Of a stretch of DNA of 55,042 nucleotides, positions 1 through 55,042 are shown piece by piece. This stretch comes from Acidobacteria bacterium RIFCSPLOWO2_12_FULL_66_21 (GTDB taxonomy: Bacteria; Acidobacteriota; Vicinamibacteria; Vicinamibacterales; 2-12-FULL-66-21). A program made the position numbers and the translations under genes. Each line of letters begins with the position of its first letter. Positions within the stretch are counted from its first letter, which is position 1. The stretch is from the NCBI GenBank assembly GCA_001767455.1, contig MELC01000052.1:1-55042 (forward strand), written 5' to 3'. Under the pieces are notes generated by a model, which saw only the letters and a list, made by a program, of their open reading frames with translations, was not told where the DNA came from and made no database searches.

Positions 1-357
<357 letters not shown>

Positions 358-469
358 CATTTCTCTATTCGTCCGCCGTCGCCCATTGGGCTATGGCGGG
401 ACAAGAACAGTGCATCACGCTGCACGTTTTGTGGAACGAAGAAACTACCGTTTGCAGGATATTCAGTTG

Positions 470-545
470 GAAGCTGCCAGCGTCCAGCTGCCAGCTCCCA
501 GCTACGTCCCGCTGGAAGCTGGTAACTGGAAGCCGGAAGCTGCTC
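470..545. repeat. Heptamer array with inverted arms (CCAGCTN/GGAAGCT)
   Basis: This is a degenerate period-7 tandem array. The left arm is built of CCAGCNN units and the right arm of their complement, so CCAGCTCCCAGC and GCTGGAAGCTGG can pair across a short loop. Bases 510-529 (CGCTGGAAGCTGGTAACTGG) recur identically at 5019-5038, 4.5 kb away, which shows the array belongs to a dispersed family. Confidence 0.8.
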
Positions 546-690
546 TTTGACATCGTCTGAGGCGATCCCGACTTCGCTCGCGTCGCGAGCTACGTCGCGG
601 CAGGCCTGCCGCGCCGAAGCGCCGGAGGGGCGAAGGCGGGAATCTCAGGCACCCAACTCACGGTTGACGAGGGCCGGCGAGACTGACTGG

Positions 691-734
691 TTGCAAATGC
701 AATCGGCAGTCTGCAATCGGCGATCGGCAATCCC
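691..734. repeat. Heptamer array (AATCGGC type) abutting 5S
   Basis: Degenerate seven-base units of the form AATCGGC, AGTCTGC, AATCGGC, GATCGGC and AATCCC end immediately upstream of the 5S gene. The same heptamer is used at 1325-1372 and in the array at 43778-43970. Confidence 0.75.
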
Positions 735-736
735 GT

Positions 737-854
<118 letters not shown>

Positions 855-865
855 ATTATTTCTCC

Positions 866-898
866 AGGCCCGTCTCGAAAGAGGCGGGCCTTTCTTTT
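866..898 (+). terminator. Rho-independent terminator of the rRNA operon
   Basis: AGGCCCGTCTC and GAGGCGGGCCT form an 11-bp stem (one G-T pair) closed by a GAAA tetraloop, followed at once by TTTCTTTT. It lies 11 bases after the 5S and ends the rRNA transcript. Confidence 0.95.
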
Positions 899-901
899 GT
901 A

Positions 902-941
902 CGCCGGGAGCTGGAAACTGAGAGCTGGAAACCGGAAGCTC
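902..941. repeat. Heptamer array (GGAAACT/GGAAGCT type)
   Basis: About five degenerate seven-base units (GGGAGCT, GGAAACT, GAGAGCT, GGAAACC, GGAAGCT) fill the gap between the rRNA terminator and the stop codon of the leftward TfoX-like gene. Confidence 0.7.
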
Positions 942-1299
942 ATTTCGCCCTCTTCGCCACTTCCACCGCCGCCCGCGCCCACCGCACCAGCTCCGGCGCG
1001 CTCTCGAGGACGTCCAGCGGGACCCGATAGTACTGCATCGTCCCCGGCCGGTCCGGGAAGGGCCTGAACGGGGACGAGCCGGCCGCCTCGAACGCCGCGC
1101 GCGTGCGCTCGTCCGTCTTGAGATACAGCTCATCGCGGGCGATGATGCCGAAGAAGAATCCGTCGCAGTAGAGGCCGACCCCGCCGAACATCTTGCGGGC
1201 GACGACATCGCCGAGATCCGACAACTGGTCGAGCACGAACGTCTCGAATCCGCCCGATGACGCCAGCGATCGACTCGTGCGCCGCGGCTTGCGCCTCAC
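940..1299 (-). CDS. TfoX N-terminal-domain protein
   Basis: This 119-residue protein matches the stand-alone TfoX/Sxy N-terminal domain family. It has an FVLDQLSDLGDV helix, then the diagnostic MFGGVGLYCDGFFFGII strand-turn segment (residues about 37-53), then a DELYLKTDE strand and a C-terminal helix. Proteobacterial Sxy/TfoX regulates competence, but its N-terminal domain alone is widespread and its role outside those bacteria is not established. The start is a GTG at 1299 with GGGAGGA upstream; the Arg-rich leader is unusual and a later start is possible. The next gene upstream on this strand is pagL-like, separated by a heptamer array. Confidence 0.85.
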   Translation of the reverse strand: MRRKPRRTSRSLASSGGFETFVLDQLSDLGDVVARKMFGGVGLYCDGFFFGIIARDELYLKTDERTRAAFEAAGSSPFRPFPDRPGTMQYYRVPLDVLESAPELVRWARAAVEVAKRAK

Positions 1300-1324
1300 T
1301 GCTTCCTCCCGCCGCTGACATCCC

Positions 1325-1372
1325 CAATCGGCAATCCGTCAATCGGCAATCTGCAATCGGCAGTCCGCAATT
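1325..1372. repeat. Heptamer array (AATCGGC type)
   Basis: About seven units (AATCGGC, AATCCGT, AATCGGC, AATCTGC, AATCGGC, AGTCCGC, AATTTC) separate the stop of the PagL-like gene from the start of the TfoX-like gene. It leaves no room for an independent terminator other than the array itself. Confidence 0.8.
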
Positions 1373-1990
1373 TCAGAACCTCACGAGCATCGCGAGTGAC
1401 GGCCCAAGTGCCTCGATGTCGGGATTGCGTCCCGGTCCCTTGAGGCTGTTGTTCGAGACATGGATCCACTGCAGCCCCGCCAGCAGATCCAGCCGCCGGC
1501 GCACATGCCACAGCGCCCCGCCTCCGCCAATCGCGATGTAATTGAACCGCGTGCCGCGGGGCGGCGCCGCGATCGCCGCGTCGGAGATGCCCACCTGAAT
1601 GTCGACAAAGCCGCTGAAGCGCCCCCGGCGGTAGACACGCTTGCGCACGCCGGCCGTCAGTCCGAGCAGCCAGCTGTCGTTCGCCCGCTGCGAGACGTAG
1701 TAAATCCGCTGTGCGACGACGAGCTGCAGGCCCTCGCGCACGCCGTAGGTCACGCCCTCGGAGATCCCGTACAGCTCCTCGTGCGAGACGTTGTAGTTCC
1801 ACGCCTCGGTCGCCGCATGCGCCGCCGCCTCGAACCGCCACGCCCCCCGCGCGAACGGATCCCCGCCGGCATCCTGTGCCGATGCGCCCTGGCAGACCGA
1901 CGACAGGACGACCGCGAGAAGAACCAGGTGCGGTATCGTATGCCGGATGCGGTTGTGCCGCCGTCTGGGGCCGTTCGCTGTCTGCACCAT
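1373..1990 (-). CDS. Acyloxyacyl hydrolase, PagL-like lipid A deacylase
   Basis: The predicted 205-residue protein has a hydrophobic signal sequence (residues about 18-39, ending ASAQ) and then alternating beta-strand-like segments typical of an eight-stranded outer-membrane barrel. Near the C-terminus QWIHVSNN (about 174-181) and NPDIEALG (189-196) reproduce the PagL active-site arrangement of His, Ser and Glu (H177, S179, E193 here). PagL removes the 3-O-acyl chain of lipid A in the outer leaflet. The ATG at 1990 is the first reasonable start; the next possible codon is the adjacent GTG. No start leaves the gene free of overlap with the divergent outer-membrane gene. Family confidence is good; substrate is inferred. 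Confidence 0.82.
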   Translation of the reverse strand: MVQTANGPRRRHNRIRHTIPHLVLLAVVLSSVCQGASAQDAGGDPFARGAWRFEAAAHAATEAWNYNVSHEELYGISEGVTYGVREGLQLVVAQRIYYVSQRANDSWLLGLTAGVRKRVYRRGRFSGFVDIQVGISDAAIAAPPRGTRFNYIAIGGGGALWHVRRRLDLLAGLQWIHVSNNSLKGPGRNPDIEALGPSLAMLVRF

Positions 1991-3017
1991 GGTTGCCGCG
2001 GGCGCGCCCGCCTCCGCACAGGAGCACGTTTCCATACACTCGGAGGTTCTCTTTTACGGTGACAACACCGAGTTCCGCAACCTATTTCGCGAGGGCGAGA
2101 CGATCTTCGGCGCCGCGGCGCGGGTCACCGCGGAGATCCAGAGCGGCCGGCGCGTCCGGCTCACGGCGGGCGGCTTCCTGAACCAGCGGTTCGGATCCGA
2201 CCGCGCCGTCGATTTCGCCCGCCCGGTCCTTGCGCTCACCGTCCGCGGCCCGCGATCGGCATTCGTCTTCGGCACCTTTCCGCCATTGGCTGCCTCGCGC
2301 CTCGGTCCCGATCGCATGGGCCCGCACGGCCTGCTCCCGCCGCTCCAGCGCGAGACGCTTTCGTTCGAGCGGCCGTACGAAGCCGGACTGCGCTGGACGT
2401 TCAGCGGGGACCGGCTGCGTCATGAGATCTGGCTCGGCTGGCAGCGCCTGAACACGCGCGATCACCGGGAACGGTTCGACGGCGGTCTCGACGGAGAGGC
2501 CCGCGTGAGCGGCGTGCTGTCGGTGCCGCTGCAGATTCACGTCGTGCACGAGGGCGGACAGTCGTACGCCTCGGGAGCCGTCTCCGACAGCGCCGCGGCC
2601 GCGCTGGGCGTCAAACTCCACCGTCGCACCGCCTCTGTGGGCATCGCGTCCCTCGAGCTGCTGGGACTCGTCTCCCGCGCCGTCCCCGACCGGAGCCGCC
2701 CGGATCTCAGCCGGGACGGCGTCGCTTTTTTCGGCCGTGCCGCGGCAGAGCGAGACGGGTGGCGCGCCCACCTGATCGTCTGGCGAGGACGCAATTTCCT
2801 GAAGGACGAAGGGGATCCGAACTACCTGTCCGTGCGTCTCAACGGAGCGCGCCACCGTGGCACCCGCGATTATGCCGAGGCCGGCCTCACCCGCCGCTTC
2901 TCCCTGGCCCCTTCGACGCGACTCGAGGTCTCCGGACGCTTCCACCGCGTCGAGAATCACTACGAATACTCGTACCGCATCGTCAGCCTCGTGTCGCTCG
3001 GATGGCGGGTGCACTAA
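1947..3017 (+). CDS. Putative outer-membrane beta-barrel protein
   Basis: The 356-residue protein starts with a short signal peptide (about 1-25, ending ASAQ). The rest is dominated by alternating hydrophobic strands ending in aromatic residues (for example RYDY-like and WLGWQRL segments) and finishes in VSLVSLGWRVH, a typical terminal barrel strand. I recognise no specific family. TATCGT at 1934-1939 lies seven bases before the ATG, so the mRNA may be leaderless. It overlaps the start of the PagL-like gene head-to-head by 44 bases; both encode envelope proteins, so co-regulation from one region is plausible. Function unknown. Confidence 0.7.
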   Translation: MRLCRRLGPFAVCTMVAAGAPASAQEHVSIHSEVLFYGDNTEFRNLFREGETIFGAAARVTAEIQSGRRVRLTAGGFLNQRFGSDRAVDFARPVLALTVRGPRSAFVFGTFPPLAASRLGPDRMGPHGLLPPLQRETLSFERPYEAGLRWTFSGDRLRHEIWLGWQRLNTRDHRERFDGGLDGEARVSGVLSVPLQIHVVHEGGQSYASGAVSDSAAAALGVKLHRRTASVGIASLELLGLVSRAVPDRSRPDLSRDGVAFFGRAAAERDGWRAHLIVWRGRNFLKDEGDPNYLSVRLNGARHRGTRDYAEAGLTRRFSLAPSTRLEVSGRFHRVENHYEYSYRIVSLVSLGWRVH

Positions 3018-3020
3018 CGA

Positions 3021-3094
3021 AGGAGGCAGGAGGCAGGAGGCAGGAGGCACATGATTCAGGAGGCAGGAGGCAGGAGGCAGGAGGCAGGAGGCAA
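3021..3094. repeat. Heptamer array GGCAGGA, doubles as Shine-Dalgarno
   Basis: Two blocks of near-perfect GGCAGGA tandem units are separated by CACATGATTCA. The last unit supplies GGAGG about eight bases before the GTG start of the amidohydrolase gene, so the repeat appears to serve as its ribosome-binding site. Confidence 0.9.
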
Positions 3095-3098
3095 GGCC

Positions 3099-4472
3099 GT
3101 GACCTACACACACAAGCTGCTGGTCTTTACTCTCACCGCCGGATTGAGCGCCGCACTCGCGGCATCAGCGCCGCAGCGTGGATCGGTCCCGCAGGGCTCG
3201 CCCGTCAAGGCGCTCGTCGGCGGTACGCTCGTCGACGGCTACGGTGGTCCGCCGATTCGCAACAGCGTGATTGTCGTGGAGGGAGACCGCATCACAGCGG
3301 TCGGCCGGCAGGGATCGCTGCCCGTTCCGGCGGGCGCGGAGGTCATCTCGACCGAGGGCATGACGGTGCTCCCCGGCCTGTGGGACATGCACGTGCACCT
3401 CATGATCGACGGGCACGCCGACTACGATCACTGGGACCGCACGTACGGCTCGCAGCTCGCGTCGGTCATCATGCCGGCCTCGGCGAAACAGCTCCTTCTC
3501 GCCGGCGTGACGAGCGCGCGCGACCTCGGCGCGCCGCTCGAGGCGAGCATTTCCGTCCGCGACCGGATCAGGTCCGGGGAGATCCCGGGGCCGACGCTGT
3601 ACGTCTCCGGCCCGTTCATCCAACACGAGCCGTATCCGAATACCGAGGCGTACCGCTGGGGCGTGAAGGGGCCCGACGACGGGCGCGCCAAGGTCGCGCG
3701 CATCGCCGGCGCCGGCGTCGACGTCGTCAAGCTGATCGATCAGGATCAGATGACGCTGGACGAGGTGCGCGGGGTGGTCGATGAAGCGCACCGGCGCGGC
3801 AAGCCGGTCGTGGCCCACGCGCATCGCCCGGAGGAGATCAGGCGTGGGCTCGCCGCAGGGGTCGATTGCTTCGAGCACACCGGCCTGGCGACCGCTCCGG
3901 CGTACCCGGATGACGTCATCGAGGGCATCCGCGAGCGCACCGCGAAGATGAGTCTGGGCCCCTTGTTCTGGACGCCGACGATTGAAGGGTTGCTCAATTA
4001 CGAGTATCTCCGCGACAACCCCGAGGCGATGGACGATCCGGCGTGGCACGAGGGGCTGCCCGACGCCATTGTCGCCGACATCAGGCGCTCGCTCGAACAT
4101 CCGGATCGGCTGCCGTACTTCCAGCTGACCGCCGCCCGGCGCCCGACGCTCGCGCGCAAGTTCAAGCAGCTCCGGGACGCGGGCGTCGTCATGCTCATCG
4201 GGACGGACAGCGGGATCCCCATGAACTTCCACAGCCAGAGCACGTGGCGCGAGCTGGACGCGTGGGTCAACCTGCTCGGCGTGGATCCCATCACGGCGAT
4301 TCGGGCGGCGACCTACTGGCCATCCGTGGCGATGAAAGCCAACCGCGACGCGGGAACGGTGAGCGCGGGCAAATACGCCGATATTATTGCGGTCCGTGGC
4401 GATGCTTTGCGCTACATCGCGCTGCTCCAGCGCGTGGATCTCGTCGTCAAGCACGGCGTGCGCTATCGGTAA
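3099..4472 (+). CDS. Secreted metal-dependent amidohydrolase
   Basis: A 457-residue amidohydrolase-superfamily protein. After a signal peptide (about 1-23) come the N-terminal beta-sandwich strands (ALVGGTLVDG, VIVVEGDRITAVG), then TVLPGLWDMHVH with the metal-binding HxH (H98, H100). Further ligands are likely in VAHAH, the CFEHTGLA segment and IGTDSG. This resembles the imidazolonepropionase/Xaa-Pro dipeptidase-like secreted amidohydrolases common in Acidobacteriota; the substrate cannot be named. I chose the GTG at 3099, which has GGAGG from the repeat array upstream and begins a good signal peptide. An in-frame ATG at 3051 would put 16 repeat-encoded residues in front of it. Confidence 0.87.
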   Translation: MTYTHKLLVFTLTAGLSAALAASAPQRGSVPQGSPVKALVGGTLVDGYGGPPIRNSVIVVEGDRITAVGRQGSLPVPAGAEVISTEGMTVLPGLWDMHVHLMIDGHADYDHWDRTYGSQLASVIMPASAKQLLLAGVTSARDLGAPLEASISVRDRIRSGEIPGPTLYVSGPFIQHEPYPNTEAYRWGVKGPDDGRAKVARIAGAGVDVVKLIDQDQMTLDEVRGVVDEAHRRGKPVVAHAHRPEEIRRGLAAGVDCFEHTGLATAPAYPDDVIEGIRERTAKMSLGPLFWTPTIEGLLNYEYLRDNPEAMDDPAWHEGLPDAIVADIRRSLEHPDRLPYFQLTAARRPTLARKFKQLRDAGVVMLIGTDSGIPMNFHSQSTWRELDAWVNLLGVDPITAIRAATYWPSVAMKANRDAGTVSAGKYADIIAVRGDALRYIALLQRVDLVVKHGVRYR

Positions 4473-4480
4473 CTCGACCA

Positions 4481-4509
4481 TTGCCTGGCGCGCGCAGCCG
4501 GCATAGACT
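4481..4509 (+). promoter_or_regulatory. Sigma70-type promoter
   Basis: TTGCCT (4481-4486) and TAGACT (4504-4509) are separated by 17 bases. Transcription would start near 4516, just before the GGAGG and ATG (4528) of the small membrane protein gene. Confidence 0.65.
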
Positions 4510-4527
4510 GCGCGGCGGAGGTGTCGC

Positions 4528-4959
4528 ATGAGCCGGATCAACATGGGGCGTGTCATCCTGGGCGGCCTGCTCGCGGGGTTGGTCATCAATATCAGCGAGT
4601 TCATCCTGAACATGGTCGTCGTGGGGAAGCAGATGGAAGAGGCCGTGGCGAAACTCGGCCTGCCTCCCGTAGGCGGCGCGGCGATCGGGATGTTCACGGT
4701 GCTCTGCTTCGTGCTGGGGATCGTGATGATCTGGCTATACGCGGCGATCCGTCCGCGGTACGGGGCGGGTCCCGCAACGGCGGTGCGGGCGGGCGTGGCG
4801 GTGTACTTCCTCTCCTACGTCTATCCCAGCCTGGGGACGCTCGCGATGGGCATGTTCCCTGGACAGCTCATCTCCATCGGCTTGGTCTGGGGCTTCGTCG
4901 AGGTGATGATTGCCGCGGTTGCGGGCGCGTGGGTGTACAAGGAAGCGCCAGCCGCCTGA
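4528..4959 (+). CDS. Small four-helix membrane protein, unknown function
   Basis: The 143-residue protein has four hydrophobic segments, roughly residues 8-29, 52-74, 86-108 and 113-136. The loop between the first two (GKQMEEAVAKLGLPPVGG) is the only polar stretch. I do not recognise a named domain. It has its own promoter (4481-4509) and a GGAGG seven bases before the ATG. A heptamer hairpin follows its stop codon, so it is probably monocistronic. Confidence 0.8.
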   Translation: MSRINMGRVILGGLLAGLVINISEFILNMVVVGKQMEEAVAKLGLPPVGGAAIGMFTVLCFVLGIVMIWLYAAIRPRYGAGPATAVRAGVAVYFLSYVYPSLGTLAMGMFPGQLISIGLVWGFVEVMIAAVAGAWVYKEAPAA

Positions 4960-4976
4960 GCCTCGCGCGTGGAAGT

Positions 4977-5040
4977 CGTCAGCTCCCAGTCTCCAGTAAC
5001 CAGCTCCCAGCGGTGTCTCGCTGGAAGCTGGTAACTGGCC
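4977..5040. repeat. Heptamer hairpin (CCAGCTC arms)
   Basis: Bases 4993-5012 (CCAGTAACCAGCTCCCAGCG) pair with 5019-5038 (CGCTGGAAGCTGGTAACTGG) at 18 of 20 positions around a six-base loop (GTGTCT). Units are seven bases long. The right arm is identical to 510-529. No T-run follows, so it is not a canonical terminator. Confidence 0.88.
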
Positions 5041-5087
5041 GTTGCGGTGGAATCCCGCCTATCGCGACAACCTTTGTTCTGAAGCGC

Positions 5088-5825
5088 GTGGTCCGCGCGG
5101 CGGCCGTGTGCCTGCTGGCTGCTCCCGCGGCCGCGCAGGACGTCAGGTTCGTCATCGAGCCGATGCCGGCGACGCTCGCGGCGCTGGCGAAGCGCTTCAC
5201 GCCCGGGCAAATCGATCTGCTCGAAAAACTGAACCGCCGCGACCGCGAGCACCTGCTCCGGCTGGAGCCGGTCGTGCCGGGCCTCGTCGCCCCCGCCACG
5301 TGGAGCGACGACGAACTCGTGTTCAGTCCGCTGCCTCAGGCATGGACCGCCGCCGAGCTCCTCCCGAAAGCCATCGTCGTCGATCAGGTGATGCAGGTGT
5401 TTGGCGCCTACGAGAACGGCCGCCTCGTGAGGTGGGGGCCCGTGAGCTCGGGACGGCGCGACACGCCGACGCCGGAGGGGAGCTTCTCGCTGACGTGGCG
5501 GGCGCGGAGCCGCCGTAGCACCGACAACGCCGCCTGGCTGCTGGAGTGGTACTTCAACTTCGTGAACGAGCGAGGCGTCTCGTTCCACCAGTTCGAGCTG
5601 CCCGGCTACGCGGCGAGCCACGCGTGCGTGCGGCTGCTCGAGCGCGACGCGAAGTGGCTCTACAAGTGGGGCGACGAGTGGACGCTCGACGACACGCGCC
5701 GCCACGTGACCGCGACGGGAACACCCGTGCTGATTGCCGGTGCTCCGCGCTACGACGGCATGCCGCCGTGGACCGACGTCAACCTGCTGTCCGTGCCCGT
5801 CACCTTGCCCGACAAGATCCGCTGA
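5088..5825 (+). CDS. L,D-transpeptidase (YkuD-type) family protein
   Basis: The protein of about 245 residues begins with a signal-like sequence (VVRAAAVCLLAAPAAAQ). It has an N-terminal region with FTPGQIDLLEKLNRRDREHL, seen before YkuD domains as a helical substrate-binding segment. The catalytic segment is GYAASHACVRLL, matching the L,D-transpeptidase SHGCxR signature with Ala for Gly. This class cross-links peptidoglycan or attaches proteins to it in the periplasm. The start is uncertain: GTG at 5088 is the best standard codon, while the CTG at 5079 gives a slightly longer, more basic signal. No upstream in-frame ATG, GTG or TTG exists without reading through the heptamer hairpin. Confidence 0.8.
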   Translation: MVRAAAVCLLAAPAAAQDVRFVIEPMPATLAALAKRFTPGQIDLLEKLNRRDREHLLRLEPVVPGLVAPATWSDDELVFSPLPQAWTAAELLPKAIVVDQVMQVFGAYENGRLVRWGPVSSGRRDTPTPEGSFSLTWRARSRRSTDNAAWLLEWYFNFVNERGVSFHQFELPGYAASHACVRLLERDAKWLYKWGDEWTLDDTRRHVTATGTPVLIAGAPRYDGMPPWTDVNLLSVPVTLPDKIR

Positions 5826-5925
5826 TAAACAGTTTCCAGTTCCCAGCTTCCAGTTCCCAGCTTCCAGTTTCCAGCGGGAGGCGCCGAAACTGGCGGCTGG
5901 CAACCGGAAGCTGGAAACTGGGAAC
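5826..5925. repeat. Heptamer array with inverted arms between convergent genes
   Basis: Left arm units (CCAGTTT, CCAGCTT, CCCAGTT) give way to complementary units (GAAACTGG, GGAAGCTGG, AAACTGGGAACT) after a short GC-rich loop. The region separates two convergent stop codons, so the structure could act as a two-way transcription barrier. This is inferred; there are no T-runs. Confidence 0.85.
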
Positions 5926-5927
5926 TC

Positions 5928-7268
5928 TCATCTCATCCGCCCCGCGGGCGCCAGCTCGAACACGCCCGCGAGCACCTCCTGGAGATCGGGCTTGCCGATT
6001 TCCTGCAGGTCGTAGCGGACCCGGACGCTCGGCTGCGCGATGGTGATCAGGCGGTTCAGATCGATTGGCGTGCCGATGACCACGACGTCGCACGGCACGT
6101 TGGCAATCGTCGTTTCCAGGTCCCTCACCTGCTCCTCGCCGTAGCCCATGGCCGGCAGCAGCTTGCCCGTGTTCGGGTACTTGCGGAACGTCGAGGTGAT
6201 CGTGCCGACCGTGTACGGCCGCGGATCGACGATCTCGCTGGCGCCGTACTTCAGCGCCGCGACCGTGCCCGCGCCGAACTTCATCTCTCCATGGGTCAAT
6301 GTCGGGCCGTCCTCGATCACCAGCGCGCGGCGGCCGGCGATGAGCTCCGGCCTGTCCACTGAAATGGGCGAGGCCGCCTCGATGATTCTCGCTTTCGGAT
6401 TCACCCGCCGGATGTTCTCGCGCAGCGCGTTTATGGCCGTCAGGTCGGCGGCATCGACCTTGTTGATGACGACGACGTCGGCCATCCGCAGGTTGGTCTC
6501 GCCCGGGTAGTAGGTGAGCTCGTTGCCGAGCCGCAGCGGATCGGCGACGACAATCAGGAGGTCGGGCTTGTAGAACGAGGTGTCGTTGTTGCCGCCGTCC
6601 CAGAGAATCACGTCGGCTTCGGCCTGCGCCGACGCGAGAATCGCCCCGTAGTCCACTCCGGCATACACGATGGTGCCGTTGGCGATGTGCGGCTCGTACT
6701 CCTCGATCTCCTCGATGGTGCACTTGTGGCGCTCGAGATCCGCGAGCGTCGCGTAGCGCTGCACGTTCTGCTCGGCCAGGTCGCCGTAGGGCATCGGATG
6801 GCGGACCGCGGCGACAGTGAGCCCCATGCCCCGCAGCAGGTTCGCGACGCGCCGGGTCGTCTGGCTCTTCCCGGAGCCCGTCCGCACGGCGCACACGGCG
6901 ACCACCGGCCTGGTGCTCTTGAGCATCGTGCCCGTCGCGCTCAGGACCTTGAAGTCCGCGCCCGCCGCGGTGACGACGGAACAGCGATCCATCAGGTAGT
7001 TGTAGGACACGTCGCTGTAGGAGAAGACCACTTCCTGGACGTCGTGCGAACGGATCAGCTTCTCCAGATCGCTTTCCGGGTGGATGGGGATGCCGTGCGG
7101 ATACAGATGGCCGGCCAGTGACGCGGGATACCGCCGCCCGTCGATGTTCGGGATCTGCGTGGCCGTGAATGCGACGACGTTGTATCTCGGGTGATCGCGG
7201 TAGATCACGTTGAAGTTGTGAAAATCACGCCCCGCGGCGCCCATGATGATTGTCCGGGTCGGCTCCAT
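5928..7268 (-). CDS. COG2403 P-loop protein, cyclic 2,3-diphosphoglycerate synthetase-like
   Basis: The 446-residue protein has an N-terminal Rossmann-like region (RTIIMGAAGRDFHNFN, about 5-20), then a P-loop VRTGSGKSQTTRR (about 128-140), a DxxG-like strand ADVILWDGGNND and NKVDAAD resembling the G-protein NKxD motif. This layout is that of COG2403, the predicted GTPase family that includes archaeal cyclic 2,3-diphosphoglycerate synthetase. It is the last gene of a leftward operon: its ATG lies five bases after the ornithine aminotransferase stop codon, with GAGGAG as ribosome-binding site. Partnership with ornithine enzymes suggests a role in arginine or ornithine metabolism rather than thermoprotection, but no bacterial function is proven. 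Confidence 0.85.
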   Translation of the reverse strand: MEPTRTIIMGAAGRDFHNFNVIYRDHPRYNVVAFTATQIPNIDGRRYPASLAGHLYPHGIPIHPESDLEKLIRSHDVQEVVFSYSDVSYNYLMDRCSVVTAAGADFKVLSATGTMLKSTRPVVAVCAVRTGSGKSQTTRRVANLLRGMGLTVAAVRHPMPYGDLAEQNVQRYATLADLERHKCTIEEIEEYEPHIANGTIVYAGVDYGAILASAQAEADVILWDGGNNDTSFYKPDLLIVVADPLRLGNELTYYPGETNLRMADVVVINKVDAADLTAINALRENIRRVNPKARIIEAASPISVDRPELIAGRRALVIEDGPTLTHGEMKFGAGTVAALKYGASEIVDPRPYTVGTITSTFRKYPNTGKLLPAMGYGEEQVRDLETTIANVPCDVVVIGTPIDLNRLITIAQPSVRVRYDLQEIGKPDLQEVLAGVFELAPAGRMR

Positions 7269-7272
7269 TGGG

Positions 7273-8493
7273 TCAGCTCCTCATCTGTAAAGAAACGGCG
7301 GCCGTGCGTCCGAGCACCCCATCCAGACGGCCGATCGCCCAGTCGATTTCCTCGCGCGTGATCACGAGCGGCGGCGCCAGCCTGATCACGGACTCGTGCG
7401 TCTCCTTGCACAGGACCCCCTCGCGCATCAGCGCCTCGCACAACGGTCTCGCGAGGCCGTCGACTTCCACCCCGATCCACAGTCCCTTTCCGCGGACCTC
7501 CTTTACGACCGGGCTGCGCAGCTCGCGAAGTCGCGCCATGAAGTACGCGCCCATTTCGGCGGAGCGCTCGACGAGCCGCTCGTCGGCGATCACGCGCAGC
7601 GACGCGCGCGCGACGGCACAGGCGAGAGGGTTGCCGCCGAACGTGCTGCCGTGGTCGCCAGGCTGGAAGACGCCGAGGAGCTCGCGCGTGGCGAGCACCG
7701 CGGAAATGGGGTAGAAGCCGCCCGAAAGCGCCTTGCCGACAATCATCGCGTCCGGGTGGACCCCTTCGTGCTCGCAGGCGAACAGCTTCCCCGTGCGGCC
7801 GAGCCCCGACTGGATCTCGTCGGCGATGAGGAGCACGCGATTCTTCCGGCAGATGCGCTCGGCCGTGCTGAGGAAGCCCTCCGGCGGAATGATGATGCCC
7901 GCTTCACCCTGGATCGGCTCGACGAGAAAGGCGCACGTGTTGGGGGTGATCGCCGCCGCCAGCGCGCCGGCGTCGCCGAACGGAATCACGCGGAACCCGG
8001 GCGTGAAGGGGCCGAAGCCGGACCGGTACTGCGCCTCGGTGGAGAAGCTGATGATGGAGATCGTGCGGCCGTGAAAGTTGTTCCGGCACACGATGATCTC
8101 CGCCTTGTCGGGCGGGATCCCTTTCACCGTGTAGCCCCACTTGCGGGCCGCCTTCAGCGCGGTCTCGACCGCTTCGGCGCCCGAATTCATCGGCAGGGTC
8201 ATCTCCATGCCGGTGAGATCGTGGACGTCCTTGTAGAGCAGCGGCAGTTGATCGTTGCGGAAGGCGCGCGAGGTGAGCGTCACCCGCGCCGCCTGCAGCT
8301 CGAGCGCCTCGAGGATCTTCGGATGGCAGTGCCCCTGGTTGACCGCGGAGTACGCGGCCAGGCAGTCGAGATATTTCCGGCCGTCGACGTCCCACACCCA
8401 CACGCCGCGCGCGCGCGCGATTACGACGTCGAGCGGATGGTAGTTGTGGGCGCCGTACAGGTCTTCCAGTTCGATGTATTCGGGTGTACGCAT
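7273..8493 (-). CDS. rocD: Ornithine--oxo-acid aminotransferase
   Basis: A 406-residue class-III PLP aminotransferase. The start [20 protein letters not shown] and the motif [21 protein letters not shown] match ornithine aminotransferases. The PLP-binding region is [15 protein letters not shown], and the Schiff-base lysine lies in [10 protein letters not shown]. It converts ornithine and 2-oxoglutarate to glutamate semialdehyde and glutamate. I chose the ATG at 8493. An upstream in-frame ATG at 8562 would add 23 residues encoded only by the CCAAACG heptamer array and is unlikely. It lies between argF and the COG2403 gene in one leftward operon. Confidence 0.93.
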
Positions 8494-8496
8494 GTC

Positions 8497-8578
8497 AACT
8501 CCAAACGCCAAACTCCAAAGTCCAAAGGCACTCCAAACGCCAAACTTCAAACTCGAACGCACAACTCCAGACTCGGAC
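8497..8578. repeat. Heptamer array (CCAAACG type)
   Basis: Units CCAAACG, CCAAACT, CCAAAGT, CCAAAGG, then CACT, CCAAACG, CCAAACT, TCAAACT and related units fill the gap between the ornithine carbamoyltransferase stop and the aminotransferase start. It is within an operon, so it would be transcribed. Confidence 0.87.
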
Positions 8579-8587
8579 GCGATGCCG

Positions 8588-9505
8588 TTACGGCATCACG
8601 GAGAACATGATCGCTTTCTGCGCGTGCAGGCGGTTCTCCGCCTGGTCGAACACGACGGAGTGCGGGGAATCGATGATGTCGTCCGTGACTTCCTCCCCGC
8701 GATGCGCGGGCAGGCAGTGCATGAAGAGGGCGTCGGCCGACGCCTCGGCGAAGAGCGCGCTGTTGACCTGGTAGGGACGGAACACCCGCCGCCGTTCGTC
8801 CGCTTCCGCCTCCTGTCCCATGCTCGTCCAGGTGTCGGTGTAGACGACGTCGGCTCCCCGGACCGCCTCGACTGGATCTTCCGTCACGATGCACGTCGAG
8901 CCGGTGCGGGCGCCCTGCGTGCGGGCCCACTCGACGACGTCCGCCGCCGGCTCGAACCCGCGCGGCGAGGCGACCGTCACGTGGATGCCGTAGCGGGCCC
9001 CGGCGAAGATCAGCGAATTCGCCACGTTGTTGCCATCGCCGACGTAGGCGAGCCGGATGCCACCAAGCCGTCCCTTGTGTTCGAGAACGGTCATGTAGTC
9101 GGCAATCGCCTGGCAGGGATGGCTGAAGTCCGTGAGGCCGTTGATGACCGGCACGCGCGAGTACTCGGCCATTTGTTCGACGATGTCGTGGCCGAACGTG
9201 CGGATCATGATGCCCTGGGTCATCCGATCGAGGTTCATGGCGACGTCATGGATCGACTCGCGCTTGCCAAGATTGATCTCGGCTTGCGTGAGCGTCACCG
9301 CGAAGCCGCCGAGTTGCTGGATGCCGACGTCGAAGCTCACGCGCGTCCGCAGCGAAGGTTTCTCGAAAATGAGGGCGAGCGCCCGGCCCTTGAGCGCGCG
9401 GGCGTATTTCTCCGGATGCCCCTTCATCTCGCGCGCGAGGCCGACGAGCTGACACAACTCTTCGTGCGTAAAATCGCGGATTGTCAGAAAGTCCCTGCCA
9501 CGCAT
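8588..9505 (-). CDS. argF: Ornithine carbamoyltransferase
   Basis: The 305-residue protein carries the carbamoyl-phosphate loop SLRTR (51-55), the [11 protein letters not shown] segment (HPCQ), the ornithine-side MGQ motif after WTS, and [14 protein letters not shown] near the C-terminus. Length and order fit the family. It makes citrulline from ornithine and carbamoyl phosphate, or runs in reverse in catabolic systems. No other arginine biosynthesis gene is in the window. The partner genes (ornithine aminotransferase, COG2403) would suit ornithine breakdown, so a catabolic role is possible. First gene of the leftward operon; the promoter lies in 9506-9640. Confidence 0.95.
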
Positions 9506-9577
9506 GGACGTGCCTTTCCTGAACTGGATAGGGAAAACGGGACGCTCCGGAGGGGGGACGAACGCGGGGCCACATCC

Positions 9578-9583
9578 ATACTA
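9578..9583 (-). promoter_or_regulatory. Possible -10 box for the argF operon
   Basis: On the minus strand TAGTAT lies about 70 bases before the argF start. No good -35 is visible at the usual distance, so this is only a candidate. Confidence 0.3.
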
Positions 9584-9633
9584 GCACCGCCGCGGGGACG
9601 CTGGCGAGGAGCAGGGGGCCCGCCAACCAGGCA

Positions 9634-9662
9634 TTGAGCTCACGGCCGGGCCGTGGGATACT
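9634..9662 (+). promoter_or_regulatory. Sigma70-type promoter
   Basis: TTGAGC (9634-9639), a 17-base spacer and GATACT (9657-9662) precede the S9-type hydrolase gene. Start of transcription would be near 9669, leaving a short leader with AAGGAGG before the ATG at 9689. Confidence 0.6.
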
Positions 9663-9688
9663 CGCCGCCGATCCAAGGAGGTCCCGTT

Positions 9689-10897
9689 ATGCACCGTCCG
9701 TCGCAGATATCCGGCTGGTTCTCAGCCGCCGTCTTTTTCCTGTTGTTTGGAGCCGCCGGTCCGGGCACATCGGCGCAGCAGCCGCCTCCTCAAAAGCCTC
9801 CCGCGCCAGGGCAGGCCGCGGGCGCCCCACAAGCGGGGCGCGGCAGCCGGCCCGAGCCGGCGATGGACCCTGCGCGCGCGCGCCGGCTCTACGTCAGCAA
9901 CGATCCGAAGGACCATTCGCTCGGGTACGACTTTCAACGCGACATGGACCGCAAGGCGGCGACCGACAAGCGCTACCAGGAGGTCACGCGCGGCGTCGTC
10001 GATTTCTCGAAGGTGTCGTACCGCAGCAGCGTCGGCGACATGGACATCCCGGCATACCTGTTCCAGCCGTTGAAGAAGCGCGGCGCGAACGGGCACGCCG
10101 CGATGGTCTGGGTTCACGGCGGCGTGCACGGCAACTGGGGCGAGGCGATGTGGCCGTTCGTGCAGGAGGCGGTGAAGCGGGGGTACGTGGTCATCTGCCC
10201 GGAGTACCGCGGCAGCACGGGCTACGGCGAGAAGCACCACAACGAGATCGACTACGGCGGGTACGAGATCGACGACGTGATGAGCGCGGTTGGATACCTG
10301 CAGACCCTGCCGCATGTCGACCAGGATCGCCTGGGGATCATGGGCTGGAGCCACGGCGGCTACATCACCCTGTTCTCCGTGTTCCGTGACAAGACGCCGT
10401 TCAAGGCGGCGGCGGCGATCGTGCCGGTCACCAATCTCGTGTTCCGGCTGTCGTTCAAGGGGCCGGGTTACCAGGCGGGATTCGCGACACAGAAGCGGAT
10501 CCAGGGGTTGCCGTTCGAAAAGCCGGCGCTCTATATCGAACGCTCACCGCTCTATCACGTGGACAAGCTGCGCGTACCGCTGCTCGTGCACGTGGCCACC
10601 AACGATACCGACGTGAACTTCGTCGAGGATCAACAGATGGTGGATGCGCTGCGCTCGCGGAAGGCGGACCTGGCCGAGACGAAGATCTACGTCGATCCGC
10701 CTCCCGGACGCGGGGGCGGGGGACACACGTTCAGCCGGCGGGTGAATCCGGAGACGCTGCAGCGGGCGGACACGCCCGAGCAGATTGACTCGTGGAACCG
10801 GACCTGGACGTTCTTCGAGTGGAGCCTCAAGCCGTCTCTCGATAAATCGAAACCAGCGACGGCGACATCGCCGGGCGGCGACGCTCGGCTGCGCTGA
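9689..10897 (+). CDS. Secreted alpha/beta hydrolase, S9 prolyl-oligopeptidase-like
   Basis: The 402-residue protein has a signal peptide ending near GTSAQQ, then a Pro/Gln-rich linker. The alpha/beta-hydrolase domain shows WVHGGVHGNWGE (oxyanion segment), PEYRGSTGYG typical of S9 peptidases, nucleophile GWSHGG, acid in ATNDTDVN and a His in GGGHTF. The beta-propeller of full prolyl oligopeptidases is missing, so it is a single-domain S9/dienelactone-hydrolase-like enzyme acting outside the cytoplasm. AAGGAGG seven bases upstream fixes the ATG at 9689. Its 3' end overlaps the convergent gene by 71 bases. Confidence 0.87.
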   Translation: MHRPSQISGWFSAAVFFLLFGAAGPGTSAQQPPPQKPPAPGQAAGAPQAGRGSRPEPAMDPARARRLYVSNDPKDHSLGYDFQRDMDRKAATDKRYQEVTRGVVDFSKVSYRSSVGDMDIPAYLFQPLKKRGANGHAAMVWVHGGVHGNWGEAMWPFVQEAVKRGYVVICPEYRGSTGYGEKHHNEIDYGGYEIDDVMSAVGYLQTLPHVDQDRLGIMGWSHGGYITLFSVFRDKTPFKAAAAIVPVTNLVFRLSFKGPGYQAGFATQKRIQGLPFEKPALYIERSPLYHVDKLRVPLLVHVATNDTDVNFVEDQQMVDALRSRKADLAETKIYVDPPPGRGGGGHTFSRRVNPETLQRADTPEQIDSWNRTWTFFEWSLKPSLDKSKPATATSPGGDARLR

Positions 10898-11579
10898 CCC
10901 GGGGTGCGTCGAATCCGGGCCGCTCGAACGACGGGGCAAGCGGGAAGCGGCGCACCAGCTCCGCCTCGATGCGCTGGAGCAGCGCGATGAGGTCGGCGGG
11001 GCGCGAGTCGCGCGCGGCGGGCGCCATGTCCGCCAGCGCGAGCCGCGATCGTCCGGCGACGAGGAGCGCGGCTTTGGCGGTGCCCGTCGCATCGCTCGTG
11101 GCGCTCGACGAGGCCGCCGGGTCGATCGCCGCGGCGGCGACCGCCCTGAAGATCTTCGCGGCCAGCAGCAGGTGGTAGCGCGCGACGACGGCGCGCGCCC
11201 CGGGCGGACGCGACTCGTCGTCGGCCGTCGCCGGCGGCTCTTGATCGAGCGAGCGCAGGAACATGTGCGTCCGCGCCGCATACTCGCGGGCGAGCCCCTC
11301 GAGCGGATCGCCAAAGTGCGTGCCCGCGGCCGCCAGCGCCGCCATGATCGCCGGGTTCAGGGAGGCGTGCAGGCCGTTGTCTGACGCACGCGCGGCCGCG
11401 GCGAGGTCCCGATAGAGGTCGGCGAGCTCACCGCCGCCGCGCGCTTGGACCCATCTCAACGCCAGACAGCGGTCGGTCAGGCCGCAGTATTCACACCACT
11501 GATCACAATAGTCGTAGACCTGCGGCACGAGCGCCGGATCGGCGCTCAGCGTCCGCAGGCGCGCAAGATCGGCCGCCAC
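10827..11579 (-). CDS. Uncharacterised protein with CxxxCxxC-C cysteine motif
   Basis: I do not recognise a named family. The 250-residue, mostly helical, Ala-rich protein begins after about 24 residues with CDQWCEYCGLTDRC, four closely spaced cysteines that could bind zinc or another metal. No signal peptide or membrane segment is seen. The start is a GTG at 11579 with GGAGGG upstream. Its last 24 codons overlap the convergent S9-hydrolase gene on the other strand, where reading frame and codon use remain plausible for both. Confidence 0.72.
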   Translation of the reverse strand: MAADLARLRTLSADPALVPQVYDYCDQWCEYCGLTDRCLALRWVQARGGGELADLYRDLAAAARASDNGLHASLNPAIMAALAAAGTHFGDPLEGLAREYAARTHMFLRSLDQEPPATADDESRPPGARAVVARYHLLLAAKIFRAVAAAAIDPAASSSATSDATGTAKAALLVAGRSRLALADMAPAARDSRPADLIALLQRIEAELVRRFPLAPSFERPGFDAPRVSAAERRRPAMSPSLVSIYRETA

Positions 11580-11599
11580 GGGAGCCCTCCATTCGAGTC

Positions 11600-11679
11600 G
11601 GCAGCCCTGAAGGGCTGCGCTACAGGCGCCAGAACGTGTCGCGACACGGGCATCGTGTAGCGCAGCCCTCAGGGCTGCC
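11600..11679. repeat. Twin REP palindrome (BIME-like)
   Basis: GGCAGCCCTGAAGGGCTGC (from 11600) and its reverse-oriented partner GCAGCCCTCAGGGCTGCC (11662-11679) are each palindromic, and the two copies with their GCGCTACA flanks are inverted relative to each other. Between them is a perfect 14-base palindrome CGTGTCGCGACACG. This is the layout of a bacterial interspersed mosaic element. Single copies recur at 13621, 22422 and 32628. Confidence 0.9.
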
Positions 11680-11732
11680 TCTCCACAGGTTGGACGACCG
11701 CGGCGGCCAGACCGTTTGGTTTTCTTGACCGA

Positions 11733-11763
11733 CCGCTGAGAGCTGAGCGCTGAGGGCTGTCAG
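11733..11763. repeat. Heptamer array (GCTGAGN type)
   Basis: Units GCTGAGA, GCTGAGC, GCTGAGG and GCTGTCA in tandem. The last unit overlaps the stop codon of the leftward secreted kinase-like gene. Confidence 0.75.
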
Positions 11764-12629
11764 TTCTCCTTGCGGTCGAACAGCGCGGCCGGGCCGGCCT
11801 TCTCCAGGATAGAGACAATCTGATCCCGCCGGGCAAGCAGCGCGTCTATCTGGTATGGCGTCAGGTACTTCCGCAGCTCGCGGGTCAGCGTCGGCTTGTC
11901 CAGCGCCTTCAGGCGCTCGAGCACCTGCCGGTCGCAGCGCGTGATGTTGATGGGGGTCTTGAGTTCCGTGTTCGTCCGGAAGGCGCGCGTGTGGTCGATC
12001 GCCCAGACGCGCCAGTCCGTCGTGATGACGAGATTCTGCCCGTTGCGATCGATGTTGGCGATGAGCTGATCGAAGATCCGGACGAGCGGCAACTGCTGGT
12101 TCCACACCTCGAGATTGGGCGCGGGCACCCCCAGCTTCTGTTTCAGCCGCTCTCCTTCGTCCATCATCACGTCGTCCACCCACCAGGTGAACGAGCCGTC
12201 CTCGCCCTGCCAGCTTCGTTCGACCGACACCGGCACGAGATTGAGTCCGAGGAGCCTGTCGATGCGGTAGCCCGCGACGTTGAACATCCAACTGTCGCGG
12301 AAGTTGAACTCCGTTCCCGACATACTGACGAATTGCTTGACCGTTTCGTCGATCTGCTGAATGTGAGCCTTGTGCGTCAGCGTGCCGGCGCTCAGCATGG
12401 CCTCGCGCGATCCGGTGATGCCCTTCTTCGTTCCCTTGGTCTTGCCGACCCGCGCGCGGCGCAGGAAATTCTCGATGAAGGCATCGGAGAGCGGCTCGGG
12501 GGCCGCCGTCGCCGCGCCCGGCTGCGCGGGCGGCGTCTGCACGGCCGGGTTCTGCGCCGCCGGCGCCGCGAGGCACACGCTGAAGAGGAGAATCGTCGAA
12601 ACGGGCCAGCGCAGGTACGAACGACCCAT
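11760..12629 (-). CDS. Secreted protein with FAM20/HipA/PI3K-type kinase signature
   Basis: The 289-residue protein has a signal peptide (about 1-26) and a Pro/Ala-rich linker. Residues 118-135 (VAGYRIDRLLGLNLVPVS) match the helix-strand pattern of the FAM20/HipA/PI3-4-kinase-like fold, where a tyrosine-containing helix is followed by LLGL.xVP. The catalytic-loop-like FDQLIANIDRNGQN (186-199) matches the DxxIxNxDRxxxN pattern and WAIDHTRAF (209-217) the metal-binding Asp. Together these suggest a periplasmic or secreted kinase or a kinase-fold relative, which is unusual. AAGGAG before the ATG at 12629 supports the start. Activity and substrate are unknown. Confidence 0.72.
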   Translation of the reverse strand: MGRSYLRWPVSTILLFSVCLAAPAAQNPAVQTPPAQPGAATAAPEPLSDAFIENFLRRARVGKTKGTKKGITGSREAMLSAGTLTHKAHIQQIDETVKQFVSMSGTEFNFRDSWMFNVAGYRIDRLLGLNLVPVSVERSWQGEDGSFTWWVDDVMMDEGERLKQKLGVPAPNLEVWNQQLPLVRIFDQLIANIDRNGQNLVITTDWRVWAIDHTRAFRTNTELKTPINITRCDRQVLERLKALDKPTLTRELRKYLTPYQIDALLARRDQIVSILEKAGPAALFDRKEN

Positions 12630-12732
12630 GGTCCACTCCTTGATTGAATCGTCGGGGACCCCTGCACCCCGACTGGCGGCCTTCACTACGCCGACGCTTC
12701 GCCGTCGGCTCCGTTCCGGCCGCGCGCCGCGA

Positions 12733-13587
12733 CTACCGGATGCGCACGATGCCGTCAGCGACCTTCGGGAAACGCTCGAACACCGCCGGATCGTGGCCCG
12801 GCACGATCCACTCGGGACCTGATGCCAGCGTCCGGATGCGGTCCTGCGCCTTCAGGTTCGAGGCGCGGTCCAGCGTCTGCGCGATCGGCGCATGCGTCTC
12901 GAGGTTCTCGTACAGGTACACGTTGTCGGACGCGAGGACGACGGTGCCCCCGGCGGCGCGAGCGGTGACATACTGCGACTCGCGCGTGTGCTTGCCGCCG
13001 ATATAGCAGCGGACGCCCGGTATCGGCTCCTGATCGTCTCCCTCGACGAAACGCAGCCGTCCCTCCGTGTTGATCTTCAACAGCGCGGCCATGTCGTCGC
13101 CAGAGACCCCACCGTGGCTGCCGCGCGTCTGCCAGGCGTCGCCCGTGTAATAGCGATATTCCTCGCGTTGAATCCAGACGGTGGCCTTCGGGAACAGATC
13201 GACGCCGTCCACGTGATCCCAGTGGGCGTGTGTGATGACGACGTCGGTGATCTCGTCGGCCTTGACGCCTGCGGCGGCCACGGCGTCAGCCGGCGTTCGG
13301 AAATCCTTCGGGTGCCACTGATCGAGAAACGCCTGGCGGTAGAACCCGGAATCGACGAGGATGCGCCGGGCGTCGGATCCCTTGAGCAGCCACACCATCA
13401 CGGGAATGTCGAGCGTGCGCGCTCGATCCGCCCCTTCGACGAGTCCCGAGACGCGGAACTGCGGCAGCACGCCGAACCGGATGGCATACACCTCGTAGAC
13501 AGGGGGCTGGGCTTGCGGTGCAGGAGCCTGCGCAAGCAGGACCGCCGACAGGAACGAGAGCAGGCCAGCAAGCACGACGCGTTTCAT
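12733..13587 (-). CDS. Secreted metallo-beta-lactamase-fold hydrolase
   Basis: A 284-residue MBL-fold enzyme with a signal peptide (MKRVVLAGLLSFLSAVLLAQ). The metal-binding VITHAHWDHVDG (HxHxDH), a later His in IGGKHTRESQ, an Asp in VLASDNVY and a His in VPGHDP complete a dinuclear site of the AttM/AiiA-like type. Lactonase activity, for example on acyl-homoserine lactones, is possible but not shown by sequence alone. The start at 13587 is set by GGAGG eight bases before the ATG; longer versions would translate a REP palindrome. It faces away from the CarboxypepD_reg genes. Confidence 0.87.
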   Translation of the reverse strand: MKRVVLAGLLSFLSAVLLAQAPAPQAQPPVYEVYAIRFGVLPQFRVSGLVEGADRARTLDIPVMVWLLKGSDARRILVDSGFYRQAFLDQWHPKDFRTPADAVAAAGVKADEITDVVITHAHWDHVDGVDLFPKATVWIQREEYRYYTGDAWQTRGSHGGVSGDDMAALLKINTEGRLRFVEGDDQEPIPGVRCYIGGKHTRESQYVTARAAGGTVVLASDNVYLYENLETHAPIAQTLDRASNLKAQDRIRTLASGPEWIVPGHDPAVFERFPKVADGIVRIR

Positions 13588-13615
13588 GAGTGACCTCCCC
13601 CTTTCAGCCGCACCC

Positions 13616-13641
13616 GTTGCGCAGCCTTTCAAGGCTGCCGT
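13616..13641. repeat. REP-like palindrome
   Basis: GCAGCCTTTCAAGGCTGC (13621-13638), preceded by GTTGC as in the copy at 22422, lies between the divergent MBL and CarboxypepD_reg genes. Confidence 0.8.
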
Positions 13642-13770
13642 CGTTGAATCCCGGCTCCGAGGATCCTGGATTGTGTGCGGAAAGAGCACACCGGCGCAAG
13701 TGGGTGTCACGCCCATGCCCGACCGGCGTTATGTCCGATGTGCCAGCGCGGAGAAAGGTGAGCTCCGCGG

Positions 13771-13798
13771 TTGGAAGACTGGAAGAACGGCGTAGAAT
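13771..13798 (+). promoter_or_regulatory. Sigma70-type promoter
   Basis: TTGGAA (13771-13776), 16-base spacer, TAGAAT (13793-13798). Transcription would start about 13805, only about six bases before the ATG at 13811, so the mRNA would be nearly leaderless; no Shine-Dalgarno is visible. Confidence 0.6.
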
Positions 13799-13810
13799 CG
13801 CGCCATCGCC

Positions 13811-15466
13811 ATGCGAACCCTACTTGCGATCTCACTCGCGGTGTCGTGCAGCCTGCCGGTTGCGGCGCAACAACCCGCCCGCGATCGGGCGGCGCCGCCG
13901 CCCGTCCAGGGCACGGCATCAATCGCCGGTCGCGTGACGGTCATGGACTCGAAGCCTGTCGCGCCGGTGCGCCGCGCCAAGGTGACGTTGATGTCTGGCG
14001 CGCTGCCACAGCCGCGCATCATCGACACGGACATCGAGGGGCGCTACCAGTTCTCGCAACTGCCACCGGGCTCGTACCGCGTGACGGTTGAGAAGCCCGG
14101 TTACGTGTCGCTGCCGTTCGGCGCGACCCGGTCGACGGACCGCCCCGGACCGATCGAGGTGAAAGAAGCGGCCGTCCGAGCGGACGTGGCGCTGCCGCGC
14201 GGCGCGGCCATCGAAGGCCGCCTGATGACCGAAGACGGGGAGCCGGTTCAAAACGCGATCGTGTCCGCCATCAGGTTTTCGTATGGACCCGCCGGCCGCC
14301 GCCCTGTCGTCGTCCGCCAGTCGCGCACCGACGATCTCGGACGCTATCGCGTGCACAGTCTTCCGGCCGGCGAGTACTACGTGGACGCCGCGGCAGATCC
14401 GATCCAGGCCGTCACCGAGCTCTCCGTCCCTGGCGCCCGCCCGCCGAGAATTGCGCGAACCTACCTGCCGGGCACGCCGCGCGTGCACGAGGCGCGGCGC
14501 GTGATTCTGACGACAGGCCAGGACTTGCAGGGAGCCGATTTCCCGCTGACCAGCGTGCCGGTCGCCCAGGTCACCGGGCAGGTCCTCAACTCGCTGGGTG
14601 CGCCGGCCGCCGTTCGCGGGATTCGCCTGCAGGAGGTGGGAGCGCCGCCCGGCGATGTCCGGGGCATGCTGCAGGGCAATCGATTCACGTTTCCGATCGT
14701 GCCGCCCGGCGACTACTGGCTCATGGCCACCGTGCCCGGCGGCAGCGGTGCGGATCCCGAGTTTGCATCGATGCGTATCACCATCGCCGGACAGGACGTC
14801 ACTGGCGTGACCGCCACGACTGCGAAGGGAGCCGTCCTGGACGGGCTCGTTGAATGCGAAGGAGATTGCGCATTGCCACCCGGGCTGCGGCTCGCGGCCC
14901 TCGAAACCGAGTTTGAGCTTCCGGGCGGCGGGCTGCCAGCGCCAGGCGCAGAGACGCCAATCGGCGCTGGCGGGCGCTTCACGGTCAACGGCTTGTTCGG
15001 ACGGCGTGTCCTCCGCCTGGCCGGCTTGCCGGCGGCATGGGCGCTGAAGAGCGTGTCGCTCGATGGCGCGGACATCTCCGATGCGGCCGTCGATTTCCGC
15101 GCGGGGAGCGCGCCGCGGCCGCTGCGCGTCGTGATCACCAGCAAGACCGCGTCGGTCAGCGGCACTGTGACGAATGCCCGCGGCCGCCCGGGGGTGAACA
15201 GCACGGTCGTGGTCTTCCCCGACGACGAGCGGCAGTGGGGCGCGACCTCGCGGTCCGTCAGAATCGCCTCGGCCGGTGCCGATGGGCGCTTCGACGTTCA
15301 AGGACTGCTTCCAGGGAAGTACCTGGCCGCCGCGGTCGACTCGCTCGAAGAGGGCGCGTGGAACGATCCGGACGAGCTCCGCCGCCTGCGCGGGAGCGCC
15401 ACGAGCGTGTCGCTCGCGGCCTCCGAGAGTCAGACCGTTTCGCTGCGGGTGAGGAGCGCGTCATGA
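13811..15466 (+). CDS. Secreted carboxypeptidase-regulatory-like domain protein
   Basis: The 551-residue protein has a signal peptide (1-19, PVAAQ) and then repeated CarboxypepD_reg/CNA-B-like beta-sandwich units. Their hallmarks are SIAGRVTV, DIEGRYQFSQLPPGSYRVTVEKPGY (about 70-95 in pieces), the second DDLGRYRVHSLPAGEYYV, and a third DGRFDVQGLLPGKYLAAAV. Such domains are structural, often in surface or TonB-linked proteins of Acidobacteriota. No catalytic residues are seen. It overlaps the next gene by ATGA, and the two encode similar proteins, so this is a tandem duplication in one operon with promoter at 13771. Confidence 0.85.
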   Translation: MRTLLAISLAVSCSLPVAAQQPARDRAAPPPVQGTASIAGRVTVMDSKPVAPVRRAKVTLMSGALPQPRIIDTDIEGRYQFSQLPPGSYRVTVEKPGYVSLPFGATRSTDRPGPIEVKEAAVRADVALPRGAAIEGRLMTEDGEPVQNAIVSAIRFSYGPAGRRPVVVRQSRTDDLGRYRVHSLPAGEYYVDAAADPIQAVTELSVPGARPPRIARTYLPGTPRVHEARRVILTTGQDLQGADFPLTSVPVAQVTGQVLNSLGAPAAVRGIRLQEVGAPPGDVRGMLQGNRFTFPIVPPGDYWLMATVPGGSGADPEFASMRITIAGQDVTGVTATTAKGAVLDGLVECEGDCALPPGLRLAALETEFELPGGGLPAPGAETPIGAGGRFTVNGLFGRRVLRLAGLPAAWALKSVSLDGADISDAAVDFRAGSAPRPLRVVITSKTASVSGTVTNARGRPGVNSTVVVFPDDERQWGATSRSVRIASAGADGRFDVQGLLPGKYLAAAVDSLEEGAWNDPDELRRLRGSATSVSLAASESQTVSLRVRSAS

Positions 15467-17136
15467 GACGCATCTTCGGCGCTTCTGTCGTGTTGACGTG
15501 TCTCGTGGCGTTCGGCGCACCCGCGGCGGCCCAGGAGCCACCGTCAGTGCAACCCCCGACCGGGCGCATCAGCGGACGTGTCGTGGCGGCTGACACCGGC
15601 AAGCCGATCCGCTGGGCGGTCGTCCGGATGGTGACGCCGCAGGGACGGCAGATGCCCGCGGCAACAGACGCGCAGGGTCGGTTCCAGTACGGCGCCCTTG
15701 CAGCGGGCCGCTACACGCTCGACGTTCGGGCCGACCGGTACTTGCCGATGCAGTTCGGGGGACAGCCGTACGACGGCCGTCCGGGCGCCAAGCCGATCGA
15801 TCTTGGGAATGGCGAACAGTTCGACAAGGCGGACTTCGCCATGCCGCGCGCCAGCGCGGTCGAGGGGCACGTGGTCGACGAGTTCGGTGACCCGGCACCG
15901 AACATCTTCGTACAACTGTCGCGGCTCGAATACGCGGCCGGGCGCCGGCGGCTGATGCCGATCGGCGGTCCGAACAGCCAGCGCCAACCGACCGACGACA
16001 GGGGACACTTCCGCGTGTACGGATTGCAGCCCGCCGACTATTACATCAGCGCGTTGTCGGGCGCCTTCACCGAGCAGAATGAAGTGGGAGGCTTTGCTCC
16101 CACGTACTATCCCGGTACACCGGACGTGGCGTCCGCCCAGCGCATTCGGGTCGGCGTCGCGAAGGACGCGACCGGCCTGACGATTCAGCTCGTGCCCGCG
16201 AAGACGGCCACGCTCTCCGGCCGGATGCTGGACGCCAGCAGGACTCCGTTCGGTCGCGGTACTATCACGCTCAGCCCGAGCGATCGTCTCGGCATCTCCG
16301 ACTTCATGATCGCGCGGGCGATCACAGCCGCGGATGGCAGTTTCACGTTTCGCAACGTCCCCCCAGGCAGCTACACGCTGCAGGGGTTTGGCAGGCAGGT
16401 ATCGTCGGCGGGCAATCTCGGCGCATCCGAATTCGGCTGGCTGCTGGTAAGCGTCGACGGGGTCAATCAAGCGGATCTCGTGCTGTCGGTGGCCAAGGGG
16501 CCGTCGCTCAAAGGCCGCATCGTGCTGGAAGAGACGGACGGTCCTCCGCTGAAACCGACAGAGGTGAACATCGGGGCCGTTCCAGTGGACTTCGATTCGG
16601 CGCCGCTCGGCGGCGGACCTCCACCTTCCGTCATGCGCGACGATTGGACGTTTGAAGTGTCGAATCTCTCAGGACACCGGGTGCTACGCGTTGCGACGCG
16701 CTCTCCTGCCTGGAGCCTCAAACGTGTCACCCTCAGAGGGAGCGACGTCACGGACACGGCGATCGATTTCACGAAAGAGGACGTGGAAGACGTCGAGATC
16801 GTGCTCACCAGCCGCGCGCCGTCGGTCAGCGGCGCCGTCACCGACGAGAGCGGCAAGCCATCAACTGAGTACAGCGTGGTCATCTTCGCCTCGGACAAGG
16901 AGAAGTGGACCGACCGCTCGCGTTTCCTCGTGTTCGCACGCCCGAGTCAGGACGGCCGTTTCAAGGTGCCCGCGCTTCCACCCGAGGAGTACCTCGCCGT
17001 TGCGCTGCCCTTCGTCCAGGGACTTGAATGGCAGGATCCCGACTATCTCGAGCGGCTGCGTCCCCTGGCGACGCACTTCTTTCTTGCTGAAGGGGAGGCG
17101 AAGACGCTCACGCTGAAGATGTCGAAGAGACCGTGA
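15463..17136 (+). CDS. Secreted carboxypeptidase-regulatory-like domain protein, paralogue
   Basis: This 557-residue protein repeats the architecture of its upstream neighbour: signal peptide (ending PAAAQ), RISGRVVAADTGKPI, DAQGRFQYGALAAGRYTLDV, DDRGHFRVYGLQPADYYI, TYYPGTPDVASAQRI, DGSFTFRNVPPGSYTLQ and DGRFKVPALPPEEYLAVAL. TYYPGT corresponds to TYLPGT in the first copy. Translation is coupled through an ATGA overlap at 15463. The pair probably works together as cell-surface or periplasmic structural proteins; ligand unknown. Confidence 0.85.
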   Translation: MRRIFGASVVLTCLVAFGAPAAAQEPPSVQPPTGRISGRVVAADTGKPIRWAVVRMVTPQGRQMPAATDAQGRFQYGALAAGRYTLDVRADRYLPMQFGGQPYDGRPGAKPIDLGNGEQFDKADFAMPRASAVEGHVVDEFGDPAPNIFVQLSRLEYAAGRRRLMPIGGPNSQRQPTDDRGHFRVYGLQPADYYISALSGAFTEQNEVGGFAPTYYPGTPDVASAQRIRVGVAKDATGLTIQLVPAKTATLSGRMLDASRTPFGRGTITLSPSDRLGISDFMIARAITAADGSFTFRNVPPGSYTLQGFGRQVSSAGNLGASEFGWLLVSVDGVNQADLVLSVAKGPSLKGRIVLEETDGPPLKPTEVNIGAVPVDFDSAPLGGGPPPSVMRDDWTFEVSNLSGHRVLRVATRSPAWSLKRVTLRGSDVTDTAIDFTKEDVEDVEIVLTSRAPSVSGAVTDESGKPSTEYSVVIFASDKEKWTDRSRFLVFARPSQDGRFKVPALPPEEYLAVALPFVQGLEWQDPDYLERLRPLATHFFLAEGEAKTLTLKMSKRP

Positions 17137-17137
17137 T

Positions 17138-17163
17138 CGCAGCTCGTGGCTCGTGGCTCGACG
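17138..17163. repeat. Short heptamer array (GCTCGTG)
   Basis: Three to four units (GCTCGTG, GCTCGTG, GCTCGAC) lie directly after the CarboxypepD_reg paralogue stop, between convergent genes. Confidence 0.65.
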
Positions 17164-17181
17164 GGGCCGCAGCCTGCCGAA

Positions 17182-18705
17182 CTAGCGGCTGCCGCCTTCG
17201 CGTCCGCCACGGGCCTTCGCGCGTTCCTCCCGTTCGACGACAAACGTCATATTCCTTCGCGCTGCGTCCCTGACATCCGGCGGATAGGCTGGTGACATGA
17301 GGGGTCCCAGCACGCTGCGGGCGGCCGCGAAATCCCCGAGCCGGGCGAGGATCCCGGCGTGGAGAAACGCGTAGTCGATGCGTCCGGGCGCCAGGCTCCG
17401 CGCGCGTTCGATCCAGCCGCGTGTCTCCGCGGTCGGATCCTCCGGCATTCTCATCGCGAGCGCCGACATCCGGGCGAGCGCGTGGGCGAGCTCGCCCCGC
17501 TGCAGCTGCACGACGTCGAATTGCGCTCGCACCCTGGCGGCCAGCGTCTGATCCGCGCGCCCTCCGCGCTCGCCGATGTTGGCAAGGGCGGTCCCGATGT
17601 AGTACGCGACCAGCCAGTCACCGGGCGTGCCGATGTCCCGCAATTGCGCCGCCGCTCCGTCGTAGTCCCCCTGCTGGACCGCGAGATGAGCCTGCACCGC
17701 CCGCAGGCGCGCATCCGACGGGTCGAGCCGCTCCGCCGCGCGCAGCCGTTCCGCCGCTTCGTCCGTGCGTCGCTGTCGCAGCAGGAAATCAGCGAGGAAC
17801 GTCTGGACGTCCTGCTGCTTCACCGGCACGGCGGCCGCCTCGACTCGCACGATCTTGTCGGAAAACTCGATCTTCGAGTACTGAAACGCATGTTGATAGA
17901 TGTAGTTGCGCAGCGCCTTCTCGACGTCATCCCCCTCGAAGGCACGCGGCCACGCGTCGGCGGCCGGTGTCCCCTGGCCGACCAACTCCAGAAAGCGGGC
18001 GAGCTGTGGCCGGCGATTCGGCGTCGCCGAGAGGAGCATATGGGTGAGCGCCCACGATTCCGCGTAAAAGATCGATCGGCGCTGTCCTTCGTTGTACAGC
18101 GGCGAGCTGCGATCGACCCGAAGAAGCTCGGCGAGCGGCAGCAGGGACGTGCTCCTGAGCTGGAACACGTGCTGTTGGACAGGGCGCCCCACGTGGGCCT
18201 CCCGACCGTCGCGAACGCTTTCGAACGTGCTGTAGTACTCAGCCAGGCCCTCGTTGAGCCATGCGGGAACGTTCCTGGCGACGTTCGAGACAATCAGATG
18301 CGCGTATTCGTGGAAGAGGACGCTGAGGCCGCCGTCACGCCGGCGCACCAAGGCGATGTAGTTCACGTCCTCCCTGCCGACGAACAACCCTGAAATCTCT
18401 ATAGGTTTGCCGTTGAACCGAGGCTTGAATGGGGTGAACTCACGATCGTTGTCGAAGACGAGAACGACGGTCGGCACAGGCGTGGTTGTGGCCCGCTGGG
18501 TCAACATGCGGCCGAGTGCTTCGCGGAAGGTCTCGAACTGCACCGCGACGTCACGCAGCTCGCGCGCGCTGACGTCGCCGACGACGACGAAGTTCGGGCT
18601 GTCGATCCGGCGCCATTCGGCCAGGCAGGGGCTCGCTGAGGCAAGGGAGCTTAGCAACGCGATCGCCGCGCTCACACGAACGCCGAACCTGCGGCCTCGA
18701 GCCAT
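17182..18705 (-). CDS. Secreted HExxH peptidase-like protein with TPR region
   Basis: The 507-residue protein has a signal peptide (about 1-29). Residues 36-66 (SPNFVVVGD...LRDVAVQFETFREAL) are typical of DUF1570-like proteins. A zinc-peptidase motif HEYAH (132-136) is followed by AWLNEGLAEYYSTFE, giving the gluzincin-like third ligand. The C-terminal half is made of TPR-like helical pairs (AAERLRAAERLDPSDARLRAVQAHLAVQQGDYDGAA). It is probably an extracytoplasmic peptidase or inactive relative. The ATG at 18705 has GGGAGGG upstream; a GTG at 18723 is less likely. Confidence 0.83.
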   Translation of the reverse strand: MARGRRFGVRVSAAIALLSSLASASPCLAEWRRIDSPNFVVVGDVSARELRDVAVQFETFREALGRMLTQRATTTPVPTVVLVFDNDREFTPFKPRFNGKPIEISGLFVGREDVNYIALVRRRDGGLSVLFHEYAHLIVSNVARNVPAWLNEGLAEYYSTFESVRDGREAHVGRPVQQHVFQLRSTSLLPLAELLRVDRSSPLYNEGQRRSIFYAESWALTHMLLSATPNRRPQLARFLELVGQGTPAADAWPRAFEGDDVEKALRNYIYQHAFQYSKIEFSDKIVRVEAAAVPVKQQDVQTFLADFLLRQRRTDEAAERLRAAERLDPSDARLRAVQAHLAVQQGDYDGAAAQLRDIGTPGDWLVAYYIGTALANIGERGGRADQTLAARVRAQFDVVQLQRGELAHALARMSALAMRMPEDPTAETRGWIERARSLAPGRIDYAFLHAGILARLGDFAAARSVLGPLMSPAYPPDVRDAARRNMTFVVEREERAKARGGREGGSR

Positions 18706-18720
18706 GAAAGCCCTCCCGAT

Positions 18721-18905
18721 CACACGGAGACGCGGAGCTCACGGTGACGCACGGAGGCCGATACCTCGTCGCTCGCGGCTCACAGCCCGCGGCTCGTGCT
18801 CACAGGTCGTGACGCGGATCACCTCCGTCGCCCGTCGGAGGCGGGCGCCAGACCGGCTCGTCTCCGTGGGTCTCCGTGCCCTCCGCGCCTCCGTGTGAAG
18901 ACGAC
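18721..18905. repeat. Composite repeat element with 9-mer inverted arms
   Basis: The left end (CACACGGAGACGCGGAGCTC and on) and right end (GTCTCCGTGGGTCTCCGTGC, CCTCCGCGCCTCCGTGTG) are built from CACGGAGNN units in opposite orientation. Between them lies a heptamer array (GCTCGCG, GCTCACA, GCCCGCG, GCTCGTG). I see no gene in 18706-18936. Confidence 0.75.
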
Positions 18906-18936
18906 TCCGTAACCCCGTCGCCTCCGAGCCTCCAGC

Positions 18937-20121
18937 CTACCGGCTCCCCGTCGCCTTCGCGAACACTTCCCGCACGATGACGTCGCGCAGCTCCGCGTCG
19001 AGACGGCGCGTGGTCATCCTCGACGGGTCCTTCTTCGACGGCGCCACGTCAGTGTTGAACGAGACCAGGTACGCGGTCCGCGACGGGCGGTGCAGGTAGA
19101 AGTGCGAGATGAAGCCGTTCTGCCCGCCGCTGTGCGCAACCAGCTCGAGGCCGCCGCGCTGCTCGATGAAGAACGACAGCCCCATCTGGACGCCCACGCC
19201 GCCGCCTTCTCCCTCTGACGCGGGAATCTGGGGCTTCCACATCTCCTCCAGGCTCGAGCGCTTCAACACCACGCCGTAGGTGGCGCGCTTCACAGCGTCG
19301 CCGGCCAGGAACGCCAGGTACTTCGCCATGTCGCCGAACGGCGAGTTCAACCCGCCGTTGGACACGGTGATGCCGGTGTCGAAATCGAACCGCCCCTCCG
19401 TGCGTCCCGCGTCGGTGACGAAGTAGCTGTGCGACCGGTGCGGCAGCAGGTAGTACGGCGCGCGATCGAAGAACGTCGAGCGCATGCCGAGCGGCATCAG
19501 GATGTTCTTGGTGATGTAGACCTCGTAGTCGTCGCCCGTCAACTCCTGGATGATGCGACCCAGGAAGATCACCCCGGGGTTCGAATAGCTGTACTTCGTG
19601 CCGGGCGCGAACATCAGCTCGGTGTAGGGGAGCATCGCCACGAGCTGATCCCAACTGGTCGGCTCGAACGGCTGCCAGGGCTTGTCGCCGCCCCACGGCC
19701 AGGTCCCCGCGCGCAGGCCGGAGCTGTGCGTCATCATGTGACGGATCGTCACCTGCGAGATGTCGCCATACGGGTTGTGCGCGCGTCTGAACTCCGGCAC
19801 GTACTTCACGACTGGATCGTCGAGTGACAGGAGGCCGCGATCGCGAAGCTGCATGATCGCGATGCCCGTGAAGGTCTTCGTGATGGACGCCCAGTGATAG
19901 ATGGTGTCCGCGTCGACGGGAGGTCCGCCCTCCTGCTGATTGCCGACCGTCGCGGCCGCGACGACAGCGCCGTCGCGCATCAGCATCAGGCTGCTCCCGA
20001 CAATTCCCGCGGAGCGCACGTGATCGCGGTGGAACTGTTCAACCGTGCGCCAGCCCTCCGGCGGAGCTGGCGTCTGGACCAGCATCCCAGCCCCGAGGAG
20101 GATCGTCAGCAGAGAGCGCAT
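18937..20121 (-). CDS. Secreted serine hydrolase, beta-lactamase/esterase family
   Basis: The 394-residue protein belongs to the class C beta-lactamase-like (Pfam Beta-lactamase, S12) group. The nucleophile motif SITK (79-82) follows YHWA, the second motif is YSN in KYSYSNPG, and the third is HSGG in LVAHSGGQNG. The leader is short but hydrophobic. Family members include esterases, D-aminopeptidases and penicillin-binding-like hydrolases; the substrate is not evident. The start follows the penicillin acylase stop by 12 bases on the same strand, so the two are probably one operon. Confidence 0.9.
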   Translation of the reverse strand: MRSLLTILLGAGMLVQTPAPPEGWRTVEQFHRDHVRSAGIVGSSLMLMRDGAVVAAATVGNQQEGGPPVDADTIYHWASITKTFTGIAIMQLRDRGLLSLDDPVVKYVPEFRRAHNPYGDISQVTIRHMMTHSSGLRAGTWPWGGDKPWQPFEPTSWDQLVAMLPYTELMFAPGTKYSYSNPGVIFLGRIIQELTGDDYEVYITKNILMPLGMRSTFFDRAPYYLLPHRSHSYFVTDAGRTEGRFDFDTGITVSNGGLNSPFGDMAKYLAFLAGDAVKRATYGVVLKRSSLEEMWKPQIPASEGEGGGVGVQMGLSFFIEQRGGLELVAHSGGQNGFISHFYLHRPSRTAYLVSFNTDVAPSKKDPSRMTTRRLDAELRDVIVREVFAKATGSR

Positions 20122-20133
20122 GCTTCTTCGTCC

Positions 20134-22380
20134 TTACTTGGCTGGAACGAGCGTCAGGCGATGCGCCGCATGGGCCTCGACCGCCTTCTGGGAGTAGACC
20201 ATCGGAAAGTACTTGTTGTCCGCCCAGTCCGCGAGCAGGTTTCCGAAGTACGGGCTTCCGGGCTGTCCCGATTGGCCGGGCACGTTGCTCGTGACGGAAC
20301 GGTCCCAGTCAGCCACATCCATGATCTCGCGATACGTGGCGCCATCGGCGGCGACAGTCCCCGCCCCGCCGGCGCGCTCAACCCTGGGCAAGTCGAACGC
20401 CGGAACGACCGGGTGCGCGAAGGCGCGGGTGTGCGTGCGCCCCCAGCGCCATTGGCTCCAGTCGGTTCCCTGCGACGCGGTCAGCGATTTGATGGCGGCC
20501 TGCAGCCTGGCTTCAACGCGCTCGCGCGACGGATCCGGATTTGCGGTTTGTCCCCGCCCCCCCGGTTCGGTGGCGCGCCAGGCCTCGTAGAGCGCCGCCG
20601 CCCGGCTGTCGCGTGCGTAGACGCAGTCCCACGCTGCAATCTCTCCCCGCGCCCGCTCGACGGCGGCATCGGCGGAGGTCCAGCCCCTGAACCGCGTCTG
20701 GTCTGCCGCCGCGCGCAGCGAGTACGCGTCGTGCTGCATGCGTCGATGATCCTCCATCGAATGTTTCTTCGACGGGTCGATCATCTGCAGCAGGCGGGTG
20801 ATCCGCTCGAACCGCGTGTTGGCGGTCTTGAACATGATCGGTGGCGCGTAGCCTTTCGGCTGGATGTTGTGGTTCGCCGTCGCGATGAAACCGCGCAGCG
20901 GATTGAACTCGCGCGGCAGATCCCGCCGGAAACCCTGCCACTCGAACTCGCCGGTTCCCGGAACCGGAAGCCGTCCCGCCCATCCCTTTCGGCTCGGCGT
21001 GAGCGCCGAGGCCTGCCACGAGATGTTCCCGTCGACATCGCCGCAGATCAGATTTTCCGTCGGCGCTTTCCAGTACATCGCCGCGTCGAGGAACTCGCGG
21101 CAGTTCTTCGCCTGCGACAGCCGCAGCCCAGCGAGGTACGGGGCCGCGCCAGGTTCGAGCAGCGCCGAGCGCACGGCGAAGGCGCGGTTGCGCGCCTTGT
21201 CGATGTAGACGATCGGTCCGTGCCGGCTGAATTTCATCTCGAAGACAGCCGGCGCCTGCCCCTTCACCGGGATCTCTTCGCGGACGACGCGCAGCGGCTC
21301 CCACTTGCCGTTCCACTTTGCCTCGTCCACGTTCGCGGGATTCAGTTCCTCGACGAATACATCCTGCTGATCGGTCCCGACGATGGTCAGCCCCCAGCCG
21401 AGACGCTCGTTGTGGCCGAGCGCGATGCCGACAAACGGGGGCTCCGACGCGCCGATCACGTTCCAGCCCGGCGCGTTCAGATGAAAGATGCAGCGCAGCG
21501 ACGGCAGCGTCACCTCGCGGTGCGGATCGTTGGCGACGACGGGCTTCCCGGTCGTCGAGAGCGCCCCGCTGATGACCCAGTTGTTGCTGCCAGGTTGTTT
21601 CACGGAGGTGTCGGGCAGCTCACCCGCGGATCCGCGCACGAGCGTCTCGTATTGAGGAAGCACCGGCGGACGGGCGCCCGCGGGGGGCACACGTGCGGCG
21701 GCGACGACTTCGTCGGCGACAGTCGAAGGATCGAATCCTGTCGGGATCTCCAGCGGATCCCACGGATCCGGGTTCCGGCGGCGATTGGCCTCCTCGCGGC
21801 CGAACTGCGCGACGCCGCGCGCGAGCTGCAGCTCCGCCGCCGCATCGGCCAGCGTCGTCGCTCGCCGGATCAAGGTCTCGGCCGTCCACGGCGTCGGCCG
21901 AATGCCGGTGAGGACGAATTCCACGGGCAGGTTCTCGCCGCGTTCGGCGATGTACGCGTTCACGCCGTTGGCGAAGGCCGCCATGATCCGGCGGCCCTCA
22001 GGGTGATAGCTCGCCCATTCCGCGTCGGTCAGGGGGCCGCGGTACTTCAGCAGCCGAGCCATGCGATCGCGCGGCAGGGCGGAGGGGCCGAGGACTTCGG
22101 CGAGCCGCCCTTCGGCCGTCCGTCGCCACATCTCCATCTGCCAGAGGCGGTCCTGGGCCGCGACGTACCCCTGGGCGAAGAAGAGATCGTCGGTCGATTG
22201 GGCGTAGATGTGCGGCACGCCCCATTCGTCGCGGACGACCCGCACCTCGGCGGCGAGGCCTCGCACCTTCAACGTGCCATCGATGGGCGACAAAGACGCG
22301 TGTGCGAGGCGCTCGAGCGAGGGTGCCTGCAGGGCGCCGAGCGCGAGGGCGGTGGCGAGAGTCGCGAGCAGTTTGCGCAT
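20134..22380 (-). CDS. Penicillin acylase family N-terminal nucleophile hydrolase
   Basis: A 748-residue S45-family precursor. After a signal peptide comes the alpha-chain segment with [14 protein letters not shown] and [20 protein letters not shown], both conserved. The autocatalytic junction is [11 protein letters not shown]: Ser265 becomes the N-terminal nucleophile of the beta chain. ANDPHR and [11 protein letters not shown] follow as in the family. It would mature in the periplasm and cut an amide, such as acyl-homoserine lactones, beta-lactam side chains or other acyl amides. Natural substrate unknown. It heads a two-gene unit with the downstream serine hydrolase. A long open frame on the opposite strand is a GC-codon shadow. 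Confidence 0.93.
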
Positions 22381-22416
22381 ATGCTTCCATTCGCGCGCGT
22401 AAGCGTACCGACTCGT

Positions 22417-22440
22417 GTTGCGCAGCCCTTCAGGGCTGCC
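22417..22440. repeat. REP-like palindrome
   Basis: GTTGC followed by GCAGCCCTTCAGGGCTGCC. It sits between the divergent penicillin acylase and TPP-enzyme genes. Confidence 0.85.
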
Positions 22441-22482
22441 TTACGTTGGGGGGATTCTACTCTCCCCGGGAGATTTGGGAGC

Positions 22483-24144
22483 ATGCCCACCTGTGCGGAG
22501 ATACTGTCGAGGACCCTGCGGGAGGCCGGAATTACGCGGATGTTCGGGCTTCCCGGCGGTGAAATCCTCGACTTCATGGAAGCGGCGCGCCGGGCGGGCA
22601 TCGAATTCCTGCTGACGCGCCACGAAGCGACCGCCTCGCTGATGGCCGACGTCACCGGGCAAATCAGCAGGCGCCCCGGCGTCTGCGTGTCGACGCTCGG
22701 TCCCGGGGCGGTCAACATGACGCTTGGGGTCGCCAACGCGTTCCTCGATCGCTCTCCCCTGATCGCGATCACGGCCAGCCACGCGCTGGCCGCCTCGCCG
22801 CTGGCGACGCACCAGAATCTCGACCTGAACGCGGTGTATCGGCCGTTCACGAAGCTTGCGATGACGCTGGACGCCATCAACACCGCCTCGAAGGTGCGGC
22901 GCGCAATTGCGGCGAGCCTGGCCCCTCGAATGGGCCCCGTGCACATCGCGCTGCCCTCCGACGTTGCGCGGAGCCAAGAGTCCGAAGAGGCTCCGCCTGT
23001 CAACTCCCAACTCCCAACTCCCAACTCCCAACTTCCAACTCCCAACTCCCAACTCCCAACTTCCAACTCCCAAACCCCAAGCCCCAAGCCCCAAAACGGA
23101 TTGGAGCACGTCGCGCGGGCGCTTCAGCAGTCGAGGCGACCCGTGGCCGTGCTCGGACTGGATCTCGAGCACCGCGCGCACGCCGCGGCCGTGCGGCACT
23201 TTGTCGAGAGCCTGCGGCTCCCGGTGTTCGTCACGCCGAAGGCGAAAGGCATCTTCCCGGAAGATCACGCGCTCTTTTACGGCGTCTGCGCCGGCGTGTC
23301 GGCCGACACGGTCGTGCTGGATCTTTTCCGGCGCTCGGACCTGCTCGTCGGGATTGGATTCGAACCGGTCGAGTCGGATAAGCTGTGGCACCACGAGCTG
23401 CCGCTCGTGTCTGTCGGACCCCTGTCGATTGCTTCGGGCGCGTATCGTCCGCGGGCCGAAGCGGTCGGCGATGTGGTCGACATGCTCGGACGGCTCGAAC
23501 GCGACGCGCCGGGCCCATTCGATTGGACCGATGGCGACCGCGCCACCTTCCGCGGGCAGCTCGATCGGGCGCTGCGGCCCCAGTCGCGACCGCGCGGCCT
23601 CTCCGCGTACGAGCTCACGCGGCGGCTTCGCGAACTGTTCCCCCGCGACGCGATCTTCACCACCGACGTCGGATCGGTGAAGATGGTGACGACGCAGGCG
23701 TGGACGACCTACGAGCCGATGACGTTCTTCGAATCGAACGGACTGTCAGCGATGAGCTATAGCCTTCCGGCCGCCATGGCCGCCCGCCTGCAGTTCCCCG
23801 GCCGCGAGATCCTGTGCACGATAGGCGACGGCGGGTTCGGCATGACGCTCGCCGATCTCGAAACGTGCGTCCGCGAGGACCTGCGCTTCGTCATCATTGT
23901 GTTCAACGACAGCAGCCTCAGCCTGATCGATGCGGCGCAGCAGCGGCGCGGCTACCCGACGCTCGGCGTGCGGTACGGCGCGGTGGATTTCGCGACCGTC
24001 GCGAGAGGATTCGGCGCGTGGGGAGCGCGGGTGCGGACGCTCGAGGAACTGGACGACGCGCTGGCTCAGGCCCGCAAGGCCGACCGCGTCGCGGTCGTTG
24101 ATGTGCTCATCGACCCGGCGGAGTACGTGACACAGCGGTGTTAG
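22483..24144 (+). CDS. Thiamine-diphosphate enzyme, acetolactate synthase-like
   Basis: The 553-residue protein has the three TPP-enzyme domains. The N-terminal domain carries [11 protein letters not shown] and the catalytic Glu in [11 protein letters not shown] (E48), then LGPGAVNMT. The central domain starts after a linker at about 207. The C-terminal domain has [15 protein letters not shown] and, 27 residues after GDG, VFND: the TPP-magnesium motif. It could be an acetolactate-synthase-like or decarboxylase enzyme; the specific reaction is unclear. No small regulatory subunit gene is adjacent. Residues 174-206 are encoded by a heptamer array and read as a Pro/Ser/Gln-rich spacer in the normal interdomain loop. 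Start ATG with GGGAG upstream. Confidence 0.88.
23001..23095 (+). repeat. In-frame heptamer array (CAACTCC) inside the TPP enzyme gene
   Basis: About thirteen seven-base units, mostly CAACTCC or CAACTTC, ending in CAAGCCC variants. Three units make seven codons, so the array encodes the repeating peptide NSQLPTP. It falls at the boundary of the first and second domains and keeps the frame open. Confidence 0.95.
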
Positions 24145-24172
24145 GTGCTGGGTGCTGGGTGCGCGCGAGACC
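24144..24172. repeat. Short heptamer array (GGTGCTG)
   Basis: GGTGCTG, GGTGCTG and GGTGCGC units begin at the stop codon of the TPP enzyme and end before the response-regulator gene. Confidence 0.65.
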
Positions 24173-24210
24173 CGAAACTGTCGGGGTGCGCTTTTTGCAA
24201 AGGCCGGCGC

Positions 24211-24582
24211 ATGCCCCTCTGCTTCATCGTTGAAGATCACGGCGACACGCGCGAGGGATACGCGGAGTTCCTGGAAGCGTCCGGCTTCGCGGTACGCACG
24301 GCGTCCGCGGCAGAACAGTTCCGGCAGCTCATCAAGCAGAACGTGCCCGACGTAATCCTCATGGATTTGCGGCTGCCGCGGACCGACGGCTGGCAATTGA
24401 CGCGTGAGATTCGCCACGACCCGCGTGTCCGGCATGTCCCGGTCATTGTCGTGTCGGCGTCGGTGCTCGAGGAAGACCGCGCCCTGGCTCAGGAGGCGGG
24501 GTGCGATGCGTTTTTACCCAAGCCCTGCGATCTCGATGTGATTCTGGACACCATCCGGCGCCTGACGTCGGCCCACCAGTAA
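24211..24582 (+). CDS. Single-domain response regulator
   Basis: The 123-residue protein is a stand-alone receiver domain. Acidic residues in FIVEDHGD (E8, D9), the phosphoacceptor D52 in LMDLRLP, S83 in VVSAS and K104 in FLPKP complete the active site. There is no output domain. No histidine kinase lies nearby, so its partner is elsewhere. I chose the ATG at 24211; a start at 24145 would translate the heptamer array. It lies 66 bases after the TPP enzyme gene and is convergent with the next gene. Confidence 0.92.
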   Translation: MPLCFIVEDHGDTREGYAEFLEASGFAVRTASAAEQFRQLIKQNVPDVILMDLRLPRTDGWQLTREIRHDPRVRHVPVIVVSASVLEEDRALAQEAGCDAFLPKPCDLDVILDTIRRLTSAHQ

Positions 24583-24587
24583 ATCGC

Positions 24588-25142
24588 TCAACGCTGCGCC
24601 AGCTCTTCGGCGCGCGCCCGGACGGCCGCCACGATCAGCTCTGCCAGCGCGGGTTGTGTCAGTGCACTGAGAACCGCCGGCGGCTCCTGGCTGAGCTGGT
24701 AATCGTTGATGATGTTCACCAGGTGCCACGCCGACAACGCGCCGAGCTGCGTGCGGAGGAGCGCCTCTCCCTTTCGATACACGGAAAACGGATCCAGGAT
24801 GCTCTCGACCCGCGCCGGCTCGGGTGTCGAATCCGGCGCCGGGCCGTCGGTGAACGGAGGCACCGGCGGCCGCGCCACGGGCCGCACCAGTGGCTTGAGC
24901 GTGCGCTCGAGCGCCCCCTCCAGGTAGACCGGCGTAAGCCCGGTGGCCCAGTAGACGGTGTCCTGCCGGTTCGGCTGCGTGGTTTCGCGCGACGACGCGA
25001 TTACCGTTCCATCGTCACCAATGAACTCGATCCACCCGAGCCAGGTTCCCGCGGCGCTTTCCGTGCCGCAGGCACGGGCGATGTACGTCCGTCCGTCGCC
25101 GCCGCCGACCGGCTCCGAGAATTCGACAAGCACTTCAGCCAC
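24588..25142 (-). CDS. Uncharacterised protein
   Basis: I do not recognise this 184-residue protein. The N-terminal half is strand-rich (VLVEFSEPVGGGDGRTYIAR, GWIEFIGDDGTVIASS), a Pro-rich segment follows (PPVPPFTDGPAPDSTPEP), and the C-terminal half is helical (LLRTQLGALSAWHLVNIINDYQL). It has no signal peptide or membrane segment. The start is a GTG at 25142 with GGAGGAGG upstream, a strong ribosome-binding site that supports a real gene. It is divergent from the VOC fusion gene. Confidence 0.7.
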   Translation of the reverse strand: MAEVLVEFSEPVGGGDGRTYIARACGTESAAGTWLGWIEFIGDDGTVIASSRETTQPNRQDTVYWATGLTPVYLEGALERTLKPLVRPVARPPVPPFTDGPAPDSTPEPARVESILDPFSVYRKGEALLRTQLGALSAWHLVNIINDYQLSQEPPAVLSALTQPALAELIVAAVRARAEELAQR

Positions 25143-25207
25143 GCGTTGTTCCTCCTCCCCGGGCGGTGCAAGAAGCTCACCGTTGCCGCGAACCGCTGAG
25201 CACCCGT

Positions 25208-25236
25208 TTCATCGGCGCCCGGTCCCTCGCTATGAT
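25208..25236 (+). promoter_or_regulatory. Candidate promoter, near-leaderless transcript
   Basis: TTCATC (25208-25213), 17-base spacer, TATGAT (25231-25236). The ATG of the VOC protein is at 25245, so the predicted transcript would begin at or next to the start codon. Confidence 0.5.
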
Positions 25237-25244
25237 GGGATGTC

Positions 25245-26180
25245 ATGTCGAAGCGAATAGATCCCCGCACCGAGATCGGCCACGTGCACCTGAAGGTCGC
25301 CGACCTGGATCGGGCGCTGGCCTTCTACCACGGCGTGCTCGGCTTCGAGATCACGCAGCGCATGGGTGACTCCGCTGCGTTCCTCAGCGCCGGCGACTAT
25401 CACCATCACATCGGCCTGAACACGTGGGAGAGCCAGGGGGGATCGCCGCCGCCGCCGGGGACGACGGGTCTTTACCATTTTGCGATCCGGTATCCGGACC
25501 GCGCCGCGCTCGGCGACGCGCTGCGGCGGCTGCGCGCGGCGCGCGTGGCATTGGATGGAGCGAGCGACCACGGCGTCAGCGAAGCGCTGTACCTCCGGGA
25601 TCCCGACGGCAACGGCCTCGAGCTCTACTGGGATCGGCCTCGGGCGGAGTGGCCTCGCGCGGCCGACGGATCGCTGCTGATGGGGACCGAGCGCCTGGAC
25701 CTGCAGGCCGTGTTGACGGCGGCCGAAGCGGCTGCGGGCGAACCGCCCGGCGCGCACTCCGCGTATGCACTGATGGACGAGGACGTGCGGCGCCGGCTGA
25801 AGGAGCTGCGCCTCACGCTCCTGCAGTTGCACAAGGTGCTGCTGGACGATACGCGCAGAGCCTACGAGATGGATCGGGGGCGCGTGGGGAACAACGCGGC
25901 GCTCCTGCAGCTCGTGATCAGCGACCCGTGGTTCGCCTGGCTGCACTCGATTTCGGAAGTGATAGTCCGGATCGATGAAATGGTGCAGCCGGATTCGCCG
26001 GCGACGCGCGCCGACGCCACGACGTTGATCGACCAGGTCGATCGGCTGCTGACCGCCTCCGAGGACGGCGAGGGGTTCCAGCGCCGCTACTTCGATGCGC
26101 TGCAGCGTCAGCCCGCGGTCGTGATGGCGCACGCGGACGTGCGTCGCGTCCTGAAGGACATGCGCTCCGCGACGGCGTAA
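25245..26180 (+). CDS. VOC-domain protein fused to a C-terminal helical domain
   Basis: The 311-residue protein has an N-terminal glyoxalase/extradiol-dioxygenase-like (VOC) domain: GHVHLKVADLDRALAFYHGVLGF (in pieces, about 12-34), LYHFAIRYPD, and YLRDPDGNGLELYWD with likely metal ligands His and Glu. After about residue 175 comes a separate helical domain (LRLTLLQLHKVLLDDTRRAYE, LLQLVISDPWFAWLHSISEVIVRIDE). I recall this second part as a stand-alone uncharacterised family in other bacteria; the fusion is the unusual point. Substrate unknown. The C-terminus may be regulatory or a scaffold. Confidence 0.83.
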   Translation: MSKRIDPRTEIGHVHLKVADLDRALAFYHGVLGFEITQRMGDSAAFLSAGDYHHHIGLNTWESQGGSPPPPGTTGLYHFAIRYPDRAALGDALRRLRAARVALDGASDHGVSEALYLRDPDGNGLELYWDRPRAEWPRAADGSLLMGTERLDLQAVLTAAEAAAGEPPGAHSAYALMDEDVRRRLKELRLTLLQLHKVLLDDTRRAYEMDRGRVGNNAALLQLVISDPWFAWLHSISEVIVRIDEMVQPDSPATRADATTLIDQVDRLLTASEDGEGFQRRYFDALQRQPAVVMAHADVRRVLKDMRSATA

Positions 26181-26197
26181 CGCCTCCGTCCGGATGC

Positions 26198-26203
26198 TAT
26201 TAT
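26198..26203 (+). promoter_or_regulatory. Candidate -10 box, leaderless start
   Basis: TATTAT lies nine bases before the GTG start of the MATE gene at 26213. No clear -35 is seen. Confidence 0.4.
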
Positions 26204-26212
26204 GCGGCGATA

Positions 26213-27700
26213 GTGCCCACTGAGCCCGTTCCGCCCCCGTCGGCCGCGCAGGCTGCCACTGGCTCGCCGGCCGACATGACGCCGGCGGCCCCGGCCGTCG
26301 TCACCGCTCCCACGCCAACCCGGCGCCGCGCGTTCGATCGGTCCATCGTCGAAGGACCGATCGCGTCGGCCGTCTGGAAGATCGCGTGGCCCACGGTGTT
26401 GCAGAACGCGATTGGCGGGCTGCAGGGCATCATCGACCATGTGATGGTCGGCCACTACGTCGGCTTCACCGGCAACGCGGCCATCGGCGTCAGCTGGCAG
26501 ATCTTCCTCGTCGTCATCGTGTTCATCAGCTCGCTGTTCACCGGCATGGGTGTGCTGGTGGCGCGCTACACGGGCGCGAACGATCACGACAAGGTCAATC
26601 GTACGGTCTACCAGGCCTTCCTCACGTCGCTCGTCCTCGCCGTCGGCATCCTCGCGCCGCTCGGCTACTTCCTCTCGCCGCGGCTGCTCGACATCGTCCA
26701 TGCCACGCCGGCCGTGCATGCGCAGGCGCTGCCGTACTTGCGGACGATGTTCCTGTTCAGCATCGGCCTGCTGATGTTCTTCATGCTCGGGGGGGCGCTT
26801 CGGTCCGCGGGCGATCCACGCACGCCGCTGCGGCTCGGCGTCGCGATCACCTTCCTGAATATCGGCCTCAATATCGTGTTCATCCGCGGCCTGGGCCCCA
26901 TCCCGTCGTTCGGCACGCAAGGGGCCGCAATCGGCACCGTCATCGCGACCGGCGCGGTCTCGGCGTATGCGATCTGGATGATGTTCGCGGGCAAGCTCGT
27001 CGTGCATTTCCCGCGCTCGATGTCGCTGAAGCCGGACTGGAAGATCATCCGGGCGTTGTTTCGCTTCGGCCTTCCGGCGGGTGTGCAGGGCGTCGCCATG
27101 AACGTGGCGGGCGTGATGATGCTGCGGTTCATGGGGTCGTTGAAGCACAGCGCCGAGGCACAGGCGGCGTATGCCGTCGGCTACTCGGAGCTGTTCTCGC
27201 TGATCACGTGGACCTCGGTGGGATTGATGGGGGCGGCCGCGGCGGTGGCGGGGCAGAACCTCGGGGCGCACCATCCGGACCGGAGCGCGCGAGCCGTGCA
27301 TCTCGCCGCCCGGATGGGGCTGGGCGTGGCGGCGAGCGTCGGCGCGATGTTCCTCTTGATCCCAGAGCAGCTCATGGGGATCTTCGGACTGAACGATCCG
27401 ATCGTTGTCGATCTGGGCCGGCAGCTCCTCCGGTTCCTCAGCGTGTCGGGGCTGTTCATAACAGTTGCGCTGACCTACACGGGCGGATTGCAGGGAACCG
27501 GAGACACCAGAAGTCCCCTTTACATCACCCTTGTCTCGCAGGTCGCGGTGCCGCTGGGCCTGTGTTTCTTCCTGCAGCAGCGCGGCACGCTGGATTCGAC
27601 CGGCGTCTGGACCGCCATTCTGCTCGGCCACTTCACGCGCTGCGTGTTGACCGTGGCCCGTTTCCACCAGGGGAAGTGGCGCGCGATCACCGTTGACTGA
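26213..27700 (+). CDS. MATE family efflux transporter
   Basis: The 495-residue protein has about 12 hydrophobic segments in two related halves. MATE features are WPTVLQNAIGGLQGIIDHVMVG in helix 1, AIGVSWQIFL, the GGALRSAGDPRTPLR motif after helix 6 and its C-terminal counterpart GGLQGTGDTRSPLY. It should export cationic compounds using Na+ or H+ gradients at the inner membrane. The N-terminal 40 residues are Pro/Ala-rich and probably cytoplasmic. The start is GTG at 26213 or, leaving out the Pro-rich part, ATG at 26275. It stands 33 bases after the VOC gene and may be co-transcribed. Confidence 0.93.
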   Translation: MPTEPVPPPSAAQAATGSPADMTPAAPAVVTAPTPTRRRAFDRSIVEGPIASAVWKIAWPTVLQNAIGGLQGIIDHVMVGHYVGFTGNAAIGVSWQIFLVVIVFISSLFTGMGVLVARYTGANDHDKVNRTVYQAFLTSLVLAVGILAPLGYFLSPRLLDIVHATPAVHAQALPYLRTMFLFSIGLLMFFMLGGALRSAGDPRTPLRLGVAITFLNIGLNIVFIRGLGPIPSFGTQGAAIGTVIATGAVSAYAIWMMFAGKLVVHFPRSMSLKPDWKIIRALFRFGLPAGVQGVAMNVAGVMMLRFMGSLKHSAEAQAAYAVGYSELFSLITWTSVGLMGAAAAVAGQNLGAHHPDRSARAVHLAARMGLGVAASVGAMFLLIPEQLMGIFGLNDPIVVDLGRQLLRFLSVSGLFITVALTYTGGLQGTGDTRSPLYITLVSQVAVPLGLCFFLQQRGTLDSTGVWTAILLGHFTRCVLTVARFHQGKWRAITVD

Positions 27701-27744
27701 CGGCGGCAGCGATTCTGCATCAGGTCGGCGCGGAGGCTGAGCCG

Positions 27745-28462
27745 ATGAAATGGACGCCCGGGGATCGCAGCAACATCGAGGATCAGCGCGGCCGGTCGGG
27801 CTTGCGGATGGGGGCGCCGCTGGGGATTGGCGGGTTGCTCATCGTGCTGCTCCTCAGCTGGTTCACCGGTGTCGATTTCCTGTCCTTGCTCAGCGGCGGT
27901 GGAGCCGGCAGCGCGCCGCCGTCTGCAACCGTGGGGACGTCCGGCGTGGCGACGTCGCCGGAAGAGGAGCGCCTTGTCGACTTCGTCGATGCGGTCATGG
28001 ACGACACGCAAGCGACGTGGGAGCGCCTGCTGGGCGGTCGATATCAGAAGACGCGCGCCGTGCTGTTTCGCGACGGCATTCAGTCGGCCTGCGGCTTCGC
28101 GGAGTCGGCGAGCGGCCCCTTCTACTGTCCCGCGGACCACAAGGTCTACCTGGATCTCGGCTTCTTCGACGAGTTGCGCAACCGCTTCGGCGCGTCCGGC
28201 GAATTCGCGCAGGGCTACGTGCTCGCGCACGAAGTCGGTCATCACGTACAGGCCTTGACCGGCACGGATGACCAGGTCCGGCGGCTGCAGGCCACTCGAA
28301 GACAAGTCCGTGAACGGCGGCAAGTGGGACCTCGAAGGACAGCGCGAGCTCGAACAGGCGGACGCCGGCTACGACCAGCGACTGGGCGCGCGCGAGGACT
28401 ACCAGGCCGGCTATCGCGCCGGGTTCCGGCTCGGGTACCGTCAGGGGTTCGGTCCCCGGTAA
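27745..28462 (+). pseudogene. Truncated YpfJ-type zinc metallopeptidase fused out of frame to another gene's end
   Basis: From ATG 27745 the reading frame gives a good YpfJ/KPN_02809-type start: WTPGDRSNIEDQRG, one membrane helix, and the zinc motif VLAHEVGHHVQAL. The family's normal second half, with the downstream zinc ligand (ELQADC), is missing after VRRLQA at about 28291. From there coding sense continues in another frame (28299-28462): GGKWDLEGQRELEQAD...YQAGYRAGFRLGYRQGFG, resembling the C-terminus of a different acidobacterial protein. So a deletion appears to have joined two gene fragments and the product is probably non-functional. The first frame runs on, without stop, into the next gene. 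Confidence 0.75.
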
Positions 28463-28571
28463 GCGGGAGAACTCTCGGTTGGCCCCGAGCGCCGCGCGCA
28501 TACCGCCGATCGCCGATCGCCCGCCTACGCGCGACGCGCTACGGCGAGGCAGGCCTCTTCCACCCGTGGGG

Positions 28572-28577
28572 TAAGAT
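28572..28577 (+). promoter_or_regulatory. Candidate -10 box of the molybdenum hydroxylase operon
   Basis: TAAGAT lies seven bases before the ATG at 28585, again the near-leaderless arrangement seen upstream of several genes here. No convincing -35. Confidence 0.4.
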
Positions 28578-28584
28578 CGGCCGT

Positions 28585-30810
28585 ATGCCCGCCATCGGTC
28601 GATCGATTCCCCGCAAGGAAGGACGCGCGAAAGTCACCGGGCAAGCGCGGTACGTTGACGACCTCGTGCTGCCCGGCATGCTGCACGGAGCGACGGTCCG
28701 CAGTTCCGTCGTGAGGGGAACGATCCGGGACATCCGCTTTGCGCCCGGGCTCCCCTGGGATCAGTTCACGATCGTCACCGCCGCCGACATCCCCGGCAGG
28801 AACGTCGTCGCGCTCATCACCGACGACCAGCCGTATCTGGCGTCCGATCGCGTGAACCACGCGGAGGAGCCGGTCGTCCTGCTCGCGCACCCGGACCCGG
28901 TCATGCTGGAGGAAGGCCGGCGCGGCGTCACCATCGAGATCGACCCGCTGCCCGCGGTGAGCTCCATCGACGAATCGCTGGCGCGGCGGGAAATCATCTG
29001 GGGGACGGACAACATCTTCAAGTCTTACTCGGTCGCGAGCGGTGACGTTGAATCCGCGCTCGCCGCCGCGGATGTCGTTGTCGCCGGCGAGTACGAGACG
29101 GGCTCGCAGGAGCAGCTCTACATCGAGCCGAACGGGATGCTCGCGGTCGCACGGCCCGAAGACGGTGTGAGTGTCTGGGGCTCGATGCAGTGCCCGTATT
29201 ACGTTCACCGGGCGCTCGCGGGGCTGTTCGACCTGCCGTCGGAGAGAATCCGCGTCGTGCAGATGGAGACCGGCGGCGGATTCGGCGGCAAGGAGGAATA
29301 TCCGTCGATCATCGCGGGGCATGCCGCGCTGCTCGCGTGGAAATCCGGACGGCCGGTGAAGCTCGTGTACGACCGCGCTGAGGACATGGTCGCGACGACG
29401 AAGCGGCATCCCTCGCGCACCCGCCACCGGACCGGCGTCACCAGGGACGGTCGCCTCGTGGCGATGGACATCGACTTCGTGATCGACGGCGGGGCGTACT
29501 GCACGCTGTCGCCGGTCGTGCTCTCGCGCGGCACGATCCACGCGCCGGGGCCGTATTTCTGCCCGAACACCCGCATCCGCGGGGTGGCCGTCGCGACCAA
29601 CGTGCCGCCGCACGGCGCCTTTCGTGGTTTCGGCGCGCCCCAGAGCCTCTTCGCGCTCGAGCGGCACATGGATCGCGTGGCCGAGGCCGCGGGACTCGCG
29701 CCTGACGAATTCCGCCGCCGCAACTTCATCCAGACCGGACAGACGAGCGCGGTCGGCCAGGTGATGCGGGAGCCGATCGACATGAACGCGATCCTCGCCC
29801 GCGCGCTGAAGGAATCGGATTACCACGCGAAGAAGGTGGCCTGGGCCGCATCGAACGCGACGTCCACGATCAAGAAGGGGATCGGGTTCGCCGCCTTCAT
29901 GCACGGCGCCGGATTCACCGGCTCGGGTGAAGATCATCTGGCATCGGTTGTCGTCGTGGAGGCAACGCGCGAGGGTCGCGTGCGGGTGCTTGCCGCGAAC
30001 ACGGAAATCGGGCAGGGCACCAACACGATCTTCTCTCAGATTGCCGCTGACGCGCTCGGCATCAGCCCCGATGCGATCGATGTGGCGCAGCCGGATACGG
30101 CGTCGGTGCCAGACAGCGGTCCGACCGTGGCCTCGCGCACGTGCATGGTCGTCGGCAAGCTCGTGGAGACGGCCGCCGCCGGCGTCGCGGCATCGCTCAC
30201 GGGCGCGGGGCTGCTCCAGCCCGGCTATGCTCCGGCTGATTTTGCCACCGCGTGCGCCACCTATGTGGATCGGTTCGGCGCGCTCCGCGCCTCGGCGCAG
30301 TACCAGGCGACTCCCGGGATGAAGTGGGACGACGACCGGTACGTGGGGGACGCGTACGGCTCCTACGCGTGGGCGGTCTATGTGGCGGAGGTCAGCGTCG
30401 ACACGATCACGTACGAGGTGCACGTGGACGACTTCGTCGCCGTGCAGGAGGTGGGCAAGGTCATCAATCCCGTGCTCGCGACCGGTCAGATCGAAGGGGG
30501 CGTGGCTCAGGGCATCGGCTGGGCGCTCTACGAGCAGGTCTCCTGGCGTGACGGCCGGATGCAGAACGCGCAGATGACCAACTACATCATGCCCACCTCG
30601 ATGGACCTGCCGCCGATCCGCGTCTTGTTCGAGGAGGTGCCGTACGCGCGCGGTCCGGCGGGCGCGAAAGGCATCGGCGAGCTGCCGATGGATGGCGCGG
30701 CGCCCGCGATCGCGAATGCCGTTGCCCATGCGACGGGCGTCAACGTGACGGCGGTGCCGATCACGCCCGAACGCCTGATGGTGCTGATGGAGGAGGTGAC
30801 CGTTGGCTGA
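28585..30810 (+). CDS. Xanthine dehydrogenase-family molybdopterin subunit
   Basis: The 741-residue subunit begins with the aldehyde-oxidase/XDH 'a/b hammerhead' domain (PRKEGRAKVTGQARYVDDL). Cofactor motifs are GGGFGGKEE, AFRGFGAPQ and the catalytic Glu in AKGIGELPM. These identify the Mo-binding large subunit that hydroxylates xanthine, aldehydes or N-heterocycles. Order here is large subunit, 2Fe-2S, FAD. The Fe-S gene starts inside the end of this gene. The substrate cannot be assigned. I chose ATG 28585, which fits the family N-terminus; the open frame extends far upstream from the broken metallopeptidase gene, but that part is not homologous. Confidence 0.93.
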   Translation: MPAIGRSIPRKEGRAKVTGQARYVDDLVLPGMLHGATVRSSVVRGTIRDIRFAPGLPWDQFTIVTAADIPGRNVVALITDDQPYLASDRVNHAEEPVVLLAHPDPVMLEEGRRGVTIEIDPLPAVSSIDESLARREIIWGTDNIFKSYSVASGDVESALAAADVVVAGEYETGSQEQLYIEPNGMLAVARPEDGVSVWGSMQCPYYVHRALAGLFDLPSERIRVVQMETGGGFGGKEEYPSIIAGHAALLAWKSGRPVKLVYDRAEDMVATTKRHPSRTRHRTGVTRDGRLVAMDIDFVIDGGAYCTLSPVVLSRGTIHAPGPYFCPNTRIRGVAVATNVPPHGAFRGFGAPQSLFALERHMDRVAEAAGLAPDEFRRRNFIQTGQTSAVGQVMREPIDMNAILARALKESDYHAKKVAWAASNATSTIKKGIGFAAFMHGAGFTGSGEDHLASVVVVEATREGRVRVLAANTEIGQGTNTIFSQIAADALGISPDAIDVAQPDTASVPDSGPTVASRTCMVVGKLVETAAAGVAASLTGAGLLQPGYAPADFATACATYVDRFGALRASAQYQATPGMKWDDDRYVGDAYGSYAWAVYVAEVSVDTITYEVHVDDFVAVQEVGKVINPVLATGQIEGGVAQGIGWALYEQVSWRDGRMQNAQMTNYIMPTSMDLPPIRVLFEEVPYARGPAGAKGIGELPMDGAAPAIANAVAHATGVNVTAVPITPERLMVLMEEVTVG

Positions 30811-31282
30811 CCTCACGGTCACATGCCGGATCAATGGCCAGGCGGCGACCCTGCGCGGCCATTCCATGGCGCGGCTGCTCGACGTCCTGCGCCGCGACGC
30901 GCACCTGACAGGCACGAAGGAAGGCTGCGGAGAGGGGGAATGCGGCGCGTGTTCGGTTCTGCTCGACGGCCGGCTCGTGAACAGTTGCCTCGTGCCCCTC
31001 GTCCATGCGAACGGCGCCGAAATCGTCACGATAGAGGGCGTCGCGTCGGCCGATCGACTGCACGCGGTTCAGGAGGCGTTCGTCGCGTGCGGCGGCGCGC
31101 AGTGCGGCATCTGCACGCCCGGGATGGTGCTTGCCGCGGTGAGCCTTCTCGCGCGCACGCCGCGTCCAACCGAGGACGAGACTCGCGCGGCGCTGGCCGG
31201 CAATCTCTGCCGCTGCACCGGCTACATGCGCATCTTCGCCGCCGTCGTCGAGGCGTGCGGCAGGACCGCCGAGCCGTCATGA
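30803..31282 (+). CDS. Molybdenum hydroxylase 2Fe-2S subunit
   Basis: The 159-residue protein has both clusters of the family: GCGEGECGACSVLLDG with the plant-ferredoxin-type cysteines and NSC, then CGGAQCGICTPGM and GNLCRCTGY for the helical [2Fe-2S] domain. It passes electrons from the Mo subunit to FAD. The start is a TTG at 30803 after GGAGG, overlapping the large-subunit stop by eight bases; the next gene overlaps by ATGA, so all three are translationally coupled. Confidence 0.95.
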   Translation: MADLTVTCRINGQAATLRGHSMARLLDVLRRDAHLTGTKEGCGEGECGACSVLLDGRLVNSCLVPLVHANGAEIVTIEGVASADRLHAVQEAFVACGGAQCGICTPGMVLAAVSLLARTPRPTEDETRAALAGNLCRCTGYMRIFAAVVEACGRTAEPS

Positions 31283-32172
31283 GGGCGTTCCTGCCAGCCT
31301 ACGACCTCGAGGCGCCAGAGACGCTCGACGCGGCCCTGCGGCTGCTCTCCGGCGGAGATGGCGGGTGGAAACCATTCGCCGGAGGAACCGATCTCATGGT
31401 GCTGCTCGAGTCGGGCAAGCTCGCGCCGGGCCGTTACGTGAGCCTCTGGGACATCGAGGAATTGCGGGGCATCACCGTTTCAGAAGACGGCGTCGCGATC
31501 GGTGCGCTGACGACGTACTCCGACGTGCTGGCGCATCCGGTGCTGCGCGCGGATTTCCCGCTGGTCGTTCGCGCCGCCGCCGAGACGGGCGGCGTGGCGA
31601 CGCAAAACCGGGGGACGCTCGGCGGCAATATCGCCAATGCTTCGCCCGCGGCGGACACGCCCCCGGCGCTCCTTGTGTACGACGCCGAGCTCGATATCGT
31701 CTCGGTCCGCGGGACGCGGCGGGTGCCGTACGACGGATTTCACAAGGGCTACAAGGTCATGGACCTCGCGCCCGACGAGATCATCCGGCGCATCCGGCTG
31801 CCGTTCGCACGCCGCGGCTGGCGGCAGGCGTACCGCAAGGTCGGCACGCGCAGGGCGCAGGCCATTTCAAAAGTCTGCTTCGCGGCCGCCGCCGACGTGA
31901 GGGACGGGACACTTCACGACGCCAGGATCGCCTTTGGCAGCGTCGCGCCGACGGTGGTGCGGTGTCATGTCACGGAACATGCGCTGCGCGGACGCCGGAT
32001 CGATCCGGGCATCGCGGCCGTCGCCCGGCAGGCGCTCACGGCGGATATCGCGCCGATAGACGACGTGCGGTCGACGGCGCGGTATCGGATGCGGGTCGCA
32101 GGAAACCTGCTGGTCGATTTCTTGCTGAACGATGACAACTCCCAACGCCCAACTCCCAATTCCCAATCTTGA
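31279..32172 (+). CDS. Molybdenum hydroxylase FAD-binding subunit
   Basis: The 297-residue protein has the CO-dehydrogenase flavoprotein fold: [12 protein letters not shown] in the FAD pyrophosphate loop, [22 protein letters not shown] (in two pieces) at the second FAD site, and the C-terminal CO_deh_flav_C region [15 protein letters not shown]. It accepts electrons and passes them to NAD+ or a quinone pool. Its last ten residues ([11 protein letters not shown]-like) are encoded by the CAACTCC heptamer array, and the stop codon lies in the loop between the array arms. Confidence 0.93.
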
Positions 32173-32217
32173 GTCTGGGAGTTGGGCGTGGGGAGTTGGG
32201 GGTTGGGCGTTGAGGGA
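32138..32217. repeat. Heptamer hairpin at the end of the FAD-subunit gene
   Basis: CAACTCC, CAACGCC, CAACTCC and CAATTCC units are followed, after a TCTTGAGTC loop, by complementary units (GGGAGTT, GGGCGTG, GGGAGTT). CAACGCCCAACTCCCA pairs with TGGGAGTTGGGCGTGG at 15 of 16 positions. The left arm is translated as the C-terminus of the FAD subunit. Confidence 0.92.
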
Positions 32218-32224
32218 GGACGGG

Positions 32225-32626
32225 ATGCAAACCGAGGCTTTTGAGGTCGTCAAGTCGGATGAGGAGTGGCGGCGGATCCTGACGCCGGAGCAATATCGCG
32301 TCCTCCGGCAGCACGGCACCGAGATGCCAGGGTCCTGCGCCTTGCTCCAGGAAAAACGGCGTGGCACGTTCACCTGCGCCGGATGCGGCGCGCCCCTCTT
32401 CCAGTCAGGGCCGAAGTTCGAGAGCGGCACCGGCTGGCCGAGCTTCTTCGCGCCGCTCGACGGTGCGGTCGCGGCCACGGTCGACCGGAGCCACTTCATG
32501 GAGCGCACCGAGGTGCACTGCCGCCGCTGCGGCGGGCATCTCGGACATGTCTTTCCGGACGGCCCGCCGCCGACCGGCCTGCGCTACTGCATCAACGGCG
32601 TGGCGCTGGCCTTCGAGCCAGAGTAG
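32225..32626 (+). CDS. msrB: Peptide-methionine (R)-S-oxide reductase
   Basis: A 133-residue MsrB. Structural zinc is held by C51, C54, C99 and C102 (CAGC and CRRC). [10 protein letters not shown] is the substrate-binding stretch, [17 protein letters not shown] is family-typical, and the catalytic Cys is C122 in RYCINGVAL (usual CINSAAL). It reduces methionine-R-sulfoxide in proteins. Start ATG 32225 follows GGGAGGA; an earlier start would translate the hairpin array. The stop codon TAG is part of a REP palindrome. MsrA lies 3.3 kb downstream on the same strand. Confidence 0.96.
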
Positions 32627-32646
32627 CGCAGCCCTTTAGGGCTGCC
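32623..32646. repeat. REP-like palindrome overlapping the msrB stop codon
   Basis: GTAGC followed by GCAGCCCTTTAGGGCTGCC. The msrB stop TAG (32624-32626) is inside the element, so its insertion set the present C-terminus or landed exactly there. Confidence 0.85.
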
Positions 32647-32672
32647 AGCGGCCACGGCTCACGGCCGCGCTG

Positions 32673-33383
32673 TTACTTGCGCTGAACCATGGCGATGAGC
32701 TGGGCCAGATCGTGCCGGCTCCAGGCGCGGCTGGAGTAATTGATGGCCTGGTTGTCGGCGGACCTTTGCGCCTGCAGCGCCTGCAGCTTTCGCTCTTCCT
32801 CGCGGAGCTCTTCCATCTCGCGCGCCCTGGCGCGATCGAGGCCGCCGGCTTCGATGAACGTGACGATGGCATGCAGCTCCCCGACGTCGAGGAACGTCCC
32901 GTGCCCGCGGCACACGTCGACGACCGTTCCCGAGAGGCGGCCGAAGTTGACGCGGTTCATCAGTTTCTTGCAGCGCAGGCACGGCCGGTAGCGTACGGGA
33001 CCTGCCGGCGCGGTGCCGTGGCCCGTCCACCGGTGCAGCACCGCGGCCTGGGCCTCCCGATCGGCGCAGATGCGCTCGAAGTCCGCGGCATCGATCCAGA
33101 CGCCGTCGCAATCCGCGCACTCGAGCAGCGACGCCGTACCGAGACGCACGTGCAGGACGCGCCCTCGGCACGCCGGGCACGTCGCGATTTCACCGTCCCC
33201 CACCTCGGTCCGCTCCCGCGGGGCGCCGCACGACGGGCAGAAGCGCGCCGCGTCGAACAGCAGCGCGAAACATTTCGGACAACTGACCGTGGCGAGCCGT
33301 CCGCGGCAGTACACACACCGGCCGGTCCCCGGCTCCGCCGGGGCGCCGCAATGGGGGCAGCTCAATGAGCGGGCGTCTGGCAT
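32673..33383 (-). CDS. Multi-zinc-ribbon protein (TFIIB-type ribbons)
   Basis: The 236-residue protein carries successive CxxC pairs: CPHC and CVYC (9-27), CPKC and CPSC (about 35-52), CPAC with ECADCDGVWID, and CLRCKKLMNRVNFGRLSG with DVCRGHGTFLD. The last two pairs match the bacterial zf-TFIIB domain. The tail is a charged helix rich in Arg, Glu and Gln (AREMEELREEERKLQALQ), then a Trp-containing end. No enzyme motif. It is divergent from the SPFH gene, sharing the 33384-33461 promoter region, which suggests a common envelope-related role. Confidence 0.85.
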   Translation of the reverse strand: MPDARSLSCPHCGAPAEPGTGRCVYCRGRLATVSCPKCFALLFDAARFCPSCGAPRERTEVGDGEIATCPACRGRVLHVRLGTASLLECADCDGVWIDAADFERICADREAQAAVLHRWTGHGTAPAGPVRYRPCLRCKKLMNRVNFGRLSGTVVDVCRGHGTFLDVGELHAIVTFIEAGGLDRARAREMEELREEERKLQALQAQRSADNQAINYSSRAWSRHDLAQLIAMVQRK

Positions 33384-33394
33384 ATTGGATGACC

Positions 33395-33402
33395 TAGAAT
33401 AG
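33395..33402. promoter_or_regulatory. Overlapping divergent -10 boxes
   Basis: CTAGAATAG contains TAGAAT on the plus strand (33395-33400), toward the SPFH gene, and TATTCT on the minus strand (33397-33402), 13 bases before the zinc-ribbon gene start. Polymerase could bind one way or the other, not both. Confidence 0.45.
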
Positions 33403-33461
33403 CCCTGTGCGGCGTCGATACCTATAGCGAGGGGCCCTCAGGCCTGCCAGGAGCGTACACG

Positions 33462-34511
33462 ATGGGCATCATGGATTTCATCCGCGGAGAGCTGATCGAC
33501 GTCATCGAGTGGACCGACGACTCGCGAGACACGCTGTCCTACCGCTTTCCGGACGAAGACAAGGCCATCAAGAACGGGGCGCAGCTCATCGTGCGCGAAT
33601 CGCAGCGGGTGCAGTTCCTCTACCTGGGAGAATTCGGCGACACCTTCGGGCCGGGGAAGCACACGCTGACCACCGACAACATCCCCGTGCTGACGAGGCT
33701 GAAGTCGTGGAAGTACGGCTTCAATTCCCCCTTCAAGGCCGACGTGTACTACCTGAACACGCGGTTGTTCACCGGCAACAAGTGGGGGACGCCGAATCCC
33801 TTCATGCTTCGCGACGACGACCTCGGCATCGTCCGCGCGCGCGCGTTCGGGATCTACGACTTCAAGATCGTCAATCCGAAGCTGTTCCTGCGCGAGGTCG
33901 CGGGCTCCGACCAGAACTTCAGGGTCGATGAGTTCGCCGACACGATGCGCGCGCGGATTGTGAGCGTCTTCACCGACGCGCTGGCGTCGGCGAAGATTCC
34001 CGTGTTCGACGTCGCCAGCCGCTACGGCGAGCTGGGCGATGCGCTGCTGCCGCTCATCAACCCCGTGGTCTCGGCGAAGTACGGGATCGAGATCGCGAGC
34101 TTCGTTGTCGAGAACGTGTCGGTGCCGGCGGAGGTCGAGCAGGCCATCGACAAGCGATCGAGCATGGCGGCGATCGGGAACCTGAACGACTACGTGAAGC
34201 TCCAGATGGCGCAGGGAATGGAAAAGGGAGGCGGCTCGGGCGGAATGGCCACGGAGATGGCCGTGGGGCTGGCCATCGCGCAGCAGATCATGCAGCAGCA
34301 GGGGCTGCCCGGCGCGGCGGCGGGCGCGGCAGAGGTCGCGGGTCCCGCGGCGGCCGCGGAGCTGTTGTCGCCGGCTGACGTGGGGAAGGCGCTCGGGGTC
34401 GCGGAGAAGGACGTGATGGCGATCATCGCGTCGGGAGAACTGGCGGCGAAGAAGATCGGCGACTCGTACCGGGTCAAGCGAAGCGCCCTCGACGACTACC
34501 TCGCGAAGTGA
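33462..34511 (+). CDS. SPFH-domain protein (YdjI-like) with C-terminal HTH-like region
   Basis: The 349-residue protein matches the 'virion core/YdjI' branch of SPFH proteins: MGIMDFIRGELIDVIEW, NGAQLIVRESQRVQFLYLG and VFDVASRYGELGDALL. A Gly/Ala/Met-rich hinge follows (about 250-290). The last 50 residues (SPADVGKALGVAEKDVMAIIASGELAAKKIGDSYRVKRSALDDYLAK in pieces) look like a MerR/excisionase-type helix-turn-helix used as a protein module. B. subtilis YdjI is encoded with the PspA homologue YdjF and YdjG/H, in membrane-stress complexes. The next gene overlaps by GTGA. No PspA gene is in this window. Confidence 0.88.
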   Translation: MGIMDFIRGELIDVIEWTDDSRDTLSYRFPDEDKAIKNGAQLIVRESQRVQFLYLGEFGDTFGPGKHTLTTDNIPVLTRLKSWKYGFNSPFKADVYYLNTRLFTGNKWGTPNPFMLRDDDLGIVRARAFGIYDFKIVNPKLFLREVAGSDQNFRVDEFADTMRARIVSVFTDALASAKIPVFDVASRYGELGDALLPLINPVVSAKYGIEIASFVVENVSVPAEVEQAIDKRSSMAAIGNLNDYVKLQMAQGMEKGGGSGGMATEMAVGLAIAQQIMQQQGLPGAAAGAAEVAGPAAAAELLSPADVGKALGVAEKDVMAIIASGELAAKKIGDSYRVKRSALDDYLAK

Positions 34512-35611
34512 CCACGCCCGACATCAAGGCGCTCGAGAAGCACCCCTGCGCCGCGTGCGGGGCGCAGGCGGAGTGGAATCCGGCGAAGCAGCTCCTGGTC
34601 TGCCCGTTCTGCGGGACCGCCGCTCCGTTCACGATCGACGCCGCGAGCGGCGCCCTCGTCGAAAACGATCTCACGAAGGCGCTGCGCGAGCTGCCGGACG
34701 ACGCGCGCGGGTGGCTGGCGCAAAAGCGCACGGTCCAGTGCCAGAGCTGCAAGGCGGTGTCGGTCTTCGACCCCGAGCGTGTCGGTCAGAACTGCGACTT
34801 CTGCGGATCGCCCGCGCTCGTGGATTACTCCGAGATCAAGGCACCGATCCGGCCGCAGGCGCTGCTCCCGTTCAAGATCCCGGAGAGCCAGGTGCGGGAG
34901 CAGATCCGCCGCTGGTACGCGAGCAAGTGGCTCGCGCCGGGCTCGCTGAAGAAGCGCGCGCTCGTCGACCGCGTGCGCGGGGTATATATTCCGTACTGGA
35001 CGTTCGACGCCCATGCGGCGTGCCCGTGGGAAGCCGAAGCGGGGCACTACTACTACACGACCGAGACCTACCGCGATAACCGCGGCCGGACCGGAACGCG
35101 CCAGGTGCAGCACGTCCGCTGGGAACCAGCGTCGGGCGAAGTCCGGCACTTTTTCGACGATGAGCCCGTCCCGGGGACGCATGGCGTTTCAACCGCGCTG
35201 CTGGAGAAGGTGCAGCCGTTTCCGACGGCGGAGCTCGTGGCCTACGACACGGCATTCCTCTCCGGTTTCGTCGTCGAGCACTACCAGGTTGTTCTGCTGG
35301 ACGCGGCGCAGAACTCGCAGGCGGCGATGACGCGCAAACTGCACGAGCTGTGTGCGCGCGAGATTCCAGGCGACACGTACCGCAACCTCCAGATCCATCC
35401 GGTGTTTTCCGGACAGACGTTCAAGCACATTCTCGTTCCCGTCTGGCTCCTGTCCTACCTCTACGGGACGAAGAGCTATCAGGTGGTCGTCAACGGCTCC
35501 ACGGGACGGATGGCCGGCAAGTACCCGCTGAGTCCGTGGAAGATCGCCTTCCTCGTACTGTTGGCGATCCTCGCACTGATCATCTTCGTCATCGTGCAGG
35601 GACAGTCCTGA
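34508..35611 (+). CDS. YdjG-like zinc-ribbon membrane protein
   Basis: The 367-residue protein has two N-terminal zinc ribbons, CAACGAQAEW with CPFCGTAAPF and CQSCKAVSVF with CDFCGSPALV. The middle (PFKIPESQVREQIRRWYASKWLAPGSLKK in pieces; YIPYWTFDA) is typical of the YdjG-like family. A single C-terminal membrane helix (about 344-364) anchors it. The GTG start overlaps the SPFH stop, so both products are made together and probably form one complex. The divergent gene adds a third zinc-ribbon protein. Function in Acidobacteriota unknown; comparison with B. subtilis suggests envelope-stress sensing. Confidence 0.85.
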   Translation: MTTPDIKALEKHPCAACGAQAEWNPAKQLLVCPFCGTAAPFTIDAASGALVENDLTKALRELPDDARGWLAQKRTVQCQSCKAVSVFDPERVGQNCDFCGSPALVDYSEIKAPIRPQALLPFKIPESQVREQIRRWYASKWLAPGSLKKRALVDRVRGVYIPYWTFDAHAACPWEAEAGHYYYTTETYRDNRGRTGTRQVQHVRWEPASGEVRHFFDDEPVPGTHGVSTALLEKVQPFPTAELVAYDTAFLSGFVVEHYQVVLLDAAQNSQAAMTRKLHELCAREIPGDTYRNLQIHPVFSGQTFKHILVPVWLLSYLYGTKSYQVVVNGSTGRMAGKYPLSPWKIAFLVLLAILALIIFVIVQGQS

Positions 35612-35636
35612 CTCGTGGACGCGCCGACGGCTTTTA

Positions 35637-35906
35637 TTGCACGAAGACCACGAAGACAGCCACGACGAGGCTATGCCGTCGAGCCGCGCGCAGCGCGGCA
35701 AGGACAGTGGAACCTGCAAACGCAAGCAGCATTCGATCAGGAGCTGTTTGCGTTTGCCGGTTCCGGCTGTCCTGCACCGCCGGCCCGCAAGTCATGCGGC
35801 CGGCGCTCGACGGCCCAGCCGCGTACGACGTTCCGCTGGGGCGTGGTAACTGACGGTCCTCATCGTGATCGTCTTCGTGACCTTCGTGAGCTTCGTGAAA
35901 GGCCGT
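35637..35906. repeat. Large imperfect inverted repeat (~270 bp), no gene
   Basis: Outer arms are CACGAAGAC direct units and their complement (GTCTTCGTGACCTTCGTG), next come GCCGTCGAGC and GCTCGACGGC, and the inner arms GGACAGtgGAACCtGCAAACGC pair with GCGTTTGCcGGTTCcgGCTGTCC. The right arm holds about 40 extra bases. I see no coding region in 35612-35959. It could be a structured RNA, a MITE-like element or a nested repeat. Confidence 0.75.
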
Positions 35907-35935
35907 GGCCCGTCTCAGCGTTGGTTGGTGTGTTC

Positions 35936-35941
35936 TAGAAT
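35936..35941 (+). promoter_or_regulatory. Candidate -10 box of msrA
   Basis: TAGAAT lies 18 bases before the GGGAGGG ribosome-binding stretch and TTG start of msrA. No clear -35. Confidence 0.4.
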
Positions 35942-35959
35942 AGCGGGGGGGAGGGAACG

Positions 35960-36604
35960 TTGTTCGATACCAAACTGAAGATGCCGACGCGTGAAACCGC
36001 GATGCCGGGGCGGGCGGACAGGATGCGCGTGCCGGCCACCCACCATGTCAATGGCGCGCGGCTCGAGCCGCCGTTTCCGGCGAACTCGCAGAAGGCGCTG
36101 TTCGGGCTCGGATGTTTCTGGGGGGCCGAGCGGAAGTTCTGGCAGCTTCCCGGCGTCTACACGACAGCGGTCGGGTATGCGGGCGGATACACGCCGAATC
36201 CTTCGTACCGCGAAGTGTGTTCAGGGATGACCGGGCATGCCGAGGTGGTGCTGGTGGTCTTCGACCCCGCGACGATCTCGTACGAGCAGGTGCTGAAGGT
36301 GTTCTGGGAGAGCCACGACCCGACGCAAGGGATGCGGCAAGGCAACGATGTCGGCACGCAGTATCGCTCGGCGATCTACGACTTCGACGATCGCCAGCGC
36401 GAAGCGGCGGAGCAGTCGCGCGACGCGTTTCAGGCGCAGCTTGCGAAGTCCGGGTTCGGGGCGATTACGACCGAGATCGCGCCGGCGCCGGAGTTCTATT
36501 ACGCCGAGGACTATCACCAGCAGTACCTGTCGAAGAATCCCGACGGCTACTGCGGGCTCGGCGGGACGGGCGTCTCCTGTCCAGTCGGTCTCGAGGTCAG
36601 GTAG
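35960..36604 (+). CDS. msrA: Peptide-methionine (S)-S-oxide reductase
   Basis: A 214-residue MsrA. The active-site GCFWG (C52) follows an N-terminal extension of about 45 residues. [28 protein letters not shown] (in pieces) and [10 protein letters not shown] are family hallmarks; a resolving Cys may lie in [13 protein letters not shown] near the end. It reduces methionine-S-sulfoxide. Start is TTG at 35960 after GGGAGGG; the extension has no signal-peptide character, so the protein is probably cytoplasmic. With MsrB at 32225 it brackets the SPFH/zinc-ribbon module. Confidence 0.95.
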
Positions 36605-36614
36605 CAGCGGCAGT

Positions 36615-37475
36615 GTGACGAGCACATCCCCGTCATCTCGCGTGCTCATCGGCACGCACACCTATGCAGCGGAAGGAGAGGGCCTGCGGCGGCAGACCGC
36701 GGGCGTCGCCTCGTTGCTCGCGCTCCGCGATGCCGGGGCCGTCAACGTCCAGTTCGCGCAACGGCCGCACCACGTTGAGGGGCTCCGGACCCTGGACGTG
36801 CTGCAGCGCGCATCAACGGACATCGACCCGCGCGGCCCGCGCAAGCCGATTGTCTCCGAGATCTTCGACGCGCTCGCCGCCGAGGCCGCGGTACGCGGCT
36901 GCGAGTACATCTGCTTCACCAACGCAGACGTCATCGTGTCGCAGCAGGCCGTCGACTGGATCCTCGGCGAAGACCGCGACGCGTTCCTGCTGTCGCGTGA
37001 GGATTTCGACGGCGTCACCGGCGCCGCCAGCGGAATGCAGCTCGGCGGGATCGATACCATCGCCATTCGCGGCGCCTGGTGGACGCGCAACCGGCGGCGC
37101 TTCCGGCCGTACATCGTCGGGGAGACGGCGTGGGACAACGTGTACGCCGCGATCCTCATGATCCACGGGAACGGTGTCATCGAGAACCGGCGTCCGTTGA
37201 TCCGCCACGAGATGCACGATGCGGGGCGTGGCTCGGCGTTCGCCGAATACACGCGGCTGCTGTCGGCGCTTGACGCGTTCTATTTCACGCGATGGTGCTG
37301 CTACTGGTGGCCGCTGATGAAGCTGCGGGAGCAGGGCGCGGCCGCCGCCGAGGAGGCCGCGCTGGCGCGTTCCGTGTTCTCGCGCCGGCAGTCCGCGGTG
37401 GAATCCGCAGTCCAGGCCGGCCGCTCGGCCAAGGCGCGGGTCCGCTACGCCTGGTGGCGTGTGTCCCGCGCGTGA
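36615..37475 (+). CDS. Glycosyltransferase-like (GT-A type) protein, unknown
   Basis: The 286-residue protein is not clearly assignable. Its N-terminus RVLIGTHTY, the mid-region CEYICFTNADVIVS (a DxD-like NAD element) and the DFDGVTGAASGMQLGGIDTIAIR segment look like a GT-A-fold nucleotide-sugar enzyme. A Trp/Tyr-rich C-terminal helix region follows (FTRWCCYWWPL). GTG at 36615, ten bases after the msrA stop, is the best start; GTG at 36642 is another. Its end overlaps the convergent MFS gene by 31 bases. Confidence 0.62.
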   Translation: MTSTSPSSRVLIGTHTYAAEGEGLRRQTAGVASLLALRDAGAVNVQFAQRPHHVEGLRTLDVLQRASTDIDPRGPRKPIVSEIFDALAAEAAVRGCEYICFTNADVIVSQQAVDWILGEDRDAFLLSREDFDGVTGAASGMQLGGIDTIAIRGAWWTRNRRRFRPYIVGETAWDNVYAAILMIHGNGVIENRRPLIRHEMHDAGRGSAFAEYTRLLSALDAFYFTRWCCYWWPLMKLREQGAAAAEEAALARSVFSRRQSAVESAVQAGRSAKARVRYAWWRVSRA

Positions 37476-38704
37476 CCGGCGGCGAGGAAGAAGTGTCCGG
37501 ACGCGGCGAGCGCCGCGGCCAGCGCGGCGCACAGGAAGAACACGGCGCGGATGCCGAGCAGCTGGCCGAGGATACCCGAGAGGACCAGGCCCAGGACCTG
37601 CGCGAAGAACACCGTGGACATCACCGTGCTCGACACCCTGCCCATCAGCTCGTGCGGCGTCTCCTGCTGGAGCAGCGTCTGGGCCGGGACGATGATGCCC
37701 GCGAAAGCGAAGCCGATCAGGAACGTCGAGGCGAGCGTGGCCGCGATGAACGGCAGCGCCCCGAGCAGGAGGACGCCGGCGCCGATGCCCGCCAGCCCTG
37801 AGAGCACCATCGCCTCGTTGCTCATGCGACGGCCCAGCGTGCGAAGTACCTGCGTCCCGGCGAACAGGCCGATGCCGATCATGGCGCTCACCGCCCCGAA
37901 GCTGCCGGCCCCGGCATGGAGCGACTCGCGCACGAAGATCGCGATGAGCGGCCCGAAGCAGCCGAGCGTGAACAGGCCAGCCGCCATCGCGAGCACGACG
38001 AACGAGATCGACGGGTGGTGCGCGATGAACCGCAGCCCCTGGCCCATGTCGATCCAGATCTGATGGATGCGGCTGTTGGCCGATGGTCCCGCCGCCTGCG
38101 ACGCGCGCGGCGCCGCGATGAACGTCGTCGAGCCGATCAGCGCGGCGGACCCGACGAAGCTCAAGCCGTCGAGCCCGTAGCACAGGCGCGCGCCAAACGA
38201 GGCAACCAGCGCGCCGGCGGCGGCGGGTCCGACGATCCGGATGCCCATCATCGCCATTTGCATCAGCGAGTTGGCCGACAGCAGTCCCTCGCGCGGCACG
38301 TGCTGGCGGATGGTCACCGACTGCGCGGGAGCGAAGAAGCTCGAGACCGAGCTGACCGCGACCAGGATCGCGTACACCTGCCACAACGTCGTGGAGATCA
38401 TCAGCAGCAGGACGAGCCCCGCGCGAATCAGGTCGCTCCCCACGAGCGTCGGCTTGAGCGCCCAGCGATCGACGAACACGCCGGCCACCGGCCCGAGCAC
38501 CGCGAGCGGCAGCATGTAGGCGATCTGCACGCCCGTCACTTGCGCGGGGGTTCCGTGGAGCCGGAACGAGACGGCACTGATGACGGCGAAGAGCGCGAGA
38601 AAGTCGCCCAGCAGGCTGATGACCTGCGCGTACCAGACCCGGCGCATCACGTCGATGGCAAGGACCTGCCGGAAGCTGAGCGGCGCGGGCGCGGCGACGT
38701 TCAT
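37445..38704 (-). CDS. MFS transporter (EntS/MFS_3 type)
   Basis: The 419-residue protein has 12 likely membrane helices. MFS landmarks are the A-like motif GVFVDRWALKPTLVGSD after helix 2 and SFFAPAQSVTIRQHVPREGL after helix 4, typical of the MFS_3 group of exporters related to EntS. PAQTLLQQETPHELMGRVSS marks the equivalent place in the second half. Substrate unknown. It is the last of a leftward series of six genes, 54 bases after the diguanylate cyclase stop. Confidence 0.9.
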   Translation of the reverse strand: MNVAAPAPLSFRQVLAIDVMRRVWYAQVISLLGDFLALFAVISAVSFRLHGTPAQVTGVQIAYMLPLAVLGPVAGVFVDRWALKPTLVGSDLIRAGLVLLLMISTTLWQVYAILVAVSSVSSFFAPAQSVTIRQHVPREGLLSANSLMQMAMMGIRIVGPAAAGALVASFGARLCYGLDGLSFVGSAALIGSTTFIAAPRASQAAGPSANSRIHQIWIDMGQGLRFIAHHPSISFVVLAMAAGLFTLGCFGPLIAIFVRESLHAGAGSFGAVSAMIGIGLFAGTQVLRTLGRRMSNEAMVLSGLAGIGAGVLLLGALPFIAATLASTFLIGFAFAGIIVPAQTLLQQETPHELMGRVSSTVMSTVFFAQVLGLVLSGILGQLLGIRAVFFLCAALAAALAASGHFFLAAGHARDTRHQA

Positions 38705-38758
38705 GGGACCGCCAAATATAACCGAGGCAGCGCGTGGCGGGACAGCGGAGGCTGCGGA

Positions 38759-39973
38759 CTATCCTTGCGGGCGCACAGCGCGCTTGTTGGCGTACATGCG
38801 GTCGTCGGCCAGCTTGACGAGGTCCATGATGTCAGCCGCCTCGGCGGGCACGTGCGCGCAGCCCACGCTCAGGCCGACGCCGGCCGGCAGCGATCCGCCG
38901 TTGGTGGACTCCGCGAAGGCCGTCTGGAGATCCGCGCCTTTCTGCGCCGCCTCTTCCTCGCTGCACGAGATCAGGATCAGGAACTCGTCGCCCCCCCAGC
39001 GAAACACATAGTCGGCCTCGCGGACGTTCTTCACCAGGAACGCGGCAACCTGCTGCAGCACGCGATCGCCCGCTTCGTGGCCGAGCGTGTCGTTGATCGC
39101 CTTGAAGCGATCCACGTCGACGAACAGGAGCGACAGGGGAATGCGGTAGCGGCGATGGCGCTGCACTTCCCGGTTGATCACCTCGTCGAAGAGCCGGCGG
39201 TTGCGGCAGCCGGTGAGCGGATCGGTCGTGACCATCTGGCGCAGCTCCCACTGCGCCGATTCGAGGCGGCGGTTCGTCAGGCGCAGCTCGTAGGTCATGT
39301 CCTCGAACGTCATGAGCTGCATGCCCAGGGCGATCACGAGGTAAGAGGCGAGGTTGAGGAAATCGGTGTGGGCGACGACCGGCGCGTCCGGCACCCGCGC
39401 CGTGATCGCCAGCCATCCGTGTGTCGCCGCCACCACCAGCAGCATGGTCCCCACGACGGCAGCGCCGAGCAGGCGGGTCTGGCGCAGGAGCGAGAGGTGC
39501 GCGAACCCCGCGGCGGCAAGGCCGCCCGCGATGAGCAGGTGTCCGGGCGCGAGGACGGCGACCGGACCGAGCGCAAGCGGCGCGAGCGCGAACCAGATGA
39601 GGACCGGCAGCAGCAGGAGCGCATACGCCCGCCGGATGTGCGGCCGCGTGCGGTAGGCATCGGCGCTGATGACGAAGACGAGCGCGCTCAGCACCGCGAG
39701 GAACTGCGCGACACCGTATTGCATCCAGCTCGCCTGGAGCTGGCGCAGCGGATAGGCGGAGAGGAAGGTCGACGCGGCGGCGAGCGTCCACCCCGCGATC
39801 CAATAAAGAATGTAGAGCCGCCGCCGGTAGAAGTACAGGAGGAGCAGGAGTCCGATGACGAGCAGTTCCGCGGCACCCGCCAGCGCGCGGGCGTTGACCA
39901 TCGCGAGGCCCGGCGCGATGGCGCCGGAGCCTGCCGCAACGCCCTGAGCGGCGAGCTCGTGGACAGGAATCAT
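38759..39973 (-). CDS. Membrane diguanylate cyclase (GGDEF)
   Basis: The 404-residue protein has about seven N-terminal membrane helices (residues 25-225) without a recognised ligand domain, a short coiled linker (EDMTYELRLTNRRLESAQWE), and a GGDEF domain. TDPLTGCRNRRLF, LLFVDVDRFKAINDTLGHEAGD and RWGGDEFLIL are intact, so it should make cyclic di-GMP. READ five residues before GGDEF is a full RxxD inhibitory site, predicting feedback inhibition. It sits next to respiratory-assembly genes, which may or may not matter. Confidence 0.95.
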   Translation of the reverse strand: MIPVHELAAQGVAAGSGAIAPGLAMVNARALAGAAELLVIGLLLLLYFYRRRLYILYWIAGWTLAAASTFLSAYPLRQLQASWMQYGVAQFLAVLSALVFVISADAYRTRPHIRRAYALLLLPVLIWFALAPLALGPVAVLAPGHLLIAGGLAAAGFAHLSLLRQTRLLGAAVVGTMLLVVAATHGWLAITARVPDAPVVAHTDFLNLASYLVIALGMQLMTFEDMTYELRLTNRRLESAQWELRQMVTTDPLTGCRNRRLFDEVINREVQRHRRYRIPLSLLFVDVDRFKAINDTLGHEAGDRVLQQVAAFLVKNVREADYVFRWGGDEFLILISCSEEEAAQKGADLQTAFAESTNGGSLPAGVGLSVGCAHVPAEAADIMDLVKLADDRMYANKRAVRPQG

Positions 39974-40028
39974 GGAATCCGGGGGGAACGATGCGATTGT
40001 AGCATTCGGCGTGACGCCGGACTCGCGA

Positions 40029-40445
40029 TCAGTACAGCCGATACAGCATCAGGTACACGACCACGCCCGTCACCGAGACGTACAGCCAGATCGGCAGCGT
40101 CCACCGGGCGATGCGCACGTGCCGATCGACCCGGCCCCCCAGTCCGCGCGACAACGTCACGATCGCCAGCGGCAGAATCGCGGCCGCGAGGATCACGTGC
40201 GTGACGAGGATGGTGAAGTACACGGCACGGATCGGCCCGTGCCCGGGGAACGCGCGCGAGCCCGCGTTGGCGTGGTAGATCGTGTAGGAGACGAGGAACA
40301 GCGCGGAGGTCGTGAAGGCCGCGAGCATCACCGCGCGATGCTGGCGGCGGCGGCCGCGGCGGATCAGCGTGTAGCCGACCAGGAGGAGCGCCGCGCAGAC
40401 GGCATTGAGGCTGGCGTTCACCGCAGGCAGGATGGAGTAGTCCAA
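40029..40445 (-). CDS. DUF420 membrane protein (YozB/CtaM-like)
   Basis: The 138-residue protein has four membrane helices and the DUF420 pattern: ILPAVNASLNAVCAALLLVGY, RRQHRAVMLAAFTTSALFL, SYTIYHANAG with its conserved His, and ILVTHVILAA with another His. Relatives (YozB, CtaM) are needed for heme-copper oxidase function in Firmicutes. Its place beside ctaB supports that role. The likely start is a TTG at 40445; the upstream GGGAG is part of a heptamer repeat. Confidence 0.88.
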   Translation of the reverse strand: MDYSILPAVNASLNAVCAALLLVGYTLIRRGRRRQHRAVMLAAFTTSALFLVSYTIYHANAGSRAFPGHGPIRAVYFTILVTHVILAAAILPLAIVTLSRGLGGRVDRHVRIARWTLPIWLYVSVTGVVVYLMLYRLY

Positions 40446-40583
40446 AGTTTCTCAACTCCCAACGTATTGGTTCGCGCGTTGCCCTCGGCGCGGTCTGCGT
40501 GCAGGCCTCCCCTTCTTCCTTCCTCCTGTTCGTCTCCATCGAGATCGCGGTGGGACATGAACCTCAACCCGCTAACCAGTGCC

Positions 40584-40634
40584 CTCCCAACTCCCAATTC
40601 CCCACTTGGGAGTCGGGTGTTGGCAGTCGGGAGT
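40584..40634. repeat. Heptamer hairpin (CAACTCC/GGGAGTC)
   Basis: CCCAACTCCCAATTCCCC is followed by CTTGGGAGTCGGGTGTTGG and CAGTCGGGAGTC, a short inverted array between ctaB and the DUF420 gene. Apart from it and a heptamer trace at 40453-40465, the 190-base gap 40446-40638 shows nothing. Confidence 0.8.
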
Positions 40635-40638
40635 CTTC

Positions 40639-41526
40639 CTAGATTCTGTTCGCGATCATCAGGATCCACAGCAGCGGCAGGTAGATGATGGATCCGAAGA
40701 AGAGGCGGCGCGCGTCGGGGATGCCGCGCGTGCGCGCGAATTGCACCGCGAGCGCGAGGAAGAGAACGGTCAGCGCGAGGGCGCCGTAGAAATACGTGGT
40801 GCCGGTGAGACCCATCAGCGTCGGCGCGAGGCTGACGGGCAGGAGCGCCGCCGCGTACACGACCGCCTGGCGCGCCGTGCTGCGGCCGTCCGGCTCGATC
40901 ACCGGAAGCATCGGGAATCCCGCGCGCGCGTAGTCCTCGCGGTAAATCCACGCGATCGCGAGAAAGTGCGGCAACTGCCACAGGAAGACGATCGCGAAGA
41001 GCAGCCACGCCTCGGCCGGGAGCGATCCGCGCGCGGCGGCCCAGCCGATGACCGGTGGCAGCGCGCCGGGAATGGCGCCGACCACGGTCGCGAACGACGA
41101 CCGGCGCTTCATCGGGGTGTAGATGGCCGCGTAGGTGACGAGCGTGGTGAGCGCGACGGCCGCGCTCAGCAGATTCGCCCCCGCCCCCAGCAGCGCGAGT
41201 CCGGCCAGCGACGCGAGCGTCGCAAACACGAGCGACTCGCGCGGCTGCAGGCGTCCGTCCGGCAGCGGGCGCGTGCGCGTGCGCCGCATCAGGCCGTCGG
41301 GCTGCCGCTCGATGACCTGATTGAACGCGGAGGCGCCCCCGGCGACCAGCCCGGTGCCCACGACCGTGCAGAGCAGCAGCGGCACGTCGCCGGTGCTGCC
41401 TCCCGCCATGGCGTAGCCGGCCAGCGAGGACGCGACGACGAGGAAGTTCAGTCGCGGCTTGCCGAGCGCGATGAAATCGTGCGCGCGGCCGTGCGCCGCC
41501 GGAACCGCGATTGCGGCACTTCTCAT
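40639..41526 (-). CDS. ctaB: Protoheme IX farnesyltransferase (heme O synthase)
   Basis: The 295-residue UbiA-family prenyltransferase has about nine membrane helices. KPRLNFLVVASSLAGY opens it, the first polyprenyl-diphosphate site is NQVIERQPDGLMRRTRTRPLP, and the second region is YTPMKRRSSFATVVGAIPGALPP, both diagnostic for CtaB/CyoE. It converts heme B to heme O for cytochrome oxidase. Asp at the first metal position is replaced by Gln (ERQ instead of ERD), while the second Asp is kept. It lies between a cupredoxin-like gene and DUF420; no oxidase subunit gene is in the window. Confidence 0.95.
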   Translation of the reverse strand: MRSAAIAVPAAHGRAHDFIALGKPRLNFLVVASSLAGYAMAGGSTGDVPLLLCTVVGTGLVAGGASAFNQVIERQPDGLMRRTRTRPLPDGRLQPRESLVFATLASLAGLALLGAGANLLSAAVALTTLVTYAAIYTPMKRRSSFATVVGAIPGALPPVIGWAAARGSLPAEAWLLFAIVFLWQLPHFLAIAWIYREDYARAGFPMLPVIEPDGRSTARQAVVYAAALLPVSLAPTLMGLTGTTYFYGALALTVLFLALAVQFARTRGIPDARRLFFGSIIYLPLLWILMIANRI

Positions 41527-41563
41527 GCCGGGGCTCCGCCCCGGACCTTAGTGTCGGTCCATT

Positions 41564-42334
41564 TCATGCCGTGGGTGCCTTGAAGGTGAACGTGATCGTG
41601 CGGGAGTCCTTCTCGCCGAGCGTGACGCTCCGGGTCTGACGCCCGAGCTTTTCGTGCCACGCTTCAATAGTATACGTTCCCGGGGGCAGGTTCTTCATCT
41701 CGAACCGGCCTCCGCCAGTCGTGACCGCGAAGTACGGATGGCTCACGACCCCCGCGTACGCGTTCATCCAGCCGTGCGTGTCGCACTTGAACGGCACCAT
41801 CACCTCCGGCGCCGTGAACGTCCGCGTCCGCCTCATGCCGGCCATCGCCTCGCTGATGTTGAACTCCTGGTTCACGTCCGGCAGCGCGTGCACGGTGTGC
41901 AACGTCTGATCGCTGTTGACGATCTCGAGCGGCTGGCCGGCGCGGATGCCGAACACATGCGGTATGTAGCGGCAGCCCTGCTGATCGAGCGTGACGGCCT
42001 CGGTCGGGATGTCGAAGTAGTAGTTGCCCAGCCCGTCCTTCACGTAGACGAACACGTTGTCCAGACCGCCGTCCTTCACGACATACGTCTCGAAGGTGGC
42101 GCCGTCCTTGTTGGCGCGCATGCAGACGGGATCCGCTTCCGCCTTGATGGGCGCGTTCGCCGGCGGCTGGCCGTCGAGCAGGACGCGTCCCTCGAGCGAT
42201 CCGGCCCTGGAGCTGTCGACGCGCTTCGCGTCGGGCGGAGGGCCCGCGGGGGCAGCCGGCTTGTTCGAGTTGCACGCCCAGGCGGCCATCAGGAGCACGC
42301 CCGCCGCGACGGTCCGCAAGTGCGCCACTGCCAT
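41564..42334 (-). CDS. Exported cupredoxin-like protein
   Basis: The 256-residue protein has a hydrophobic leader ending at C21, so it may be a lipoprotein, although the lipobox (AWAC) is poor. A beta-rich domain follows, with LEIVNSDQTLHTVHALPD and MVPFKCDTHGWMNAYAGV: His, Cys, His and Met in the arrangement of a type-1 copper site. The C-terminal part (GGRFEMKNLPPGTYTIEAWH) resembles a CarboxypepD_reg strand set. It likely carries electrons or copper near the oxidase assembly genes. I chose the ATG at 42334; starting at 42397 would translate 10-mer repeat sequence. Confidence 0.85.
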   Translation of the reverse strand: MAVAHLRTVAAGVLLMAAWACNSNKPAAPAGPPPDAKRVDSSRAGSLEGRVLLDGQPPANAPIKAEADPVCMRANKDGATFETYVVKDGGLDNVFVYVKDGLGNYYFDIPTEAVTLDQQGCRYIPHVFGIRAGQPLEIVNSDQTLHTVHALPDVNQEFNISEAMAGMRRTRTFTAPEVMVPFKCDTHGWMNAYAGVVSHPYFAVTTGGGRFEMKNLPPGTYTIEAWHEKLGRQTRSVTLGEKDSRTITFTFKAPTA

Positions 42335-42335
42335 A

Positions 42336-42412
42336 ATCTTCTTGAATACCACAGAGCGTCGGGACGGCCAAGATCTTCGGTGTTCTTCCGTGTCCATCCG
42401 TGGTCAGAACTT
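42336..42412. repeat. Ten-base repeat region upstream of the cupredoxin-like gene
   Basis: TTCGGTGTTC, TTCCGTGTCC and ATCCGTGGTC are tandem degenerate ten-base units, with ACCACAGAGCGTC on the other side forming a loose inverted partner. This differs from the heptamer family. Confidence 0.6.
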
Positions 42413-43765
42413 CAGCTTCCGCAGGATCCGATCCTGGATCCAGTGCGCGTCCCACCACTCGACAGGATTGACCATGTGTCCGTTCACCAGCATCGTGAAG
42501 TGCAGGTGATCGCCGCCGGCGAGCCCGGTCATCCCGCTGCGGCCGAGCTCCTGTTCCTTCTCGACCAGGTCTCCCGCCTTCACGCCGATGGAGGAGAGGT
42601 GTCCGTAAAGCGATTGCACCCCCATGCCGTGATCGATGATGACGCAGGTGCCGTAGATGCCCAGATTGTCGGCGAAGACGACCGACCCGCGGTTCGCCGC
42701 GACAATCTTGATGCCCATGAACGAGGCCAGGTCGAACCCGAGGTGCACCTGCTTGTCGACCTCCTGCCCCTTGTATGTGTAGGTGCGATGGTCGGCGAAC
42801 GCTGACTCCACGGCATTGTTGGCAAAGGGATGGAACACCACGCCGTTCCACAGCATCTCGGGAGCGCTCGCCTTCGCGAACGACGCGATCTTCTCGTTGT
42901 TCTTGCGCCGCAGCTCGCCGTTGATGACCAGGAACTTCGCGAGCGTGTCTCCCTCGGGGTTCACCTCGTTCGTGCCCTCCAGGATTGATGGCACGACGCG
43001 ATCGAGCAACTTATCCTCGAGCTCGATCCGGCTCTTCTTGAACGGCTTCGGGAAGGTGGTGTAGTCGAAGTCCGCCCGCGCGGTGTTGCCGGCCTCGTCG
43101 CGCGCGAACAGGTGCATCGGCGTGTTCAGGTCCTGATCGTACGAGAGCGCGAAGAACGCGACGCGAATCGACGGGTCGTCGATCTTCACGCCGTCGCCCC
43201 GCGCGCCGGGGCCCGGATAGCCGGGATACTCCACGTCGCCGACCGTCACGCCGGACTGCACGCCGGCGGGGGTAACGCGGTACACGACCATCTCGGATCC
43301 GCCGAGATTGATGTAGTGCTTGTTCGAGAGCAGTGCGATCTGCGGCCGCTCCAGCCGGACCTCGACGTCGCGCGTCGCCGTGGCCTGCGCCGTCCGAATG
43401 CCGTAGAGCACCGGCCGTGCCGCGGTCACCACGATGCGCGCCTGTCCGCTCTGGAGCTCCGGCACGCTCTTCCTGCCGATCTCGCGCGTGACGATCAGGC
43501 GATCCGGCCCGTCCTGCTTCATGGTCGCGGTGCTGCCGCCGAGCGCGTAGAGCGGAATCTGCTTGCCGTTCTGCTCCAGCGTGACCTGGAGCGACGCCAA
43601 GTGCCCGCCGCGGGCGCCGACCGACACCTCGAGCGGCGTCGAAACGCCAACGAACTTCGTGGGCTTGCCGATCTCGATCGCGGGTCCGGCCGCACGGCCG
43701 GCAATGATGTACACACCACCCGCGGCGAGCAGGAGGATGACGACGAAGGCGGCCAGGTAGCGCAT
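42404..43765 (-). CDS. M23-family peptidase (LytM-type)
   Basis: The 453-residue protein starts with one membrane helix (about 1-24). A long beta-rich region follows (LEVSVGARGGHLASLQVTLEQNG and on), then the LytM domain at the C-terminus: VHLGFDLAS (HxxxD), YGTCVIIDHGMG, YGHLSSIGVKAGDLV and GDHLHF (HxH) form the zinc site. Such enzymes cut or bind peptidoglycan in the periplasm. ATG 43765 is preceded by TACAAT on the minus strand (43772-43777), giving a leaderless mRNA; the longer frame start at 43894 only translates the GATTGCN array. Confidence 0.92.
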   Translation of the reverse strand: MRYLAAFVVILLLAAGGVYIIAGRAAGPAIEIGKPTKFVGVSTPLEVSVGARGGHLASLQVTLEQNGKQIPLYALGGSTATMKQDGPDRLIVTREIGRKSVPELQSGQARIVVTAARPVLYGIRTAQATATRDVEVRLERPQIALLSNKHYINLGGSEMVVYRVTPAGVQSGVTVGDVEYPGYPGPGARGDGVKIDDPSIRVAFFALSYDQDLNTPMHLFARDEAGNTARADFDYTTFPKPFKKSRIELEDKLLDRVVPSILEGTNEVNPEGDTLAKFLVINGELRRKNNEKIASFAKASAPEMLWNGVVFHPFANNAVESAFADHRTYTYKGQEVDKQVHLGFDLASFMGIKIVAANRGSVVFADNLGIYGTCVIIDHGMGVQSLYGHLSSIGVKAGDLVEKEQELGRSGMTGLAGGDHLHFTMLVNGHMVNPVEWWDAHWIQDRILRKLKF

Positions 43766-43771
43766 CGCACT

Positions 43772-43777
43772 ATTGTA
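43772..43777 (-). promoter_or_regulatory. Candidate -10 box of the M23 peptidase gene
   Basis: TACAAT on the minus strand lies six bases before the ATG, so transcription would begin at the start codon. The -35 would fall within the heptamer array. Confidence 0.4.
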
Positions 43778-43970
43778 GATTGCGAATTGCGGATTGCTGA
43801 TTGCATTGTTGATTGCGGATTGCTGATTGCGAGAATCGCGGATTGCTGATTGTGGATTGGTCACGATGGGCTGGCGCTTGGGCTCGATTCCCAATCACTA
43901 ATCCGCAATAGGCGATCGGCAATCACCAATCCTCAGTACGGTCAGCAATCCGCATTGAGCGATCCGCAAT
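43778..43970. repeat. Long heptamer array, two opposed halves (GATTGCN / AATCNGC)
   Basis: Left half: GATTGCG, GATTGCT, GATTGCG and relatives. Right half after about 43890: CAATCAC, TAATCCG, CAATAGG, CGATCGG, CAATCAC in the complementary sense. At about 190 bases this is the longest array in the window. I see no gene in it. Confidence 0.9.
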
Positions 43971-43971
43971 A

Positions 43972-44000
43972 TTGACGGTGTCGAACCGACTTGGTAACAT
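43972..44000 (+). promoter_or_regulatory. Promoter of tRNA-Glu
   Basis: TTGACG (43972-43977), 17-base spacer, TAACAT (43995-44000). Start of transcription would be near 44007, 17 bases before the mature tRNA. Confidence 0.75.
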
Positions 44001-44023
44001 TAAGGGTTCCTGTCGTCCGTAGG

Positions 44024-44098
44024 GCCGGTATCGTCTAGGGGTCAGGACACGTGGTTCTCAGCCACGGGACCGGGGTTCGAATCCCCGTACCGGTACCA
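44024..44098 (+). tRNA. tRNA-Glu (anticodon CTC)
   Basis: A full cloverleaf can be drawn: acceptor GCCGGTA/TACCGGT, D-arm with TCGTCTAGGGGTCAGGA as in Glu tRNAs, anticodon arm CGTGG-TTCTCAG-CCACG giving CTC, T-arm CGGGG-TTCGAAT-CCCCG, discriminator A and encoded CCA. The first acceptor pair is G-T (G-U), which is unusual. Its last 16 bases recur at 47086-47101. Confidence 0.95.
44083..44098 (+). repeat. Direct-repeat copy 1 (tRNA 3' end, possible att site)
   Basis: CCCCGTACCGGTACCA, the tRNA-Glu 3' end including CCA, is repeated exactly at 47086-47101, three kilobases away on the other side of the kinase gene. Confidence 0.8.
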
Positions 44099-44107
44099 TT
44101 CATCCGA

Positions 44108-44136
44108 TTGCCTCGCCGCTGAAACCCACCTACAAT
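44108..44136 (+). promoter_or_regulatory. Promoter of the Ser/Thr kinase gene
   Basis: TTGCCT (44108-44113), 17-base spacer, TACAAT (44131-44136), beginning ten bases after the tRNA CCA. Transcription would start near 44143. Confidence 0.65.
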
Positions 44137-44167
44137 GACGAAGCTTCCATCCAACCGGGGGTGACAG

Positions 44168-46927
44168 GTGCAGACTGGCGCCGGCGCCCTGACCGGCCGC
44201 GTGATCGCTCACTACCAGATCCTTGAGAAGCTGGGCGAAGGCGGTATGGGTGTGGTCTACAAGGCCCGCGACACGCACCTCGACCGATTCGTGGCCATCA
44301 AGGTGCTGCCTCCCGGGAAACTCCATGATCCCGACAGCAAGCGGCGGTTCGTCCAGGAGGCCAAGGCGGCTTCCGCCCTCAATCATCCCGGCATCATCAC
44401 CGTCCATGACATCTCCTCGGAGGATGGCCACGACTTCATCGTCATGGAGTACCTGACGGGCAAACCGCTCGATCAGCTGATTCCGCACAAAGGCCTGCCG
44501 CTCGGCGAAGGCCTCAGGTACGCGTTGCAGATCGCCGACGCGCTGGCAAGGGCCCATGTCGGCGGCATCATTCACCGCGACGTGAAGCCGGCCAACATCA
44601 TGGTCGACGAGCACGGCCTGGTGAAGGTGCTGGACTTCGGGCTGGCCAAACTGGCGGAGCCGTTCGTAAGTGAAGGGGCGTCAACAAGGTCGGTGCCGGT
44701 GCGCACCGGGGAAGGCAAGATCGTCGGGACGGTCGCCTACATGTCGCCCGAGCAGGCGCAGGGAAAGCCGGCCGATGCACGCTCGGATATCTTCTCGTTC
44801 GGCGCCGTCCTGTATGAAATGGTCACGGGCCGCCGCCCCTTTCGGGGCGACACGAGCATCTCCACGCTGGCCGCCGTGATCAACGAGGACCCGCAGCCGG
44901 CCGGCCCTGACGTCCCCCGAGACTTGCAGCGGATCATTTCCCGTTGCCTGCGGAAGAACCCCGACCGTCGTTTCCAGCACATGATCGACCTCAAGGTCGC
45001 GTTGGAGGAACTGAAGGAGGAGTCCGATTCGGGCTCCCTTGCCGCCGCTCCGGCTGCGCCGGCACGTTCCCGCCGATGGGGGCCCGTAGCGGCGGTGGCG
45101 GTCGCCGCGACAACCCTCATCGCCGCGCTCCTGCTATGGGGCAAGCTGTCCGACAATCCGGCACAGACGGCGAAGCAGACGCAGATCACTGCCGACTCCG
45201 GATTCACCACCGATCCCGCGCTCTCTCAGGACGGCAAGCTGGTGGTCTACGTCTCCGATCGCGCCGGCGAAGGGAACCTCGACATCTGGATTCAAAACCT
45301 CGCGAGCGGTCAAGCGCACCGGCTGACCGACGATCCGGCCGACGAGCGTGCCCCGTCCTTTTCGCCGGATGGAAGCCGGATCGTCTTCCGGTCGGAGAAG
45401 GACGGCGGCGGCATCTTCACGATCGCCGCCTTCGGGGGCGAGCCGCGTCTGGTAGCGACAGGTGGACAAGCTCCGCGCTATTCCCCGGACGGGTCGCTGA
45501 TCGCTTACCACACCGGCGGCGCGGAGGCTGTAGGTGGTTTGACGGGCGAGCTCCGTATCGTGGCCGCATCAGGGGGGACCCCAAAACGCGTCGAGACGGG
45601 CCTCAAGGAAGCATGGAACCCACTCTGGACAGGGGACGGCGAGCACCTGGTGTTCATCGGGCGGTCCCCGGGCGCCGTCGGGTTGGACTGGTGGGTCGTG
45701 GCCGTCTCAGGCGGTCCGGCTGTTCCAACCGGGGCGTTCGACGCCTTGATCCGCGCAAACTTCAGAGAGGGCGACGACGTTCCCTTGCCGACACCGGCTG
45801 CATGGCTCGACGACTCCATCATCTTCTCCGGACAGGCAGGGGACACCAGGAACCTGTGGAGGCTCCACATCTCCCCGAAGACGTGGAAGGTCACCGGTCC
45901 CCCGGAGCGTCTCACTTCAGGCACCAGTATAGAGGCGGCCCCGACCGTTGCCTCGGTTTCCGAACGGGGTGAACGCGCGGTCCGCATGGCGTTTGCCAGT
46001 CTCGTCTCGACGCTGAACGTCTACGACCTTCCGGTTGATGCCAACCGTGGAACGGTGCTGGCGAATGAGCCCCGGCGAGTGACCTCATCCGCGTACGACG
46101 CGCAGTCGTCGCTCTCCGCCGACGGCAAGAAGCTGGCGTTCGTCTCGACGCGATCCGGCAGCCGGGACATCTGGCTGAAGGATCTGGAGACGGGGAAGGG
46201 AACGGCGGTGACCTCCACTAGCGTCGACGAATTCGGACCGGAGATCTCGCCGGATGGCAGCAAGGTGGGCTATCAACTCATCGAGAACGGCCGGTGGAAC
46301 TTTTTTCTGCAGCCCATCGGCCATGACGGCAAGCCGGGGGTGCCGGAAAGGGTCTGCGAGGACTGCGTGCGGGTCTGGGACTTGTCGTCGGACGGGGAGC
46401 GTTTTCTGTTCGCCTTTCGGTCCAGCGGCGAATTGGGGTCGATCGGGCTCTTCGATCTGGGGTCCCGGCAGAAGACCGAGCTGATGAAGTCGCCGCGCCC
46501 CCTGGTGCGGGCCCGCTTCTCCCCGGACGATCGCTGGATCAGCTTTGGCGAGACGACCGGACCCGGCCGCTCACGGGTAGAAATCGCGCCGTTCGCTGCC
46601 GGAACGGTTCCTTCCCGGGATCGGTGGATCGCGGTCACCGACGACGAGAGCTTCCACGACAAGCCGGTGTGGTCGCCCGACGGGAACCTCTTGTACTTCA
46701 CCTCGGACCGCGATGGGTTCCGCTGCATCTGGGCCCAGCGCCTGGATCCGAAGACCAAGCGGCCTGTCGGCCCTCCGCTCCAAATCTACCATTCGCACAG
46801 CGCGCGGCGCTCGCTGCTGAACGCCAACATCATCCCGCTGGAGTTGCACGTGGCCCCGGGGCGGCTGGTGTTTCACCTCGGCGAGATCACCGGCAACATC
46901 TGGATGGTGGAATGGAAGACGCGCTGA
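44168..46927 (+). CDS. Ser/Thr protein kinase with TolB-like propeller sensor
   Basis: The 919-residue protein has an N-terminal eukaryotic-type kinase: GEGGMGVVYKA (P-loop), VAIKVL (K45), IIHRDVKPANIMVD (catalytic loop), DFGLAKL and GTVAYMSPEQAQGKP. All catalytic residues are present. One membrane helix (about 299-323) separates it from an extracytoplasmic beta-propeller of WD40/PD40 repeats with DPALSQDGKLVVYVS, APSFSPDGSRIVF and PVWSPDGNLLYF. This kinase-propeller layout is frequent in Acidobacteriota and suggests sensing of outside ligands. GTG at 44168 has GGGGGTGA upstream. It is bracketed by copies of the tRNA-Glu 3' end. Confidence 0.96.
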   Translation: MQTGAGALTGRVIAHYQILEKLGEGGMGVVYKARDTHLDRFVAIKVLPPGKLHDPDSKRRFVQEAKAASALNHPGIITVHDISSEDGHDFIVMEYLTGKPLDQLIPHKGLPLGEGLRYALQIADALARAHVGGIIHRDVKPANIMVDEHGLVKVLDFGLAKLAEPFVSEGASTRSVPVRTGEGKIVGTVAYMSPEQAQGKPADARSDIFSFGAVLYEMVTGRRPFRGDTSISTLAAVINEDPQPAGPDVPRDLQRIISRCLRKNPDRRFQHMIDLKVALEELKEESDSGSLAAAPAAPARSRRWGPVAAVAVAATTLIAALLLWGKLSDNPAQTAKQTQITADSGFTTDPALSQDGKLVVYVSDRAGEGNLDIWIQNLASGQAHRLTDDPADERAPSFSPDGSRIVFRSEKDGGGIFTIAAFGGEPRLVATGGQAPRYSPDGSLIAYHTGGAEAVGGLTGELRIVAASGGTPKRVETGLKEAWNPLWTGDGEHLVFIGRSPGAVGLDWWVVAVSGGPAVPTGAFDALIRANFREGDDVPLPTPAAWLDDSIIFSGQAGDTRNLWRLHISPKTWKVTGPPERLTSGTSIEAAPTVASVSERGERAVRMAFASLVSTLNVYDLPVDANRGTVLANEPRRVTSSAYDAQSSLSADGKKLAFVSTRSGSRDIWLKDLETGKGTAVTSTSVDEFGPEISPDGSKVGYQLIENGRWNFFLQPIGHDGKPGVPERVCEDCVRVWDLSSDGERFLFAFRSSGELGSIGLFDLGSRQKTELMKSPRPLVRARFSPDDRWISFGETTGPGRSRVEIAPFAAGTVPSRDRWIAVTDDESFHDKPVWSPDGNLLYFTSDRDGFRCIWAQRLDPKTKRPVGPPLQIYHSHSARRSLLNANIIPLELHVAPGRLVFHLGEITGNIWMVEWKTR

Positions 46928-47085
46928 TGGAGCAGGCCCCGCGATGTCACCTTCGCAGAGACGGGTCGCAGGAGCCGCACTCGCGCCGTGTGCCGAGCAG
47001 TTGGCCGTCGGCTGTCACTGGCCGCCTCCTGCTGACTCATTATGCAGCGGTGCCGGCGAAGTGGACGTTCCAACCTTTCGCAGAA

Positions 47086-47101
47086 CCCCGTACCGGTACC
47101 A
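47086..47101 (+). repeat. Direct-repeat copy 2 (possible att scar or tRNA fragment)
   Basis: Exact 16-base copy of the tRNA-Glu 3' end. No upstream T-arm or anticodon arm is present, so this is not a second tRNA gene. The rest of 46928-47224 holds no gene that I can recognise. Confidence 0.75.
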
Positions 47102-47224
47102 ACCTCCCAACCCGAGATCTTTCAGCCATCCAACGCCCGCCTGTCCGCCGGGCGCGGCGACATGTCGTCCGAGATACTGATAAGATCTTCTACTCTCCGA
47201 CTCAGTCGGCAAGCGAGGTTCAAG

Positions 47225-48151
47225 GTGAGACGTGACCGGATTGCACGGGGATTCCGCAAGGTGCTGTCGGCGCTGCTGCTGCTCCTCGTCATACCGGCCG
47301 CCCTGCAGCCTTTCGAGTGGGGGCGAAGATTCACCGTTCGTTCGTACGTGCGGGCCGAGAGATTGTGGTCGCGCGATTTTCCGATTGGCTCCGCTAGAGG
47401 GTTCGTTCGTTCGCTCGAGCCCTTGCTGATGCGCGCGGGCCTGCTGCGTCCGGTGCGGGTTGAGATCGAGCCGGGAGTCAGCCTCCTGCTTGATCCCGAG
47501 GATGCAATATCACGGACGATTCTCGTCAGTCGGCTCGGCCGTTGGGAGCCGGAAGTGTGGCGATCCATCTCCAGCGGTCTCTCTCGAGGAGCGGTGTTCT
47601 TCGATGTGGGAGCACATATTGGCTACGATTCGCTGAGGGCGGCTGTGACGGTCGGCGAGACAGGCCGGGTGGTGGCCTTCGAGCCCAACCCCAATACCCT
47701 GACGCAGCTCAGGGCCAACGTCGAAGCGAGCAGCGCCCGCAACGTCGTCATTCAGCCGATCGCATGCACCGATCAGGAAACGACTCTGACTCTGTTCGAC
47801 TCGACGCTTGGCGGGAACAGCGGCGAATCATCCCTCTCTCGAGAAAACGCGGGACCGGCGACGAGGTCTTACACCGTGCGGGGCCGGCCGATTGATGACG
47901 TCGTTGAAGAGCTGGGACTCCGGCGGCTTGACGTGATCAAAGCGGACGTCGAAGGCGCCGAGCTGATTGTGCTCCGCGGCGCGACGAAGACGCTCAGACG
48001 ATTCCACCCGAAACTGATACTCGAGATAACGCAAGGCAAGCTGGCGAACATGGGGACGTCCGTCGACGAGTTGGAAGCCTTTGTGCGATCACTTGGCTAC
48101 AACCACAGCAAGACCGTCGACTACAAGAACAGAGAATACACGGCCAATTAG
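47225..48151 (+). CDS. FkbM-family methyltransferase
   Basis: The protein of about 308 residues has a basic N-terminus and a membrane-anchor-like helix (LSALLLLLVIPAALQPF). The SAM-binding fold starts with AVFFDVGAHIGYDSL and VVAFEPNPNTLTQL, and the FkbM mark IDDVVEELGLRRLDVIKADVEGAE (in pieces) follows, then LRGATKTL. Family members O-methylate sugars or small molecules. The start is uncertain: GTG 47225 precedes the basic stretch, whereas ATG 47162 adds 21 residues. Codon choice is less GC-biased than in neighbours (for example ATA, AGA), a mild hint of transfer. Confidence 0.85.
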   Translation: MRRDRIARGFRKVLSALLLLLVIPAALQPFEWGRRFTVRSYVRAERLWSRDFPIGSARGFVRSLEPLLMRAGLLRPVRVEIEPGVSLLLDPEDAISRTILVSRLGRWEPEVWRSISSGLSRGAVFFDVGAHIGYDSLRAAVTVGETGRVVAFEPNPNTLTQLRANVEASSARNVVIQPIACTDQETTLTLFDSTLGGNSGESSLSRENAGPATRSYTVRGRPIDDVVEELGLRRLDVIKADVEGAELIVLRGATKTLRRFHPKLILEITQGKLANMGTSVDELEAFVRSLGYNHSKTVDYKNREYTAN

Positions 48152-48194
48152 CTCGCCGTGCTCGCCGACGATGGCTTCACCCCAGGGCCGACCT

Positions 48195-50657
48195 TCACTC
48201 GGCGCGAAGCGCCGCGATCGGGTCGAGCTTCGACGCGCGGCGTGCCGGCAGGTAGCTGGCCGCAACGGCGGTCAGGGTCAAGACCACCACCGCGGCGGCG
48301 AACGTGAGCGGATCGGTTGGCGTGACGCCGTACAGCAAAGTCCTGAGCAGCCGCGTCAGCAGCGCCGCGCCGAGGGTCCCGGCGCCGAGGCCCGCGCCGA
48401 TCAACACGAGCCCTTCGACGATGATGAGCCGGAGCACACTGCCGGGCTCCGCGCCGAGCGCCATGCGGATCCCGATGTCGCCCGTCCGCTGCGCGACGCC
48501 GTAACTGAGCACGCCGTAGACCCCCAGCGCCGCCAGCAGCAGCGCCAGCGCGGCCAGCGACCCGAGCAGCAGCATCGTGAATCGGCGCTCGGCAAGCGAT
48601 TCCGCAACGGTCTGCCGCAGGGGCTCGACTCCGAAGACCGCGAGTGCCGGGTCGATCTCGCGGAAGATCGATCGGATCGCCGAAGTCGCCGTCCGCATGT
48701 CGCCAGTGACGTGGACGAGCAGCGTGCCGCCGATGGGCCCCTGGTCGAGTGGTACGTAGAGGGCCGGCGGCGTCGCGTCGGCGAGACCATGGATCTTCTC
48801 GTTCGCGACGATGCCGACAATCGTGCGCCGGGTGCCCCAGAACTCCACCTGCTGTCCGATCGGATCCCGATTGGTGAAGAACATCCGCCGCGCGGTTTCG
48901 TTGATCACCGCGACCGGCGGCGCCTGGACGTTGTCCGAGTCGCGCAGGTGGCGGCCGCCGACGAGCGCAAGTCCGACGACCTGCGGGTAGCCCGCGCTCA
49001 CGCGCCGGACCGAGATCTCCGGCCAGTTGCGCGCCTCGGCTTCACGGCCGACGACAACGAACGAGTTGGTGAAGCCCGCCGCCAGTGGATGGTCGCCGGC
49101 CAGCGCGACCGCGTCCACCTGCGGCAGCGCCCCGGTCCGGCGGAGCAGCTCGTCGTGGAAGCGCCGCACCTCCGGCCAGGCCGGATAATCCTGGAAGCGC
49201 TGTGGATAACGGGTCGACGGAAGCTGGTACTCGAACTTCACGACCCCTTCTGCGCGGAATCCCGGATCCACGCTATAGAGGTGCCAGAAGCTGTTGATCA
49301 GCAACCCGGCGCCAATCGTCAGCATCATCGCAAGAGTCACCTGCACGACCACGAGCGCCGACTGCACGCGCCGGCGAGCGAGGCTGAAGACGGCACGGCC
49401 GGTTTCCGTCTTCAGCGTGTTCTGGACGTTCACCCGCCTCGCTTGCAGCGCGGGAACCAGTCCGATGCCGAGCGCGACGAGAAGGGTGACGGCCAGGGTC
49501 GCCGCGAGGACGCGGAGGTCGATCGTCGCGTTCGCCACGCGCGGAATGCTGGCAGGGGCCAGCGTCAGGAGCAGGTCGAGCACCCATCGCGCGACGAGCA
49601 GGCCGAGCCCCGCTCCCGCCGCGCTGAGGACGAGCCCCTCCGCCACGAACTGGCGTACGAGCCGCCACGTGCCCGCGCCGAGCGCGGTGCGGACCGCCAC
49701 CTCGCGGGCCCGCGCCGTCGAGCGGGCGAGCAGCAGGTTCATCACGTTGACCGAAGCGATGACCAGCAGCAGCCCGACAGCCCCGAGCAGCACCATGAGC
49801 GCCGGCTTGACCGGGCCGAGCACGACGTCGGCCAGCGGCTCGACAAACGCGCCGCGTGCCTCGTTGGAGCCCGGGTACGCGCGTTCGAGGTCGGCCGCGA
49901 TCCGCGACATCTCCTCGCGCGCCGCGGTCAGCGGAACGCCGGCGGCAAGCCGGCCCATCACGAAGATCGGGTGGTTGTCGCGCGACGCCGTTTGCGGATT
50001 CGCCCTGAGCGGCAGCCAGATATCGACGTCGACCCGGCCGCGGTCCGCAAACGACCGGCTGTACGCCGCGGCCGAAAGGATTTGCAGCACGCCGAAATCC
50101 GCCGAACGCGGCATCACGCCGACAATCGCATGGGGAACCTCGTTGAGGCGAATCGAGTGACGTGACAGGTCCACGTCGCGGCCGAACTCGCGCTCCCACA
50201 AGCGCTCACCGATGATCGCGACGCGCGCCGCGCCCGGCTTGTCCTCCTCCACGGTGAAGGTGCGGCCGGCAAGCGGCTGAATGCCAATGAGAGGGATGAA
50301 CGGGTGGGTCACCGCGAGCGCGGCGACTCTGAACGGGTCGCCCGTGCCGGGCGTCACGTTGACGTCGGCGCCGGTGAAGGCCGCGGCCGCCTCGAACGTC
50401 CTCGCCAGCCGCTGGAAGTCGGCGTAATCCGGGATCGACGCGGGTTCCCTCGTCGTCCCGCTCGCGCGATCGGTCTGCCAGATCATGGCGAGCCGATTCA
50501 TCTCCCGGAACGGCGGGGGGGCGAGGAGGACGCCGTTGACGACGCTGAAAATGGCGGTATTTGCGCCGATCCCCAGTGCGAGCGTGGCGACAATCACCGC
50601 TGCGAACGCGGGAACGCGACGCAGGCCGCGAAAGGCAAGCCGGAGATCGGTCAGCAT
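48195..50657 (-). CDS. ABC-type permease, acidobacterial duplicated orphan permease (ADOP) type
   Basis: The 820-residue protein has two MacB_PCD/FtsX units. Each has a membrane helix (PAFAAVIVATLALGIGANTAIFSVV at about 15-39, in parts; SALVVVQVTLAMMLTIGAGLLI in the second), a periplasmic domain, and three further helices ending in ARSTARAREVAVRTALGAG or YGVAQRTGDIGIRMALGAE. It ends with PARRASKLDPIAALRAE, typical of the family. No ATPase gene is adjacent, as expected for orphan permeases. These often export macrolides or peptides or act in cell-envelope remodelling; the substrate is unknown. ATG at 50657. Confidence 0.95.
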   Translation of the reverse strand: MLTDLRLAFRGLRRVPAFAAVIVATLALGIGANTAIFSVVNGVLLAPPPFREMNRLAMIWQTDRASGTTREPASIPDYADFQRLARTFEAAAAFTGADVNVTPGTGDPFRVAALAVTHPFIPLIGIQPLAGRTFTVEEDKPGAARVAIIGERLWEREFGRDVDLSRHSIRLNEVPHAIVGVMPRSADFGVLQILSAAAYSRSFADRGRVDVDIWLPLRANPQTASRDNHPIFVMGRLAAGVPLTAAREEMSRIAADLERAYPGSNEARGAFVEPLADVVLGPVKPALMVLLGAVGLLLVIASVNVMNLLLARSTARAREVAVRTALGAGTWRLVRQFVAEGLVLSAAGAGLGLLVARWVLDLLLTLAPASIPRVANATIDLRVLAATLAVTLLVALGIGLVPALQARRVNVQNTLKTETGRAVFSLARRRVQSALVVVQVTLAMMLTIGAGLLINSFWHLYSVDPGFRAEGVVKFEYQLPSTRYPQRFQDYPAWPEVRRFHDELLRRTGALPQVDAVALAGDHPLAAGFTNSFVVVGREAEARNWPEISVRRVSAGYPQVVGLALVGGRHLRDSDNVQAPPVAVINETARRMFFTNRDPIGQQVEFWGTRRTIVGIVANEKIHGLADATPPALYVPLDQGPIGGTLLVHVTGDMRTATSAIRSIFREIDPALAVFGVEPLRQTVAESLAERRFTMLLLGSLAALALLLAALGVYGVLSYGVAQRTGDIGIRMALGAEPGSVLRLIIVEGLVLIGAGLGAGTLGAALLTRLLRTLLYGVTPTDPLTFAAAVVVLTLTAVAASYLPARRASKLDPIAALRAE

Positions 50658-50676
50658 GGAGCGTCCGTCAGCAAGA

Positions 50677-50696
50677 GGCCTGCCGTCCGGCAGGCC
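50677..50696. repeat. Short palindrome in the permease 5' leader
   Basis: GGCCTGCC and GGCAGGCC form a perfect eight-base stem around GTCC, 20 bases before the permease start. It may influence translation or belong to the GGCAGGCC repeats seen near 600. Confidence 0.45.
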
Positions 50697-50859
50697 GCAG
50701 GCAACTCGTTGAGGGATGACCAGATCCGGCGGGCAGCAACCGGCCGCCGCGCGGAGGCGTCGTCCGTTCGCGGCACGGCCATTGTTCGCAACCGGACGGT
50801 AAGCCGTATCATTGGCCAACCCCGTTGAGGCGTGTCCCTCTCATCACAAGGAGCATGGC

Positions 50860-51585
50860 ATGGCCCGCTCGATTCGCCGTCAGCTTCGTCTCCTGCAGGC
50901 GTACGCGGCCGTAACGCTCCTCTTCTTTGCCGTTGTCGCCGTCTCTGCGTTCAAGCAAGCGGCCAAGCCGCAGAACATGGGCGAGATCACGGTGGAGCGG
51001 ATCAACGTCGTGGACGGCGACGGCACGCTGCGCCTGGTGATTTCGAACAAGGACCGGATGCACCCCGGCGTCATCGGTGGGAAAGTGGTGCAGCGGCAGC
51101 GGCCGGTCGCGGGATTCCTGTTCTTCAACGACCAGGGGGATGAAGCGGGCGGCCTGACCCTGACCGGCCGCGAGCAGAACGGCCGCCGCGCCGCGAACGC
51201 GGGCCTCATGTTCGACCAACTGGGGCAGGATCAGACGATTGGGTTCGACTACTCCGAACAGAACGGCCAGCGCAGCGCGGCGTTCAAGGTGTGGGATCGG
51301 CCGGATACGCCGTTGAGCGATCTTGTCGACAAGCTCAACGCCGCCAACGCCATCCAGGATCGGACGGAACGCGACGCGGCGATCGCAAAGCTGCGCGCGG
51401 CTGCCCCGAGACCGGCGCAGCGCGTGTTCGTCGGAAAGACACGCGACCGCGTGGCGAGCGTAATGCTCGCCGACGCGCAGGGGCGCAACCGGCTCGCGTT
51501 GAAGGTGGACGCGGACGGCAACGCCAGTATCGAGTTCCTCGACGCGGACGGGAAGGTCGTGCAACGCGTCGCGCCGGGGCGATAG
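50860..51585 (+). CDS. Uncharacterised membrane-anchored protein
   Basis: This 241-residue protein has a single N-terminal membrane helix (about 16-34) and a beta-rich outside region. Two similar passages, INVVDGDGTLRLVISNKD and VMLADAQGRNRLALKVDADG, suggest an internal repeat of a strand unit. Charged DRTERDAAIAKLRA lies between. I do not recognise a named family, though I recall similar proteins from Acidobacteriota. AAGGAG six bases before ATG 50860 supports the start. Possibly TATCAT at 50807 is its -10 box. Confidence 0.75.
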   Translation: MARSIRRQLRLLQAYAAVTLLFFAVVAVSAFKQAAKPQNMGEITVERINVVDGDGTLRLVISNKDRMHPGVIGGKVVQRQRPVAGFLFFNDQGDEAGGLTLTGREQNGRRAANAGLMFDQLGQDQTIGFDYSEQNGQRSAAFKVWDRPDTPLSDLVDKLNAANAIQDRTERDAAIAKLRAAAPRPAQRVFVGKTRDRVASVMLADAQGRNRLALKVDADGNASIEFLDADGKVVQRVAPGR

Positions 51586-51643
51586 CTCGCGCTCGGCGGC
51601 GCTGGGGAGTAGTATCCAGCTTGGGAATTGCTGAGGAGGCTCT

Positions 51644-52012
51644 ATGGAAGTGCTGACGCTGATTGTCGTTCCCGGCTTTGTTGGCGGTTTCGCGGTGGCG
51701 CTCCTCCTGATCAGGCTCAGTCACAGACGGCCCGCGACAGCCGCGCCCGACACTGGCAGGATGGCGCCGCTTTCCACGGACGCCATCAACATGGCGCACA
51801 TTCCCGTTTCCGGTGTTGGCGGACTCGGGTTCCTGGCCACCGCAGTGCTGGCCGCCGTCTTCGTCCCGCAGATCGGACGGTCCCTTGCGATCGGATTCGT
51901 GCTGGGCGGCCTGATGGCCGCGATCCTGATCGTCTGGCGGCGGCGGGCCGGGCCCATGCCGTCGAGCGCCCGCGAGTCCGGCGCGAACACGACGCTGTCC
52001 ATCGACAAGTAG
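51644..52012 (+). CDS. Small three-helix membrane protein, unknown
   Basis: The 122-residue protein has hydrophobic segments at about 4-25, 56-75 and 78-97, with a polar tail (ARESGANTTLSIDK). GAGGAGG stands seven bases before ATG. TAGTAT at 51610-51615 may be a -10 box. No family recognised; the next gene (GrpB) starts 13 bases after its stop and is probably co-transcribed. Confidence 0.7.
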   Translation: MEVLTLIVVPGFVGGFAVALLLIRLSHRRPATAAPDTGRMAPLSTDAINMAHIPVSGVGGLGFLATAVLAAVFVPQIGRSLAIGFVLGGLMAAILIVWRRRAGPMPSSARESGANTTLSIDK

Positions 52013-52025
52013 GGCACCGATCGCC

Positions 52026-52613
52026 GTGGAGTCTCTGGAAGACAAGATCCGCCGTGTCATCCGCGAAGACGTGGCGATCGTGCCGTACGATCCCGCGTGG
52101 CCGGACATCTATCTGGCTGAGAAGGCGCATCTGCTCTCGTGCCTGCCGCCCGAACTGATTCGGCGCATCGAGCATTTCGGCAGCACCGCGGTCCCGGGGC
52201 TCGCGGCGAAACCTGTCGTCGACATGCTCGTCGAGGTCACGGACCTCGAAGCCACGAAGCAACGCATCGCTCCCGTGCTCGAGGACCAGGGCTATGACTA
52301 CTTCTGGCGTCCCACGCATGGAGACGACGGTCCGCCCTTCTACGCGTGGTTCATCAAACGGGACCCGGCGACCGCCGTGCGCACGCATCACATCCACATG
52401 GTCGAGGCGACCTTCACGGAGCACTGGGACCGGCTGCTCTTTCGCGACTATCTCATCGGCCACGCCGAGGTGGCGGAGGAGTATGCCGCGCTGAAACGAC
52501 AGCTCGCCTCCACCTATCCGAACGATCGCGTGGCGTACACCTCCGGCAAGACGGCCTTCATCAACGGGATCACCGACGAAGCGCGGCAGGCCGCCCGGGC
52601 CCGGGACCACTAA
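52026..52613 (+). CDS. GrpB/UPF0157 family protein
   Basis: The 195-residue protein matches the GrpB family, a nucleotidyltransferase-fold group. VPYDPAWPDIYLAEKAHL, IEHFGSTAVPGLAAKPVVDMLVEV, HHIHMVEA and LLFRDYLIGHAEVAEEYAALKRQLA (in parts) are hallmarks; the GST and D-x-L residues fit the fold's active site. Its reaction is not known with confidence. The start is a GTG at 52026. Confidence 0.9.
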   Translation: MESLEDKIRRVIREDVAIVPYDPAWPDIYLAEKAHLLSCLPPELIRRIEHFGSTAVPGLAAKPVVDMLVEVTDLEATKQRIAPVLEDQGYDYFWRPTHGDDGPPFYAWFIKRDPATAVRTHHIHMVEATFTEHWDRLLFRDYLIGHAEVAEEYAALKRQLASTYPNDRVAYTSGKTAFINGITDEARQAARARDH

Positions 52614-52677
52614 GGACGACCAGAAGTTGTGCCTCTCCTCTTCCTGTAAACTTCATCAGTCAACGGCACCTCGCGGC

Positions 52678-52917
52678 ATGCTCCTGATCTTTCCGTTTCT
52701 CGTCTGGGTCGCCGCAGGCACATCAGCGATTCTGGTGGGGGCGCTGTGGTATCTGGGTGAGCTGTCGGGCCGCCGCCTCGCCCTCTCACTCGGCTCGTTC
52801 GTGGTGGCAGGGTATTGCCAGTTCTTCGCCGCTTCGGCGATCGTCGCGGCCGTGGGACTCCTTCTCCAGACGATGCTCGCGGTGCTTCTGATCGTCCGAT
52901 GGAGGCTCATCCAGTGA
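52678..52917 (+). CDS. Small membrane protein coupled to the cyclase gene
   Basis: The 79-residue protein consists of two to three membrane segments (LIFPFLVWVAAGTSAILVGAL, LGSFVVAGYCQFF, IVAAVGLLLQTMLAVLLIV) with almost no soluble part. Its stop codon overlaps the GTG start of the CHASE2 cyclase, so it is translated together with it and may be a partner or membrane accessory. No family recognised. Confidence 0.72.
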   Translation: MLLIFPFLVWVAAGTSAILVGALWYLGELSGRRLALSLGSFVVAGYCQFFAASAIVAAVGLLLQTMLAVLLIVRWRLIQ

Positions 52918-55042
52918 CGCCGGGGTCGCTTGTTCGCAAGCTCCTCGCAGGCGCGCTGATCGGCCTCGGCGCGGCGGGACTCGTGTGCCTCGTCGCATGG
53001 ACCGGCCGGCTCGAGTCGACCGAGCTCCTCATGTACGACTGGCGCATGAGGCTGGCGGCTGATCCCGCGTCGGTCAGCCGCGACATCGTCCTTGTCGAGA
53101 TCAACGACACCACCATTCGCGATCTCGAGCCCGTGGCGGGCCGCTGGCCGTGGCCGCGCGTGGTCCTCTCGAGCCTCATCGACTATCTGAATCGCGCGCC
53201 TGCGAAGGTGGTCGCCATCGACTTTTCGTTTCTCGAGCACGATCGCATTCTCGGATACTCGTATGGGGGCGACACGTGGTCGGGCAAGGAGTCTGACGCG
53301 GCGCTGGTGGATTCCGTGCGGCAGGCGCCGAATGTCGTGCTGCTCGCCGACGCGATCTACGAAGGTGTAACAGGCGCTCCCCAGCAGAACGCCCCCGCGC
53401 GATGGAACAGTGCGCCGTACCGGCTCGGCCCGCTGATTGAAGAGCGGCGCGTCATCGTGCCGCCCTTCCAGGAACTCACGGACGCGGCATCAGGCCTCGG
53501 CCACAACTTCCTTCCGCTCGATCCCGGCGGCTCCGCCCGGCGCATGCCCCCATTCGTGCGCTCCGGCGATCGCTATCTTCCGTCGCTCGGTGTCGCAACC
53601 GCGCTGAAGGCGCTCGACGTCCGGCCCGACGAAGTCACGCTCGGGGATCGCGCCGTTCATATTCGCGACCGCGTGGTGCCGCTCGTATCGACCCACGTGC
53701 GCAACGTCGACGATCCCTCGAAGACGCACCACCAGTGGACGATGCTCGTCAAGTACCGCGCGCCGGCGCTGGTGAACGGCAGCCGGCCGTACCAGTCGTA
53801 CGAGGCGCGCCACCTGTTGTACTCGGAAGAGCAGATCAACGCCGGCCAGAACCCGATGGTCGATCCGAGTGTCTTCAAGGACAAGATCGTCTTCGTCGGG
53901 CTGACGGCATCGGGACTGGTCGACGTGTTCCAGACGCCGTTCAACCAGCCGGGCCAGGGCAAGATGCCGGGCATCCAGGTGCACGCCTCGATGGCTGACG
54001 GCGTGCTGTCGAACCAGTTCATCGCGCGCGCCGGCTCGACGTCGGCGGTCGTGACGACGATCGCCGTCGCCCTCGTGGTCGGCCTCATGTCCGCGCTGCT
54101 GCCCTTCGTGGCGGCGCTCGCGGGCGCGGTCGTCATCGTGGGCGGCTGGACGATGTACGCGATTGCCGCGTTCAAGCAGGGGACGTGGGTCGACATGACG
54201 CAGCCGATGGGCGCGTCGGCGATCGCGCTCTTCGCCGGTACCGCGTATCGGTATTTCGTCGAAGGGCGCGAGAAGCGGGTCGTTCAGAAGCTGTTCGGGC
54301 GCTACGTGTCGCGCGACGTCTACAGCCAGCTCCTGAAGAACCCCGAGCGGGCGGAGCTCGGCGGCGCGCGGCGCGACATGTCGGTGCTTTTCTCGGACAT
54401 CCGCGGATTCACGACGGTGACCGAGCGCGGCGATCCCGAGGCGCTCGTCGAGCAGCTCAACGAGTATTTCTCGAGGATGGTGGCGATCGTCTTCCGCCAC
54501 GGGGGCACCGTGGACAAGTTCGTCGGCGACATGGTCATGGCGCTCTTTGGAGCTCCCCTCGACGACCCGAGCCACCCGGATCACGCCGTGCTGACCGCCG
54601 TGGACATGGTCAAGGAGCTGGGGGAGCTCAACCGCAAATGGGTCGCGGAGGGGAAACCGGCGCTGGATATCGGCGTGGGCGTGAACTCCGGCGAAATGAT
54701 TGCCGGGAACATCGGATCGTCGTCGATCATGAGTTACACCGTGATCGGCGATAATGTGAACCTCGGCTCCCGGCTGGAATCGCTGAACAAACAATACGGG
54801 ACGCGCATCATCATCAGCGGCGCGACGCGCGCGCGGCTGACCCTCGACCTGGACATCCATCCCCTGGGGGACGTGGTTGTCAAGGGCAAGTCGCAGGCGG
54901 TCGCCATTTTCGACGTGCGACTGCCCTCCCCGCTCCCAGCCGTCGGGCGAGGAGCGGCGCGGGGCGGAGGGGCCCCCGCAAGCGACGAGCTTGGCGGGGT
55001 GCAGGGGGCCCCGCCAGTCAACGTGCGAGGAGCGGCGCGGGG
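52914..55042 (+). CDS. CHASE2-domain adenylate/guanylate cyclase (3' end outside window)
   Basis: The open frame runs from GTG 52914 to the window end (709 codons visible). After a short N-terminal helix come the CHASE2 sensory domain (STELLMYDWRMRL, RDIVLVEINDTTIRDL, WPWPRVVLSSLI), then membrane helices (about 370-430), and a class III cyclase catalytic domain: MSVLFSDIRGFTTVTE with the metal Asp, DKFVGDMVMALFGAP with the second Asp, VGVNSGEMIAGNIG and YTVIGDNVNLGSRLE. It should make cAMP or cGMP in response to an outside signal. The C-terminus continues into Gly/Ala/Arg-rich repeats. The preceding small membrane gene is coupled by a GTGA overlap. Confidence 0.93.
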   Translation, partial: MTPGSLVRKLLAGALIGLGAAGLVCLVAWTGRLESTELLMYDWRMRLAADPASVSRDIVLVEINDTTIRDLEPVAGRWPWPRVVLSSLIDYLNRAPAKVVAIDFSFLEHDRILGYSYGGDTWSGKESDAALVDSVRQAPNVVLLADAIYEGVTGAPQQNAPARWNSAPYRLGPLIEERRVIVPPFQELTDAASGLGHNFLPLDPGGSARRMPPFVRSGDRYLPSLGVATALKALDVRPDEVTLGDRAVHIRDRVVPLVSTHVRNVDDPSKTHHQWTMLVKYRAPALVNGSRPYQSYEARHLLYSEEQINAGQNPMVDPSVFKDKIVFVGLTASGLVDVFQTPFNQPGQGKMPGIQVHASMADGVLSNQFIARAGSTSAVVTTIAVALVVGLMSALLPFVAALAGAVVIVGGWTMYAIAAFKQGTWVDMTQPMGASAIALFAGTAYRYFVEGREKRVVQKLFGRYVSRDVYSQLLKNPERAELGGARRDMSVLFSDIRGFTTVTERGDPEALVEQLNEYFSRMVAIVFRHGGTVDKFVGDMVMALFGAPLDDPSHPDHAVLTAVDMVKELGELNRKWVAEGKPALDIGVGVNSGEMIAGNIGSSSIMSYTVIGDNVNLGSRLESLNKQYGTRIIISGATRARLTLDLDIHPLGDVVVKGKSQAVAIFDVRLPSPLPAVGRGAARGGGAPASDELGGVQGAPPVNVRGAAR
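54947..55042. repeat. GC-rich direct repeat at the cyclase 3' end
   Basis: GCGAGGAGCGGCGCGGGG occurs at 54947-54964 and again at 55025-55042, 78 bases apart (26 codons), with GGGCCCC-rich sequence between. The window ends on the second copy, so the extent is unknown. Confidence 0.7.

Follow-up and report, generated by a model that had tools for sequence, protein, structure and literature searches.

A dispersed heptamer repeat has probably become an interdomain linker of an acetolactate-synthase-like enzyme in an acidobacterium

In Acidobacteria bacterium RIFCSPLOWO2_12_FULL_66_21, a gene for a ThDP-dependent enzyme contains, in frame, a tandem array with a 7-nt unit. This raises the question of where such an array came from, and how a coding gene could accommodate a repeat whose unit is not a multiple of three. 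The stretch of DNA analyzed here (the window, 55,042 nt) is contig C52 of a 6.48-Mb genome in 91 contigs.

An array between two domains of an open gene

The original prediction placed 13 CAACTCC-type units between the first and second domains of the enzyme. We found the units there, and the Pfam borders agree, with the array's residues falling between TPP_enzyme_N and TPP_enzyme_M. The gene is laid out as follows.

22483-24144, plus strand: gene of the ThDP-dependent, acetolactate-synthase-like enzyme that holds the array; 553 aa, open throughout
22489-22824, plus strand: TPP_enzyme_N, aa 3-114; Pfam 109.4 bits (cut-off 26.8)
23001-23095, plus strand: heptamer array of 10 CAACTYC and 3 CAARCCC units plus a partial unit, encoding residues 173-204
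23104-23493, plus strand: TPP_enzyme_M, aa 208-337, starting just past the array; Pfam 62.5 bits (cut-off 30.4)
23665-24105, plus strand: TPP_enzyme_C, aa 395-541; Pfam 124.7 bits (cut-off 21.9)

Read directly from the sequence, the units run as four CAACTCC, one CAACTTC, three CAACTCC, one CAACTTC, one CAACTCC, one CAAACCC, and two CAAGCCC; these 13 whole units occupy 23001-23091, and a partial CAAA runs on to 23095. Tandem Repeats Finder reports a period of 7 with 10.4 copies and 93% matches at 23001-23073, and also a period of 21 at 23001-23094. An 18-nt probe, with up to two mismatches allowed, had 17 matches in the window, 10 of them within the array, and none in 100 dinucleotide-preserving shuffles. 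The translation into NSQLPTP repeats had been predicted correctly, and the final three units encode SPKPQ. The two CAACTTC variants, one synonymous and one changing Pro to Ser, are too few for a selection test on the peptide.

The array belongs to a family dispersed through the genome

The pattern CCCARNNCCCARNNCCCAR matched 113 times in the organism's own genome, versus 4 times for a reversed control. Our census covers the 100 of these 113 matches that were listed and, from the other 13, those within the C79 stretch. Around the listed matches we took 38 stretches in addition to the window, and called genes in them with a simple codon-score caller rather than a published tool. This gave 50 mapped tracts, 40 of which lie outside called genes and 10 of which overlap a gene (one by 2 nt only). 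The commonest units are CCCAACT (95), CCCAACG (37), CCCAGCT (21), and CCCAATT (19). Where neighboring tracts lie less than 110 nt apart, seven of the eight pairs are on opposite strands, with the C-rich arm first in all seven. Such an arrangement occurs in the window at a second tract of the family.

32141-32168, plus strand: second tract of the heptamer family, in the last codons of the gene at 31279-32172 (molybdopterin dehydrogenase FAD-binding subunit), 4 nt from its end
32177-32212, minus strand: G-rich inverted heptamer arm just past that gene's stop, opposite to 32141-32168

Pairs of a C arm and a G arm within the window are thus seen at 32141-32212 and also at 40587-40623. Right after the stop of the ThDP gene, at 24144-24162, there are G-rich GGGTGCT-type heptamers of opposite richness to the array inside the gene, and other period-7 arrays of the window lie at 3021-3093 (AGGAGGC), 5830-5875 (CAGTTTC), and 43778-43859 (GATTGCG). 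The longest tract that we mapped, L165 (C28:12176-12413, 238 nt), alternates TCCAGGT and TCCAGCT, forming a higher-order 14-nt repeat. For the array in the ThDP gene, ViennaRNA with its G-quadruplex option predicts a quadruplex on the G strand (-8.36 kcal/mol, RNA parameters) and none on the C strand.

Counting the own genome, 34 of 60 genomes had pattern matches, with counts ranging from 0 to 241. Since the reversed control exceeded the pattern in 12 of the 60 (for example 35 to 0 in G042 and 39 to 1 in G051), a relative with matches need not carry the heptamer family of the own genome. The excess of control matches in G007, G014, G032, G042, G051, and others hints at other heptamer families.

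A family of this kind could have supplied the array by copying. Alternatively, the linker may have contained a chance proto-repeat that expanded locally by slippage. Its units are very alike, clusters of identical neighbors resemble local expansion, and slippage can surely extend such an array. However, CCCAACT, followed by CCCAACG, CCCAGCT, and CCCAATT, recurs across the 39 mapped stretches and in unrelated genes (YbeY, a hydrolase, and a fucosidase), whereas independent growth would be expected to yield unrelated units; a different unit, CCCAAGG, is common in two relatives. We therefore infer copying from other tracts, and regard purely local growth as a serious but rather unlikely alternative.

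The host enzyme and its array-made linker

The gene product can be placed in the ThDP superfamily with some precision as to fold, and less as to function. Among solved structures, a sequence search gave its best hit at 251 bits to 13bb_A, named acetolactate synthase. Foldseek, run on the predicted model, ranked 9zgl_D best (TM 0.85/0.87), followed by Bacillus subtilis AlsS (4rji), and the protein shows the acetolactate synthase fold. It resembles AlsS (PDB 4rji) and the reconstructed ancestor 9zgl in its three-domain fold and in the N-M-C order of the domains, and differs from them in that identity in the Foldseek alignments is 25-28% and that its linker between the N and M domains is array-made. 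None of the 25 NCBIfam models listed, of 52 matched, reached its curated cut-off, the best of these being PRK08322.1 (356.7 of 509 bits); AlsS TIGR02418 scored 265.2 of 551.1 bits. Judged by these comparisons, the enzyme is a member of the ThDP superfamily that is acetolactate-synthase-like only, and we do not assign it as acetolactate synthase proper.

An AlphaFold2 model, whose input alignment comprised 18 sequences (the window protein plus 17 named loci, including 11 orthologues), had a mean pLDDT of 86.0 and a pTM of 0.88. Low confidence was concentrated at the array, and the last few residues of the chain also had low pLDDT.

22999-23079, plus strand: residues 173-199, the sole stretch of at least three residues with pLDDT below 50 in the AlphaFold2 model

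The array-made linker is thus predicted to be disordered. With the linker set aside, identity to 22 orthologue loci is 58.9-68.7%, and both flanks keep to a single frame. Against the three closest orthologues, differences at first, second, and third codon positions were 0.14-0.15, 0.08-0.13, and 0.50-0.52 before the array and 0.26-0.28, 0.19-0.21, and 0.49-0.55 after it. This third-position excess indicates purifying selection on both flanks, a signal that covers the entire branch rather than just the time after the array arrived.

These data bear on whether the gene may be decaying or its product not made, in which case the array would be mere damage. The failure to reach the curated cut-offs of the 25 NCBIfam models agrees with such decay. 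Against it stand 553 open codons, three domains far over their Pfam cut-offs, a frame kept through the array, and the excess of third-position changes on both flanks, although that excess spans the whole branch. We consider decay improbable. The repeat was originally described as having entered the gene harmlessly: the keeping of frame and flanks was confirmed, while harmlessness itself is a reading of those conserved features. The linker is probably a tolerated spacer without a function of its own, presumably neutral and joined to an enzyme that would still be active.

How the reading frame meets a 7-nt unit

A perfect CAACTCC array, its unit length being coprime to 3, encodes a single peptide per strand in every frame: an identical peptide from all three forward frames and GVGSWEL from all three reverse frames, with no stops. 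Such openness is common, as 8264 of the 16384 possible heptamers are open in all six frames. It does not make the unit frame-neutral. In silico gain or loss of one or two units led to a stop at residue 295-404, while removal of three units restored the full frame. The original claim about the frame was therefore correct in that the array is in frame and the gene open, although copy number must change by three or the gene breaks.

That behavior is what a contingency switch would require, in which gain and loss of units turn the enzyme off and on by phase variation. However, variant units interrupt the array (the longest perfect run is four), which would be expected to damp slippage, a metabolic enzyme is an unusual target for a switch, and four-fifths of the mapped tracts lie outside called genes. 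A switch is therefore very improbable.

Orthologues have shorter linkers of other sequence

We searched for orthologues in 60 genomes (own included) and in 162 genomes of the order, at a threshold of E <= 1e-120; an orthologue was present in 16 of the 162, own included. A scan of named genomes kept 80 loci, the first 13 of which (L039-L051) are 54-64% identical. We aligned 22 loci (L010-L018 and L039-L051), and as six were identical to others this left 16 distinct sequences, two of them partial (L049 and L050). Six further loci (L149-L154) added two more distinct orthologues, whose linkers we read at the protein level only. G002 is a relative of the same family, and its orthologue shows no differences from that of a named Acidobacteria gp6 MAG.

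The alignment with orthologues that had been proposed as a check gave a uniform result: the linker measures 28-30 aa in all 18 distinct orthologues versus 46 aa in the array-bearing protein, and the NSQLPTP-type repeat is absent from all 18. A 7-nt period was detected in the own linker alone when we tested 17 linkers (own plus 16 orthologues). Since two of the same 17 were positive at period 6 and two at period 12, this lone positive would mean little without the visible array. In the gene of one orthologue, L047, a two-unit chance match to the heptamer pattern lies near residue 71, outside the linker. As far as orthologues and period can tell, the proposal of a lineage-specific linker derived from a DNA repeat has held up.

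An opposing view is that the Pro/Gln/Ser linker is an old feature of the family, kept for its function, in which case distant relatives could carry the same linker from unrelated codons. Several orthologue linkers are Pro-rich, which is all that speaks for it. No distant orthologue among those examined has an NSQLPTP-type peptide from other codons, and with the repeat in none of the 18 distinct orthologues and the 7-nt period confined to the own linker, we rejected this view as extremely unlikely. An assembly artefact is just as hard to credit: repeats are prone to mis-assembly and this is a 91-contig draft, yet the array lies inside a 55-kb contig with its frame intact, is short enough for ordinary reads to span, and has counterparts in three other genes on other contigs.

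The lengths do not describe a clean insertion, as had been envisaged. The array encodes approximately 31 aa, whereas the linker has gained 17 aa (51 nt relative to a 29-aa linker), and so approximately 14 aa of earlier linker were apparently lost. The segment concerned is the family's least conserved: in the alignment of 16 orthologues, the 20-column window with the lowest conservation lies in the linker (residues 168-204), with a mean majority-residue fraction of 0.41. The array thus seems to have replaced approximately 14 aa of this segment. Since none of the relatives searched belongs to the same genus and no orthologue exceeds about 69% identity, the word "replaced" is based on lengths rather than on a base-by-base alignment of the old linker.

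The second interdomain linker of this enzyme family, near residue 370, also has lineage-specific inserts, of approximately 20 aa in L153 and L043 and approximately 60 aa in L154. The L154 insert has no 7-nt period (p 0.65; best period 16). By appearance, the inserts may be other dispersed repeats.

A probable route into the gene

Taken together, we consider it quite likely that a tract of the genome-wide family of C-rich/G-rich heptamers entered the linker of the ThDP enzyme, took over approximately 14 residues, added 17, and was tolerated. A tract of the CCCAACT type (GGGAGTT on the other strand) would have been copied into the gene, or have grown there, in the part of the protein under least constraint, the linker that joins the N-terminal ThDP domain to the central one, displacing approximately 14 residues for a net gain of 17. 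Such an array could survive because it is stop-free, because the net change in length (51 nt) is divisible by three, and because its C-rich strand gives a hydrophilic, proline-rich, disordered peptide that would spare the folded domains. One in three random changes in length keeps the frame, and retention of the frame is therefore possible by luck.

Tracts inside other genes

Four tracts lie well inside genes in the own genome, in the ThDP enzyme and in the following three.

YbeY: L183, residues 62-73
S15/CocE-like hydrolase: L166, residues about 405-438
Alpha-L-fucosidase: L177, residues 406-415

These three sit at loops that vary among relatives. For the hydrolase, we aligned 17 of 29 other loci, some of them paralogues, and none has an NSQ-type peptide, although longer loops of other sequence occur in L224 and L231. 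For the fucosidase, we aligned 10 of 13 loci, and every one is 7 aa shorter at the site of the tract. Five further tracts are found at or near C-termini, in PurD, the FAD subunit of the window's molybdopterin dehydrogenase, a RecA-like protein, a glycosyltransferase, and an M28 peptidase, where the tract lies 71 nt from the gene end.

Among relatives, we counted a tract as interior when it was more than 60 nt from either end of the gene, a definition under which the M28 peptidase tract (L163) would be a fifth interior tract in the own genome. The count was 1 of 33 in G027 (DNA polymerase III alpha; 100 of 120 matches listed, all listed loci taken), 1 of 26 in G005 (a PMT-like protein; 66 of 170, all listed contigs taken), and 0 of 22 in G030 (100 of 241 listed, counted on contigs other than C7, C30, C39, C43, C55, C82, C87, C123, and C128). 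Interior tracts are thus of limited generality among the relatives examined.

The YbeY loop offers a comparison across many lineages. YbeY was found in 58 of the 60 genomes, own included (E <= 1e-10); we fetched the gene from 50 of the 58 and could read 48 loops. Bounded by TDVLSF and GDIVI, this hypervariable loop spans 2-65 aa (median 15), and at 13 aa that of the own gene (L183:2674-3180) is of ordinary length. Of the 34 loops of at least 25 nt, eight had a 7-nt period (p < 0.01), those of the own genome and of G001, G008, G013, G016, G018, G029, and G034 (genes L183 and L196, L204, L270, L273, L275, L276, and L284). At other periods, one of the 34 was positive at period 5 and none at 6 or at 8-12. 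The flanking coding stretches gave period 7 in 2 of 96, and up to 4 at another period. Compared by eye, the heptamers in these loops differ between genomes; that of G013 is a dispersed repeat rather than a simple array, with 45 more matching pieces in the G013 genome. It is very probable that repeats rewrote the YbeY loop on several occasions.

Orientation within genes and along a chromosome

Tracts overlapping a called gene by at least 10 nt were C-rich in the sense direction in eight of nine cases in the own genome (binomial p 0.039), and in 10 of 11 with G005 and G027 added (p 0.012), G030 contributing none. We rejected this orientation as a strict rule for tracts inside genes, as L187 and the YbeY loop of G018 are G-rich in sense.

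The G027 genome consists of one contig and has a DnaA-like motif near base 459; we took its terminus to be near 3.1 Mb from a weak change in GC skew. On this contig, C1, the C-rich strand was on the presumed leading strand at 25 of 29 pure-CCCAAGG loci, grouped by eye from the full listing (p 1.0e-4). With a looser pattern, for which 100 of 120 matches were listed, the count was 28 of 33 loci (p 6.6e-5).

Discussion

The closest known systems are the G-rich heptamers described by Rehm et al. 2015 (PMC4692102), GGGNATC in Xanthomonas and GGGGA(C/T)T in Nostoc, which are reported there as scattered, mostly intergenic, and often arranged in convergent arms. A genic minority is also given, with at least partial overlap for 11% in Xcc and 7% in Xac, and 68% of those in Nostoc are intergenic (PMC4692102). 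Our family shares with this class, as presented there, a 7-nt unit with a GGG tract (here GGGAGTT on the minus strand, with four CCC junctions in a row across units 1-5), a genome-wide and mostly intergenic distribution, and convergent pairs (here with the C arm first). It departs from the consensus GGGNATC or GGGGAYT, so that GGGAGTT would be a sister type by structure in a host of another phylum. Xanthomonas heptamers are reported to have no preference for the leading or lagging strand (Rehm et al. 2015, PMC4692102), unlike the presumed leading-strand bias of the CCCAAGG arrays in G027. The main text of PMC4692102 does not contain the words "amino acid," and the encoded peptide is seemingly not treated there.

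Repeats within protein genes are also known from Rickettsia palindromic elements, stem-loops of 105-146 bp (PMC2229807, citing Ogata et al. 2000). According to the same source, a guanylate kinase bearing such an element is still active, with a changed affinity for its substrate (PMC2229807). Like the heptamer array, these elements are described as dispersed repeats lying in frame within conserved genes. They differ in being palindromic with terminal inverted repeats, whereas the array at 23001-23095 is a single C-rich arm, and 32141 is where the family is next mapped in the window. With one arm only, we rejected a palindromic element inside the ThDP gene. A further parallel is provided by the amino-acid tandem repeats of Borgs, whose units within ORFs are stated to be all divisible by three and virtually all unique per genome (Schoelmerich et al. 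2023, PMC9879509). There too, tandem DNA repeats in ORFs give rise to disordered stretches, whereas the heptamer array has a 7-nt unit and belongs to one family dispersed genome-wide (compare PMC9879509). Our literature search, with most subscription journals outside it, found no paper that treats heptamer arrays as protein linkers or describes repeats of this kind in the order.

The ThDP enzyme offers a checkable case of tandem DNA of a non-coding type turned into protein, in which the donor family, the target linker, array-free orthologues, and the peptide can all be identified. The unit itself is instructive, as it gives one heptapeptide in every frame and yet breaks the gene unless copies change by three. 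That similar tracts recur in further genes, and for YbeY across lineages, raises the interest of the case, and the four interior tracts together with the varied YbeY heptamers of relatives make repeat-fed protein evolution testable through close strains.

More broadly, and as a tentative suggestion that may well prove too wide, dispersed heptamer arrays and other small repeats could repeatedly supply replacement loops to conserved enzymes of this order, housekeeping ones included. Their orientation would be tied to replication (the C-rich strand lying on the leading strand) and the protein's tolerance would act as a filter, such that different lineages would have had one loop, that of YbeY, rewritten by different heptamers. 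Loops and linkers in such genomes should be interpreted with caution, as they may be recent repeat DNA.
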